From positions 1-32,034 of the IMG/VR virus record IMGVR_UViG_3300005915_000066: 32,034 bases of DNA. One strand, given 5' to 3'. The translations under genes were made by a program, and so were the position numbers. This stretch comes from a virus. Positions 1 through 32,034 of the stretch are shown here, one piece after another. The notes under the pieces were generated by a model. The model was not told the DNA's origin, ran no database searches, and saw only the letters and a program-made list of their open reading frames with translations. How positions within the stretch are numbered: position 1 is the first letter of the stretch; the number at the start of each line of letters is the position of its first letter.

Positions 1-627
1 CTGTGTAGGCTGTGTATACACCGTCCTACTCAAGCTATCACCTATCAACTGGCTATCAACATGCAGAATATGGTCAGCCCTAGCCAACATATCATTACCT
101 ACACCAGCCCAAAGACTGATGGTCTTCCTATCATATTTTCGCACCCCCTCTTCCACTCTCTTGATTGATAGATGCCCTATGAAAGCTATCGCACAATCTA
201 ACTCTTCTAGTTTATTAAAGAAGTTGCCTATCAACTCCCTTGTCTTGCTCCACCCTCCTCCGTTTGGAATTTCACCAATAGTGTTTATCTCTACACCCTT
301 GTAGAAATTCTTACCTTTACTAACAATCTCGTCTTCAGCTAAGTCAACGAGCCTGTCTATAGTATCAATAACTATCATAGTATAAGGCATCTTGCCTTCG
401 TTATGTAGTTGCTTGAGGTTACCATAGACTTCTCTTAACTCATCCCAAGATCTTACGGGTACCTTGAAGACTTCAAGGAAATTCAGCCCTGCTTCTGTCT
501 CAATAAACAGAGCCTTGTCCTCCTGAGCAAAGAACTCTGACTTGCCTATTCCACTAGCACCAATGATACCAAATTTCTGGCTAGTGAATCTCATATCTAT
601 CTTACTCTTCTCTGTTGGTAACTTCAT
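1..627 (-). CDS. RecA/Sak4-like (AAA_24-type) phage ATPase, C-terminus cut by window edge
   Basis: An open frame of 209 codons runs off the left edge without a stop. It starts at an ATG at 627, preceded by AGGGGGTATA. Residues 23-30 read GASGIGKS, a Walker A motif. A Walker B-like strand (MIVIDTID) follows near residue 90, and a later stretch reads AFIGHLSIK. This layout fits the single-domain ATPases that phages use for strand annealing or recombination (Sak4-like, AAA_24), which act in the cytoplasm on ssDNA. It overlaps the end of the sigma-like gene upstream by 26 bases and lies downstream of a PD-(D/E)XK nuclease, which supports a recombination or replication role. The ATPase fold is clear; the exact subfamily is inferred. 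Confidence 0.8.
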   Translation of the reverse strand, partial: MKLPTEKSKIDMRFTSQKFGIIGASGIGKSEFFAQEDKALFIETEAGLNFLEVFKVPVRSWDELREVYGNLKQLHNEGKMPYTMIVIDTIDRLVDLAEDEIVSKGKNFYKGVEINTIGEIPNGGGWSKTRELIGNFFNKLEELDCAIAFIGHLSIKRVEEGVRKYDRKTISLWAGVGNDMLARADHILHVDSQLIGDSLSRTVYTQPTQ

Positions 628-877
628 TATACCCCCTACCTTTTAATCTTACTGGATGTCTAAACATTCTTAATGCTTTACCTTCAACCTGTCTGACCCT
701 TTCACGGGAGATATCAAACTTCTTACCTACCTCTTGTAGTGTATGTGGTTTATCTCCTAAAGTTATCCCTATACGACTACATAGTATTGCTACTCCACGC
801 TCATTAACTGTCTTTAAATCTCTCAATCTATGCACTACACCATAGAAATCTAGACTCATATCTTTATCTGGCTTCAC
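602..877 (-). CDS. Sigma-70 region 4-like DNA-binding protein
   Basis: A protein of 91 residues. Residues about 46-72 match the helix-turn-helix of sigma-70 region 4, with the hallmark segment ISRERVRQVEGKALRMFRHP. In sigma factors this segment reads the -35 box and touches the core polymerase. There is no region 2, so it cannot be a complete sigma factor. The start is a GTG at 877, seven bases after GGGAGG, and that SD overlaps the stop of the gene upstream. It could be a transcription regulator that recruits or redirects host RNA polymerase, or a plain DNA-binding protein. The family resemblance is seen directly; the role is inferred. Confidence 0.75.
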   Translation of the reverse strand: MKPDKDMSLDFYGVVHRLRDLKTVNERGVAILCSRIGITLGDKPHTLQEVGKKFDISRERVRQVEGKALRMFRHPVRLKGRGYNEVTNREE

Positions 878-879
878 TC

Positions 880-1104
880 TTACCTCCCATCTTCATCTAT
901 AGATATAATTACTCTTGCTGGAGACATTACATCTCCTACACCACAACGCTCAATATTGCCTTCTCGTATTCTTCTTGCAGCTATAGAATATAAGTCATCA
1001 ATAGAATAATGCTTACTACCTTCTAGGGATAACATTATATTAGCTGACAACATTATTGTTATCTTGGTCTTACTGTTTGGGTCTATACCAAATCCTCCCA
1101 TCAT
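880..1104 (-). CDS. Small protein of unknown function (74 aa)
   Basis: I do not recognise this protein. It starts at an ATG pair following AAAGGGGGTGGG and overlaps the end of the nuclease gene by four bases. A hydrophobic stretch at about residues 13-27 is followed by an acidic and basic helix (IDDLYSIAARRIREGN) and a C-terminal strand VIISIDEDG. There is no signal peptide and no zinc motif. It lies between the nuclease and the sigma-like gene, so it is probably expressed with the recombination genes. Confidence 0.65.
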   Translation of the reverse strand: MMGGFGIDPNSKTKITIMLSANIMLSLEGSKHYSIDDLYSIAARRIREGNIERCGVGDVMSPARVIISIDEDGR

Positions 1105-1721
1105 CCCACCCCCTTTACATATCTGTAGTATTTCAACAACCCACCATATATCATCACCATCTTATAATCATAAGGCTGAACCTCATAAGTATACTCCGAG
1201 GTGAGCTTGTCTAGACGCAGTATCCCTACCTTTGGAACCTTCAACACACCTATCTTCCCTATCCCATGCATAGAAGACCACATATAGTTATACATATTAA
1301 CCTGTAACCAATGGTTCGGGCTGATCTTATTAGCACATTTAATGTCCACTATAGTATCATCAAGTAACAAGTCCATTGTCCCCGCTACACCCATCTCATC
1401 TGTCTTACAGGTAACCTGATAGTCCTGGATACTAGGCTTCTCTTCAGCCAACCATCTCTTGTATCCTTCAACACAATTCAGTACACCTTGACAATCATCC
1501 TTCAGGTCATACTCCTCACCCTTGAATATCATCCCAGCTATACTATCAACCCTTGTCCCAATAGCCCTAGCCTCACCCCCTATCCTTTCAGCTTCTTCAG
1601 GACCAACCTTCATCTTCCAATCAATCAGCTCTTGGGGCTGGAAGTACCCCAAGACACTGGTTAACCTATCGTATCGTCCACCATCAATTGTATAATGATT
1701 CTTAAAAGCTCTTGCCTTCAT
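1101..1721 (-). CDS. PD-(D/E)XK (RecB/Cas4-like) phage nuclease
   Basis: A protein of 206 residues with the core of the PD-(D/E)XK nuclease fold. D117 lies in GTMDLL, D126 and K128 in VDIKCA, and Q140-xxx-Y144 follows in the next helix, as in RecB-like phage exonucleases. An upstream helix holds GTRVDS, where the family often has G-T-x-x-H. It has no iron-sulfur cysteine cluster of the Cas4 type. The start at 1721 follows AGGAGAGAG. Near the Sak4-like ATPase it likely resects DNA ends for recombination or helps replication, in the cytoplasm. The fold assignment is strong; the substrate is inferred. Confidence 0.82.
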   Translation of the reverse strand: MKARAFKNHYTIDGGRYDRLTSVLGYFQPQELIDWKMKVGPEEAERIGGEARAIGTRVDSIAGMIFKGEEYDLKDDCQGVLNCVEGYKRWLAEEKPSIQDYQVTCKTDEMGVAGTMDLLLDDTIVDIKCANKISPNHWLQVNMYNYMWSSMHGIGKIGVLKVPKVGILRLDKLTSEYTYEVQPYDYKMVMIYGGLLKYYRYVKGVG

Positions 1722-1730
1722 ATCTCTCTC

Positions 1731-1979
1731 CTAGTGAGCGTCAACAACCTTGAACCCCATTACATCCAGCTTAGCATTATACTTCTTCATCACTTCAACC
1801 ATTTCTTTAACACAGTTATTCAGTTCTGTCTTTCTCATCTCCTGTGCTGCATTCAATTCTGTCTCTGACTTCTTTGAGCTTCTCATTGATTTCTTTGTAT
1901 TTGTCTTCGCCTTCACTAACTTCTTCTTGCTTGCCTTCTTCACTACCTTCTTTACGATCCTCTTCTTTAATCCACCCAT
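1731..1979 (-). CDS. Lysine-rich small protein overlapping the glycosyltransferase 3' end
   Basis: I do not recognise this protein. The ATG at 1979 is preceded by GAGAGGGGAAGG, a better start than the GTG at 2015. The 82 residues begin with a very basic segment (LKKRIVKKVVKKASKKK). They end with a helix and short strand (EVMKKYNAKLDVMGFKVVDA) of the kind seen at the ends of small phage proteins. About 164 bases overlap the glycosyltransferase in another frame. The overlapped DNA is purine-rich and codes for Lys/Glu-rich sequence in both frames. The unoverlapped tail looks coding. It may bind nucleic acid by charge, but this is only a guess. Confidence 0.55.
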   Translation of the reverse strand: MGGLKKRIVKKVVKKASKKKLVKAKTNTKKSMRSSKKSETELNAAQEMRKTELNNCVKEMVEVMKKYNAKLDVMGFKVVDAH

Positions 1980-2892
1980 AACCTTCCCCTCTCTTTTCTC
2001 CTTCGGTACTCTCACGGTACCATTTTAGTTTGTTGATACTTTCACTATGAAACTTTCTTTCTGCTTCAACTAACTTCTCTTTAACAATCATCTTATACTT
2101 CAGGAACTCTTCCTGCTCCATTTTTAGTCCCGGTTGTGTTAGTTTATTACTCTTCTGATAAATCTCTATCCATCCATTAACATTTTCTTTAGTAATCCCG
2201 TTATGATTCAGTGGTACACCAAAGTGTGCATATGGTGTAAGCCCTAAGCCCTTAACTTTATCACAGAATATACTGTCTGTAAAGGTAAGATATCTTTTGT
2301 GACAATTCTCCACCTTTATCTTTGACAGGTCAGGCAAGAAATATGGCTCACCCATCTTCTTAAACAGATCTGTTCTGAATAAAGTGAATCCAAAGCTTAT
2401 CAGATCAACAGGTTTAACACCTTTCCTATCAGCTGCCGGCACCTCATACATATCAAATCCTGTAACCTTGTGTGCATGTTCAATCACTGGTTTAGTATCA
2501 TCCAGCCTTCTCATAGCACAGCCATGAAACGGAAACTTCTTTGTTAGCATCACACCACCAACCATATCTAGGTCAGACTCTAACAGTTTCATCAGGTCTA
2601 GCACACTGAACTCTAAGATATCATCATCAATGAGTAGTAGGTGTGTTGCACCTGACTCAACAGCTTCAACAGCTAATTCTTCCTGTGCAATAAATGCTGG
2701 CATCCTATGCTTGAATGAACAAGCAATCTCAAACTTTGCTGACCTCACCATATCAGTCCAGAACTCATTCCAACTTTCAAAGAACTCATACGATATACCT
2801 AGTGTTGCTACACCAACCAACAACTTAACCTTCTGCCTTCCTTCTGTAATCTCTACTGTACTATCACCTATACTAACTGTGTCCTTTAACAT
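1816..2892 (-). CDS. GT-A fold glycosyltransferase with DXD motif
   Basis: A protein of 358 residues. The strand-loop LLLIDDDIL puts a DXD-type metal and nucleotide-sugar site at residues 89-91. It is followed by DMVGGVMLTKKFP and later LNHNG, as in phage and bacterial GT-A (family 2-like) transferases. The reaction would be transfer of a sugar from a nucleotide donor to an unknown acceptor. The last 70 or so residues are a low-complexity Lys/Glu tail that overlaps the next gene in another frame. The start at 2892 follows GAGAGGGATAGG, one base after the stop of the neighbouring transferase, so the two are probably made together. Acceptors could be modified phage DNA, a virion protein or host envelope glycan. 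Confidence 0.8.
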   Translation of the reverse strand: MLKDTVSIGDSTVEITEGRQKVKLLVGVATLGISYEFFESWNEFWTDMVRSAKFEIACSFKHRMPAFIAQEELAVEAVESGATHLLLIDDDILEFSVLDLMKLLESDLDMVGGVMLTKKFPFHGCAMRRLDDTKPVIEHAHKVTGFDMYEVPAADRKGVKPVDLISFGFTLFRTDLFKKMGEPYFLPDLSKIKVENCHKRYLTFTDSIFCDKVKGLGLTPYAHFGVPLNHNGITKENVNGWIEIYQKSNKLTQPGLKMEQEEFLKYKMIVKEKLVEAERKFHSESINKLKWYRESTEGEKRGEGYGWIKEEDRKEGSEEGKQEEVSEGEDKYKEINEKLKEVRDRIECSTGDEKDRTE

Positions 2893-2893
2893 C

Positions 2894-3607
2894 CTATCCC
2901 TCTCCTTTCTCTTTCTCTATCTTCATTGCATTCTTTATCTTCCTCTGGTCCCTCACTAACCCCAGATGTTTCCACAAAAGAAACTGTGTAGTACCATGCC
3001 TTTGTTCCTGAATACTATAACTCCACTTATAACTATCATCATTCTTTGCCTTGCCTTGTACAGCATGCATATGTTCTATTACTACATCCTCGTTAAAGTA
3101 TAACATTCCTAGAGGATCAACCAAATCCCTCATGAACGTATCAATCTTGAAGTGATGGAGTTCAGGGTAAATCATATACCCGACTGCATCTATCATCTTC
3201 TTAGATATAATAGGAACACTAGGATGGCGACACACCACACTGCTATCAGCCCATAAGTCATTAGCATAACTAATCCCCCATCCGTTAGATTCATTGATAA
3301 GCCTATCAACCATCTTGATATCCCAGCCTTCAGTCCGAAAGATATAATCATCGTCTACTAACCCATAATAATCATACTCGGGCATAAACTCTGAGGTTAT
3401 CTCATTAGCTACACTGGTATACCAGTTAGGATGTCTCTCTATTACTATCATATCATCTAATTCATACTCACCCTTTCTTTCATCCTCACTATCAAGACAG
3501 ACCAACAGATTAGTTGTTCCTTTAACAGTAGACCTATAGCTGTCTATCATAGTCTGTATCCTATCAGGTCTACCTTTACTTACACATATCATTAGCAATC
3601 TATTCAT
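2894..3607 (-). CDS. Second glycosyltransferase (GT-A fold, DDD motif)
   Basis: A protein of 237 residues from the ATG at 3607. That ATG overlaps the stop of the gene before it (ATGAATAG) and sits after GGTGGA, which is why I prefer it to an ATG 12 bases upstream. The N-terminus MICVSKGRPDRIQTMIDSY is a typical GT-A opening strand and helix. YGLVDDDYIF gives the metal-binding DDD at residues 85-87. A late EDVVIEHMH segment resembles the C-terminal metal or acceptor site of the fold. It is unlike its neighbour beyond the fold, so it is not a recent duplicate. Donor and acceptor are unknown. Confidence 0.78.
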   Translation of the reverse strand: MNRLLMICVSKGRPDRIQTMIDSYRSTVKGTTNLLVCLDSEDERKGEYELDDMIVIERHPNWYTSVANEITSEFMPEYDYYGLVDDDYIFRTEGWDIKMVDRLINESNGWGISYANDLWADSSVVCRHPSVPIISKKMIDAVGYMIYPELHHFKIDTFMRDLVDPLGMLYFNEDVVIEHMHAVQGKAKNDDSYKWSYSIQEQRHGTTQFLLWKHLGLVRDQRKIKNAMKIEKEKGEG

Positions 3608-3773
3608 ATTTCCACCCATCCATAAACATTACATAGCCATCATAAATACAATAAACTCTGTCAATTAAAGTAAATATTTTCTTTCTTCTATCTGTCTTAT
3701 GCTCATACTTATTCCCACAATTACATGTATATATAATACTCTTAATTCTCCTTTCAGTTTTCTTTTTAGACAC
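3600..3773 (-). CDS. Small basic protein with a CxC motif (57 aa)
   Basis: I place the start at the GTG at 3773, because GGAGG lies nine bases upstream and GTGTCTAA overlaps the stop of the transketolase C subunit. Longer in-frame starts would run deep into that gene. The protein begins with a basic segment. It then has YTCNCGNKYEH, which may be half of a zinc ribbon, and later single cysteine and histidine residues. It is translationally coupled to genes on both sides. Function unknown. Confidence 0.55.
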   Translation of the reverse strand: MSKKKTERRIKSIIYTCNCGNKYEHKTDRRKKIFTLIDRVYCIYDGYVMFMDGWKYE

Positions 3774-4224
3774 GTATGTAACCTCCTCTCTCACTACCAA
3801 TCCAATCGTTAAATTCACTCCCATTATACCAAGGCATATAGATAACATCCATCAGCTTAACATCATCATCTCTACACCAGTGGCATTCACCAAGACTCTT
3901 GAAGAAATCTCTGGACCCATTACCAATCACCTTAACATTCCTATCCATCTCAACAACATCTACCTTCAATTGTTCCAAGGCTCTATAGACAATGAAACTT
4001 GCTATGCTATACACTATAGGTATCAACCCACTGTCTGCCATACCACTAGCAATCCCTATTGTGCCTTGCTCCATTATCCCACAGTTAACAATTCTATCAG
4101 GATACATCTCCACTAGCTTATCAACCTTTGCAAACCCACAGTCACAAATCAATAGATGATACCTTTTATCCTTCTTAAAGTATGGGACTAATCTATCTAC
4201 TATAGTATCTCTATTCACACCCAT
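3766..4224 (-). CDS. Transketolase-like C subunit (pyrimidine-binding domain only)
   Basis: A protein of 152 residues matching the transketolase pyrimidine-binding domain. E52 in NCGIMEQGTIGIASGMA is the conserved glutamate that activates thiamine diphosphate. The usual third domain (transketolase C) is missing and the domain itself is slightly short. It starts at 4224 within the last 14 bases of the N subunit gene. The two genes form a split, two-subunit transketolase, an arrangement known from some bacteria, archaea and polysaccharide gene clusters. Such enzymes move two-carbon ketol units between sugars. Next to two glycosyltransferases it more likely serves a dedicated sugar pathway than central metabolism. 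Confidence 0.85.
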   Translation of the reverse strand: MGVNRDTIVDRLVPYFKKDKRYHLLICDCGFAKVDKLVEMYPDRIVNCGIMEQGTIGIASGMADSGLIPIVYSIASFIVYRALEQLKVDVVEMDRNVKVIGNGSRDFFKSLGECHWCRDDDVKLMDVIYMPWYNGSEFNDWIGSERGGYIRV

Positions 4225-4903
4225 CTAAATCCTCCTGACTTGGTATCTTGAAGTGCCATTCAGCCTTACCTTCCATGAAAGGATAACCATTACCTTTGAT
4301 AGTCTCTGCTAGTATTATAGGCTGACCCTTATTTAACGCCCACTTAATATACTCATGGTCGTGCCCATCAATATCTGATGGACAAAACGTGTTTGTAATA
4401 ATATTAAGTACAGTAGAGTTAATGCTGTCTGTATAATCCATTGCTTGTAACTCATTGTTGTCTATGATAACAGTAATATTCTTTAACTCATGGTGAAACA
4501 TAAAGGTTAGTGCCTCCCAAAAACTACCTTCCTGCATTTCGCCATCACCAACAATACAATACACATGCCCCTTCTTCTTCTGTTTCATTAACCCATATGC
4601 ATGACCAACAGCCACAGGTAATCCGTGACCAAGACTACCATAGCCTTTGAGACAACCACTCAGTTTAAACTCTTTCCAATCCTGCATAGCAATCAACCCG
4701 AAGTCAGCCTGTATAGCATACAATCCGTAGCAGCCATGCCCCTTGGATAGTATAACAACATCCTTCTTCCCTATCACATCATAGTACAAAACAGTTAAGA
4801 TATCTAAACAAGATAGACTGGGTGCAATATGTCCCTTGCTATTAGCGACAGCTACATCCATTATCTCTTTCCTCAATTGCTCTGCCTTTAATTCAGTGTT
4901 CAT
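4211..4903 (-). CDS. Transketolase-like N subunit (thiamine diphosphate-binding)
   Basis: The start is the ATG at 4903, seven bases after GGAGGA; longer frames extend into the gene before it. The 230 residues carry SKGHIAPSLSCLDIL near the N-terminus, LSKGHG at 53-58, LGHGLPVAVG at 91-100, and the cofactor motif GDGE (119-122) closed by NN at 149-150. These are the marks of a transketolase N-terminal half. It should pair with the product of the overlapping downstream gene, each contributing to the active site at the subunit interface. Active-site motifs are intact, so I expect a working cofactor site. The sugar substrate is unknown. Confidence 0.88.
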   Translation of the reverse strand: MNTELKAEQLRKEIMDVAVANSKGHIAPSLSCLDILTVLYYDVIGKKDVVILSKGHGCYGLYAIQADFGLIAMQDWKEFKLSGCLKGYGSLGHGLPVAVGHAYGLMKQKKKGHVYCIVGDGEMQEGSFWEALTFMFHHELKNITVIIDNNELQAMDYTDSINSTVLNIITNTFCPSDIDGHDHEYIKWALNKGQPIILAETIKGNGYPFMEGKAEWHFKIPSQEDLDGCE

Positions 4904-5072
4904 TTTTATCCTCCAATGCATTATTATAATGTATATCAATCAACTTATCACCAGCATTAAGAAACAAGTCAACCCTTTCCTTCCACTTTGGAACACTTTC
5001 ATCAGGCAACTCATCCAAGTCATACATTGTCTGTATAATAACCCTGACTTTATCTCTGTTAGTTATCATCAT
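4893..5072 (-). CDS. Small protein of unknown function (59 aa)
   Basis: I choose the ATG at 5072, which follows CTAGAGGTA inside the end of the membrane protein gene. Residues include a predicted helix VRVIIQTMYDLDELPDESVP and a second helix KWKERVDLFLNAGDKLIDIHYN. The fold is probably all-helical and soluble. Its last codons contain the GGAGGA that serves the transketolase N gene, with which it overlaps. Function unknown. Confidence 0.6.
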   Translation of the reverse strand: MMITNRDKVRVIIQTMYDLDELPDESVPKWKERVDLFLNAGDKLIDIHYNNALEDKNEH

Positions 5073-5343
5073 TACCTCTAGGGTTGTGACCACTTGACCA
5101 ATCCCATGAATTATTCATAGCATTATATTCTTGGGTAGAATTACTAGGCTGATAACTCCAGTCATTCTCCATAGCATTATACTTGTTACTCCAGTTAGAA
5201 TTATCTGGTACTGTTTCCCATCTGTTCTCCATAGCATTGTACCTAGTTTCCGGAAACCCATCCACGATTAGCAAAACCGAAAACCCCAATATCGCGGCTA
5301 CTATCAAAATTGTCAAAACCACTTTGCTGTATATCTTATACAT
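5059..5343 (-). CDS. Membrane-anchored protein with three YNAM(E/N)NxW repeats
   Basis: A protein of 94 residues with one membrane helix at about residues 8-28. The tail after it is polar and tryptophan-rich. The tail holds three copies of an octapeptide: YNAMENRW (35-42), YNAMENDW (55-62) and YNAMNNSW (73-80), spaced 20 and 18 residues apart. The anchor without a cleavable site suggests an inner-membrane protein with a short repeat domain on one face. ATGTATAA joins its start to the stop of the gene before it, after a strong GGAGG. I know of no defined function. Ligand binding or an effect on envelope or superinfection are possibilities only. Confidence 0.75.
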   Translation of the reverse strand: MYKIYSKVVLTILIVAAILGFSVLLIVDGFPETRYNAMENRWETVPDNSNWSNKYNAMENDWSYQPSNSTQEYNAMNNSWDWSSGHNPRGNDDN

Positions 5344-5506
5344 GAGGACCTCCTTCCCATAAAGGTGTTGGGTTCCTATATTCTTCTATATTAATCTTTG
5401 ATTTCCGTTTAACCCCTTTATCCCTTCTTATCTTCCTATGTATAATCCTATCAAACTTATGCTCTATAACATCTAGCCTCATCATTAGTTTCTTGTATCC
5501 AAACAT
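5336..5506 (-). CDS. Small basic protein (56 aa)
   Basis: The ATG at 5506 follows AAGGGGG. The frame ends at a TAA overlapping the start of the repeat membrane protein. The product starts MFGYKKLMMRLDVIEHK and continues with a run of arginines and lysines (HRKIRRDKGVKRK) before a proline-containing tail. The final codons hold the GGAGG used by the next gene. The spacing, SD and overlap make it credible. The function is not recognised; the charge would fit binding to nucleic acid or membrane. Confidence 0.6.
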   Translation of the reverse strand: MFGYKKLMMRLDVIEHKFDRIIHRKIRRDKGVKRKSKINIEEYRNPTPLWEGGPHV

Positions 5507-5519
5507 ACTACCCCCTTAT

Positions 5520-5909
5520 CTATTGACTCCTATGGTTAATCTTGAACTCACGAAAACCCATCTCACTCATCCTATTAATCTCACTCTTACTTCTAACACG
5601 ATGTCTATTCAGATCCCTAATAGCCATTGCCCTCCTACCAATCTCCTCCAACCCAAGTTTAGCTACCGGATCACCCAGCTTTCTTATCTCATTCTCAAGA
5701 TTCCAGATATCTATATTACTACTAGTTATCTTTATAATAGCATCCAGCAACCCACCGGTTAGCTTGATATCTAACTTCTCTATAGACTCTGTAAGATACC
5801 TAAACTCATTAGACGCACCATTCTCGCCAAAGTGTATCTTCCTAGCAAGTATAGATACTCTGTCTATTGCATCCCCTAACGACATTTCTATCTTTGTTCC
5901 TCGCCTCAC
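5520..5909 (-). CDS. Helical phage protein of a family often near glycosyltransferases
   Basis: A protein of 129 residues. It starts at the GTG at 5909, after AAAGGGGGAA, in a GTGA overlap with the previous gene. The sequence MSLGDAIDRVSILARKIHF near the start and EEIGRRAMAIRDLNRHRV with KSEINRM later recall small uncharacterised phage proteins (DUF6165-like). These have the pattern 'iGeiiDrlsIL...kI' and 'igrra..iRelN..R...KneIn'. The protein should be mostly alpha-helical and soluble. Its place upstream of the transketolase and transferase genes fits an accessory role in sugar transfer, but that is inference. Confidence 0.65.
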   Translation of the reverse strand: MRRGTKIEMSLGDAIDRVSILARKIHFGENGASNEFRYLTESIEKLDIKLTGGLLDAIIKITSSNIDIWNLENEIRKLGDPVAKLGLEEIGRRAMAIRDLNRHRVRSKSEINRMSEMGFREFKINHRSQ

Positions 5910-6082
5910 AATTCCCCCTTTCTAATCTTATTAATCCTCTTATCAACCTCAAGATCAAACCCCTCTAACAACTCAAGTATCTCCTCTATCCTCCCATCAA
6001 TTACTTGCCACACATGAGGATAAAAAGGAAAGTCATCCTTATGTAAAACCTGATGCAACTCTTTTATAAACTTACCAGTCAT
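5906..6082 (-). CDS. Small acidic helical protein (58 aa)
   Basis: The ATG at 6082 follows AAAAGG, and the TGA overlaps the GTG of the next gene. The product opens MTGKFIKELHQVLHKDDFPF and continues with a helix rich in Glu, Ile and Leu (GRIEEILELLEG) that could form a coiled coil. No known domain is visible. Both overlaps support it as a real gene. Confidence 0.55.
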   Translation of the reverse strand: MTGKFIKELHQVLHKDDFPFYPHVWQVIDGRIEEILELLEGFDLEVDKRINKIRKGEL

Positions 6083-6197
6083 TACAACCTTTTGAACTTT
6101 CTCTTCTTACTACACACTTGGGGCAGGTGCGGATATTAGGATGGTCAACAAATATCTTCCCACACTGCCCACAGGGATGACTAACCTTAATCATCAT
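6072..6197 (-). CDS. Tiny zinc-ribbon protein (41 aa)
   Basis: The open frame from the ATG pair at 6197/6194 codes for two CxxC knuckles, HPCGQCGK and RTCPKCVVRRE. They are spaced 13 residues apart, the classic zinc-ribbon layout. The SD is weak (AAGATAACC). The last bases overlap the start of the next gene. It probably binds zinc and perhaps DNA, RNA or a protein partner. It is credible because four cysteines keep ideal spacing in so short a frame. Confidence 0.6.
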   Translation of the reverse strand: MMIKVSHPCGQCGKIFVDHPNIRTCPKCVVRRESSKGCNDW

Positions 6198-6241
6198 GGT
6201 TATCTTATTCTTTGCATATGCTTTATCTCTATACTTCTCCT

Positions 6242-6490
6242 TCAACTTAGTTCCTTTCGTATGTGCCGTGCTATGGCTGTGGCTATTTTACGGTCAGAAC
6301 AAACTTTATCCCCGTTCTGACTGCGTACTTCGTATAAAACACATTCTAAAATATATTCATCAGCCAACTTCTCTATCACGGAGTTGTGCCATGCCATTAC
6401 ATCATCATAGCCTTCGTTGTGTGCCATTCTTAACCCTGTTTGAATTGCATTCTCATTTGCATTAAACTCTTTTTTCTCTGGTTTATCCAT
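6242..6490 (-). CDS. Protein of unknown function (82 aa)
   Basis: The ATG at 6490 lies five bases after GAGGTG and is preferred to an in-frame GTG at 6496. The product MDKPEKKEFNANENAIQTG is followed by helices containing AWHNSVIEKLADEYILE and IATAIARHIRKELS. It looks soluble and helical, with no catalytic motif that I recognise. It lies directly downstream of the DNA methyltransferase and may be a small partner, but nothing in the sequence proves this. Confidence 0.6.
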   Translation of the reverse strand: MDKPEKKEFNANENAIQTGLRMAHNEGYDDVMAWHNSVIEKLADEYILECVLYEVRSQNGDKVCSDRKIATAIARHIRKELS

Positions 6491-6503
6491 TTTCACCTCT
6501 CAG

Positions 6504-7664
6504 TTATAATAATTTCATCTGCTTAACACTATCTATCCGTGCTTTAGCGATCTCAACATATTCTTCTTCTCGTTCAATGCCTATGAAATCTCTACCAGTA
6601 TTCGCACAAGCTATGCCTGTTGTACCAGAACCCATAAAAGGGTCAAGGACTACACCGCCTGTAGGTGTCTTGGTTAGTGTGCATAGGTATTCCATTAGTT
6701 TTAGAGGTTTAACTGTTGGGTGAGAGTTCTTGCTAAATGTATTTTTATGTTCTCCAGCTAAACCTTGCCTTACTCTCTCTTTCTCCTCCAACCCCTCACA
6801 CCCCATACTCCTCTCAGCCCTTGAAGATTTAGCACAATAGAAAAATCTTGATGCACCGCCTTTGTCACCTAACCCACCTAAGTTATCAGACTTATATCCT
6901 TCTTTATATTTACCATACACATCATTGGGTGCTGTTTTCATGCTTAATTTACCACTTCCACCCGTAGACTTACTAATACCACTCTGTAAATCCAGTAGCC
7001 TACCAGCTTCCTCATCAAGTATAATGTTAGCAGGAAATCTGCCTTGATCTGGCATTTCTCCATTTAAGGGAATCCTACCACCATCTATATTCAACCCACT
7101 AACCCCATGCTTCATAGCGTTATCCGCATAGCTACCCTCGTTAGGTTTCATTGCTACTAATATTGGCTCATAGGCTGGTTTTAAGCCGTGAGACTTCCAA
7201 CCGTTCCATAGTTGGGCTTCTGGTGTTGAGGGTTCAGTAATTGGTGTCTTTTTATGGTCTGGATTAAGCTGTCCTATTTTATCACTATGTAATCCACCAC
7301 CGTGCCTTGTCTTAAATTCTCCAGTTTCCTTTCTCTCATGCCCCTTATCCAACTGCTTACTAATATCCGTAGCTTTTGGAAACCCTGACCCATACAACCA
7401 CATAATCGTATCTTTCAAAACAAATCCAGCATCTTCTACATTAACTGCCATTCTATGCTGTGTTCTACTACCTGCGAATATCAATGCTGTACCACCAGGC
7501 TTTAACACTCTCAGGCACTCTTTCCATACATCTTGATTAGGTACATCATAATCCCATGCCTTACCCATAAAACTTAATCCATAAGGTGGATCGGTAATAA
7601 TAGTATCAACACAATTATCAGGAAACCCTCTCATTACCTCTATGCAGTTACCGTGGTATATCAC
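6504..7664 (-). CDS. Beta-class DNA methyltransferase (N6-adenine or N4-cytosine)
   Basis: A protein of 386 residues. The catalytic DPPY is at 25-28, after VDTIIT. The S-adenosylmethionine motif LDPFMGSGTTG lies near residues 340-350, preceded by HPTVKPLKLMEYL. This order (catalytic motif first, cofactor motif last) defines the beta class in the N6/N4 methylase family. The region between them, about 200 residues, is the target recognition part. No restriction enzyme is nearby, so it is an orphan phage methylase, likely protecting phage DNA from host restriction or marking it. DPPY favours adenine N6 but does not settle it. Start at 7664, in an ATGA overlap with the gene before. Confidence 0.9.
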   Translation of the reverse strand: MIYHGNCIEVMRGFPDNCVDTIITDPPYGLSFMGKAWDYDVPNQDVWKECLRVLKPGGTALIFAGSRTQHRMAVNVEDAGFVLKDTIMWLYGSGFPKATDISKQLDKGHERKETGEFKTRHGGGLHSDKIGQLNPDHKKTPITEPSTPEAQLWNGWKSHGLKPAYEPILVAMKPNEGSYADNAMKHGVSGLNIDGGRIPLNGEMPDQGRFPANIILDEEAGRLLDLQSGISKSTGGSGKLSMKTAPNDVYGKYKEGYKSDNLGGLGDKGGASRFFYCAKSSRAERSMGCEGLEEKERVRQGLAGEHKNTFSKNSHPTVKPLKLMEYLCTLTKTPTGGVVLDPFMGSGTTGIACANTGRDFIGIEREEEYVEIAKARIDSVKQMKLL

Positions 7665-7909
7665 TTCTCACCTCTCATTGCTTTGTGTATATTTCTGGCT
7701 AACTCATTAGTAAGTGATTCTGTATTTACATTATGAAAAACATTCGCTCCATACTCCCATTTTGTTTTTTCAATTATCTTTACTAAATCATCTACATCTA
7801 ACACCACAGGTTCATAGTGCTGTGTGCATACTTCATCTTTATCGTTGAAATCTCCTATACCAACGACTTTACATTCAGTTCCACAAGTGGGGCAGTTATG
7901 TGTTTTCAT
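7661..7909 (-). CDS. Small zinc-binding protein (82 aa)
   Basis: The start at 7909 is chosen because GGAGAATAA precedes it, while the earlier ATG at 7921 lies inside the upstream gene. The product has HNCPTCGTEC near the N-terminus with a later CTQH that could complete a zinc site. An acidic and helical C-terminal half follows (DLVKIIEKTKWEYG, ELARNIHKAMRGEK). It overlaps the methyltransferase start by four bases. Function unknown. Confidence 0.6.
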   Translation of the reverse strand: MKTHNCPTCGTECKVVGIGDFNDKDEVCTQHYEPVVLDVDDLVKIIEKTKWEYGANVFHNVNTESLTNELARNIHKAMRGEK

Positions 7910-7910
7910 T

Positions 7911-8126
7911 TTATTCTCCATGTATATTAGTTACAAATCTCCAGTCCCACCTTTTCTCTCCACTAAAACATTTATCGCACCACCTTAAATTAGAGTCTCG
8001 TGTAGGGTCTCTAGAAACATCATACCCTCTTGGTTGAACTATCTGCTTACATTTCGGACATCTGGCTAGATTTATTTCTTCAACCATTTTAAAAACTCTG
8101 TTTTTTTCAAAGTCTGAAAATTTCAT
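7911..8126 (-). CDS. Zinc-ribbon protein (71 aa)
   Basis: The ATG at 8126 follows GGAGGGG. The 71 residues hold RCPKCKQIV and later RWCDKCFSG, two CxxC knuckles about 24 residues apart, typical of a zinc ribbon. The N-terminus is charged and the C-terminus carries aromatic residues (RWDWRFV). It is probably a small nucleic-acid or protein-binding module. Its last bases carry the SD of the next gene. Confidence 0.65.
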   Translation of the reverse strand: MKFSDFEKNRVFKMVEEINLARCPKCKQIVQPRGYDVSRDPTRDSNLRWCDKCFSGEKRWDWRFVTNIHGE

Positions 8127-8136
8127 ATCCCCTCCT

Positions 8137-8159
8137 TATCTAAACCAATAATTCTTTAT
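8137..8159. repeat. 23-bp direct repeat, copy 1 (YopX gene 3' end)
   Basis: The 23 bases tatctaaaccaataattctttat, written here by ends as TATCTAAACC...TTCTTTAT, recur exactly at 8567-8589. This copy covers the last codons (KELLV) and stop of the YopX gene. Confidence 0.8.
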
Positions 8160-8553
8160 TTTCATAGATGTCTCCAATTACTTCGCAACACATTCCATCT
8201 TCATTCAACTCCCAACCTTGCCAACAAGCACTATCCTCATCCCACGTAACTTCTTCTTTTCTATAATCATGGGCGTGTGCATCAGATACCCAATCACCAT
8301 TCTGGCATATATCTCCCTCATATATCTTCTTACCATTCTTATCCTTACGACCTATAAATTGTCCTACGGTTTTAGGAATTACTGGCAACCATTCTTCTAA
8401 TGAAATATATTCTTCATTTACCTCCGCCACATCCCCAACAATATATGGTTGCTTGCCGTCATGGACTAAATTTCCAAAAACAAAGTCCCCTTTTTTAATA
8501 TTTAATTCCTCAAAATCATCCATAACTCTACCTCTAAACGTAATCTCTCTCAT
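8140..8553 (-). CDS. YopX-family protein
   Basis: A protein of 137 residues that begins MREITFRGRVMDD. It contains VGQFIGRKDKNGKKIYEGDI and ends VIGDIYENKELL. These are the signature pieces of the YopX family (PF09643), small mostly-beta proteins common in phages of many hosts. Their molecular function is not established. SD GAAAGGATAGG precedes the ATG at 8553. A second YopX gene lies at 10209-10598 with clear but distant similarity. A short scar of another copy sits just upstream (see 8570-8596). Confidence 0.88.
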   Translation of the reverse strand: MREITFRGRVMDDFEELNIKKGDFVFGNLVHDGKQPYIVGDVAEVNEEYISLEEWLPVIPKTVGQFIGRKDKNGKKIYEGDICQNGDWVSDAHAHDYRKEEVTWDEDSACWQGWELNEDGMCCEVIGDIYENKELLV

Positions 8554-8566
8554 TTCCTATCCTTTC

Positions 8567-8589
8567 TATCTAAACCAATAATTCTTTAT
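8567..8589. repeat. 23-bp direct repeat, copy 2
   Basis: An exact second copy of the 23 bases at 8137-8159, upstream of the YopX gene. It lies inside the tiny remnant frame at 8570-8596. Confidence 0.8.
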
Positions 8590-8596
8590 GTTTCAT
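8570..8596 (-). pseudogene. YopX C-terminal remnant (8 codons)
   Basis: After the stop of the next gene (overlapping ATGA) there is a frame coding only MKHKELLV. The intact YopX protein ends ENKELLV. The two share the exact 23-bp repeat, including the stop. The simplest reading is that a second YopX gene once stood here and lost everything between its start codon and its last codons. It could instead be a chance product of local recombination. Confidence 0.5.
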
Positions 8597-8925
8597 TCCT
8601 TCTCCTTTACCAGTTTCTTACACTCTAAACATCTTTCTCCATCAGCAATGTAGGTGTCATAGTTTTGGGTGCAGTTGCAATGTTCACTCTCCTGTAGGTT
8701 TGCTTTATGTTCCAAAACCTCTAAAAGCTCTTTATGAAACCAATACTTAATGCTTCCAGATATATTTAATTTAATTGCATGATGTTCCAAGCTCATGTCA
8801 CATAAACTTCTTAAATATTTAGTATTGTATTTTTTACATAATGCAACAGAGGATAGCCATTCTTGTTTTAATACTTTTCGGTTCTTTACTCTGTCTTTAT
8901 AGTCAACATAAACAGTTTGTATCAT
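8593..8925 (-). CDS. Protein of unknown function with internal KANLQE module and C-terminal cysteine pairs
   Basis: A protein of 110 residues, starting at 8925 after GGGAGGGGTAG. The first 65 residues are basic and helical. HKANLQESE then appears, the same peptide that ends the gene at 9058-9267. The last part, HCNCTQNYD...GERCLECKKL, has CxC and CxxC pairs that may bind zinc. It looks like two pieces joined at the repeat. Function unknown. Confidence 0.6.
   Translation of the reverse strand: MIQTVYVDYKDRVKNRKVLKQEWLSSVALCKKYNTKYLRSLCDMSLEHHAIKLNISGSIKYWFHKELLEVLEHKANLQESEHCNCTQNYDTYIADGERCLECKKLVKEKE
8686..8707 (-). repeat. KANLQE module, copy 1 (inside a gene)
   Basis: On the minus strand the bases read AAAGCAAACCTACAGGAGAG, coding KANLQES in frame within the gene at 8593-8925. 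It matches the copies at 8929-8950 and 9062-9085 over about 17-20 bases. Confidence 0.7.
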
Positions 8926-8928
8926 CTA

Positions 8929-8950
8929 CCCCTCCCGTAGGTTTGCTTTA
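8929..8950 (-). repeat. KANLQE module, copy 2 (non-coding, gives an SD)
   Basis: The minus-strand bases AAAGCAAACCTACGGGAGGG lie between the 36-residue membrane peptide and the next gene. Its GGGAGGGG is the ribosome-binding site for the start at 8925. It begins right at the stop of the peptide gene and is not translated in that frame. Confidence 0.7.
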
Positions 8951-9058
8951 ATTAAATGCCGCAGTTATACATATCAAGCCACAAATTGCAACTCCTATTC
9001 CTATGGCACAAATACTAAAACCAATTATTAAGTGTAGCATAAAGAATAACCCCATCAT
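8948..9058 (-). CDS. Tiny hydrophobic membrane peptide (36 aa)
   Basis: The ATG at 9058 shares a base with the previous stop (TGATG) and follows CAGGAGGG. The peptide MMGLFFMLHLIIGFSICAIG continues to a short polar end and is hydrophobic throughout, enough for one membrane span. Tight coupling and a strong SD support translation. It could be a small regulator of a membrane protein, a lysis-related or exclusion peptide; I cannot tell which. Confidence 0.55.
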   Translation of the reverse strand: MMGLFFMLHLIIGFSICAIGIGVAICGLICITAAFN

Positions 9059-9267
9059 CACTCACCCTCCTGTAGGTTTGCTTTGTATTGTTTGATTGCT
9101 ATATTATTTCCTTCTACCATATATGAAGAAACAGTAAATCTTGGAAATGACTTAGCATCTATTTCTTTAGGTGCTTTACTCTCAGCCCACTCAATTATCC
9201 GAAGCCTCAAAGTCTCTTTCTTAGCTAATTCATATTTGATTAGTATTTCTTCTAACGTCTTACTCAT
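9058..9267 (-). CDS. Small helical protein ending in KANLQEGE (69 aa)
   Basis: I choose the ATG at 9267, because it overlaps the stop of the upstream membrane peptide as ATGA; an in-frame GTG lies nine bases before. The product MSKTLEEILIKYELAKKETL continues with RLRIIEWAESKAP and a mixed C-terminal part. It ends in KANLQEGE, whose codons are also the GGAGGG site for the next gene. Function unknown. Confidence 0.6.
   Translation of the reverse strand: MSKTLEEILIKYELAKKETLRLRIIEWAESKAPKEIDAKSFPRFTVSSYMVEGNNIAIKQYKANLQEGE
9062..9085 (-). repeat. KANLQE module, copy 3 (gene end and SD)
   Basis: The minus-strand bases AAAGCAAACCTACAGGAGGG code the last residues of the gene at 9058-9267 and at the same time provide the SD for the peptide gene starting at 9058. 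Confidence 0.75.
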
Positions 9268-9374
9268 AGATACCACACAATCTCACTATAAACCTCATAG
9301 CCTATAACACATACTACCACCCCACATATAAACCCTATTACCCACCATAGTATTCCTCTAAGATTAATCCTCAT
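9264..9374 (-). CDS. Tiny hydrophobic membrane peptide (36 aa)
   Basis: The ATG at 9374 overlaps the radical SAM stop as ATGA, and the TGA overlaps the next start. The peptide begins MRINLRGILWW and continues VIGFICGVVVCVIGY. That is one membrane span with a positively charged N-terminus, so the N-terminus should face the cytoplasm. No clear SD is needed if it is translated by coupling. Function unknown. Confidence 0.55.
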   Translation of the reverse strand: MRINLRGILWWVIGFICGVVVCVIGYEVYSEIVWYL

Positions 9375-10216
9375 TGTTCTTCTTTTCTGATAGCTACACT
9401 ACAATGCCCACCCTGTTGAAACCTATCAAACTTGGGACCCTTAAGATCACAGTAGCTACAAGGCTCAGTAGTGTTACAAGTCCTGTAATCACTTGGCACA
9501 ACAATCTTCTCATCCTGTATGTTCGCATAGCTATTGGTCCCACTATATAGATGCTGATGACAGCGATACATCGCCCCATCAGGACCAACCAACAGTTCAC
9601 TTGGCTTACACTCAACAGCCTTCCTCTTATGCTCTAACATCTCAGGATACATATACCGACCATATAGTTTTTCTTTATAGTACCCAAGAAAATCCTTAAG
9701 CCTAAAATCAATCTGATAATTCTCAGCTACAGTCTTAGCAAACACAATATCATTCGCATCAGCCGGGTGATTAACCGCCCACACACCTACACTATACCCT
9801 TTATCCTGTAATATTGAGACCTTCTTAACAAGTCTGTACAGGTCGGTATACCCCGGATGATAACTAAACCGTATTGAGGCATAGGGGCGGTCATTCACAA
9901 ATACACCTGGCTTAACTCTACTCATGAATCCTTGTGTTCTGTAGGCACCATTAGTCAAGAGATCAATCGGCTGGCTAACCCCATTAACAATCTCATAGAA
10001 CTCTGGATGTAGTGTCGGCTCCCCACCTGTAATAGTAATAGACTTATCACCCAGCTGTAAGCGATTCAGATTATCAATCCATACCTTTGCGGTGAGCATC
10101 GTGGAAGCTTTTAACTTGCCAGCCTTGTTGATACAATAATCACAGCCTAGGTTACAGTTATAGGTGAGGAATACTGACACATAATTATAGTGTTCTGGTA
10201 TTACTATCTTATTCAT
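9371..10216 (-). CDS. Radical SAM protein with SPASM-like C-terminal cysteines
   Basis: A protein of 281 residues. C21, C25 and C28 (CNLGCDYC) form the CxxxCxxC that holds the radical 4Fe-4S cluster. GGEP at 64-67 is the SAM-binding motif. Six C-terminal cysteines (203, 219, 247, 253, 256, 272) suggest auxiliary iron-sulfur clusters of the SPASM or twitch type. Start at 10216 after GGAGGGTAAAG. Such enzymes modify peptides or small molecules by radical chemistry under low oxygen. It sits downstream of aminotransferase, formyltransferase and a second radical SAM gene. No precursor-peptide gene with an obvious core is visible, so a sugar or nucleotide substrate is as likely as a peptide. Confidence 0.88.
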   Translation of the reverse strand: MNKIVIPEHYNYVSVFLTYNCNLGCDYCINKAGKLKASTMLTAKVWIDNLNRLQLGDKSITITGGEPTLHPEFYEIVNGVSQPIDLLTNGAYRTQGFMSRVKPGVFVNDRPYASIRFSYHPGYTDLYRLVKKVSILQDKGYSVGVWAVNHPADANDIVFAKTVAENYQIDFRLKDFLGYYKEKLYGRYMYPEMLEHKRKAVECKPSELLVGPDGAMYRCHQHLYSGTNSYANIQDEKIVVPSDYRTCNTTEPCSYCDLKGPKFDRFQQGGHCSVAIRKEEQ

Positions 10217-10598
10217 CTTTACCCTCCAATAGCTCTGGGTTCTCGTAGATGTTTCCTCTTATTTTACCTATATCATTCTCAAAAGATGCCTCATATAACT
10301 CTATGAATGGAAACTCAATTATATGATTTCCAAGCCCAGCAATATAAACCACATCACCTTCGTATATTTCTTTACCTTTGCTGTCCTTTACCATTGTGTA
10401 TTCCATAGGAATTAAATCTTTAGTATATAATCCATAGCCATACTCTTCTCCAATGATTAATTCATTTCCATAGTCATTATGCCCGTGAAGTACTTGTCTA
10501 CGATAAATCTTTCCTATACTACCATTAGATAACACAGTAAAATCATTAGTCATTTTACTATTCTTTGTGTCCCAAGCCCTGAACTTTATCTCCCTCAT
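10209..10598 (-). CDS. Second YopX-family protein
   Basis: A protein of 129 residues opening MREIKFRAWDTKNSKM. It contains MVKDSKGKEIYEGDVVYIAG and ends IRGNIYENPELLEG, all typical of YopX proteins (PF09643). It differs clearly from the copy at 8140-8553, so the two are old paralogues or separate acquisitions. SD GGAGATAATGGG. It interrupts the metabolic block between the aminotransferase and radical SAM genes, with short overlaps on both sides. Confidence 0.88.
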   Translation of the reverse strand: MREIKFRAWDTKNSKMTNDFTVLSNGSIGKIYRRQVLHGHNDYGNELIIGEEYGYGLYTKDLIPMEYTMVKDSKGKEIYEGDVVYIAGLGNHIIEFPFIELYEASFENDIGKIRGNIYENPELLEGKDE

Positions 10599-11278
10599 CC
10601 CATTATCTCCTTCAAGTTATCCATAAACACATTAAGTATCCCAGCCTGTATCTCATCAAGCCGACTATTAATCCCAATACTATAGTCCTTGCCAACCCTC
10701 CCATGATTCCTGTACTTAACCAGCAGATCATACACATACTTATTATTGGTTATCACAGCACCACCATCTCCATAACAATGTAGTTTCTTGAGAGGATGGA
10801 ATGAGAACACCCCACACATCCCAAAGTTACCCACATGTTTGTCTTCTACAGTACATCCTAATGCCTGACAACAATCCTCTATAATAATCTTATAGTCCTC
10901 GCTATCTCTATACTGTTTACAATTAACCAGACTATCATCCTTGTGTACAACTGTAACAATATCTGCTTCTTTCCAATCATCTGTAATCTCAGCACCGTTT
11001 AGTAAAGCTGAATTAGTGGTTGCCGGGTGGAGTTCATTTTTTATGAAAACCTTTTTACCTCTAGCATTGGCTATGAGATATGCTAGATACAACCCGTCAA
11101 AGCCAGAGCCTACACCAACACAATAAGTCGCCCCTGTATACTCAGCAAACCTCTTCTCAAATCTTTCTAGCTCAGGACCAAGGATGTATCTGCCAGATCT
11201 CAGCACCCTCTTGATAGCATCATCTATGTCTGTATGGTATCTCTGATACTCATTCTTTAGTGTTTGTTCATTCTTCAT
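10595..11278 (-). CDS. Short DegT/DnrJ/EryC1-type sugar aminotransferase
   Basis: A PLP enzyme of the DegT family, which aminates keto-sugars on nucleotide carriers. GSGFDGL (58-63) is the phosphate-binding turn. EDCCQALG (134-141) holds the ring-contacting Asp and Gln. FSFHPLKKLHCYGDGGA puts the Schiff-base lysine at K164. YRNHGR and INSRLDEIQAGIL follow. The family is usually about 360-400 residues; this one has 227. It has a compressed middle and stops right after the EIQAGIL helix, so the small C-terminal domain is lacking. There is no obvious frameshift, as the next gene starts at an overlapping ATG. It may be a reduced but working enzyme or a decaying one. The upstream formyltransferase supports an amino-sugar role. 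Confidence 0.82.
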   Translation of the reverse strand: MKNEQTLKNEYQRYHTDIDDAIKRVLRSGRYILGPELERFEKRFAEYTGATYCVGVGSGFDGLYLAYLIANARGKKVFIKNELHPATTNSALLNGAEITDDWKEADIVTVVHKDDSLVNCKQYRDSEDYKIIIEDCCQALGCTVEDKHVGNFGMCGVFSFHPLKKLHCYGDGGAVITNNKYVYDLLVKYRNHGRVGKDYSIGINSRLDEIQAGILNVFMDNLKEIMG

Positions 11279-11843
11279 ATACTGCTCCTTTATAATAAAC
11301 CTTACTACCGTCTAGATGTTCCATATAAGCATTGGGCATTGGATCAGATAAGGCATTAATGTAAGCTACAAGTCTTTTCTGGTCTATGAGTACTGGTATC
11401 TCACTATCCTCTGGCTCTCTCCTAGAATAATAACTAGCCTGAGACTCATCTTGAAGTGTATGATTAAACTCTCCATTTCTCATACATTGCAATACAACCC
11501 TTAACATATCTTCTCCCATAACATCTAAATCCTTCTTAACAGATGCATAAGTTCTATTCACATTCAAACTCATTCTTTCTTGCAGGATGATATCCCCTGT
11601 ATCAATCCCTTCATCCATATAGTGTATCGTCACCCCTATCTCCTCTTCCATGTTAATCATAGCCCAGACAATAGGATGTCTACCACGATACTTTGGGAGA
11701 AGACTCGTATGGATATTAATACACCCATGAGTAGGATGAGCTAACTGCTCCTTGCTTAAAGTATAAGGATAAGCCTTACAGACAACCAGATCACAAGGCT
11801 CTGTTGGGAACTTATCATTTTTACCTAATCGTATAACTTTCAT
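11268..11843 (-). CDS. Formyltransferase (sugar N-formyltransferase or Fmt-like)
   Basis: A protein of 191 residues with the catalytic set of 10-formyltetrahydrofolate-dependent transferases. N43 and H45 lie in INIHTSLLPKYRGRHP, and D81 in MDEGIDTGDIIL. The N-terminal Rossmann part is shorter than in Fmt (about 310 residues), with only some 40 residues before the catalytic strand. The C-terminal tRNA-binding domain is also missing, which argues against a methionyl-tRNA role. It is joined to a DegT aminotransferase by a short overlap. Both point to an N-formylated amino sugar such as those in some O-antigens. Substrate identity is inference. Confidence 0.83.
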   Translation of the reverse strand: MKVIRLGKNDKFPTEPCDLVVCKAYPYTLSKEQLAHPTHGCINIHTSLLPKYRGRHPIVWAMINMEEEIGVTIHYMDEGIDTGDIILQERMSLNVNRTYASVKKDLDVMGEDMLRVVLQCMRNGEFNHTLQDESQASYYSRREPEDSEIPVLIDQKRLVAYINALSDPMPNAYMEHLDGSKVYYKGAVYEE

Positions 11844-12376
11844 TTATCTAATCTCCCTGTTAAATGTCTTCTACCATGCTTTGCTTTATGACACTTCACA
11901 CATAGAGTAACCACATTATCCAGTTCATATCTTAATTTAGGATAAGTTGCCCAACCCTTGATATGATGTATGCTAACGTACTTATGAATACCACATTCAA
12001 CGCAAGTCCAGTTATCACGAGAGAAACAGGCATTCTTTAAATCCTTTAATCTTGTGCCTTGAGTATTCTTTCCTTGAGATTGAAATTCTGTACCAACAGA
12101 CCTACGCTGACCAATACTAGACCTTTTCATCTTGACCCATGTTTCAAAGTCAAACTCATGCCCTTTCTTGAATGAACCTGCTGTTGGTGCTTGACCCTTA
12201 ACAAACTTCTTGCCATGCTGATTACCTTTTTCAAACCCAGAAGGCACTGTCCAAGGTTTCTCTTTAATCCTTACTATTGGGGCACACTTCTCACATCTAA
12301 ATGTCTTTTGCTTCTTACCTTGATAACCCAATTGCTTACCGCAATCCACACAATGAAAAAATGTTCTTTTAGGCAT
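11840..12376 (-). CDS. HNH endonuclease (probable homing type)
   Basis: A protein of 178 residues. The N-terminus has paired knuckles HCVDCGK and RCEKCAP. The C-terminal HNH domain reads CVECG...SIHHIKGWATYP...LDNVVTLCVKCHKAKHG, with its structural zinc cysteines and catalytic His present. Basic Gly/Lys segments in the middle (EKGNQHGKK, SFKKGHEF) resemble NUMOD-type DNA-binding modules. It lies between a radical SAM and the formyltransferase gene, so it probably entered the operon as a free-standing selfish gene. Start at 12376 after GGAGAAAAG. Confidence 0.85.
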   Translation of the reverse strand: MPKRTFFHCVDCGKQLGYQGKKQKTFRCEKCAPIVRIKEKPWTVPSGFEKGNQHGKKFVKGQAPTAGSFKKGHEFDFETWVKMKRSSIGQRRSVGTEFQSQGKNTQGTRLKDLKNACFSRDNWTCVECGIHKYVSIHHIKGWATYPKLRYELDNVVTLCVKCHKAKHGRRHLTGRLDK

Positions 12377-12411
12377 AATCTTTTCTCCTTATCATGCCTA
12401 CGACTATATCA

Positions 12412-13521
12412 CTAAATGTGATTACTGTGCAAGGGTTTATTTAAGTAATTGTGCAAAAAAAGATTTGAAATGTCATGACGGCAGCTTCCGAGATTACACA
12501 AATCCTTAGTACTCATCCCCTTAATCTTATCAATTATTCCCCAGTACTTATCACTATGGATAATCTCCCCGAGAGTCTGCTCATGCAAATCCCCATAGCA
12601 AAACTCTTCCTTATTAAACAAATACCCACAAGGATAACATTTCCCACTCCCACTAATCTGGAAGATAAACGGCAGATCAATACAATAAGGATACATCCTC
12701 TTATTCTTATTCTGTATCAAATCATACTTTGGGATAATCTTTGTCTTCTCAGTACTCATTTCTTCAGCCTTCTTAAGAACCGGCATACTCTTCTCAACAA
12801 ACTTATCCTGGTCATACCCTGATGCTGGTATCCCAGAGTTCTCAGGATTACTAAACTGCTTGATAACAAAATAGTCCAACCCCAAATCTATGGCTAACTG
12901 AGCTAATGGTATAACTTCGTCAAGACAATCAGGAATCAATACCATCTGATAGCCAACAGTCACATCACTCATCCTTTGCCGTTTAGCCCTCATAATATCC
13001 TTGGTATTCTCTACAACCTTCTTAAAGTAATCAAAACCATGGATCTTCTTGTATCCTTCTGGACTAGCCCCACCAATAGTTACCCGAATCCATACACAGT
13101 TGTCTACTAACGCATTAACCTTATCTTCTGAATCAACCGCTACACAATTAGTAGCAATCCCTATATCCAACCCATGTCGTTTACCTTCTTCTATAGCTTT
13201 CCACATCCCCTTGTTAAGTGTTGGCTCACCATCCCCGGTTAATGTTATAGCCTTCACACCCAATAGTGGAGCCTCGCTAAACAATCTAATCAGTATATCC
13301 TCTGGTATAACACTATGATTATCCATCTTTTGATACACTCCATAGCACCATTGACAGGAAAGGTTACAGACTTTAGTAGCACCTATATCTATGAGTAAGG
13401 GAGCTATTCTTTCACCTTTTTCCCAAGCTCGAACCCTATCCATATGCCACATTAACTTACACCCTGACATCATATAAGGATCATTATCTGTTGGATACAT
13501 CATTGGTTTAGTCTTACTCAT
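12412..13521 (-). CDS. Radical SAM/SPASM-type protein
   Basis: A protein of 369 residues. C52, C56 and C59 in VCNLSCQWCY bind the radical cluster. TLTGDGEPTL (93-102) is the SAM motif. Further along are YQMVLIPDCLDE and YFVIKQFSNP. The C-terminal cysteines CYPCGYLF, FCYGDL and CNLGSC fit SPASM auxiliary clusters. It starts at 13521 after AAAGGAGAAAG, overlapping the preceding small gene. It is distinct from the second radical SAM gene (9371-10216) apart from the core. Both likely need anaerobic conditions. With aminotransferase and formyltransferase downstream it could perform a difficult carbon step on a sugar or nucleotide. Confidence 0.88.
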   Translation of the reverse strand: MSKTKPMMYPTDNDPYMMSGCKLMWHMDRVRAWEKGERIAPLLIDIGATKVCNLSCQWCYGVYQKMDNHSVIPEDILIRLFSEAPLLGVKAITLTGDGEPTLNKGMWKAIEEGKRHGLDIGIATNCVAVDSEDKVNALVDNCVWIRVTIGGASPEGYKKIHGFDYFKKVVENTKDIMRAKRQRMSDVTVGYQMVLIPDCLDEVIPLAQLAIDLGLDYFVIKQFSNPENSGIPASGYDQDKFVEKSMPVLKKAEEMSTEKTKIIPKYDLIQNKNKRMYPYCIDLPFIFQISGSGKCYPCGYLFNKEEFCYGDLHEQTLGEIIHSDKYWGIIDKIKGMSTKDLCNLGSCRHDISNLFLHNYLNKPLHSNHI

Positions 13522-13693
13522 TCTCTTTCTCCTTTAGATAGTCTATTAGTTCGTTAACTGTATTTGCCAAAAGCTTTGCAGAGCAACTCCAATCGTACTC
13601 TGCAATCTCTATTTTGTAAGGTAAGTCTACTTCTTTTTCTTCTTTACATTCAACACCATAACCACAATTAGGACACATATGTACCTTATTCAT
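13514..13693 (-). CDS. Small protein with a CxxC knuckle (59 aa)
   Basis: The ATG at 13693 overlaps the end of the previous gene, and the TAA overlaps the radical SAM start. The product opens MNKVHMCPNCGYGVECKEEK, an N-terminal zinc-type knuckle with a third cysteine. It ends with an acidic helix (LLANTVNELIDYLKEKE) whose codons supply the AAAGGAGAAAG for the next gene. Function unknown. Confidence 0.6.
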   Translation of the reverse strand: MNKVHMCPNCGYGVECKEEKEVDLPYKIEIAEYDWSCSAKLLANTVNELIDYLKEKENE

Positions 13694-13995
13694 TCATTCA
13701 CCCATCCTTTCAACATATTATCCACCTTACTACTATTAATCAACGTAACAGTTAAACTAACCTTTGGTATCAACCCAGCCATATAGTCCTCAACTATCTC
13801 CTGACGTACCCCTTTAGACTCTATAGCAAGCCCTACAAGCAACTTTCTGTACTCCTTAGGGGTTATGTCCCTAAAGTTGTTCATCTTGCCTCTGGTAGCC
13901 CCTTCAACGTATCTATCTATCCTTCTCCTTATAGTATGTTCCGGGAGATCTATCCCATCTTCTCGTAATCTATGTATAACTTCAGTTAATATCAT
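13690..13995 (-). CDS. Putative DNA-binding protein (101 aa)
   Basis: The product starts MILTEVIHRLREDGIDLPEH and continues TIRRRIDRYVEGATRG. This spacing of helices looks like a MerR- or excisionase-type winged helix in which a second helix reads DNA. Later parts are helical (PKEYRKLLVGLAIESKG). I cannot assign a family with certainty. It is an early-arm gene and could be a regulator. It overlaps the gene before it by 14 bases. Confidence 0.6.
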   Translation of the reverse strand: MILTEVIHRLREDGIDLPEHTIRRRIDRYVEGATRGKMNNFRDITPKEYRKLLVGLAIESKGVRQEIVEDYMAGLIPKVSLTVTLINSSKVDNMLKGWVNE

Positions 13996-14197
13996 GTTCT
14001 TCTACCCCACATTCCCTTAAGAAATCCTTTAACTTCTCTATATTCTGTACTATCCAATGAACCTTATTCTTACCCAGCTTAACAGGACTCATACTTTTAC
14101 CCTGGAAATAGATAATGAATATCGGCTTACCATTAAAGTCTTGTTTAGCACAATTGATCCTCTCTATAGTTCTCTTGTCTCGTAAAGGCATTCTCAT
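13982..14197 (-). CDS. Protein of unknown function (71 aa)
   Basis: The ATG at 14197 follows AAGGAGAACAG and overlaps the end of the previous gene. The sequence alternates strands (PIFIIYFQGKSMSPVKLG) and a helix (WIVQNIEKLKDFLREC). It is probably a small soluble alpha-beta protein. Not recognised. Confidence 0.6.
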   Translation of the reverse strand: MRMPLRDKRTIERINCAKQDFNGKPIFIIYFQGKSMSPVKLGKNKVHWIVQNIEKLKDFLRECGVEEHDIN

Positions 14198-14376
14198 AGT
14201 CTGTTCTCCTTATTCTGCATATACTGATTTATCTGCTCTTCCTTATACTTATCTATATAATCCTCAAAGGTTTCCCTCTTATCTTGTATCTTACTGTATA
14301 ACTCACCCAGGAACTCTAATTCCCCATCCGTAAGTATACTTTCCACTTTGTAACCCTCACCCTTAAATCTTATCAC
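14194..14376 (-). CDS. Small charged helical protein (60 aa)
   Basis: The start is the GTG at 14376, seven bases after GGAGG. The product is rich in Glu, Lys and Tyr, with long helices (DGELEFLGELYSKIQDK, EDYIDKYKEEQINQYM) that may form a coiled coil. The end of the gene carries the SD for the next one. Function unknown. Confidence 0.55.
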   Translation of the reverse strand: MIRFKGEGYKVESILTDGELEFLGELYSKIQDKRETFEDYIDKYKEEQINQYMQNKENRL

Positions 14377-14429
14377 TATAAACCTCCGCTTCTAACCCCA
14401 TTATACTATCAGTCTGTTAGCACTCCTAA

Positions 14430-14660
14430 TTAAATCGTATCTTTCTTCAACATATCTTCCCCCATCCCTATGAGACTATCCTCAATTAATATGTCTCCAT
14501 CCAGGAAATACATCTTCTTCCCGCCTCTACCTTCTCTCTCATTCCATTGTAAGATCTTCTCACATACCTCAAATACATCTGATACGGTTATAGTATGGTT
14601 GCTTTTGCGGAGATAAAGAACCGCAAGCCCTACTAAATCCAGATTCAATCTTACCTTCAT
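14430..14660 (-). CDS. Protein of unknown function (76 aa)
   Basis: The ATG at 14660 lies after a strong AGGAGG. The sequence reads MKVRLNLDLVGLAVLYLRK and then ITVSDVFEVCEKILQWNE, followed by a strand pair (KMYFLDGDILIEDS). It has the look of a small regulator or modifier with a short helix-turn-helix, but no family is clear. It follows a 260-base gap without genes, so it may have its own promoter; I see no convincing boxes. Confidence 0.6.
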   Translation of the reverse strand: MKVRLNLDLVGLAVLYLRKSNHTITVSDVFEVCEKILQWNEREGRGGKKMYFLDGDILIEDSLIGMGEDMLKKDTI

Positions 14661-14920
14661 TTTAATCCTCCTATTCTATCTGTTTGATGTGTCCAGAGAT
14701 AATGTGTATTTTGATACTCATTGAACCTAAACACATGGTCTAAAACTTATAAACCGTTAGTATTAATATATTTAGCTTTTAAAATAGTATGTGTTTTACT
14801 ATGTGTCCTAGTATTAGATAGTTCTTTATAAGGGAAACTAAACACACATACATCAATCTACCTTTGTTTTGGTTAATCGCTGGGGAGAATTTAAAGTATC
14901 TCCCCACAGCGAAATTACCA
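14661..14920. other. Intergenic region with several TGTGT/ACACA motifs and a hairpin
   Basis: No gene is evident. The sequence is very AT-rich and has several scattered short motifs (TGTGTCC at about 14690 and 14804, AACACA elsewhere) that might be protein sites. I cannot show a promoter: the best -35/-10 candidates match only about half of consensus. Confidence 0.4.
14877..14912. other. Strong hairpin, function unknown
   Basis: TCGCTGGGGAGA can pair with TCTCCCCACAGCGA across a ten-base loop. This gives a 12-bp stem interrupted by a two-base AC bulge on one side. On neither strand is it followed by a U-run, so it is not a standard terminator. It could slow or stop transcription, protect an RNA end or bind a protein. 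Confidence 0.6.
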
Positions 14921-15013
14921 CTACAAACAACACAGAATGATAACAGTGTATAGAAGACAACCTAAACCGAGCAGCACTATATCACCTTTAGATATCTTTG
15001 ATAGCTTCTTCAT
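14921..15013 (-). CDS. Tiny membrane peptide (30 aa)
   Basis: The ATG at 15013 overlaps the previous stop as ATGA and follows AAAGGAGA. The peptide has a basic start (MKKLSKISKGD) and a hydrophobic run (IVLLGLGCLLYTVIILCC). It should span the membrane once with its N-terminus inside. Function unknown. Confidence 0.5.
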   Translation of the reverse strand: MKKLSKISKGDIVLLGLGCLLYTVIILCCL

Positions 15014-15507
15014 ACTGTCTCCTTTCGATATTCTTTAACCTCTGGATATTTTCCTTCTTCAAAAACACTCCTATAGTATTGCTCTAAGAATCTCCATAAT
15101 TCTTCTTCTCCACAATTAACCAAAACATAAAAAGCATCGTTGGCATTAAGACTACTTCCATCGTAATAGCATTTATTTCCATCCAATAGATTACACTTGT
15201 TCATAGAGGTATGACCCTCATACATAGGTTTTCTTGAATGGAAGCCCAAGTCTGTTGGCATTGGATATAAATCAGCAATTGACTTGTCTATATGCACTGC
15301 CCTATAACCAATATTACTGGCAATACTCTTATATGGAACCCAATTAGTTGAAAGTTTAAACTGTACTACTCCTTGTTCACCATGCACATAAAACACTATT
15401 TCTATGCCATGCTTCCCATGACTATTTGATGGCTTACACTTCTTATCAAACTTACATGGAAAATCAATACAATTGTATCCTGATAAAAACTTAACTTCTC
15501 TTTTCAT
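15010..15507 (-). CDS. Cysteine- and histidine-containing protein of unknown function (165 aa)
   Basis: The start at 15507 follows AGGGAGGAGT. N-terminal NCIDFPCKFDKKCKPSNSHG and later histidines may bind a metal. The middle has beta-like strands (IEIVFYVHGEQGVVQFKLS). The region NKCNLLDGNKCYYDGSS is unusual, and a helix rich in Glu follows near the end. It resembles uncharacterised phage proteins with the same SHGxHGI pattern, but I know no function. Confidence 0.65.
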   Translation of the reverse strand: MKREVKFLSGYNCIDFPCKFDKKCKPSNSHGKHGIEIVFYVHGEQGVVQFKLSTNWVPYKSIASNIGYRAVHIDKSIADLYPMPTDLGFHSRKPMYEGHTSMNKCNLLDGNKCYYDGSSLNANDAFYVLVNCGEEELWRFLEQYYRSVFEEGKYPEVKEYRKETV

Positions 15508-15508
15508 A

Positions 15509-15571
15509 TTACTCCTCCCTATCGTATAGACTAATTACTATTACTATAACTATAACTGTTATGATTAACAT
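15509..15571 (-). CDS. Possible very short hydrophobic peptide (20 aa)
   Basis: From the ATG at 15571, after AAGGGGG, the frame codes MLIITVIVIVIVIS and a short charged end whose codons form the AGGGAGGAG for the next gene. The sequence is simple (repeats of GTTATA/GTAATA), so the frame could be chance. The SD and overlap with the previous stop favour a leader or membrane peptide. Confidence 0.35.
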   Translation of the reverse strand: MLIITVIVIVIVISLYDREE

Positions 15572-15723
15572 TTATCCCCCTTACTACTCTTCTTATAAGC
15601 CTGACCATAACTCCATTCTATCAACTTCATTACTGATGTATCGCCCAGCCTCTTACCTGTATCTATAATAAACCTTGCAACTAGCATATCTAACCCCTCA
15701 TGTAATTCCTTAGCAGTCTTCAC
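15565..15723 (-). CDS. Small helical protein of unknown function (52 aa)
   Basis: I start it at the GTG at 15723, after GGGGGTGG, with a short overlap of the upstream gene; longer frames lie inside that gene. The product is VKTAKELHEGLDMLVARFII followed by a second helix with EWSYGQAYKKSSKG. It is small, helical and soluble. Not recognised. Confidence 0.55.
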   Translation of the reverse strand: MKTAKELHEGLDMLVARFIIDTGKRLGDTSVMKLIEWSYGQAYKKSSKGDKC

Positions 15724-15925
15724 ATCCACCCCCAATCTCTTCCGGCTCAGGATAATTGTCCACAGCATCCTCCAGTAGAACCTTAAGAGTCTTCAAAGGT
15801 ATGCTATAACACATATTACCTATCAGATCTTTAACTACTGCCTTAAGAGTATCCGGCTCAACTAATCCGTGTACCTCTACTATAACCTTGTTATCCTTCT
15901 CACTATATTCATATTTATTCATCAT
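15710..15925 (-). CDS. Protein of unknown function (71 aa)
   Basis: It starts at 15925 in an ATGA overlap with a small membrane peptide gene, after AGTAAGGGGG. The sequence VIVEVHGLVEPDTLKAVVKD precedes a helical part and an acidic end EEIGGGCEDC, whose cysteines might bind metal. Not recognised. Confidence 0.55.
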   Translation of the reverse strand: MMNKYEYSEKDNKVIVEVHGLVEPDTLKAVVKDLIGNMCYSIPLKTLKVLLEDAVDNYPEPEEIGGGCEDC

Positions 15926-16026
15926 AACCCCCTTACTCTTACTATTACATTATAGATTATGCAACAGGCTATAAAGACAACTATATAGCCAACCCCTAAT
16001 ATACTTAATGGATCTATACTAAACAT
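15922..16026 (-). CDS. Tiny membrane peptide (34 aa)
   Basis: The ATG at 16026 follows GAAGGAG, and the TGA overlaps the next start. The peptide is MFSIDPLSILGVGYIVVFIA, then CCIIYNVIVRVRGL. It is one membrane span with a basic C-terminal end, suggesting the C-terminus faces the cytoplasm. Function unknown. Confidence 0.5.
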   Translation of the reverse strand: MFSIDPLSILGVGYIVVFIACCIIYNVIVRVRGL

Positions 16027-16030
16027 ACTA

Positions 16031-16273
16031 TTACTCCTTCACTAGTTCATAGTTAGCTTTACCACTACCACAATGGAGTCTCACCATCTCTGTATTTTTA
16101 TATGCAGTGCCCATAACTTGTTTTGAATGTGCATATACTTCAAACAATGCACACCAATCCCCACATATAGTTCCAAACATACTTTCACTTGTATCATAAG
16201 GACAGTATGCCTCCTTTATAGCTGAATTTCTTTTTATCTTTAAATATCCTTCTTTACTTAAACATGCTTTCAT
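16031..16273 (-). CDS. Small cysteine-rich phage protein (80 aa)
   Basis: I use the ATG at 16273, after AAGGGGGTATAAG, rather than a start 36 bases earlier. The product MKACLSKEGYLKIKRNSAIK is followed by EAYCPYDTSES and CGDWCALFEV, then a LHCGSG near the end. This matches a small family seen in many phages, with a CPY/CPF, GDWCPLF and single late cysteine pattern. No function is known. The cysteines may bind a metal. Confidence 0.65.
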   Translation of the reverse strand: MKACLSKEGYLKIKRNSAIKEAYCPYDTSESMFGTICGDWCALFEVYAHSKQVMGTAYKNTEMVRLHCGSGKANYELVKE

Positions 16274-16347
16274 CTTATACCCCCTTATACCTTGTTTAAG
16301 CCCTCTCACAGGCTCTGTAGACCATTATTAGTCTTTACCCTACCAAC

Positions 16348-16626
16348 TTACCCTTGTTTTATACTCTTAAGCCTTCTCTGCTCATTTAAACGCATATAAT
16401 ACAGATCTTCATAATCATAACCGCAATAACCACACTTTAGCTCTGAGTTAAGAGGATGACCTTTGCCCATATATATATGTTTAACTGTACCGAAACAACA
16501 TATAGGACATTCACTACCATTACCCGGCATCATCTCATCCGCATTAATACCTTCATAGTACATATACTCATTCTCAAAATCCTCTGCTCTATCCTCTATT
16601 ATTAGTTTATTATCTGGCTCCCTCAT
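16348..16626 (-). CDS. Zinc-ribbon protein (92 aa)
   Basis: It starts at 16626 after AGGGGGTAATT. The N-terminal third is acidic. ECPICCFG and LKCGYCGYDYE then form a paired-knuckle zinc ribbon about 25 residues apart. A basic tail (RLNEQRRLKSIKQG) follows. It is likely a nucleic acid or protein adaptor. Function unknown. Confidence 0.62.
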   Translation of the reverse strand: MREPDNKLIIEDRAEDFENEYMYYEGINADEMMPGNGSECPICCFGTVKHIYMGKGHPLNSELKCGYCGYDYEDLYYMRLNEQRRLKSIKQG

Positions 16627-16647
16627 AATTACCCCCTATTCTATTGG

Positions 16648-16881
16648 TTATAACTGTTTAACAGCATATTCTCTTAACTCATTAATTATATGTTGATCTG
16701 CTGTATACTCTTTATTATTACAGTCAAGCCCTGTAATGTCTGATAGTTCTACCTTATCTATATCTGTATAGCCCTCTATATAGTTAACTGTATAGTCCTT
16801 GCTAGTCTCTATATCCGCTATATAGGACCAATAGACTCCGTTAAGCTCGTGTTCTTCAATTCTTACTGTATCCATACTCAT
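16648..16881 (-). CDS. Acidic protein of unknown function (77 aa)
   Basis: The start at 16881 follows CAGGTGTAGT; the methionine two codons later is an alternative. The product is acidic and strand-rich at first (EHELNGVYWSYIADIETS) and ends in a helix. It is similar in character to acidic early phage proteins that may mimic DNA, but there is no family match. Confidence 0.55.
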   Translation of the reverse strand: MSMDTVRIEEHELNGVYWSYIADIETSKDYTVNYIEGYTDIDKVELSDITGLDCNNKEYTADQHIINELREYAVKQL

Positions 16882-16942
16882 ACTACACCTGCCTTTCCTA
16901 TAGTGGCTTTAAAGCCCCTGTTATATAACTATATAGTTGTCT

Positions 16943-17245
16943 TTAGAATGCTTGGATAATAAAGCCTTCACCTTCTTCCCATGGTATAACTTGTGTCTTA
17001 TACTCTATATCCTCAAGGTTCTTATAATCTGTACTGTAATCCCCTTGAAACTCTTTAAGATCCTTGTATTCTGTGTACTCACAACATAAGGCAATTATAT
17101 CCATCTCAATTTCTTCACCTGTACTATCCTCATATTCTTCTAGATAACTAAACAAGGCTAATTTGCCTTCATAACTAAAATTATTATCTCTCCCCATATC
17201 TCTAAATGAATCACAGAATTGATTAAAGTTTACTATTTGCTTCAT
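16943..17245 (-). CDS. Conserved small phage protein of unknown function (100 aa)
   Basis: It starts at the ATG at 17245, six bases or so after GGGGGAG. Longer starts reach into the promoter region and are rejected. The sequence has FCDSFRDMGRDNNFSYEGKL, ALFSYLEEYEDSTGEEIEMD and IIALCCEYTEY. It ends in FIIQAF. I recognise this as a widespread acidic early-gene product of phages and prophages of unknown function. It is the first gene after two strong promoters, so it should be made early and in quantity. Confidence 0.7.
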   Translation of the reverse strand: MKQIVNFNQFCDSFRDMGRDNNFSYEGKLALFSYLEEYEDSTGEEIEMDIIALCCEYTEYKDLKEFQGDYSTDYKNLEDIEYKTQVIPWEEGEGFIIQAF

Positions 17246-17305
17246 CTTCTCCCCCTTTGCCTTCCGGCTTTGATTAGATTGTTGACCACTCCTTATCATG
17301 TAACC

Positions 17306-17334
17306 ATTATATAAGACATATGACAAACTGTCAA
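17306..17334 (-). promoter_or_regulatory. Sigma-70 promoter with perfect -35 and -10
   Basis: On the minus strand TTGACA and TATAAT are spaced by 17 bases, both exact consensus. Transcription would run towards the gene at 16943-17245 and the whole left arm. Confidence 0.88.
17321..17333. promoter_or_regulatory. Operator-like palindrome TGACAAACTGTCA
   Basis: TGACA and TGTCA form a perfect inverted repeat around three bases. It lies over the -35 box of the promoter at 17306-17334. A near-copy with one changed base lies over the -35 of the second promoter. A bound repressor would block RNA polymerase. Confidence 0.6.
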
Positions 17335-17383
17335 GTATTATCTTACTACTATTTAATTTATTATCTATTGCTATCATGTATAC

Positions 17384-17412
17384 ACTATACAACATAGCTT
17401 ACAGTTTGTCAA
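17384..17412 (-). promoter_or_regulatory. Second sigma-70 promoter (TTGACA, 17 bases, TATAGT)
   Basis: It is a tandem upstream promoter for the left arm, with consensus -35 and five of six bases in -10. The operator-like copy TTACAGTTTGTCA (17399-17411) overlaps its -35. Confidence 0.85.
17399..17411. promoter_or_regulatory. Second operator-like copy TTACAGTTTGTCA
   Basis: It differs from the site at 17321-17333 by one base in one arm, and has the same position over a -35 box. Confidence 0.5.
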
Positions 17413-17508
17413 GGGGTATTACACATTTATTTCATTTATTTTACATCAACCGCCAGCCCAGTAACAACAAGGCTTCGCAGTCTGTTAGTATTTAATTATA
17501 GTATTATC

Positions 17509-17538
17509 TTGACAATATAGTTATGGTATGGTAGTAAT
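17509..17538 (+). promoter_or_regulatory. Probable promoter for the late operon
   Basis: TTGACA is followed after 17 bases by TAGTAAT, with an extended -10 TGG. The -10 match is only fair. It lies 24 bases before the small terminase start and faces the late genes. Confidence 0.5.
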
Positions 17539-17561
17539 GCGAAAATAAAGGGGCAACTATT

Positions 17562-18053
17562 ATGATAGCCACACCAGTTATTAACAAGGCAGTTAAGAAG
17601 TATATTGATACTGGAAATAATACGTTATCTTATATGGCATCTCACCCAGAAGCATCCAAAGAATGTGCAAGAAAAAACGCTAATCAATTTATGGCTAATT
17701 GTGGCGTGAAGGAAAAAGCTTTAATCCTCTTAGAAAAGAATGATAGACTAAAATTATCAAGTTTAATTTCCAGCTTTACCGATGATCTAGATAGTACTAA
17801 ACCGGTATACTTCAAGGGGCAACGTATAGCATCCGACCCAGACAATAGCACACGATTAGAAACAAAGAAGTTTATACTAGAGAAACTATATAGCCTGGGT
17901 AAGAATGATATAAGTATAGACAACCGGCAAGTTAACATCGGCGTTAATGGTCAGGATGTCGGCAAGCTTGATAGTATTATAGATAAGCTTAATAGTCTAG
18001 GTGATCAATACAGGGTAGACAAGGGCAAACTTGATACAGCCCGCGAGCTTTAA
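17562..18053 (+). CDS. terS: Probable small terminase subunit
   Basis: A protein of 163 residues preceded by AAAGGGGCAA. The N-terminal region (VINKAVKKYIDTGNNTLSYM, then ECARKNANQFMANCGVKEKA) has the repeated helix and asparagine-rich turn of small terminases. These bind the packaging site with a helix-turn-helix. A later region DISIDNRQVNIGVNG and a C-terminal helix may form the ring. Its position immediately upstream of the large terminase supports the call. It selects phage DNA and starts packaging with the large subunit. The family similarity is moderate, so context carries part of the argument. Confidence 0.72.
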   Translation: MIATPVINKAVKKYIDTGNNTLSYMASHPEASKECARKNANQFMANCGVKEKALILLEKNDRLKLSSLISSFTDDLDSTKPVYFKGQRIASDPDNSTRLETKKFILEKLYSLGKNDISIDNRQVNIGVNGQDVGKLDSIIDKLNSLGDQYRVDKGKLDTAREL

Positions 18054-18065
18054 CAATATGTACGG

Positions 18066-18081
18066 TGTTCCACGTAGAACA
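18066..18081. promoter_or_regulatory. parS-like palindrome TGTTCCACGTAGAACA
   Basis: It differs by one base from TGTTCCACGTGGAACA and by three from the common parS centromere TGTTTCACGTGAAACA. It lies just after the small terminase gene. No parA or parB gene is in the window. Confidence 0.5.
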
Positions 18082-18131
18082 TAGGAAGTATAGTAATTAT
18101 AGGTAACATAGTACTACTAGGAAGGTTAAGT

Positions 18132-18323
18132 ATGATAGGCAAGGTAGGAAACATAGGAAAGGTAGGAAGACTAGGAAGACTACCATACCTAGGAAGCATA
18201 GGAAACCTATCACGCCTAGGTAACATAGGAAAGCCTGTCCCTATTAAACCGCTTGTTTGTGGATTCGGCTTCGGGGAACATCTTCCTTATGGGTATAGAA
18301 GCCTGTCTCCCACGATCCTGTAG
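18132..18323 (+). CDS. Possible small Gly-x-x repeat protein (63 aa)
   Basis: The ATG follows AGGAAGG. For about 30 residues glycine appears at nearly every third position, with hydrophobic or basic partners (MIGKVGNIGKVGRLGRLPYL and on). This resembles short Gly-repeat phage proteins. The DNA is itself repetitive (many ATAGGAA/CCTAGG elements), so the frame could be a by-product of a repeated DNA site. The C-terminal part loses the pattern. It may be structural or not real. Confidence 0.4.
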   Translation: MIGKVGNIGKVGRLGRLPYLGSIGNLSRLGNIGKPVPIKPLVCGFGFGEHLPYGYRSLSPTIL

Positions 18324-18455
18324 ATTTTGACCAAAAGTACTTTGCTGGTAAGGACATATGATAACGATACTTATAGAAATAGAGTTCCGAGTGCGAGATT
18401 AACCGAGGATATTAGGATTACTTAACGGATTAACTAGCGAATTAGCGGAGTAACG
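18324..18455. other. Intergenic stretch before the large terminase
   Basis: I see no gene. The last 40 bases include related GGATTA, GCGAATTAGCGGAGTAACG elements and the GGAG that serves the large terminase start. Together with the parS-like site and repeats at 18066-18230 this is a plausible packaging-site region, but I cannot show it. Confidence 0.4.
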
Positions 18456-20339
18456 ATGACATCAACACATAAGCCAAGGGAAAACCGAGAGGTTAAGCCC
18501 ACATTGACACAGGGTGCCTCATCTGTTGCTCCGTTAGTATCTAAGCCAGAGTCTTCAAGCCTAAAGTCCTCAGGAAAGACAAAGACTGCATCCCCAAAGA
18601 CACTTACGAAGAAGAAAAAGAAGGTTACGAAGGCTAGGAAGTCAAGAAAAGCTCCCCCAAATACAGATCAGCCGAGAATCCATACTAAGGCAGACAAAGC
18701 CAGAGTGGTTAGAGTCTTAGAGAAGCATCATGCGGACCAAGCAGTCAAAGCCCAGGAGCAATCAGACAAACTATACGAATCCTTTAAAGCCAAACCAATG
18801 GCATTTGCCTGGTTCTATCTCCCGCATCATTTCCGGCTAGATTCTCCGTCATTCCACCTAGGAATCATGGAAGAAGCCGCTAAGAACAGGTTCTTATCTA
18901 TCGCAGCACCTCGTGGAAGCGCCAAAACAACTGTCCTAGGTCTCGGCTATGCACTCCACCAGCTAGTATTCAAGCAACGCCGCTTCATGGTCTACATATC
19001 AAACACATTCAAGCAATCAACGATGATGTTATCAACCCTCAAGCAAGAACTGAAGGAAAACGAGCGATTAGTCCGAGACTTCAAAATAGAAATCACTAAA
19101 GATGCCGAGGATGTAACAATCTTTCGCCACTTAGACGGATTTGAGACAATGGTTATCTGCCTAGGTGCCGATCAGATGGGTAATATCCGTGGTAGGAAGT
19201 TTGGAGCCTATCGCCCAGACCTAATCATAGGAGACGACATAGAGAACGATGAACTCGTCAGAAGTCCTGAGCGCCGCCTCAAACTAGTAGAAGACTTTGA
19301 CAATGCTGTAGTCCCAGCCGGCGACATAGACACCCAGTTCATCATCATCGGTACAATCCTCCATGACGATAGCCTACTAGCCAAGCTCATGTCTAAGGAC
19401 CAATACAAAGAATACACCAAAGTTTTCTTCCAAGGTCTCTACAAAGACCCCGATACCAAAGAGTTCTTCTCACTCTGGGCTGAAAAGTTCTCAGTAGACT
19501 GGCTCTTATCCTATCGTAAAGACAAACCACACACTTTTGCCCGAGAAATCCAGAATGACCCTTCTGCATCAGGTACAGAAGAAATCCAGAAGAAAGATTT
19601 CAGATACTGGCGTATAGACAATATGAACGCTCTAATGTTTGACCAAGAAGGCAACATCAAGTCTAAGGTCCCCCTAGCTTCTTGCAAAGCCGCAATAGCC
19701 TGTGACCTTGCCTGGGAAGATAAACAAGAGTCAGACTACTCAGTTATCCTCCCTGCATACCTCACACCGCAATCAGACATCCTAGTAGACGACTACATCT
19801 GCAAGAAAGGTTTACGTCCAGATGAATTTGAGGAGATTATCTTCACTATGGAGGAACGCCTCAATGCTATAACCGGTTCAGTCGTTCCCATAGGATTTGA
19901 GAAGGCTAAACTAGAAAAGGTTGCTCGCTGGTTTCTTAAACAAGCTATGCGTGTCAGGAATCGCTATCTTGTACTTAAAGACTTACTATGGGGTAAAGAG
20001 AAGATAGAACGTATCGTTACCAGACTACAACCTCGTTATAGCCAACATACTCTCTACCATAAACACGGTATGGGAGACCTTGAACTCCAATTAGTCAGGA
20101 TAAGAAGTTCTGCTCATGATGACCTTGCAGATGCACTCCAAGGTGTTGTACAATTACTTCAATTCCCCAAATCCGCCAAGAAACAAGCAATCCAAACCGA
20201 AGATTCCGCATTCATGCAACTTCGCTCTTGGCATATAGACAAAACTAAAAGAAGACTTGACAAAAGAACTAATATCGGACAATTTACTATGAAACGTAAC
20301 TCACATTACACTATACCGACAACGGTATGCCCTATCTAG
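18456..20339 (+). CDS. terL: Large terminase subunit (ATPase and nuclease)
   Basis: A protein of 627 residues. Walker A is APRGSAKTT (151-159) and Walker B is LIIGDDIE (256-263). The nuclease domain begins at AAIACDLAWE with D417. E482 lies in FEKAKLEK, and HDDLADAL (554-561) supplies the last acidic metal ligands. It pumps and cuts DNA at the portal. The first 105 residues are a Lys/Ser/Pro-rich extension, then a helix, before the ATPase domain; this is longer than in most large terminases. Start at 18456 after GCGGAGTAAC. The ATPase and nuclease motifs are intact. Confidence 0.95.
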   Translation: MTSTHKPRENREVKPTLTQGASSVAPLVSKPESSSLKSSGKTKTASPKTLTKKKKKVTKARKSRKAPPNTDQPRIHTKADKARVVRVLEKHHADQAVKAQEQSDKLYESFKAKPMAFAWFYLPHHFRLDSPSFHLGIMEEAAKNRFLSIAAPRGSAKTTVLGLGYALHQLVFKQRRFMVYISNTFKQSTMMLSTLKQELKENERLVRDFKIEITKDAEDVTIFRHLDGFETMVICLGADQMGNIRGRKFGAYRPDLIIGDDIENDELVRSPERRLKLVEDFDNAVVPAGDIDTQFIIIGTILHDDSLLAKLMSKDQYKEYTKVFFQGLYKDPDTKEFFSLWAEKFSVDWLLSYRKDKPHTFAREIQNDPSASGTEEIQKKDFRYWRIDNMNALMFDQEGNIKSKVPLASCKAAIACDLAWEDKQESDYSVILPAYLTPQSDILVDDYICKKGLRPDEFEEIIFTMEERLNAITGSVVPIGFEKAKLEKVARWFLKQAMRVRNRYLVLKDLLWGKEKIERIVTRLQPRYSQHTLYHKHGMGDLELQLVRIRSSAHDDLADALQGVVQLLQFPKSAKKQAIQTEDSAFMQLRSWHIDKTKRRLDKRTNIGQFTMKRNSHYTIPTTVCPI

Positions 20340-20348
20340 GAGACTTAA

Positions 20349-22433
20349 ATGGTAGCTAACAAGATTAAGATTGATGAAGAACGATTAATGGCGTTACGCA
20401 ACGAAATAGACATGTCCATTGCATATAACAACAATGAACTGAAACCTATCCTTGATGAATGCTTATCTCGCTACAACGGAACTTACGTCCCGGCATTCGC
20501 CTCAGACTGGGATATAGTTGTGAATGAAGTTTACCCCATCATTCAGTCCTATCTCCCTTCTATATTCTTTCGTACCCCTAGAGCGATCCTCAAGCCAAAG
20601 CAAAAGACATATATCACAAAGAAGAGAGACCCAGTCAGTGGCAAAATGGTAGAAGTTCAGTTAGACAGTTCTAAATCTGCGTCAAGCCAAGAATCAATCC
20701 TTAACTACTCAGTTGTAGAAGAAATGGACTATAAAACAGAGAATCGCAAGACACTCCTAGATTCACTCATCTATCCCTACGGAATCCTATGGCATGGCTA
20801 TAAAGGTGATTTCGGTATGACAGAAGAGCAGGATTTCCTCATAAGTGATGGGAAAGTGTTCGTATCAAGAATTAGTCCTATGAAGTTCATATACGACCCA
20901 TCAGTCTCAATATCCAACATCAATGAAGCTAAATGGGTCGGTCGCATCATAGACGTGCCCCTAATCGACCTCATAGAAGATGATAAACTTGATGTAGACA
21001 AGAAACTCATCCAAGGATACAAAGGCTATGGCACAAAGGTAGGTGGGAAATCCGCTACAACAGGCAATCGTTTCTCAGCCCTAGAAACCTTTAACCAGAT
21101 GAATGGTCGTGATACCTCTACCCCAACGAAATCCCTCGTAGATTATGCCGACAATGACTTCAACAAGTCTAGAATGGCTAAATTTGTCCAATTATACGAG
21201 ATATTCCTTAGACCCACAAAGAAAGAAGCACGAGAAGGCAAAAAGGGTTATATCCTCCTTTTAACCCCCGAACAATCCAAACCTCTCCGTGTAAACAACT
21301 GGACTATCAAAGCCAAGGGTTTCCCAGCGAAACTCCTCTACTTCAATGATATCCCGGATGTGAAAACCCCGATGGCTGATATAGACACCTACAAGTCCAT
21401 CGTTGACCAAAAGAACGTGATCTTCAATCTCCAGCTTCGCAATGCCCAAGAATCTTCTAAGATCTGGGTAGGTATCGCTGAAAACGGTGCAGATGAAGAT
21501 GATATCCTTGCGGTACAACGAGGCGACAACTCAATCATTCGCTTCAAAGACTCTGATGATGTTCGCCGCAACATGATGGTGGCATCCCCAGGTGGGTCAG
21601 CCTCATCTGAGCTTTACATCATAGACCAGCGTATCCAACGTAACTTAGAAGACAAGAGTGGAATCTCAGATCTCCGTAAGGGATTCCTTCAATCAGGTGA
21701 GGAGTCTGCAACGTCGGTCAAGATCCGTGAAGCAGGAGGAGCTGTGCGTATTGCTTTCCGTCAAGACCTCATGGCTGACTTCCTGATCTCATCATTCAAA
21801 TACATCAACCAACTTAACCGTCAATTCAAGACTGTAGAAGATGCTGTACGAATAATCGGTACACTAGACATAGACTGGCAGGAAAACATCACCCGGGAAG
21901 AACTCCAAGCCGAGGTAGACGTAGACATAAATGTCTTCTCTATGCTTCCAGAGAACCCTGAACGAGAACTACGTAACCTGAACACTATCCTAGCCTTAAC
22001 AACAAATGCCCTAACCAACTCTACAATCATGAAGAAGATTAGTGAGGAAGGTAAGACTATGAATCTTACCCCAATCATTGAGCAGATGTTAACACGACTC
22101 AAGCTAAAGGAACCAAATATCTTCCGTAACATAGACCCCAAAGAATCACAAGGATTTGTCTCAGCCCAGCAACTTAATGAAGCAAGAGCAAATGTACAAG
22201 CCGCTTTACAAGGTAAGCCACCCCCGAAACCACCTAATCCAGAAGATGACCACAGAGTCAAACTAGAAGTGTATGGACAAACCGCTGCACTTCTAAAACA
22301 AATGGGACAGATGAGCGAGATACTAGACCAACTCATCTCCCAGCAACAACTCTTGATGCAACAGGTAAAGAACAAAGGGGTTAATCCTCCTCAACAGATC
22401 AAGCTTCCTAAACCAACATTGGAGACAATCTAA
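20349..22433 (+). CDS. Portal protein
   Basis: A protein of 694 residues, close in size to P22-type portals. It opens with a helical segment, then DWDIVVNEVYPIIQSYLPSI and FFRTPRAILKP, as in many portals. The large middle domain includes SLIYPYGILWHGY and EAKWVGRI. The C-terminal 100 residues are Gln-rich and helical (EILDQLISQQQLLMQQ), which could form the barrel. Its place between large terminase and scaffold or capsid genes supports the call. It forms the dodecameric vertex ring through which DNA enters and leaves. Start at 20349, nine bases after the terminase stop. Confidence 0.9.
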   Translation: MVANKIKIDEERLMALRNEIDMSIAYNNNELKPILDECLSRYNGTYVPAFASDWDIVVNEVYPIIQSYLPSIFFRTPRAILKPKQKTYITKKRDPVSGKMVEVQLDSSKSASSQESILNYSVVEEMDYKTENRKTLLDSLIYPYGILWHGYKGDFGMTEEQDFLISDGKVFVSRISPMKFIYDPSVSISNINEAKWVGRIIDVPLIDLIEDDKLDVDKKLIQGYKGYGTKVGGKSATTGNRFSALETFNQMNGRDTSTPTKSLVDYADNDFNKSRMAKFVQLYEIFLRPTKKEAREGKKGYILLLTPEQSKPLRVNNWTIKAKGFPAKLLYFNDIPDVKTPMADIDTYKSIVDQKNVIFNLQLRNAQESSKIWVGIAENGADEDDILAVQRGDNSIIRFKDSDDVRRNMMVASPGGSASSELYIIDQRIQRNLEDKSGISDLRKGFLQSGEESATSVKIREAGGAVRIAFRQDLMADFLISSFKYINQLNRQFKTVEDAVRIIGTLDIDWQENITREELQAEVDVDINVFSMLPENPERELRNLNTILALTTNALTNSTIMKKISEEGKTMNLTPIIEQMLTRLKLKEPNIFRNIDPKESQGFVSAQQLNEARANVQAALQGKPPPKPPNPEDDHRVKLEVYGQTAALLKQMGQMSEILDQLISQQQLLMQQVKNKGVNPPQQIKLPKPTLETI

Positions 22434-22493
22434 ATGGATAATACAGACACAGAGTTTTGGGTAAAGTATTTAAAGTTAGACGAGGAGGAATAA
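22434..22493 (+). CDS. Possible short leader peptide (19 aa)
   Basis: ATG at 22434 directly after the portal stop codes MDNTDTEFWVKYLKLDEEE. Its last codons are GACGAGGAGGAATAATG, which also form the SD and start of the next gene. The tight overlap suggests coupling. It may be only a translated SD region. Confidence 0.35.
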   Translation: MDNTDTEFWVKYLKLDEEE

Positions 22494-22855
22494 TGGATAA
22501 CAAGAACATAAGCATCAAGTCAACTAACTATGAACATATGAACCGTGCTTTACCCAATTGGGACACTAAAGACGGCAAATACATATCCTCTAAAGCTCAT
22601 TACGATAAAGAATGTGCAAAAGCTGGTTTAGTCTCTGAATCAAAGGCTGAGAACTCACGTCACGATAACCACCCAACACCTGCATATTCCAAGGATTCAG
22701 TAGATTTTCTACGAGGTGTGCAAAACAAGACTGACTCTAAAGGTAATGTTAGACTTTCAGACAGAGAGATAGATTTCATGGTATCTAAAGGAATAATCAA
22801 AGACAGAGACAGAACACCCAAGAACTTACCTACCGATCAAGGAGGTATGAGATGA
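22493..22855 (+). CDS. Unknown protein between portal and scaffold (120 aa)
   Basis: The ATG at 22493 follows GAGGAGGAAT. Earlier in-frame starts are poor. The product is charged and hydrophilic, with MDNKNISIKSTNYEHMNRAL, SSKAHYDKECAKAG and VRLSDREIDFMVSKG. It ends in a basic tail. It sits in the head-gene block and could be a small virion or assembly protein. Not recognised. Confidence 0.65.
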   Translation: MDNKNISIKSTNYEHMNRALPNWDTKDGKYISSKAHYDKECAKAGLVSESKAENSRHDNHPTPAYSKDSVDFLRGVQNKTDSKGNVRLSDREIDFMVSKGIIKDRDRTPKNLPTDQGGMR

Positions 22856-23106
22856 GTGGATTCCTAGACACTAGCCGAGAAGTCTCAATAGCTATAGACT
22901 CAATAGAATGTATCCGTACAGTATCAGACACTTCACGCCCTAACGTTATGTCCGAAATAATCACCTCTAACAATATCTATGATAGTGAACTCAACAAGGA
23001 AGCCTTAATGGCACTTATAGAACTACATAAACCTGAAGAACCTGCATCAGCAATGCCTGAAGAAATGCAGAACATAATGAAAACACAACAGTTCAACATA
23101 GGATAA
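22852..23106 (+). CDS. Unknown small head-block protein (84 aa)
   Basis: It overlaps the previous gene by four bases (ATGA) and starts after AAGGAGG. The product MSGFLDTSREVSIAIDSIEC is followed by an acidic and helical part (LNKEALMALIELHKPEEP). No family is visible. It could be an assembly factor. Confidence 0.6.
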   Translation: MSGFLDTSREVSIAIDSIECIRTVSDTSRPNVMSEIITSNNIYDSELNKEALMALIELHKPEEPASAMPEEMQNIMKTQQFNIG

Positions 23107-23158
23107 CTAACATGAATAACCGAATGACATACCATCAACTAACCGAAAGGAGTTACGT

Positions 23159-24028
23159 ATGCCAGAATCAACTGTAATAACCGAAGGACAAGAAATGCCT
23201 AACGAACAACTAGAGGTTCAACAGACTAATGATACTCCAGCACCTTCTCCCATTACAGAGAAGCCTGAAGAGAATATCATTAAGCGTGTTGCAGACTTCA
23301 AACCAACTGAAGCCCCAGCTTCTAAACCAACGCCAGACCATTTTGACCCTAATGCATGGGGCAACATAGAGTCTGTGGATGAAGCCAAGAACTATGCACA
23401 GTCTGCATACAAGTCTTTAGAAAAAGGGTATCAGGATAAATACAGGGATATAGCTGAATTACGCAAAACCCTAGAGTCTCAAATTAAGAACGAACCTCAA
23501 ACCTGGACACCAGAACGAGTTCGTCAACTTATGCAAGACCAGAACTTTGTAACTTCAGCTAACGATGTTCTACAGAACTCTCAAGAGGATGAGTATTCAA
23601 GCCTCTCAGACAAGGATAAACAAGAGATTGCTCGCATCAAACAAGAGAACCAACTTGTAATGCAGAACCAATCTAAGCTTATCCGTGAAAAGGAAGACAC
23701 AGAACTCGTAAACAAGTATCCCAACTATAACCCAAAGGCAGTAGACACTATTACCGCTGATCTCCTAGCTAATCGTGTAACAAACACACGTGAATACATC
23801 CACAAGGTATTAGACTATGAGCCAGGCATTAAACGTGCCTACGAACTTGGGCGGCAAGATGAACGTAAACAAATAAATGTAAACACTGAAGGTACTTCAT
23901 ATGATGGAGGTATATCAACTTCTACCCCATCTTCACCATTGAAACGAGATGAACGTGAAAGTGGCGAATCATTCTTTAAACGCCTCTATTCCGCATCACT
24001 TAAATCAACTGGTGGAAGTGCCAAATAA
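23159..24028 (+). CDS. Probable capsid scaffolding protein
   Basis: A protein of 289 residues located directly before the major capsid gene. It starts after GAAAGGAGTTAC. The first 65 residues are acidic and Pro/Glu/Thr-rich. The middle is helical with heptad-like stretches (KDKQEIARIKQENQLVMQNQ). The end has basic segments (LKRDERESGESFFKRLYSAS), as scaffolds have for capsid binding. No protease motif is seen. The evidence is composition and position rather than sequence family. Confidence 0.75.
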   Translation: MPESTVITEGQEMPNEQLEVQQTNDTPAPSPITEKPEENIIKRVADFKPTEAPASKPTPDHFDPNAWGNIESVDEAKNYAQSAYKSLEKGYQDKYRDIAELRKTLESQIKNEPQTWTPERVRQLMQDQNFVTSANDVLQNSQEDEYSSLSDKDKQEIARIKQENQLVMQNQSKLIREKEDTELVNKYPNYNPKAVDTITADLLANRVTNTREYIHKVLDYEPGIKRAYELGRQDERKQINVNTEGTSYDGGISTSTPSSPLKRDERESGESFFKRLYSASLKSTGGSAK

Positions 24029-24043
24029 CAAGGAGAACATCAA

Positions 24044-24997
24044 ATGACTAACTTCGCAATTCCAGCAACACTAAACACTGTTGCACTAAACACGAGTTTG
24101 GCAGACTATGCTAAGACTCTTACAGATAATGCTTACAACGAACCTGTTGTATGGCGTTTACTGAACATGAACGAAAACAAGAGATTAGTAGACGGTGGAT
24201 TATCTCTTACAGAAACACTAATCAAAGAGAAACAAACAGCTGGTGGATTCTATCTAGGAGCAGATGTCCTTAATCAATCTGTCCCTAACACACTAAGCAC
24301 AGTTGAATACAAATGGCAGAATGCTTACGAGCCGATCCAGATAACTCGTGATGAAGAGCGTAACAACAGTGGTCAGGTCCACAAGATCCTTGACCTCGTA
24401 GCAACAAAAACTGAGCTATCAAGAAAAGCAATCGTTGAACGTCTTGACCAAGCTCTATCAACACCAGTTGGTGAAGCAAACAACCTGATTGACCTTGAAA
24501 CCCTAGTTAATACAGGGACACTTGGTAATCTTGACGGTTCAAGCGACACATACTGGCAGGGAACTGTAACAACCTCTGGAGCATTCGCTACACAAGGTCT
24601 TACAGACATGAATACAGCTACACTTGCTGTATCTAGCTCTGCTACAATAGATAATCCAACAGCCTATATTACAACCAAAGTAGTTTGGGGTAAGTTTTGG
24701 AATACTAGACTTCCTATTGAACGCTTATCTAATGGTGATCTTACAGCTAATGCTGGTGTAAAGAACATCACTTTCATGGGTGTCCCGGTTGTATATGGTA
24801 ACAACATCTCTACAGGACTTATGTTCGGTATGAACTTTAACTATTCACGGTTACAAGTAGATAGTCAGACAGATCTTATCACAACTGACTTTGTTTCACC
24901 TGTAAACCAAACGATTAAAGTCGCTTACTACCTCTGGAGAGGTAACATGACTACTGGTAACAGAAGACGTAATTTCAAACTCACAAGTATTTCATAA
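24044..24997 (+). CDS. Major capsid protein
   Basis: A protein of 317 residues, preceded by AAGGAGAACATC. It begins MTNFAIPATLNTVALNTSLA and contains GGLSLTETLIKEKQ, WQNAYEPIQITRDEE, a long helix (VATKTELSRKAIVERLDQAL) and a late MGVPVVYGNN with ITLM-type strands. The layout and position fit an HK97-fold capsid protein of the short type, without a long pro-domain. It would form the icosahedral shell. A following HNH gene separates it from other head genes. Confidence 0.88.
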   Translation: MTNFAIPATLNTVALNTSLADYAKTLTDNAYNEPVVWRLLNMNENKRLVDGGLSLTETLIKEKQTAGGFYLGADVLNQSVPNTLSTVEYKWQNAYEPIQITRDEERNNSGQVHKILDLVATKTELSRKAIVERLDQALSTPVGEANNLIDLETLVNTGTLGNLDGSSDTYWQGTVTTSGAFATQGLTDMNTATLAVSSSATIDNPTAYITTKVVWGKFWNTRLPIERLSNGDLTANAGVKNITFMGVPVVYGNNISTGLMFGMNFNYSRLQVDSQTDLITTDFVSPVNQTIKVAYYLWRGNMTTGNRRRNFKLTSIS

Positions 24998-25048
24998 ATT
25001 AATTGACAACTTGTTGTTTCTTGTATACCTTGCAGTAAAGGAGGTGTT

Positions 25049-25588
25049 ATGGAAGCAACAAGGGAAGTATTAAGCAAACTATATCTGGAGAATAAAATGT
25101 GTTTAAGGGAAATGTCAGAAACATTAGGGATTAATAAGGTGACCTTGTTTCGTAGGATGAAGAAGTTTGGTATTCCTACTAGGAAACCTGGCTTTGATAG
25201 AACAGGAGCCATTCTATCTCAGGATACAAAAGACAAGATAGCTAAAGCACATTTAGGTAAAAGACTATCTTTAGAGGATAGGAAGAAGAGATGTACTGGT
25301 AGTGGTGAGTATAAGAATAATGGATATGTCTTTGTACGAGCTACTGGTCATCCTAATGAGATTCAAGGTGGATATGTTAAACGAGCTAATTTGGTCATAG
25401 AATCAAAGATAGGACGCTATCTACAAAAAGGCGAATTAGTTCATCATGTAAACCATATTAGAGATGATGATAGACCAGAAAATCTTATGCTTACAAATTC
25501 TAAAGAACATGGTTCTATTACTGCAAAAGACAGATGGGAAAGTGGAGAGATGCACAAAATACTTCCATTTTTAAAAGGAAAGGATTAA
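25049..25588 (+). CDS. HNH endonuclease (probable homing type)
   Basis: A protein of 179 residues, starting after AAAGGAGGTG. The N-terminal helix-turn-helix (LREMSETLGINKVTLFRRMK) is followed by a linker. The HNH domain ELVHHVNHIRDDDRPENLML then gives the catalytic histidine and the N-H tail; there are no zinc cysteines. It lies between the capsid gene and the next head gene on the same strand. A TTGACA with a poor -10 stands before it, so it might be expressed apart. It resembles free-standing homing genes common in phage structural blocks. Confidence 0.88.
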   Translation: MEATREVLSKLYLENKMCLREMSETLGINKVTLFRRMKKFGIPTRKPGFDRTGAILSQDTKDKIAKAHLGKRLSLEDRKKRCTGSGEYKNNGYVFVRATGHPNEIQGGYVKRANLVIESKIGRYLQKGELVHHVNHIRDDDRPENLMLTNSKEHGSITAKDRWESGEMHKILPFLKGKD

Positions 25589-25590
25589 TC

Positions 25591-25857
25591 ATGGCAGAAA
25601 AAACGCCTGATACAATAACACGAGAAAGTGTTGGTTCTCTTACAATGCTAATATGTGACTATTCAGATACTAACATTGATAATGACGATACTTATGCAAC
25701 TGGGTTATCAACTAACCTGTCTGGCTTCTGGTTCAATTGTTCACTAGCTGACACAGCTGCAAAAGCCGTACACATATCAAATAGTTCTGGAACATTGTCT
25801 TTTAACACTGGAGAGGACGACATAACTGGTACTTTGTTCTTGGTAGCAAAGACCTAA
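25591..25857 (+). CDS. Small virion or head protein (88 aa)
   Basis: It starts at the ATG at 25591 after AAAGGAAAGGATT. An earlier in-frame start lies inside the HNH gene. The product starts MAEKTPDTITRESVGSLTML and is strand-rich with repeated Ser/Thr/Asp (GLSTNLSGFWFNCSLADTAA). The lack of charge and the beta content resemble decoration or head-fibre proteins. Not assigned. Confidence 0.6.
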   Translation: MAEKTPDTITRESVGSLTMLICDYSDTNIDNDDTYATGLSTNLSGFWFNCSLADTAAKAVHISNSSGTLSFNTGEDDITGTLFLVAKT

Positions 25858-25930
25858 TAACACCTAATTAACATGGGGATACGAACAGCCTCGCACGAAG
25901 TCGTGGGGCTAACCCCGAAAGGAGATTCAA

Positions 25931-26743
25931 ATGGCAGTAAACCAATCAAGTTATTTCAGCAATGCAACTGTAGGAACAATGGGAGCATCTGGTAATCTAG
26001 AACTCTACAAGATTGATGCAACACCTGAGTTCGCAATAGGTACAGGATTCACTCGTCAAGACGGAGCAAAGTTTCGTTACGCAGCTATGTCAACTGCAAC
26101 TGACCGTGGGCTTCTTGTAGCACAGGATTTCTCTGGTTCTAGTACAATTGACCTAGATAACTCTATTATTGCACCTGCATCAGCAGTAGCAATTGCTAAT
26201 GACAACAAAACAGCTGGTTCTGTTGGATCACGTTACCTAGAAATCACCATAGCATCTATCACAGCTGGAGCATTCGCTGGTGGATATATCTCTACAACAG
26301 ATGATATTGGTGAAGGATATACATACCGTATTCGTGGTAACACGGCTACTGATACACCTGCAACTGGTAATATCCGTATAGAACTATACGACAAAATCCA
26401 AGTTGCTCTTACAGCAACAACTGACTGTGCTATCACAGGTAACCTATACTCTAACCTCATCGTTGCTGGTACAGGAACTGATGGGATAGTGGCTGGTGTT
26501 ACAATGGCTACACTTACAGCAACGAAACCATTTGGTTGGATTCAAACTGCTGGTATAGGTACAGTATTCTGTGATACAGCTGGTTCAGCTGGTAACGTAG
26601 CTCAGGTTTCTCAATCAATCGCAGGTTCTTATGTCCCTGCACAGCTTGATGGAACAGCTGGGAATAATTTCCCTAATATTGGGTTAATCGTAACACCTGG
26701 AGATACAACAGGTCACGGTGTTATAAACTTAATGTTAGAATAA
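25931..26743 (+). CDS. Beta-rich virion protein, possible capsid decoration (270 aa)
   Basis: A protein of 270 residues with AAAGGAGATTC before the ATG. It is rich in Ala, Gly, Thr and Ser (YFSNATVGTMGASGNLELYK, GNIRIELYDKIQVALTATT). It has few charges and many predicted strands, as in phage decoration or tail proteins. It lies two genes after the capsid. It could be a head-decoration protein, a head-tail connector or a minor structural protein. Confidence 0.65.
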   Translation: MAVNQSSYFSNATVGTMGASGNLELYKIDATPEFAIGTGFTRQDGAKFRYAAMSTATDRGLLVAQDFSGSSTIDLDNSIIAPASAVAIANDNKTAGSVGSRYLEITIASITAGAFAGGYISTTDDIGEGYTYRIRGNTATDTPATGNIRIELYDKIQVALTATTDCAITGNLYSNLIVAGTGTDGIVAGVTMATLTATKPFGWIQTAGIGTVFCDTAGSAGNVAQVSQSIAGSYVPAQLDGTAGNNFPNIGLIVTPGDTTGHGVINLMLE

Positions 26744-26759
26744 TCATCAATGTGTAACT

Positions 26760-26790
26760 ATGGGGTGGGCATAATAGAAAGCCCCCCCAT
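26760..26790 (+). terminator. GC-rich hairpin between virion genes (terminator-like, no U-run)
   Basis: ATGGGGTGGGC pairs with GCCCCCCCAT around a ten-base loop, giving about ten pairs with one bulge. No U-run follows, so full termination is doubtful. It could reduce read-through, or protect or separate the RNA. Confidence 0.45.
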
Positions 26791-26813
26791 GGACACATCA
26801 TAAGGAGAATACA

Positions 26814-27140
26814 ATGGCTCTTAACAACAATTCACTTACAGCTACAACTACAACAGCTAGTGGTGCTAGTGCAACTGCAACCATTGCAGCTGTAGCAGAC
26901 AAGAACTACCAGATAGTTGGCTTTGATGGTTCATCTACAGACCAACCTTTCACAGTAACATTAATCTTTGGAAGCACAACAAAACTAACAATGAATGGAC
27001 CTGCTGATGCAGCCGTAGGGCGTGACTTTGGCGATATAGGTCCAATAGCTGGCACTAACACTGCAATTAGCGTGGTGTGTACGCCAGCTGCGTCAGGTAA
27101 CTGTACAGCTAATTTAATATATAAGATAACTACTGCATAA
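26814..27140 (+). CDS. Small beta-rich virion protein (108 aa)
   Basis: It starts after TAAGGAGAAT. The product MALNNNSLTATTTTASGASA is followed by strands (YQIVGFDGSSTDQPFTVTLI) and VGRDFGDIGPIAG. Low charge and high Thr/Ala suggest an extracellular structural protein such as a small decoration or head-fibre subunit. No specific family is certain. Confidence 0.62.
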   Translation: MALNNNSLTATTTTASGASATATIAAVADKNYQIVGFDGSSTDQPFTVTLIFGSTTKLTMNGPADAAVGRDFGDIGPIAGTNTAISVVCTPAASGNCTANLIYKITTA

Positions 27141-27154
27141 CCTAGGAGGCTACA

Positions 27155-27286
27155 ATGTCACTCTCAGGCATAATAGGTATGTTTGGAGTATTTGGGTTCA
27201 GTGGTGGATTCGGTGATGTAATATTCTTAGCCAAGGAATCTGGAGATTTGATTCTCCAAGAAACCGGCGATAAACTTATAGTATAA
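27155..27286 (+). CDS. Small glycine-rich virion-type protein (43 aa)
   Basis: It starts after CCTAGGAGGC. The N-terminal half has glycine roughly every third residue with Phe or Met (GIIGMFGVFGFSGGFGD). The rest holds SGDLILQETGDKLIV, a doubled motif like the 'LLExGD' repeats found at the ends of phage fibre and tail proteins. It is probably a small structural partner of the tail fibre that follows. Confidence 0.5.
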   Translation: MSLSGIIGMFGVFGFSGGFGDVIFLAKESGDLILQETGDKLIV

Positions 27287-27299
27287 CAAGGAGATAACT

Positions 27300-29198
27300 A
27301 TGGCAGATTCCAAGATTTCTGCATTAACAGCAGCAACAGCACCAGCTGCCACAGATGAGCATGTTATAAATCAGGGTGGTACAACCAAAAAGGTAACTAA
27401 CACAGTTCTATTCAGTGCAATACCGGTAGCAGTTGCGATGGGTTCCGCAACAGTTGACTGCTCTACACTAACAATGATTAAGGGTGCGCAGACAAGTGAC
27501 CCGCAGGTCCAACTAGCCCTATCCGCAGATGCTCTTGGAGATTTCTCTATAACTACTGATACAGGTGGGATAGCGTTAAACTCTGCGGCAGAGATAGATT
27601 TTGTTAATTCTAATATAACCTATGTACCTATTGGATTAACTGCAGCACAGATAAATGCTTACATAACAGCGGCTACCTCAGGGGATACTCTAATTCTAGC
27701 GGCAGGTACGTACAGTGTTGATGCTTCTATTGGTGTAACGAAAGTATTAAAAATAAAAGGTCAAGGTAAAGGCATAACTACAATTGATGCTACAACGACA
27801 CTTCTCGGTGTATTTCTAGGAAGTTTTAGTAATATAACAATAGAAGATTTATCAATTACTTGTGACAGTGCAGGTTTAAATTATGGGATATATTATAATG
27901 GTGATAATCTAACTGGTGGAAAAATAAACAATGTCGACGTTGTTTTAAATGCAAGTAATATACAAAGAGCATTTGTTACTGCTAATTGTGATGTAACATT
28001 TAGAAATTGCACGTGGGATGTAACATCGAGCGACAATGCCGCAGACGGTTTATATGCTCGCAATACAGCTACAGCAGATGCAACAAGAAATGTATATGCA
28101 TATAATTGTAGTGGTACGGTAAATGGTACAACCTCTAATGGTATAGCATCTAATGATTCATCGGCAACACAAGATATTATTTTACACTCATACGATTGTC
28201 ATTCAGTAGCAATAGGGGCAACAAGTTACGGTGCGGCTACAACCTCTGGTGTAGATGCTTTAATAAACATCTATGGAGGTTCGTATAGTGGAGCAAGTGC
28301 AGATGTAGCAGTAGCAAGTGGTGGGACTTTAACTGTATATGATACGGTTTTAGTAAACAACACAACCTCTGGTACGATAACCTATGCTGGAACTGTTGTA
28401 ACCTCTGACCTATACATCCCAGAAGTATTTGAGACTAAAGATTCTTTCGCAGACAACAGTAGCTACACATCCTCAGGCAAACTCCTAGAAGAAATGACCA
28501 CACCTATATGCCTCTACAACTGGACAACTCCTGCAACAACAGAACTTGACCAGACAGAAAATAGTCATAGCCTTACATATCAAGGCACAATGACTACAGC
28601 AGACCAGATACATAAAGGTTTTGTATGGGCGTTAGACTTTGATGCAGGGGATGATTATTTAACCACACCTGATGCGGCAGACCTTTCGTTTGGTGATGGT
28701 TCAAATGATGAAGCTGTTACATTTTTTGGGTGGATAGAGGTTGTAGCTACAGCAACAAATCAAATAATAATGGCTAAATGGTCAGCAAATGTTAATGAAT
28801 GGCAGGTAAATATTCAATCCACCGAAGTGTTGACGTTGCAAATATATGACGAAAGTGTAAGTGTTCAAAGTTATAGAAAAACAGATTCCGCATTATCAGT
28901 AGGATGGCATTTCTTTGCAATAACCTATGATGGTACAGGTGGGGCAACAGCACTAGGGGGAACTAATTGTGTTATGTATGTGGATGGTTTAGCAGTAGCG
29001 AGTACAGCAACTGATGATGGCTCGTATGTTGCTATGGAACCTTCAACAGAACTTATGCTAGTAGGTGCTAGCACATCTGGTACACCTGCATATTTCTTTC
29101 AAGGCGATATGGGTCAAATAGGAATAGACCAATCTGAATGGGATGCAGCAAAAGTATGGAGAGCATACACAAAGACTCGTGGAGATTATAATCTGTAA
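27300..29198 (+). CDS. Tail fibre or spike: beta-helix plus LamG-like domain
   Basis: A protein of 632 residues. The N-terminal MADSKISALTAATAPAATDE is a common virion-anchoring start. Residues about 95-340 form repeated beta turns and pectate-lyase-like rungs (TLILAAGTYSVDASIGVTK, then NITIEDLSITCDSAG). The last 200 residues match a laminin-G/concanavalin-like sugar-binding domain (GWIEVVATATNQIIMAKWS, GWHFFAITYDG, VMYVDGLAVA). Such proteins bind, and sometimes cut, host surface polysaccharide. The order (helix then LamG) fits a host-receptor fibre. No catalytic residues of a lyase can be named with certainty. Confidence 0.85.
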   Translation: MADSKISALTAATAPAATDEHVINQGGTTKKVTNTVLFSAIPVAVAMGSATVDCSTLTMIKGAQTSDPQVQLALSADALGDFSITTDTGGIALNSAAEIDFVNSNITYVPIGLTAAQINAYITAATSGDTLILAAGTYSVDASIGVTKVLKIKGQGKGITTIDATTTLLGVFLGSFSNITIEDLSITCDSAGLNYGIYYNGDNLTGGKINNVDVVLNASNIQRAFVTANCDVTFRNCTWDVTSSDNAADGLYARNTATADATRNVYAYNCSGTVNGTTSNGIASNDSSATQDIILHSYDCHSVAIGATSYGAATTSGVDALINIYGGSYSGASADVAVASGGTLTVYDTVLVNNTTSGTITYAGTVVTSDLYIPEVFETKDSFADNSSYTSSGKLLEEMTTPICLYNWTTPATTELDQTENSHSLTYQGTMTTADQIHKGFVWALDFDAGDDYLTTPDAADLSFGDGSNDEAVTFFGWIEVVATATNQIIMAKWSANVNEWQVNIQSTEVLTLQIYDESVSVQSYRKTDSALSVGWHFFAITYDGTGGATALGGTNCVMYVDGLAVASTATDDGSYVAMEPSTELMLVGASTSGTPAYFFQGDMGQIGIDQSEWDAAKVWRAYTKTRGDYNL

Positions 29199-29211
29199 CA
29201 AAGGAGGTACT

Positions 29212-29511
29212 ATGAGATACATATTACTAACAATAGCTTTATTCATAATGACTGGCTGCCAGACAATGACACCAGCAGAGAAGTTAGAAGGGGATGTATA
29301 CTTCAAATACATGAATACTAATGCGAATTGTCAGGACAGGTCAATAGCTCTGTCACGTCAATTAACCAAGGCTGGGATAGACCATGTAGCAGTTGTAGGT
29401 GACCTTGATGGCTCCAAGCACATGTGGATAGAATCTGAAGGAAAGATATATGACCCTTCGTGGTCTAATGTAGACCCAAGCAGATACACTAAAGAGAAAG
29501 AACTAAAGTAG
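29212..29511 (+). CDS. Lipoprotein with transglutaminase-like Cys-His-Asp triad (99 aa)
   Basis: It starts after AAAGGAGGTAC. An N-terminal signal MRYILLTIALFIMTGC has a lipobox at MTGC with C16 as the lipid anchor. After it, C40 lies in NANCQDRSIALSRQL, H70 in KHMWI and D81 in YDPSW. They have the order and spacing of the transglutaminase/cysteine-protease-like fold, though the protein is short. It would face the periplasm or outer surface after synthesis in the infected cell. Roles could be superinfection exclusion, envelope remodelling or lysis help. The triad is seen directly; activity is inferred. Confidence 0.65.
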   Translation: MRYILLTIALFIMTGCQTMTPAEKLEGDVYFKYMNTNANCQDRSIALSRQLTKAGIDHVAVVGDLDGSKHMWIESEGKIYDPSWSNVDPSRYTKEKELK

Positions 29512-29570
29512 TTAAACTACAGGTGTTAACCACCAATTCCAAACCCTTCGGGGAAGAAAGTGAGGAACAA

Positions 29571-30056
29571 ATGCCACAATGGATAAGTAAAGATGGAGAA
29601 TGGTTTGTAGCAAAGGAGAAGGTTGGTCTTATCAACAAATCAGGCAAGACAATCAAGAACCCTAGTGCTGAGTATTCAGACTATTACGAAAAAGAAGTTA
29701 AGCCGGGTGAACCATTCATCTATGAAGGACCTGACCGTGCCGCTATGTACGAACTATATAAAGCAGACAAATCAGGTGAGATAGTAACCTTGGGACAACA
29801 TTTTACAGAAGACCCTGAGATGCAGGATAGAGCTAGACAAAGGAACTATAAATCTGTAGCTGACTATGCAAAGCATTTTGGATGGTCTAAAGAGAAATCA
29901 GACAGCAAGTTCGCCGAACAAATAGCTGAAGTTAAAACCCATGACCTACCTAAACGAGTAGAGATGGTAGAAGCATCACAATCTGGTGGGCATGACACAT
30001 CAGGTATGGGTAGAGACCGAGATGGTGGATTTGGTGAAACACCAGCTGTAATGTAA
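29571..30056 (+). CDS. Unknown virion-block protein with a repeated YKAD/GPxxR pattern (161 aa)
   Basis: It starts at the ATG at 29571 after GTGAGGAAC; an earlier GTG at 29523 has no SD. The sequence has MPQWISKDGEWFVAKEKVGL, DYYEKEVKPGEPFIYEGPDR and KSVADYAKHFGWSKEKSD. It ends in an acidic, disordered tail with Gly and Asp. The 'GEPFIYEGPDRAAMYELY' type segment occurs in uncharacterised phage proteins near tail genes. Not assigned. Confidence 0.6.
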   Translation: MPQWISKDGEWFVAKEKVGLINKSGKTIKNPSAEYSDYYEKEVKPGEPFIYEGPDRAAMYELYKADKSGEIVTLGQHFTEDPEMQDRARQRNYKSVADYAKHFGWSKEKSDSKFAEQIAEVKTHDLPKRVEMVEASQSGGHDTSGMGRDRDGGFGETPAVM

Positions 30057-30066
30057 AGGATAACAA

Positions 30067-30852
30067 ATGTCTGGACATGTATTTGATTATGATAGTGGTA
30101 AAGTATATAACTGGAAAGGTGATACCTCTGGTAGAGGCTACATAGTAGTAACTGACACCAGTGGTAACATCATAGATATAGTTCAAGCAGCTGATGATGA
30201 TACTAACCTTGATGGAAAAAATGGTACAGCAACAAACTCTATAGCTAATTTCCGTATAGATGCAGATACAATCAAACCTGCACGAATGGATGCGTCAACT
30301 CATTCTATTCAAACCATAGAATACGAACACCATGAGATACACGCTGGTGGCTCTTTCAGTTGTGTTTACACACAAGATGTAACTGATACCAACGACAGAA
30401 GTATCATTACGTTTCTAACACCTTCTACAACTAAATATCTTCATATAACTGTAGCTGCATCTGCAACTGGTGTATCTATGGCAACTATATTTGAAGCTCC
30501 AACAGTTACCAATAATGAGGGTGACACACTTGTTGTATACAATAGAAATAGAGTTGGTACTCCAACAGCTACTACAGTCTGGGACACCTCTACAGACCCT
30601 AATACTCAAGGACAGGCTACATACTTTTCTATCGCAAACATGGCTCAAGTTACTGGTGGTACATCTATAGCAAGCACACCTTTAGGTGCTGCAACAAGCC
30701 CTGTTAAATCAATTGGTGGAATGGCAAGAGCAACACAAGAATGGATATTAAAACCAGCTACTCTATATGCCTTTGAGATAAAAAGTTTAGATGCTAGTGA
30801 TAATACTCATTGGATTGAATTAGACTATTACGAACACACAGACAAGGATTGA
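30067..30852 (+). CDS. Beta-rich virion protein (261 aa)
   Basis: It starts after AAAGGATAAC. The product begins MSGHVFDYDSGKVYNWKGDT. Residues 80-200 are strand-rich with EYEHHEIHAGGSFSCVYTQD and TTKYLHITVAASATGVSMAT, and a helical C-terminal part includes ATQEWILKPATLYAFEIK. This matches an uncharacterised phage structural family that often lies between tail genes and lysis genes. It is probably a minor virion or tail-surface protein. Specific function unknown. Confidence 0.65.
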   Translation: MSGHVFDYDSGKVYNWKGDTSGRGYIVVTDTSGNIIDIVQAADDDTNLDGKNGTATNSIANFRIDADTIKPARMDASTHSIQTIEYEHHEIHAGGSFSCVYTQDVTDTNDRSIITFLTPSTTKYLHITVAASATGVSMATIFEAPTVTNNEGDTLVVYNRNRVGTPTATTVWDTSTDPNTQGQATYFSIANMAQVTGGTSIASTPLGAATSPVKSIGGMARATQEWILKPATLYAFEIKSLDASDNTHWIELDYYEHTDKD

Positions 30853-30854
30853 CC

Positions 30855-31100
30855 ATGACAGACACAGACAGTAGACTAGCAAGAGTAGAGACAAAAATTG
30901 ACGATTGGATAGATCACACAAACATCTACCGAAAGAAGAAAGACGAATGCAACGAGCGAATCTTCAGAAAATTAGACGGGCTGCAATGCGGAGAACACAG
31001 TGCGTCAATAAACCATTTAATGTCATGGATGAGAATACTGGTACTGGTGATAATATGCGGCGGAATAGCGACAATAGCTTTAAGAGTGATAATAAGTTAA
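30855..31100 (+). CDS. XhlA/holin-like membrane protein (81 aa)
   Basis: I start it at the ATG at 30855. The N-terminal 50 residues are charged and helical (RLARVETKIDDWIDHTNIYR, KKKDECNERIFRKLDGLQ), fitting a coiled coil. A single membrane helix (MRILVLVIICGGIATIALRV) sits near the C-terminus. This layout is that of XhlA-type haemolysin/holin accessory proteins, found beside phage lysis genes. It is the last clear virion or lysis gene on this strand. Endolysin, if present, lies outside the window. Confidence 0.68.
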   Translation: MTDTDSRLARVETKIDDWIDHTNIYRKKKDECNERIFRKLDGLQCGEHSASINHLMSWMRILVLVIICGGIATIALRVIIS

Positions 31101-31126
31101 AGCAAGATAAAGTACAGGGTGTACCA

Positions 31127-31279
31127 ATGAAAGACATTAAAGAATTTGCGGATGTGTTAAAGAAAGCAAACAACAGGTGGCTAGATGATACGAATGATGA
31201 TGTTGAACTACTTAGCTCATATGAGTACATGGCTCTATTTGTTATTAAGCATATTCATTCAGTCCAAGATCGGCGTTAG
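31127..31279 (+). CDS. Small unknown protein (50 aa)
   Basis: From the ATG at 31127, after CAGGGTG, the frame codes MKDIKEFADVLKKANNRWLD with a helical end. An earlier in-frame start at 30905 would run through the holin-like gene in another frame, so I reject it. The product is soluble, helical and charged. It may belong to the lysis block, but no motif shows this. Confidence 0.45.
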   Translation: MKDIKEFADVLKKANNRWLDDTNDDVELLSSYEYMALFVIKHIHSVQDRR

Positions 31280-31295
31280 CGATGAACTATAGATT

Positions 31296-31955
31296 TTATA
31301 AAGGATTTTCCCTATGATATTTACAATGAGAAGTATTATCAGGAAACAACATAAGGTTCTCAATATGGTTATCAGAAACAATCTTATTAATGTGATGGAC
31401 AACTTCTTTTTTGTTGAGATATCTTCTAAGATGTTTCTCCATTACAAGGCGGTGTTCAAATACATATCCCGCTTTGTTGCAAGAGGGATGTTTTGGGGTA
31501 TATATGCTTGCATAACCAAGGGAATGAAAAACCTTGCCACCTTTCCAGTTAGGATGCTTGTTTCCACTTATATCACGAACAGTATGCCAACACTTACTAG
31601 AACAATATTTTGCACTGTCCTTTTTAACACGACTTGCATTTGCGAGAAATTCTTTTCCACATACAAGACATTTAACTGTCTTCATAGTGTATTGGGATTG
31701 ACCATAACATTTTTTACTGCAATATTTTCCTTCTCCTTTTTTAATCCAATAGGAATAAGTAAAAAACTCTTTGCCACAAATAAGGCATTTCTTAACAATA
31801 CGAGTTCTGCTAAATTCGCTATAACATTTTTTAGAACAATATTTTCCTTTGTTTCTTTTCAATGCAGAAGGATATGCTTTAAACTCTTTTCCACAATTTA
31901 TACAGTTTTTCTTTATAGATGTTTTAATAAATTGTCCTTTTTCATTTCTAATCAT
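31296..31955 (-). CDS. HNH endonuclease with three tandem zinc repeats
   Basis: A protein of 219 residues, transcribed against the late genes. Three repeats of about 37 residues each follow one pattern: CxxCGKEF, then a basic stretch, then KYCS(K/S)(K/R)C. They probably bind zinc and DNA. The C-terminal HNH part (KKEVVHHINKIVSDNHIENLML) has its catalytic His pair and Asn. It starts at 31955 after GAGGTT. Its 3' end lies 16 bases from the late block, and a terminator lies just upstream. Such position and orientation fit a homing-type insertion with its own control. Confidence 0.85.
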   Translation of the reverse strand: MIRNEKGQFIKTSIKKNCINCGKEFKAYPSALKRNKGKYCSKKCYSEFSRTRIVKKCLICGKEFFTYSYWIKKGEGKYCSKKCYGQSQYTMKTVKCLVCGKEFLANASRVKKDSAKYCSSKCWHTVRDISGNKHPNWKGGKVFHSLGYASIYTPKHPSCNKAGYVFEHRLVMEKHLRRYLNKKEVVHHINKIVSDNHIENLMLFPDNTSHCKYHRENPL

Positions 31956-31969
31956 ATAACCTCACAAAT

Positions 31970-32033
31970 AAAAAAGCCCCTTTCCGTGTGCTTAGAAGTA
32001 ACAGCTAAGTTACTAACACGTACTAAGGGCTTG
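31970..32033 (-). terminator. Long hairpin with U-run, probable rho-independent terminator
   Basis: On the minus strand AAGCCC at one end pairs with GGGCTT at the other. Inner pairs GTGT/ACAC and AGTAAC/GTTACT extend the arm. The pairing is followed by a run of six T (31975-31970). Some outer pairs contain bulges. It would stop transcription entering from the right just before the HNH gene. Its plus-strand function cannot be judged, because the window ends. Confidence 0.75.
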
Positions 32034-32034
32034 T

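Follow-up and report, generated by a model that had tools for sequence, protein, structure and literature searches.

A radical SAM and ThDP enzyme gene module shared by viruses and bacteria, with a possible role in making a modified sugar

The window analyzed here is the whole of a 32,034-nucleotide stretch from virus record IMGVR_UViG_3300005915_000066, and is a 99.99% match, with two mismatches, to a second contig, IMGVR_UViG_3300023249_000039 (39,756 bp). Two radical SAM genes, A and B, flank a DegT aminotransferase gene and a formyltransferase gene at 9371–13521 on the minus strand. The original prediction described these as a four-gene block on one strand with short overlaps, and the block is real, with coordinates, strand and order all correct. 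Two further genes within it (an HNH endonuclease and a YopX-family gene) were left unlisted, and related biosynthetic genes outside it at 1816–4939 and 5520–5909 were missed. These include a ThDP enzyme gene pair (3766–4939) and two glycosyltransferase-like genes (1816–3619) located 4–7 kb downstream. The features are:

1816–2892, minus strand: GT2, a GT-A-like protein (358 aa; matches only phrog_1574, of unknown function, E 3e-10)
2894–3619, minus strand: GT1, a GT-A-like glycosyltransferase (241 aa; phrog_14945 glycosyltransferase, E 4e-31)
3766–4224, minus strand: split transketolase, pyrimidine-binding subunit (152 aa; PF02779, 27.2 against a cut-off of 27)
4211–4939, minus strand: split transketolase, ThDP-phosphate-binding subunit (PF00456, 41 bits against 22)
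5520–5909, minus strand: W5520, a small conserved module protein (129 aa)
9371–10216, minus strand: radical SAM A, the defining module member (281 aa; PF04055)
10209–10598, minus strand: YopX-family gene between DegT and A (129 aa; PF09643)
10595–11278, minus strand: DegT/DnrJ/EryC1 aminotransferase with its C-terminal domain missing (227 aa; PF01041)
11268–11843, minus strand: formyltransferase with a shortened N-terminal fold (191 aa; PF00551)
11840–12376, minus strand: HNH endonuclease between B and the formyltransferase (178 aa; PF01844)
12412–13521, minus strand: radical SAM B, with a DesII-like fold and a short SPASM/twitch C-terminus (369 aa; PF04055 and PF13186)

The module sits in an early block of the window together with DNA methylase and recombination genes. 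There is no nucleotidyltransferase or 4,6-dehydratase gene in the window, and with no genes for nucleotide-sugar activation present, a sugar substrate would have to come from the host.

Radical SAM A also occurs in 50 further virus contigs and in no fewer than 80 bacterial loci. The CxxxCxxC motif (C21/C25/C28) and five C-terminal cysteines (C203, C219, C247, C253, and C256) are 100% conserved in 48 homologues of A, and the corresponding motif of B (C52/C56/C59) and four C-terminal cysteines (C280, C298, C342, and C347) are 100% conserved in 40 homologues, in agreement with the cysteines originally noted in both proteins. The SPASM label given to both holds only in part: B scores narrowly above PF13186 (24.9 bits against a cut-off of 21.5), A does not pass this model, and neither has the seven-cysteine SPASM pattern. 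AlphaFold models of A and B have pLDDT values of 91 and 92 respectively. DesII is the best PDB match to B both in fold (E 1e-15, TM 0.65) and in sequence, although B falls well below the DesII family model TIGR04426 (37.2 bits against a cut-off of 450); SuiB and SkfB are also among its fold matches, and its top NCBIfam score is to a tungsten-enzyme maturase (79 bits against a cut-off of 380). For A, the 18 fold matches below E 0.001 include SpeY and BlsE, which come from sugar-containing antibiotic pathways, but the peptide maturases SkfB, anSME, and SuiB match at least as well, with TM scores of only 0.35–0.55. A single-sequence viral scan with B recovered only the near-identical contig. A role in viperin-type antiviral nucleotide chemistry was considered and rejected, as A and B score 38–40 bits against the NF038283 cut-off of 180 and the PADLOC matches are partial.

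The two enzymes encoded between the radical SAM genes keep the catalytic residues originally noted, but both are shortened, which had been missed. The aminotransferase passes PF01041 (144 bits against a gathering score of 19.8), and K164, D135, Q138, S159, N204, and R206 are invariant relative to phage homologues. It lacks the whole C-terminal domain (102 alignment columns at the C-terminus) and an inner stretch of 16 columns, and every other complete phage DegT gene encodes at least 287 aa. A six-frame search of both the window and the longer contig for the missing domain gave nothing above noise, and a single-sequence viral scan with the DegT protein recovered only the near-identical contig and one distant DegT. 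The gene overlaps the formyltransferase gene by 11 bases. The formyltransferase passes PF00551 (93 bits against a cut-off of 26.1), and N43, H45, and D81 are all in place and do not vary across the aligned full-length homologues, but about 60 residues of the N-terminal fold are absent (~61 columns between residues 10 and 17). An alignment scan with it yielded only two further matches, both distant and full-length. For both proteins the best models come from sugar enzymes, PseC/LegC in the case of DegT and PRK06988 and ArnA in that of the formyltransferase, although the formyltransferase does not reach the curated sugar N-formyltransferase equivalogs (ArnA, PRK06988, PRK07579, and others; best 119.7 bits against 316). 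In phage L139 a DegT gene neighbors a formyltransferase gene, and we rejected the pair as a conserved phage unit, both being present in 2 of 79 DegT loci. The YopX gene overlaps the truncated end of DegT at ATGA, and in phage contig L212 a YopX gene likewise directly follows an aminotransferase gene. The HNH gene is probably a passenger; locus L025 likewise has an HNH gene after radical SAM B.

The ThDP-phosphate-binding subunit probably starts at an ATG near position 4903 and keeps the motif GDG..DNN; its nearest relatives are transketolases, 41–44% identical, from the radical SAM A/B clusters of bacteria. The pyrimidine-binding subunit keeps the catalytic-Glu motif GIMEQ, but at only 152 aa has no transketolase C-terminal domain, whereas bacterial relatives with this domain are about 301–313 aa long. 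The partners in five other loci (L198, L220, L230, L244, and L265) are also without it, and are 45–53% identical to that of the window. Neither GT1 nor GT2 has a Pfam glycosyltransferase match, and GT1 also weakly matches phrog_2675, labelled a DNA methyltransferase. For W5520, neither Pfam nor PHROG gives a match above cut-off.

We compared gene content in well-flanked loci, defined for viruses as those with more than 3 kb on each side of radical SAM A (n = 31, forming 27 groups at 70% identity) and for bacteria as those with at least 8 kb upstream (n = 45). Radical SAM B and a ThDP enzyme are each present in 31/31 virus loci, whereas with the same profiles none of the 77 viral loci that carry radical SAM genes of unrelated families has a ThDP enzyme. 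The ThDP slot is filled by three interchangeable types: E1 alpha/beta (12 independent virus groups), split transketolase (10), and YerE/AHAS-like (5); a regular expression targeting the active site of E1 beta was unspecific and was not used. Glycosyltransferase-like genes adjoin A and B in viruses. GT1 homologues occur in 16 of the 31 virus loci and are directly preceded by GT2 homologues in L187, L189–L191, L283, L285, and L315; W5520 homologues occur in 11 of the 31, and in L276 and L277 are between the radical SAM and ThDP genes. Among the bacterial loci, 37 of 45 have a ThDP enzyme, 40 radical SAM B, and 34 both. The module is common to many sediment and groundwater bacteria of at least seven phyla, where it sits in glycan islands (GT9 in 55/76 loci, GT2 in 45/76) and adjoins type IV pilus genes in 17/76. 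Viruses and bacteria share a conserved unit made up of radical SAM A and B, a ThDP enzyme and GT-A-like genes. DegT and formyltransferase genes are absent from all 31 virus loci, and in the 45 bacterial loci the formyltransferase was not found and DegT is present in five. Synteny of the originally described genes in related phages therefore extends to the radical SAM pair only, and it is DegT and the formyltransferase that are scattered, with no shared context; they are late, shortened additions peculiar to this phage and are not part of the conserved module. The association of three unrelated ThDP types with one radical SAM pair across 27 virus groups and at least seven phyla is strong comparative evidence for a single undescribed pathway, and literature searches turned up no publication describing this combination of genes.

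The types filling the ThDP slot match three classes, YerE-like decarboxylases, E1 alpha/beta (aKADH2), and split-gene transketolases, that are known or proposed to branch keto sugars (2025 review, PMC12247030; also PMC4425429), and we favor, at a little below an even chance, a pathway carried by the virus in which radical SAM and ThDP enzymes make a modified sugar, probably a C-branched one. The proposed chemistry is read from enzyme classes and context: one radical SAM enzyme, acting on a sugar that is either activated or bound in a glycan, would oxidize a hydroxyl to give a ketone, or alternatively remove or move a substituent in a DesII-like manner, and the ThDP enzyme could then add a two-carbon unit to the ketone to give the C-branched sugar. 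The second radical SAM enzyme may carry out a further deoxygenation, epimerization or oxidation, and the GT proteins would transfer the product to a surface glycan, pilus or virion. The ketone on such a branch is open to transamination, for which kibdelomycin is an example (PMC12247030), and DegT, if still active, might aminate it, with the formyltransferase then capping the amine. The phage could benefit through an altered surface of the infected cell that keeps rival phages out, or through a coat on its own particles. For split transketolases, the branching of keto sugars had been proposed but not shown in vitro at the date of the review (PMC12247030). The original idea of a glycan pathway with radical steps is supported by the GT9/GT2 islands, the viral GT-like neighbors and the nearest structure of B being a sugar enzyme. 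We note as counterpoints that the module is in the replication block of some phages, which also fits DNA modification, and that A and B also match peptide maturases and GT1 and GT2 are without Pfam glycosyltransferase matches.

If DegT and the formyltransferase were instead central, with a Qui4NFo/Fuc3NFo-like product made for a glycan and the radical SAM enzymes as accessories, the retained catalytic residues, the gene overlap within one operon, the sugar-enzyme models and the neighboring pair in L139 would be accounted for. However, the truncations of both enzymes, their absence alongside radical SAM A in the 31 virus loci and the lack of a dehydratase or nucleotidyltransferase in the window make this part of the original prediction improbable. 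There is a considerable chance, somewhat under one half, that the two genes are leftovers cut by insertion of YopX and perhaps HNH and now contribute nothing, a sub-claim compatible with the C-branched sugar reading. The end of DegT coincides exactly with the YopX ribosome site and start (AAGGAGATAATGGGATGAGG), the lost domain is nowhere in the window or longer contig, and no complete phage DegT is equally short; yet both frames are open with a neat overlap and intact catalytic residues, and the viral ThDP genes are also strongly shortened but retained in 27 independent groups.

Hypermodification of DNA or nucleotides, with a group built onto phage DNA bases to evade restriction and GT1 and GT2 acting on DNA, would fit the location of the module between primase-polymerase and helicase/polymerase genes in L187, L189, L190, and L191, the methylase and recombination genes in the window's early block, and the weak GT1 match to phrog_2675. 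We consider it unlikely, with little that speaks for it positively: the module is chromosomal in bacteria, within glycan and pilus islands, in L186 it is in a glycan cluster, in L025, L188, and L193 it adjoins LicD and GT4-like genes, and no hydroxymethylase or base-modification marker was recognized in the window. Action of the radical SAM/SPASM proteins on a protein or peptide, for example a pilin or virion protein, with the ThDP enzyme adding a carbon unit, is consistent with the SkfB, SuiB, and anSME fold matches, the tungsten-enzyme maturase score of B and the 17/76 bacterial loci adjoining pilus genes. This too has only a small probability, as no conserved precursor-peptide gene was noticed, glycosyltransferases are the constant partners, and every peptide-maturase equivalog is far below cut-off.

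Extending the C-branched sugar reading, we suggest more tentatively an undescribed sugar pathway. In it the usual dehydratase/dehydrogenase steps would give way to two radical SAM enzymes, and the branch would be added by a ThDP enzyme of reduced domain content, swapped among three unrelated types. Environmental bacteria may use it to decorate pili or surface glycans, and two virus-only lineages may have long carried it, rewriting cell-surface or virion glycans. If the sugars are branched, rare sugars would gain a further, radical SAM-based route, and split transketolases, as yet untested, would be placed in a clear setting. Phages would then also offer a specific example, open to testing, of carried enzyme chemistry that alters surface glycans. 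The association with type IV pilus operons in bacteria points to a candidate receptor.

Several known systems share parts of this arrangement. The ThDP enzymes YerE (yersiniose), AviB1/AviB2 (avilamycin), and the split transketolases of miharamycin and amipurimycin pathways are linked to keto-sugar branching (PMC12247030, PMC4425429). They represent the same three ThDP classes, two of which are encoded by split genes (alpha/beta or N/C), with glycosyltransferase genes adjoining in both settings; the module departs from them in its two constant radical SAM partners, viral ThDP subunits that are missing domains, and carriage by viruses. In desosamine synthesis DesI and DesII combine a DegT aminotransferase with a radical SAM sugar lyase, and the block likewise has a DegT gene and has DesII as top match of B, but at 15–16% identity (37 bits against 450) and with a truncated DegT whose linkage to B is not conserved. 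Bacterial O-antigen N-formyl pathways (ArnA, PseJ, WlaRD, and others) resemble the window in the catalytic triad and general fold of the formyltransferase, and differ in that the window has no dehydratase or nucleotidyltransferase, the enzymes are shortened and the association is not conserved. In the Campylobacter phages CP220 and CPt10, radical SAM genes lie close to genes for a short transketolase-like protein and for an aminotransferase of class I/II (PMC2853527); these belong to other radical SAM families and are accompanied by an amidinotransferase, but their radical SAM is weakly similar to A, and the clusters have been described as an interchangeable module (PMC2853527).

Early genes of the window record, a linear IMG/VR virus entry of 32,034 bp that is contained with 2 mismatches across its full length in the 39,756 bp IMGVR_UViG_3300023249_000039, are on the minus strand (a Sak4-like annealing protein, a sigma-like factor, an exonuclease and a DNA methylase), opposite the plus-strand structural genes. 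The N6/N4 DNA methylase (6504-7664, minus, 386 aa) has family matches in both halves with a long insert between them (approximately residues 100-305), and a zinc-ribbon protein that from its sequence appears HNH endonuclease-like (31296-31955, minus) is also transcribed opposite to the structural genes. The minus-strand block is listed in transcription order, followed by downstream genes on the same strand and two structural genes.

13521-12412, minus, radical SAM B (first in block)
12376-11840, minus, HNH (second)
11843-11268, minus, formyltransferase (third)
11278-10595, minus, DegT (fourth)
10598-10209, minus, YopX (fifth)
10216-9371, minus, radical SAM A (sixth)
5520-5909, minus, W5520, small protein (downstream)
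4211-4939 and 3766-4224, minus, split transketolase (downstream)
2894-3619, minus, GT1, GT-A-like (downstream)
1816-2892, minus, GT2, GT-A-like (downstream)
18456-20339, plus, terminase (structural)
24044-24997, plus, major capsid protein (structural)

The radical SAM A family was found by aligning A with its first distant homologue, and relatives were identified in 10 more virus contigs at first and later in 50, as well as in at least 80 bacterial loci (in Geobacter and other Deltaproteobacteria, Nitrospirota, Planctomycetota including Brocadia, Omnitrophota, Elusimicrobiota, Kiritimatiellota and Bdellovibrionota). Where a virus locus extends beyond 3 kb on both sides of radical SAM A (31 loci, 27 groups at 70% identity), it always encodes radical SAM B as well as a ThDP enzyme; GT1 is present in 16, W5520 in 11 and a class I aminotransferase in four. 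With the same profiles, none of the 77 loci examined for other viral radical SAM families yielded a ThDP enzyme; these ThDP, GT and other profiles were made from part of the loci counted, which were themselves found via radical SAM A only. Among 45 bacterial loci with at least 8 kb upstream, 37 have a ThDP enzyme, 40 have radical SAM B, 34 have both and five have DegT; none has the formyltransferase. Genes were called mechanically. Virus status follows the IMG/VR classification; four contigs with bacterial-style clusters (L280, L284, L286 and L287) could be misassigned or represent provirus edges. The original prediction, of DegT and formyltransferase genes lying between two radical SAM genes, is borne out by the minus-strand block, and a glycan pathway that includes radical steps is likely. 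However, making the first two enzymes the centre of that pathway, as producers of an N-formylated amino sugar, picks the wrong pair, as neither is present in any of the 31 virus loci. What is of interest here is the conserved module of radical SAM A, radical SAM B and ThDP enzyme, with or without GT genes.

Both of these enzymes are shortened in the window. DegT is 227 aa, compared to 303–363 aa in phage homologues (102 C-terminal and 16 internal alignment columns are missing) and at least 287 aa in every other complete DegT gene found in phages, and no coding region for the missing part is present in the rest of the window or the longer contig. The gene ends ...AAGGAGATAATGGGATGAGG, inside the YopX ribosome site and start, suggesting that DegT was cut by YopX insertion. 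We note that there are two YopX-family genes (8140-8553 and 10209-10598, both minus), the second exactly at the truncated DegT end, as though genes of this family insert downstream of aminotransferase genes. In the formyltransferase, the first strand and the N43/H45/D81 triad remain, but about 61 alignment columns are missing between residues 10 and 17. Because catalytic residues are present in both, both could be active.

The module genes are spread out in the window. The window transketolase PP subunit is 41–44% identical to those inside bacterial radical SAM A/B clusters, and the Pyr subunit is 45–53% identical to its counterparts there in L198, L220, L230, L244 and L265, which also lack the C-terminal domain. 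Both halves are closer to these than to the compared phages, in a set that excludes the later-collected virus loci. In the viruses nearest to the window in radical SAM A (L276, L277 and L279), W5520 directly precedes a transketolase pair and adjoins or lies near radical SAM A. The genes between 9371 and 13521 and those 4–7 kb away therefore very probably belong together.

AlphaFold models of radical SAM A (281 aa) and B (369 aa) are confident (pLDDT 91 and 92). The best solved-structure match of B is the radical SAM sugar enzyme DesII (E 1e-15, TM 0.65), also its best PDB sequence match, followed by SuiB, SkfB and BlsE; A matches SkfB, anSME, SpeY, PqqE, SuiB and BlsE with low TM scores (0.35–0.55). 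No NCBIfam equivalog reached cut-off for A, B or the tested bacterial B relatives, and thus the families are uncharacterised; one tested bacterial A had no match at 1e-10. Assignment of a substrate class (sugar or peptide) is mainly context-based.

Bacterial neighbours include GT9 (55 of 76 loci), GT2 (45 of 76), B12-type radical SAM (31 of 76) and membrane proteins. Type IV pilus genes (for example pilA, pilC or a pilB/T ATPase, along with sigma-54 regulators and kinases) adjoin 17 of the 76, and pilin glycosylation by these clusters is possible; the adjoining radical SAM/ThDP/GT clusters are L216, L231, L240, L209, L257 and 12 others. In viruses, the module lies within a glycan cluster (L186), inside a replication block (L187, L189–L191; some gene names, such as those of the L186 and L187 neighbours, were read by eye from sequence) or beside cytidylyltransferase and LicD genes (L025, L193). 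The latter two encode a group II (thermosome-like) chaperonin, and may therefore infect archaea. L025, L193, L194 and L195 are related contigs with the radical SAM A/B module, ThDP enzyme, class I aminotransferase, cytidylyltransferase and LicD. The radical SAM A tree (124 sequences) contains two large clades made up of viruses alone, each with 21 members, and only five virus/cell changes, so these are old virus lineages and not recent captures. Nor is the module tied to one phage type, since the window terminase was recognised in only three of 18 module-bearing contigs tested, at ≤30% identity.

L212 (JAUWWP010000003.1), a phage contig (terminase, YopX) binned as a deltaproteobacterium, gives a lead on the host group; it encodes radical SAM A, a radical SAM B 53% identical to that of the window, an AHAS-like ThDP enzyme in split form, and a class I aminotransferase with YopX directly after it. 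A separate recurrent phage cassette (L105, L108, L110, L111, L114, L115, L119, L121, L124, L143 and L167) has a split transketolase that lacks the C-domain, in most cases together with a Polysacc_synt_2 (PseB-like) dehydratase, and then full-length DegT, a PP-loop amidotransferase-like protein, GATase, a methyltransferase and a rhamnosyltransferase-like gene. Campylobacter phages CPt10 and WX1 (L007, L023) have a very short (192-aa) transketolase-like gene and a short class I/II aminotransferase near a radical SAM gene cluster.

The ThDP enzyme is of E1 alpha/beta type in 12 virus groups, transketolase in 10 and AHAS/YerE-like in five, and all three types are present in the bacterial loci. Median E1 alpha and beta lengths are 203.5 and 177.5 aa in viruses versus 336 and 348 aa in bacteria, and domain loss without gene loss is thus the rule here. 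A 2025 review describes three ThDP classes that branch keto-sugars: YerE-like decarboxylases (yersiniose), E1 alpha/beta (avilamycin, paulomycin, kibdelomycin) and split-gene transketolases (miharamycin, amipurimycin; a proposed role only), and the branch ketone may undergo transamination (PMC12247030; also PMC4425429). The three types in the module are precisely these classes, and it is mainly from this correspondence that we infer, short of proof, that the module ThDP enzyme would branch a keto-sugar.
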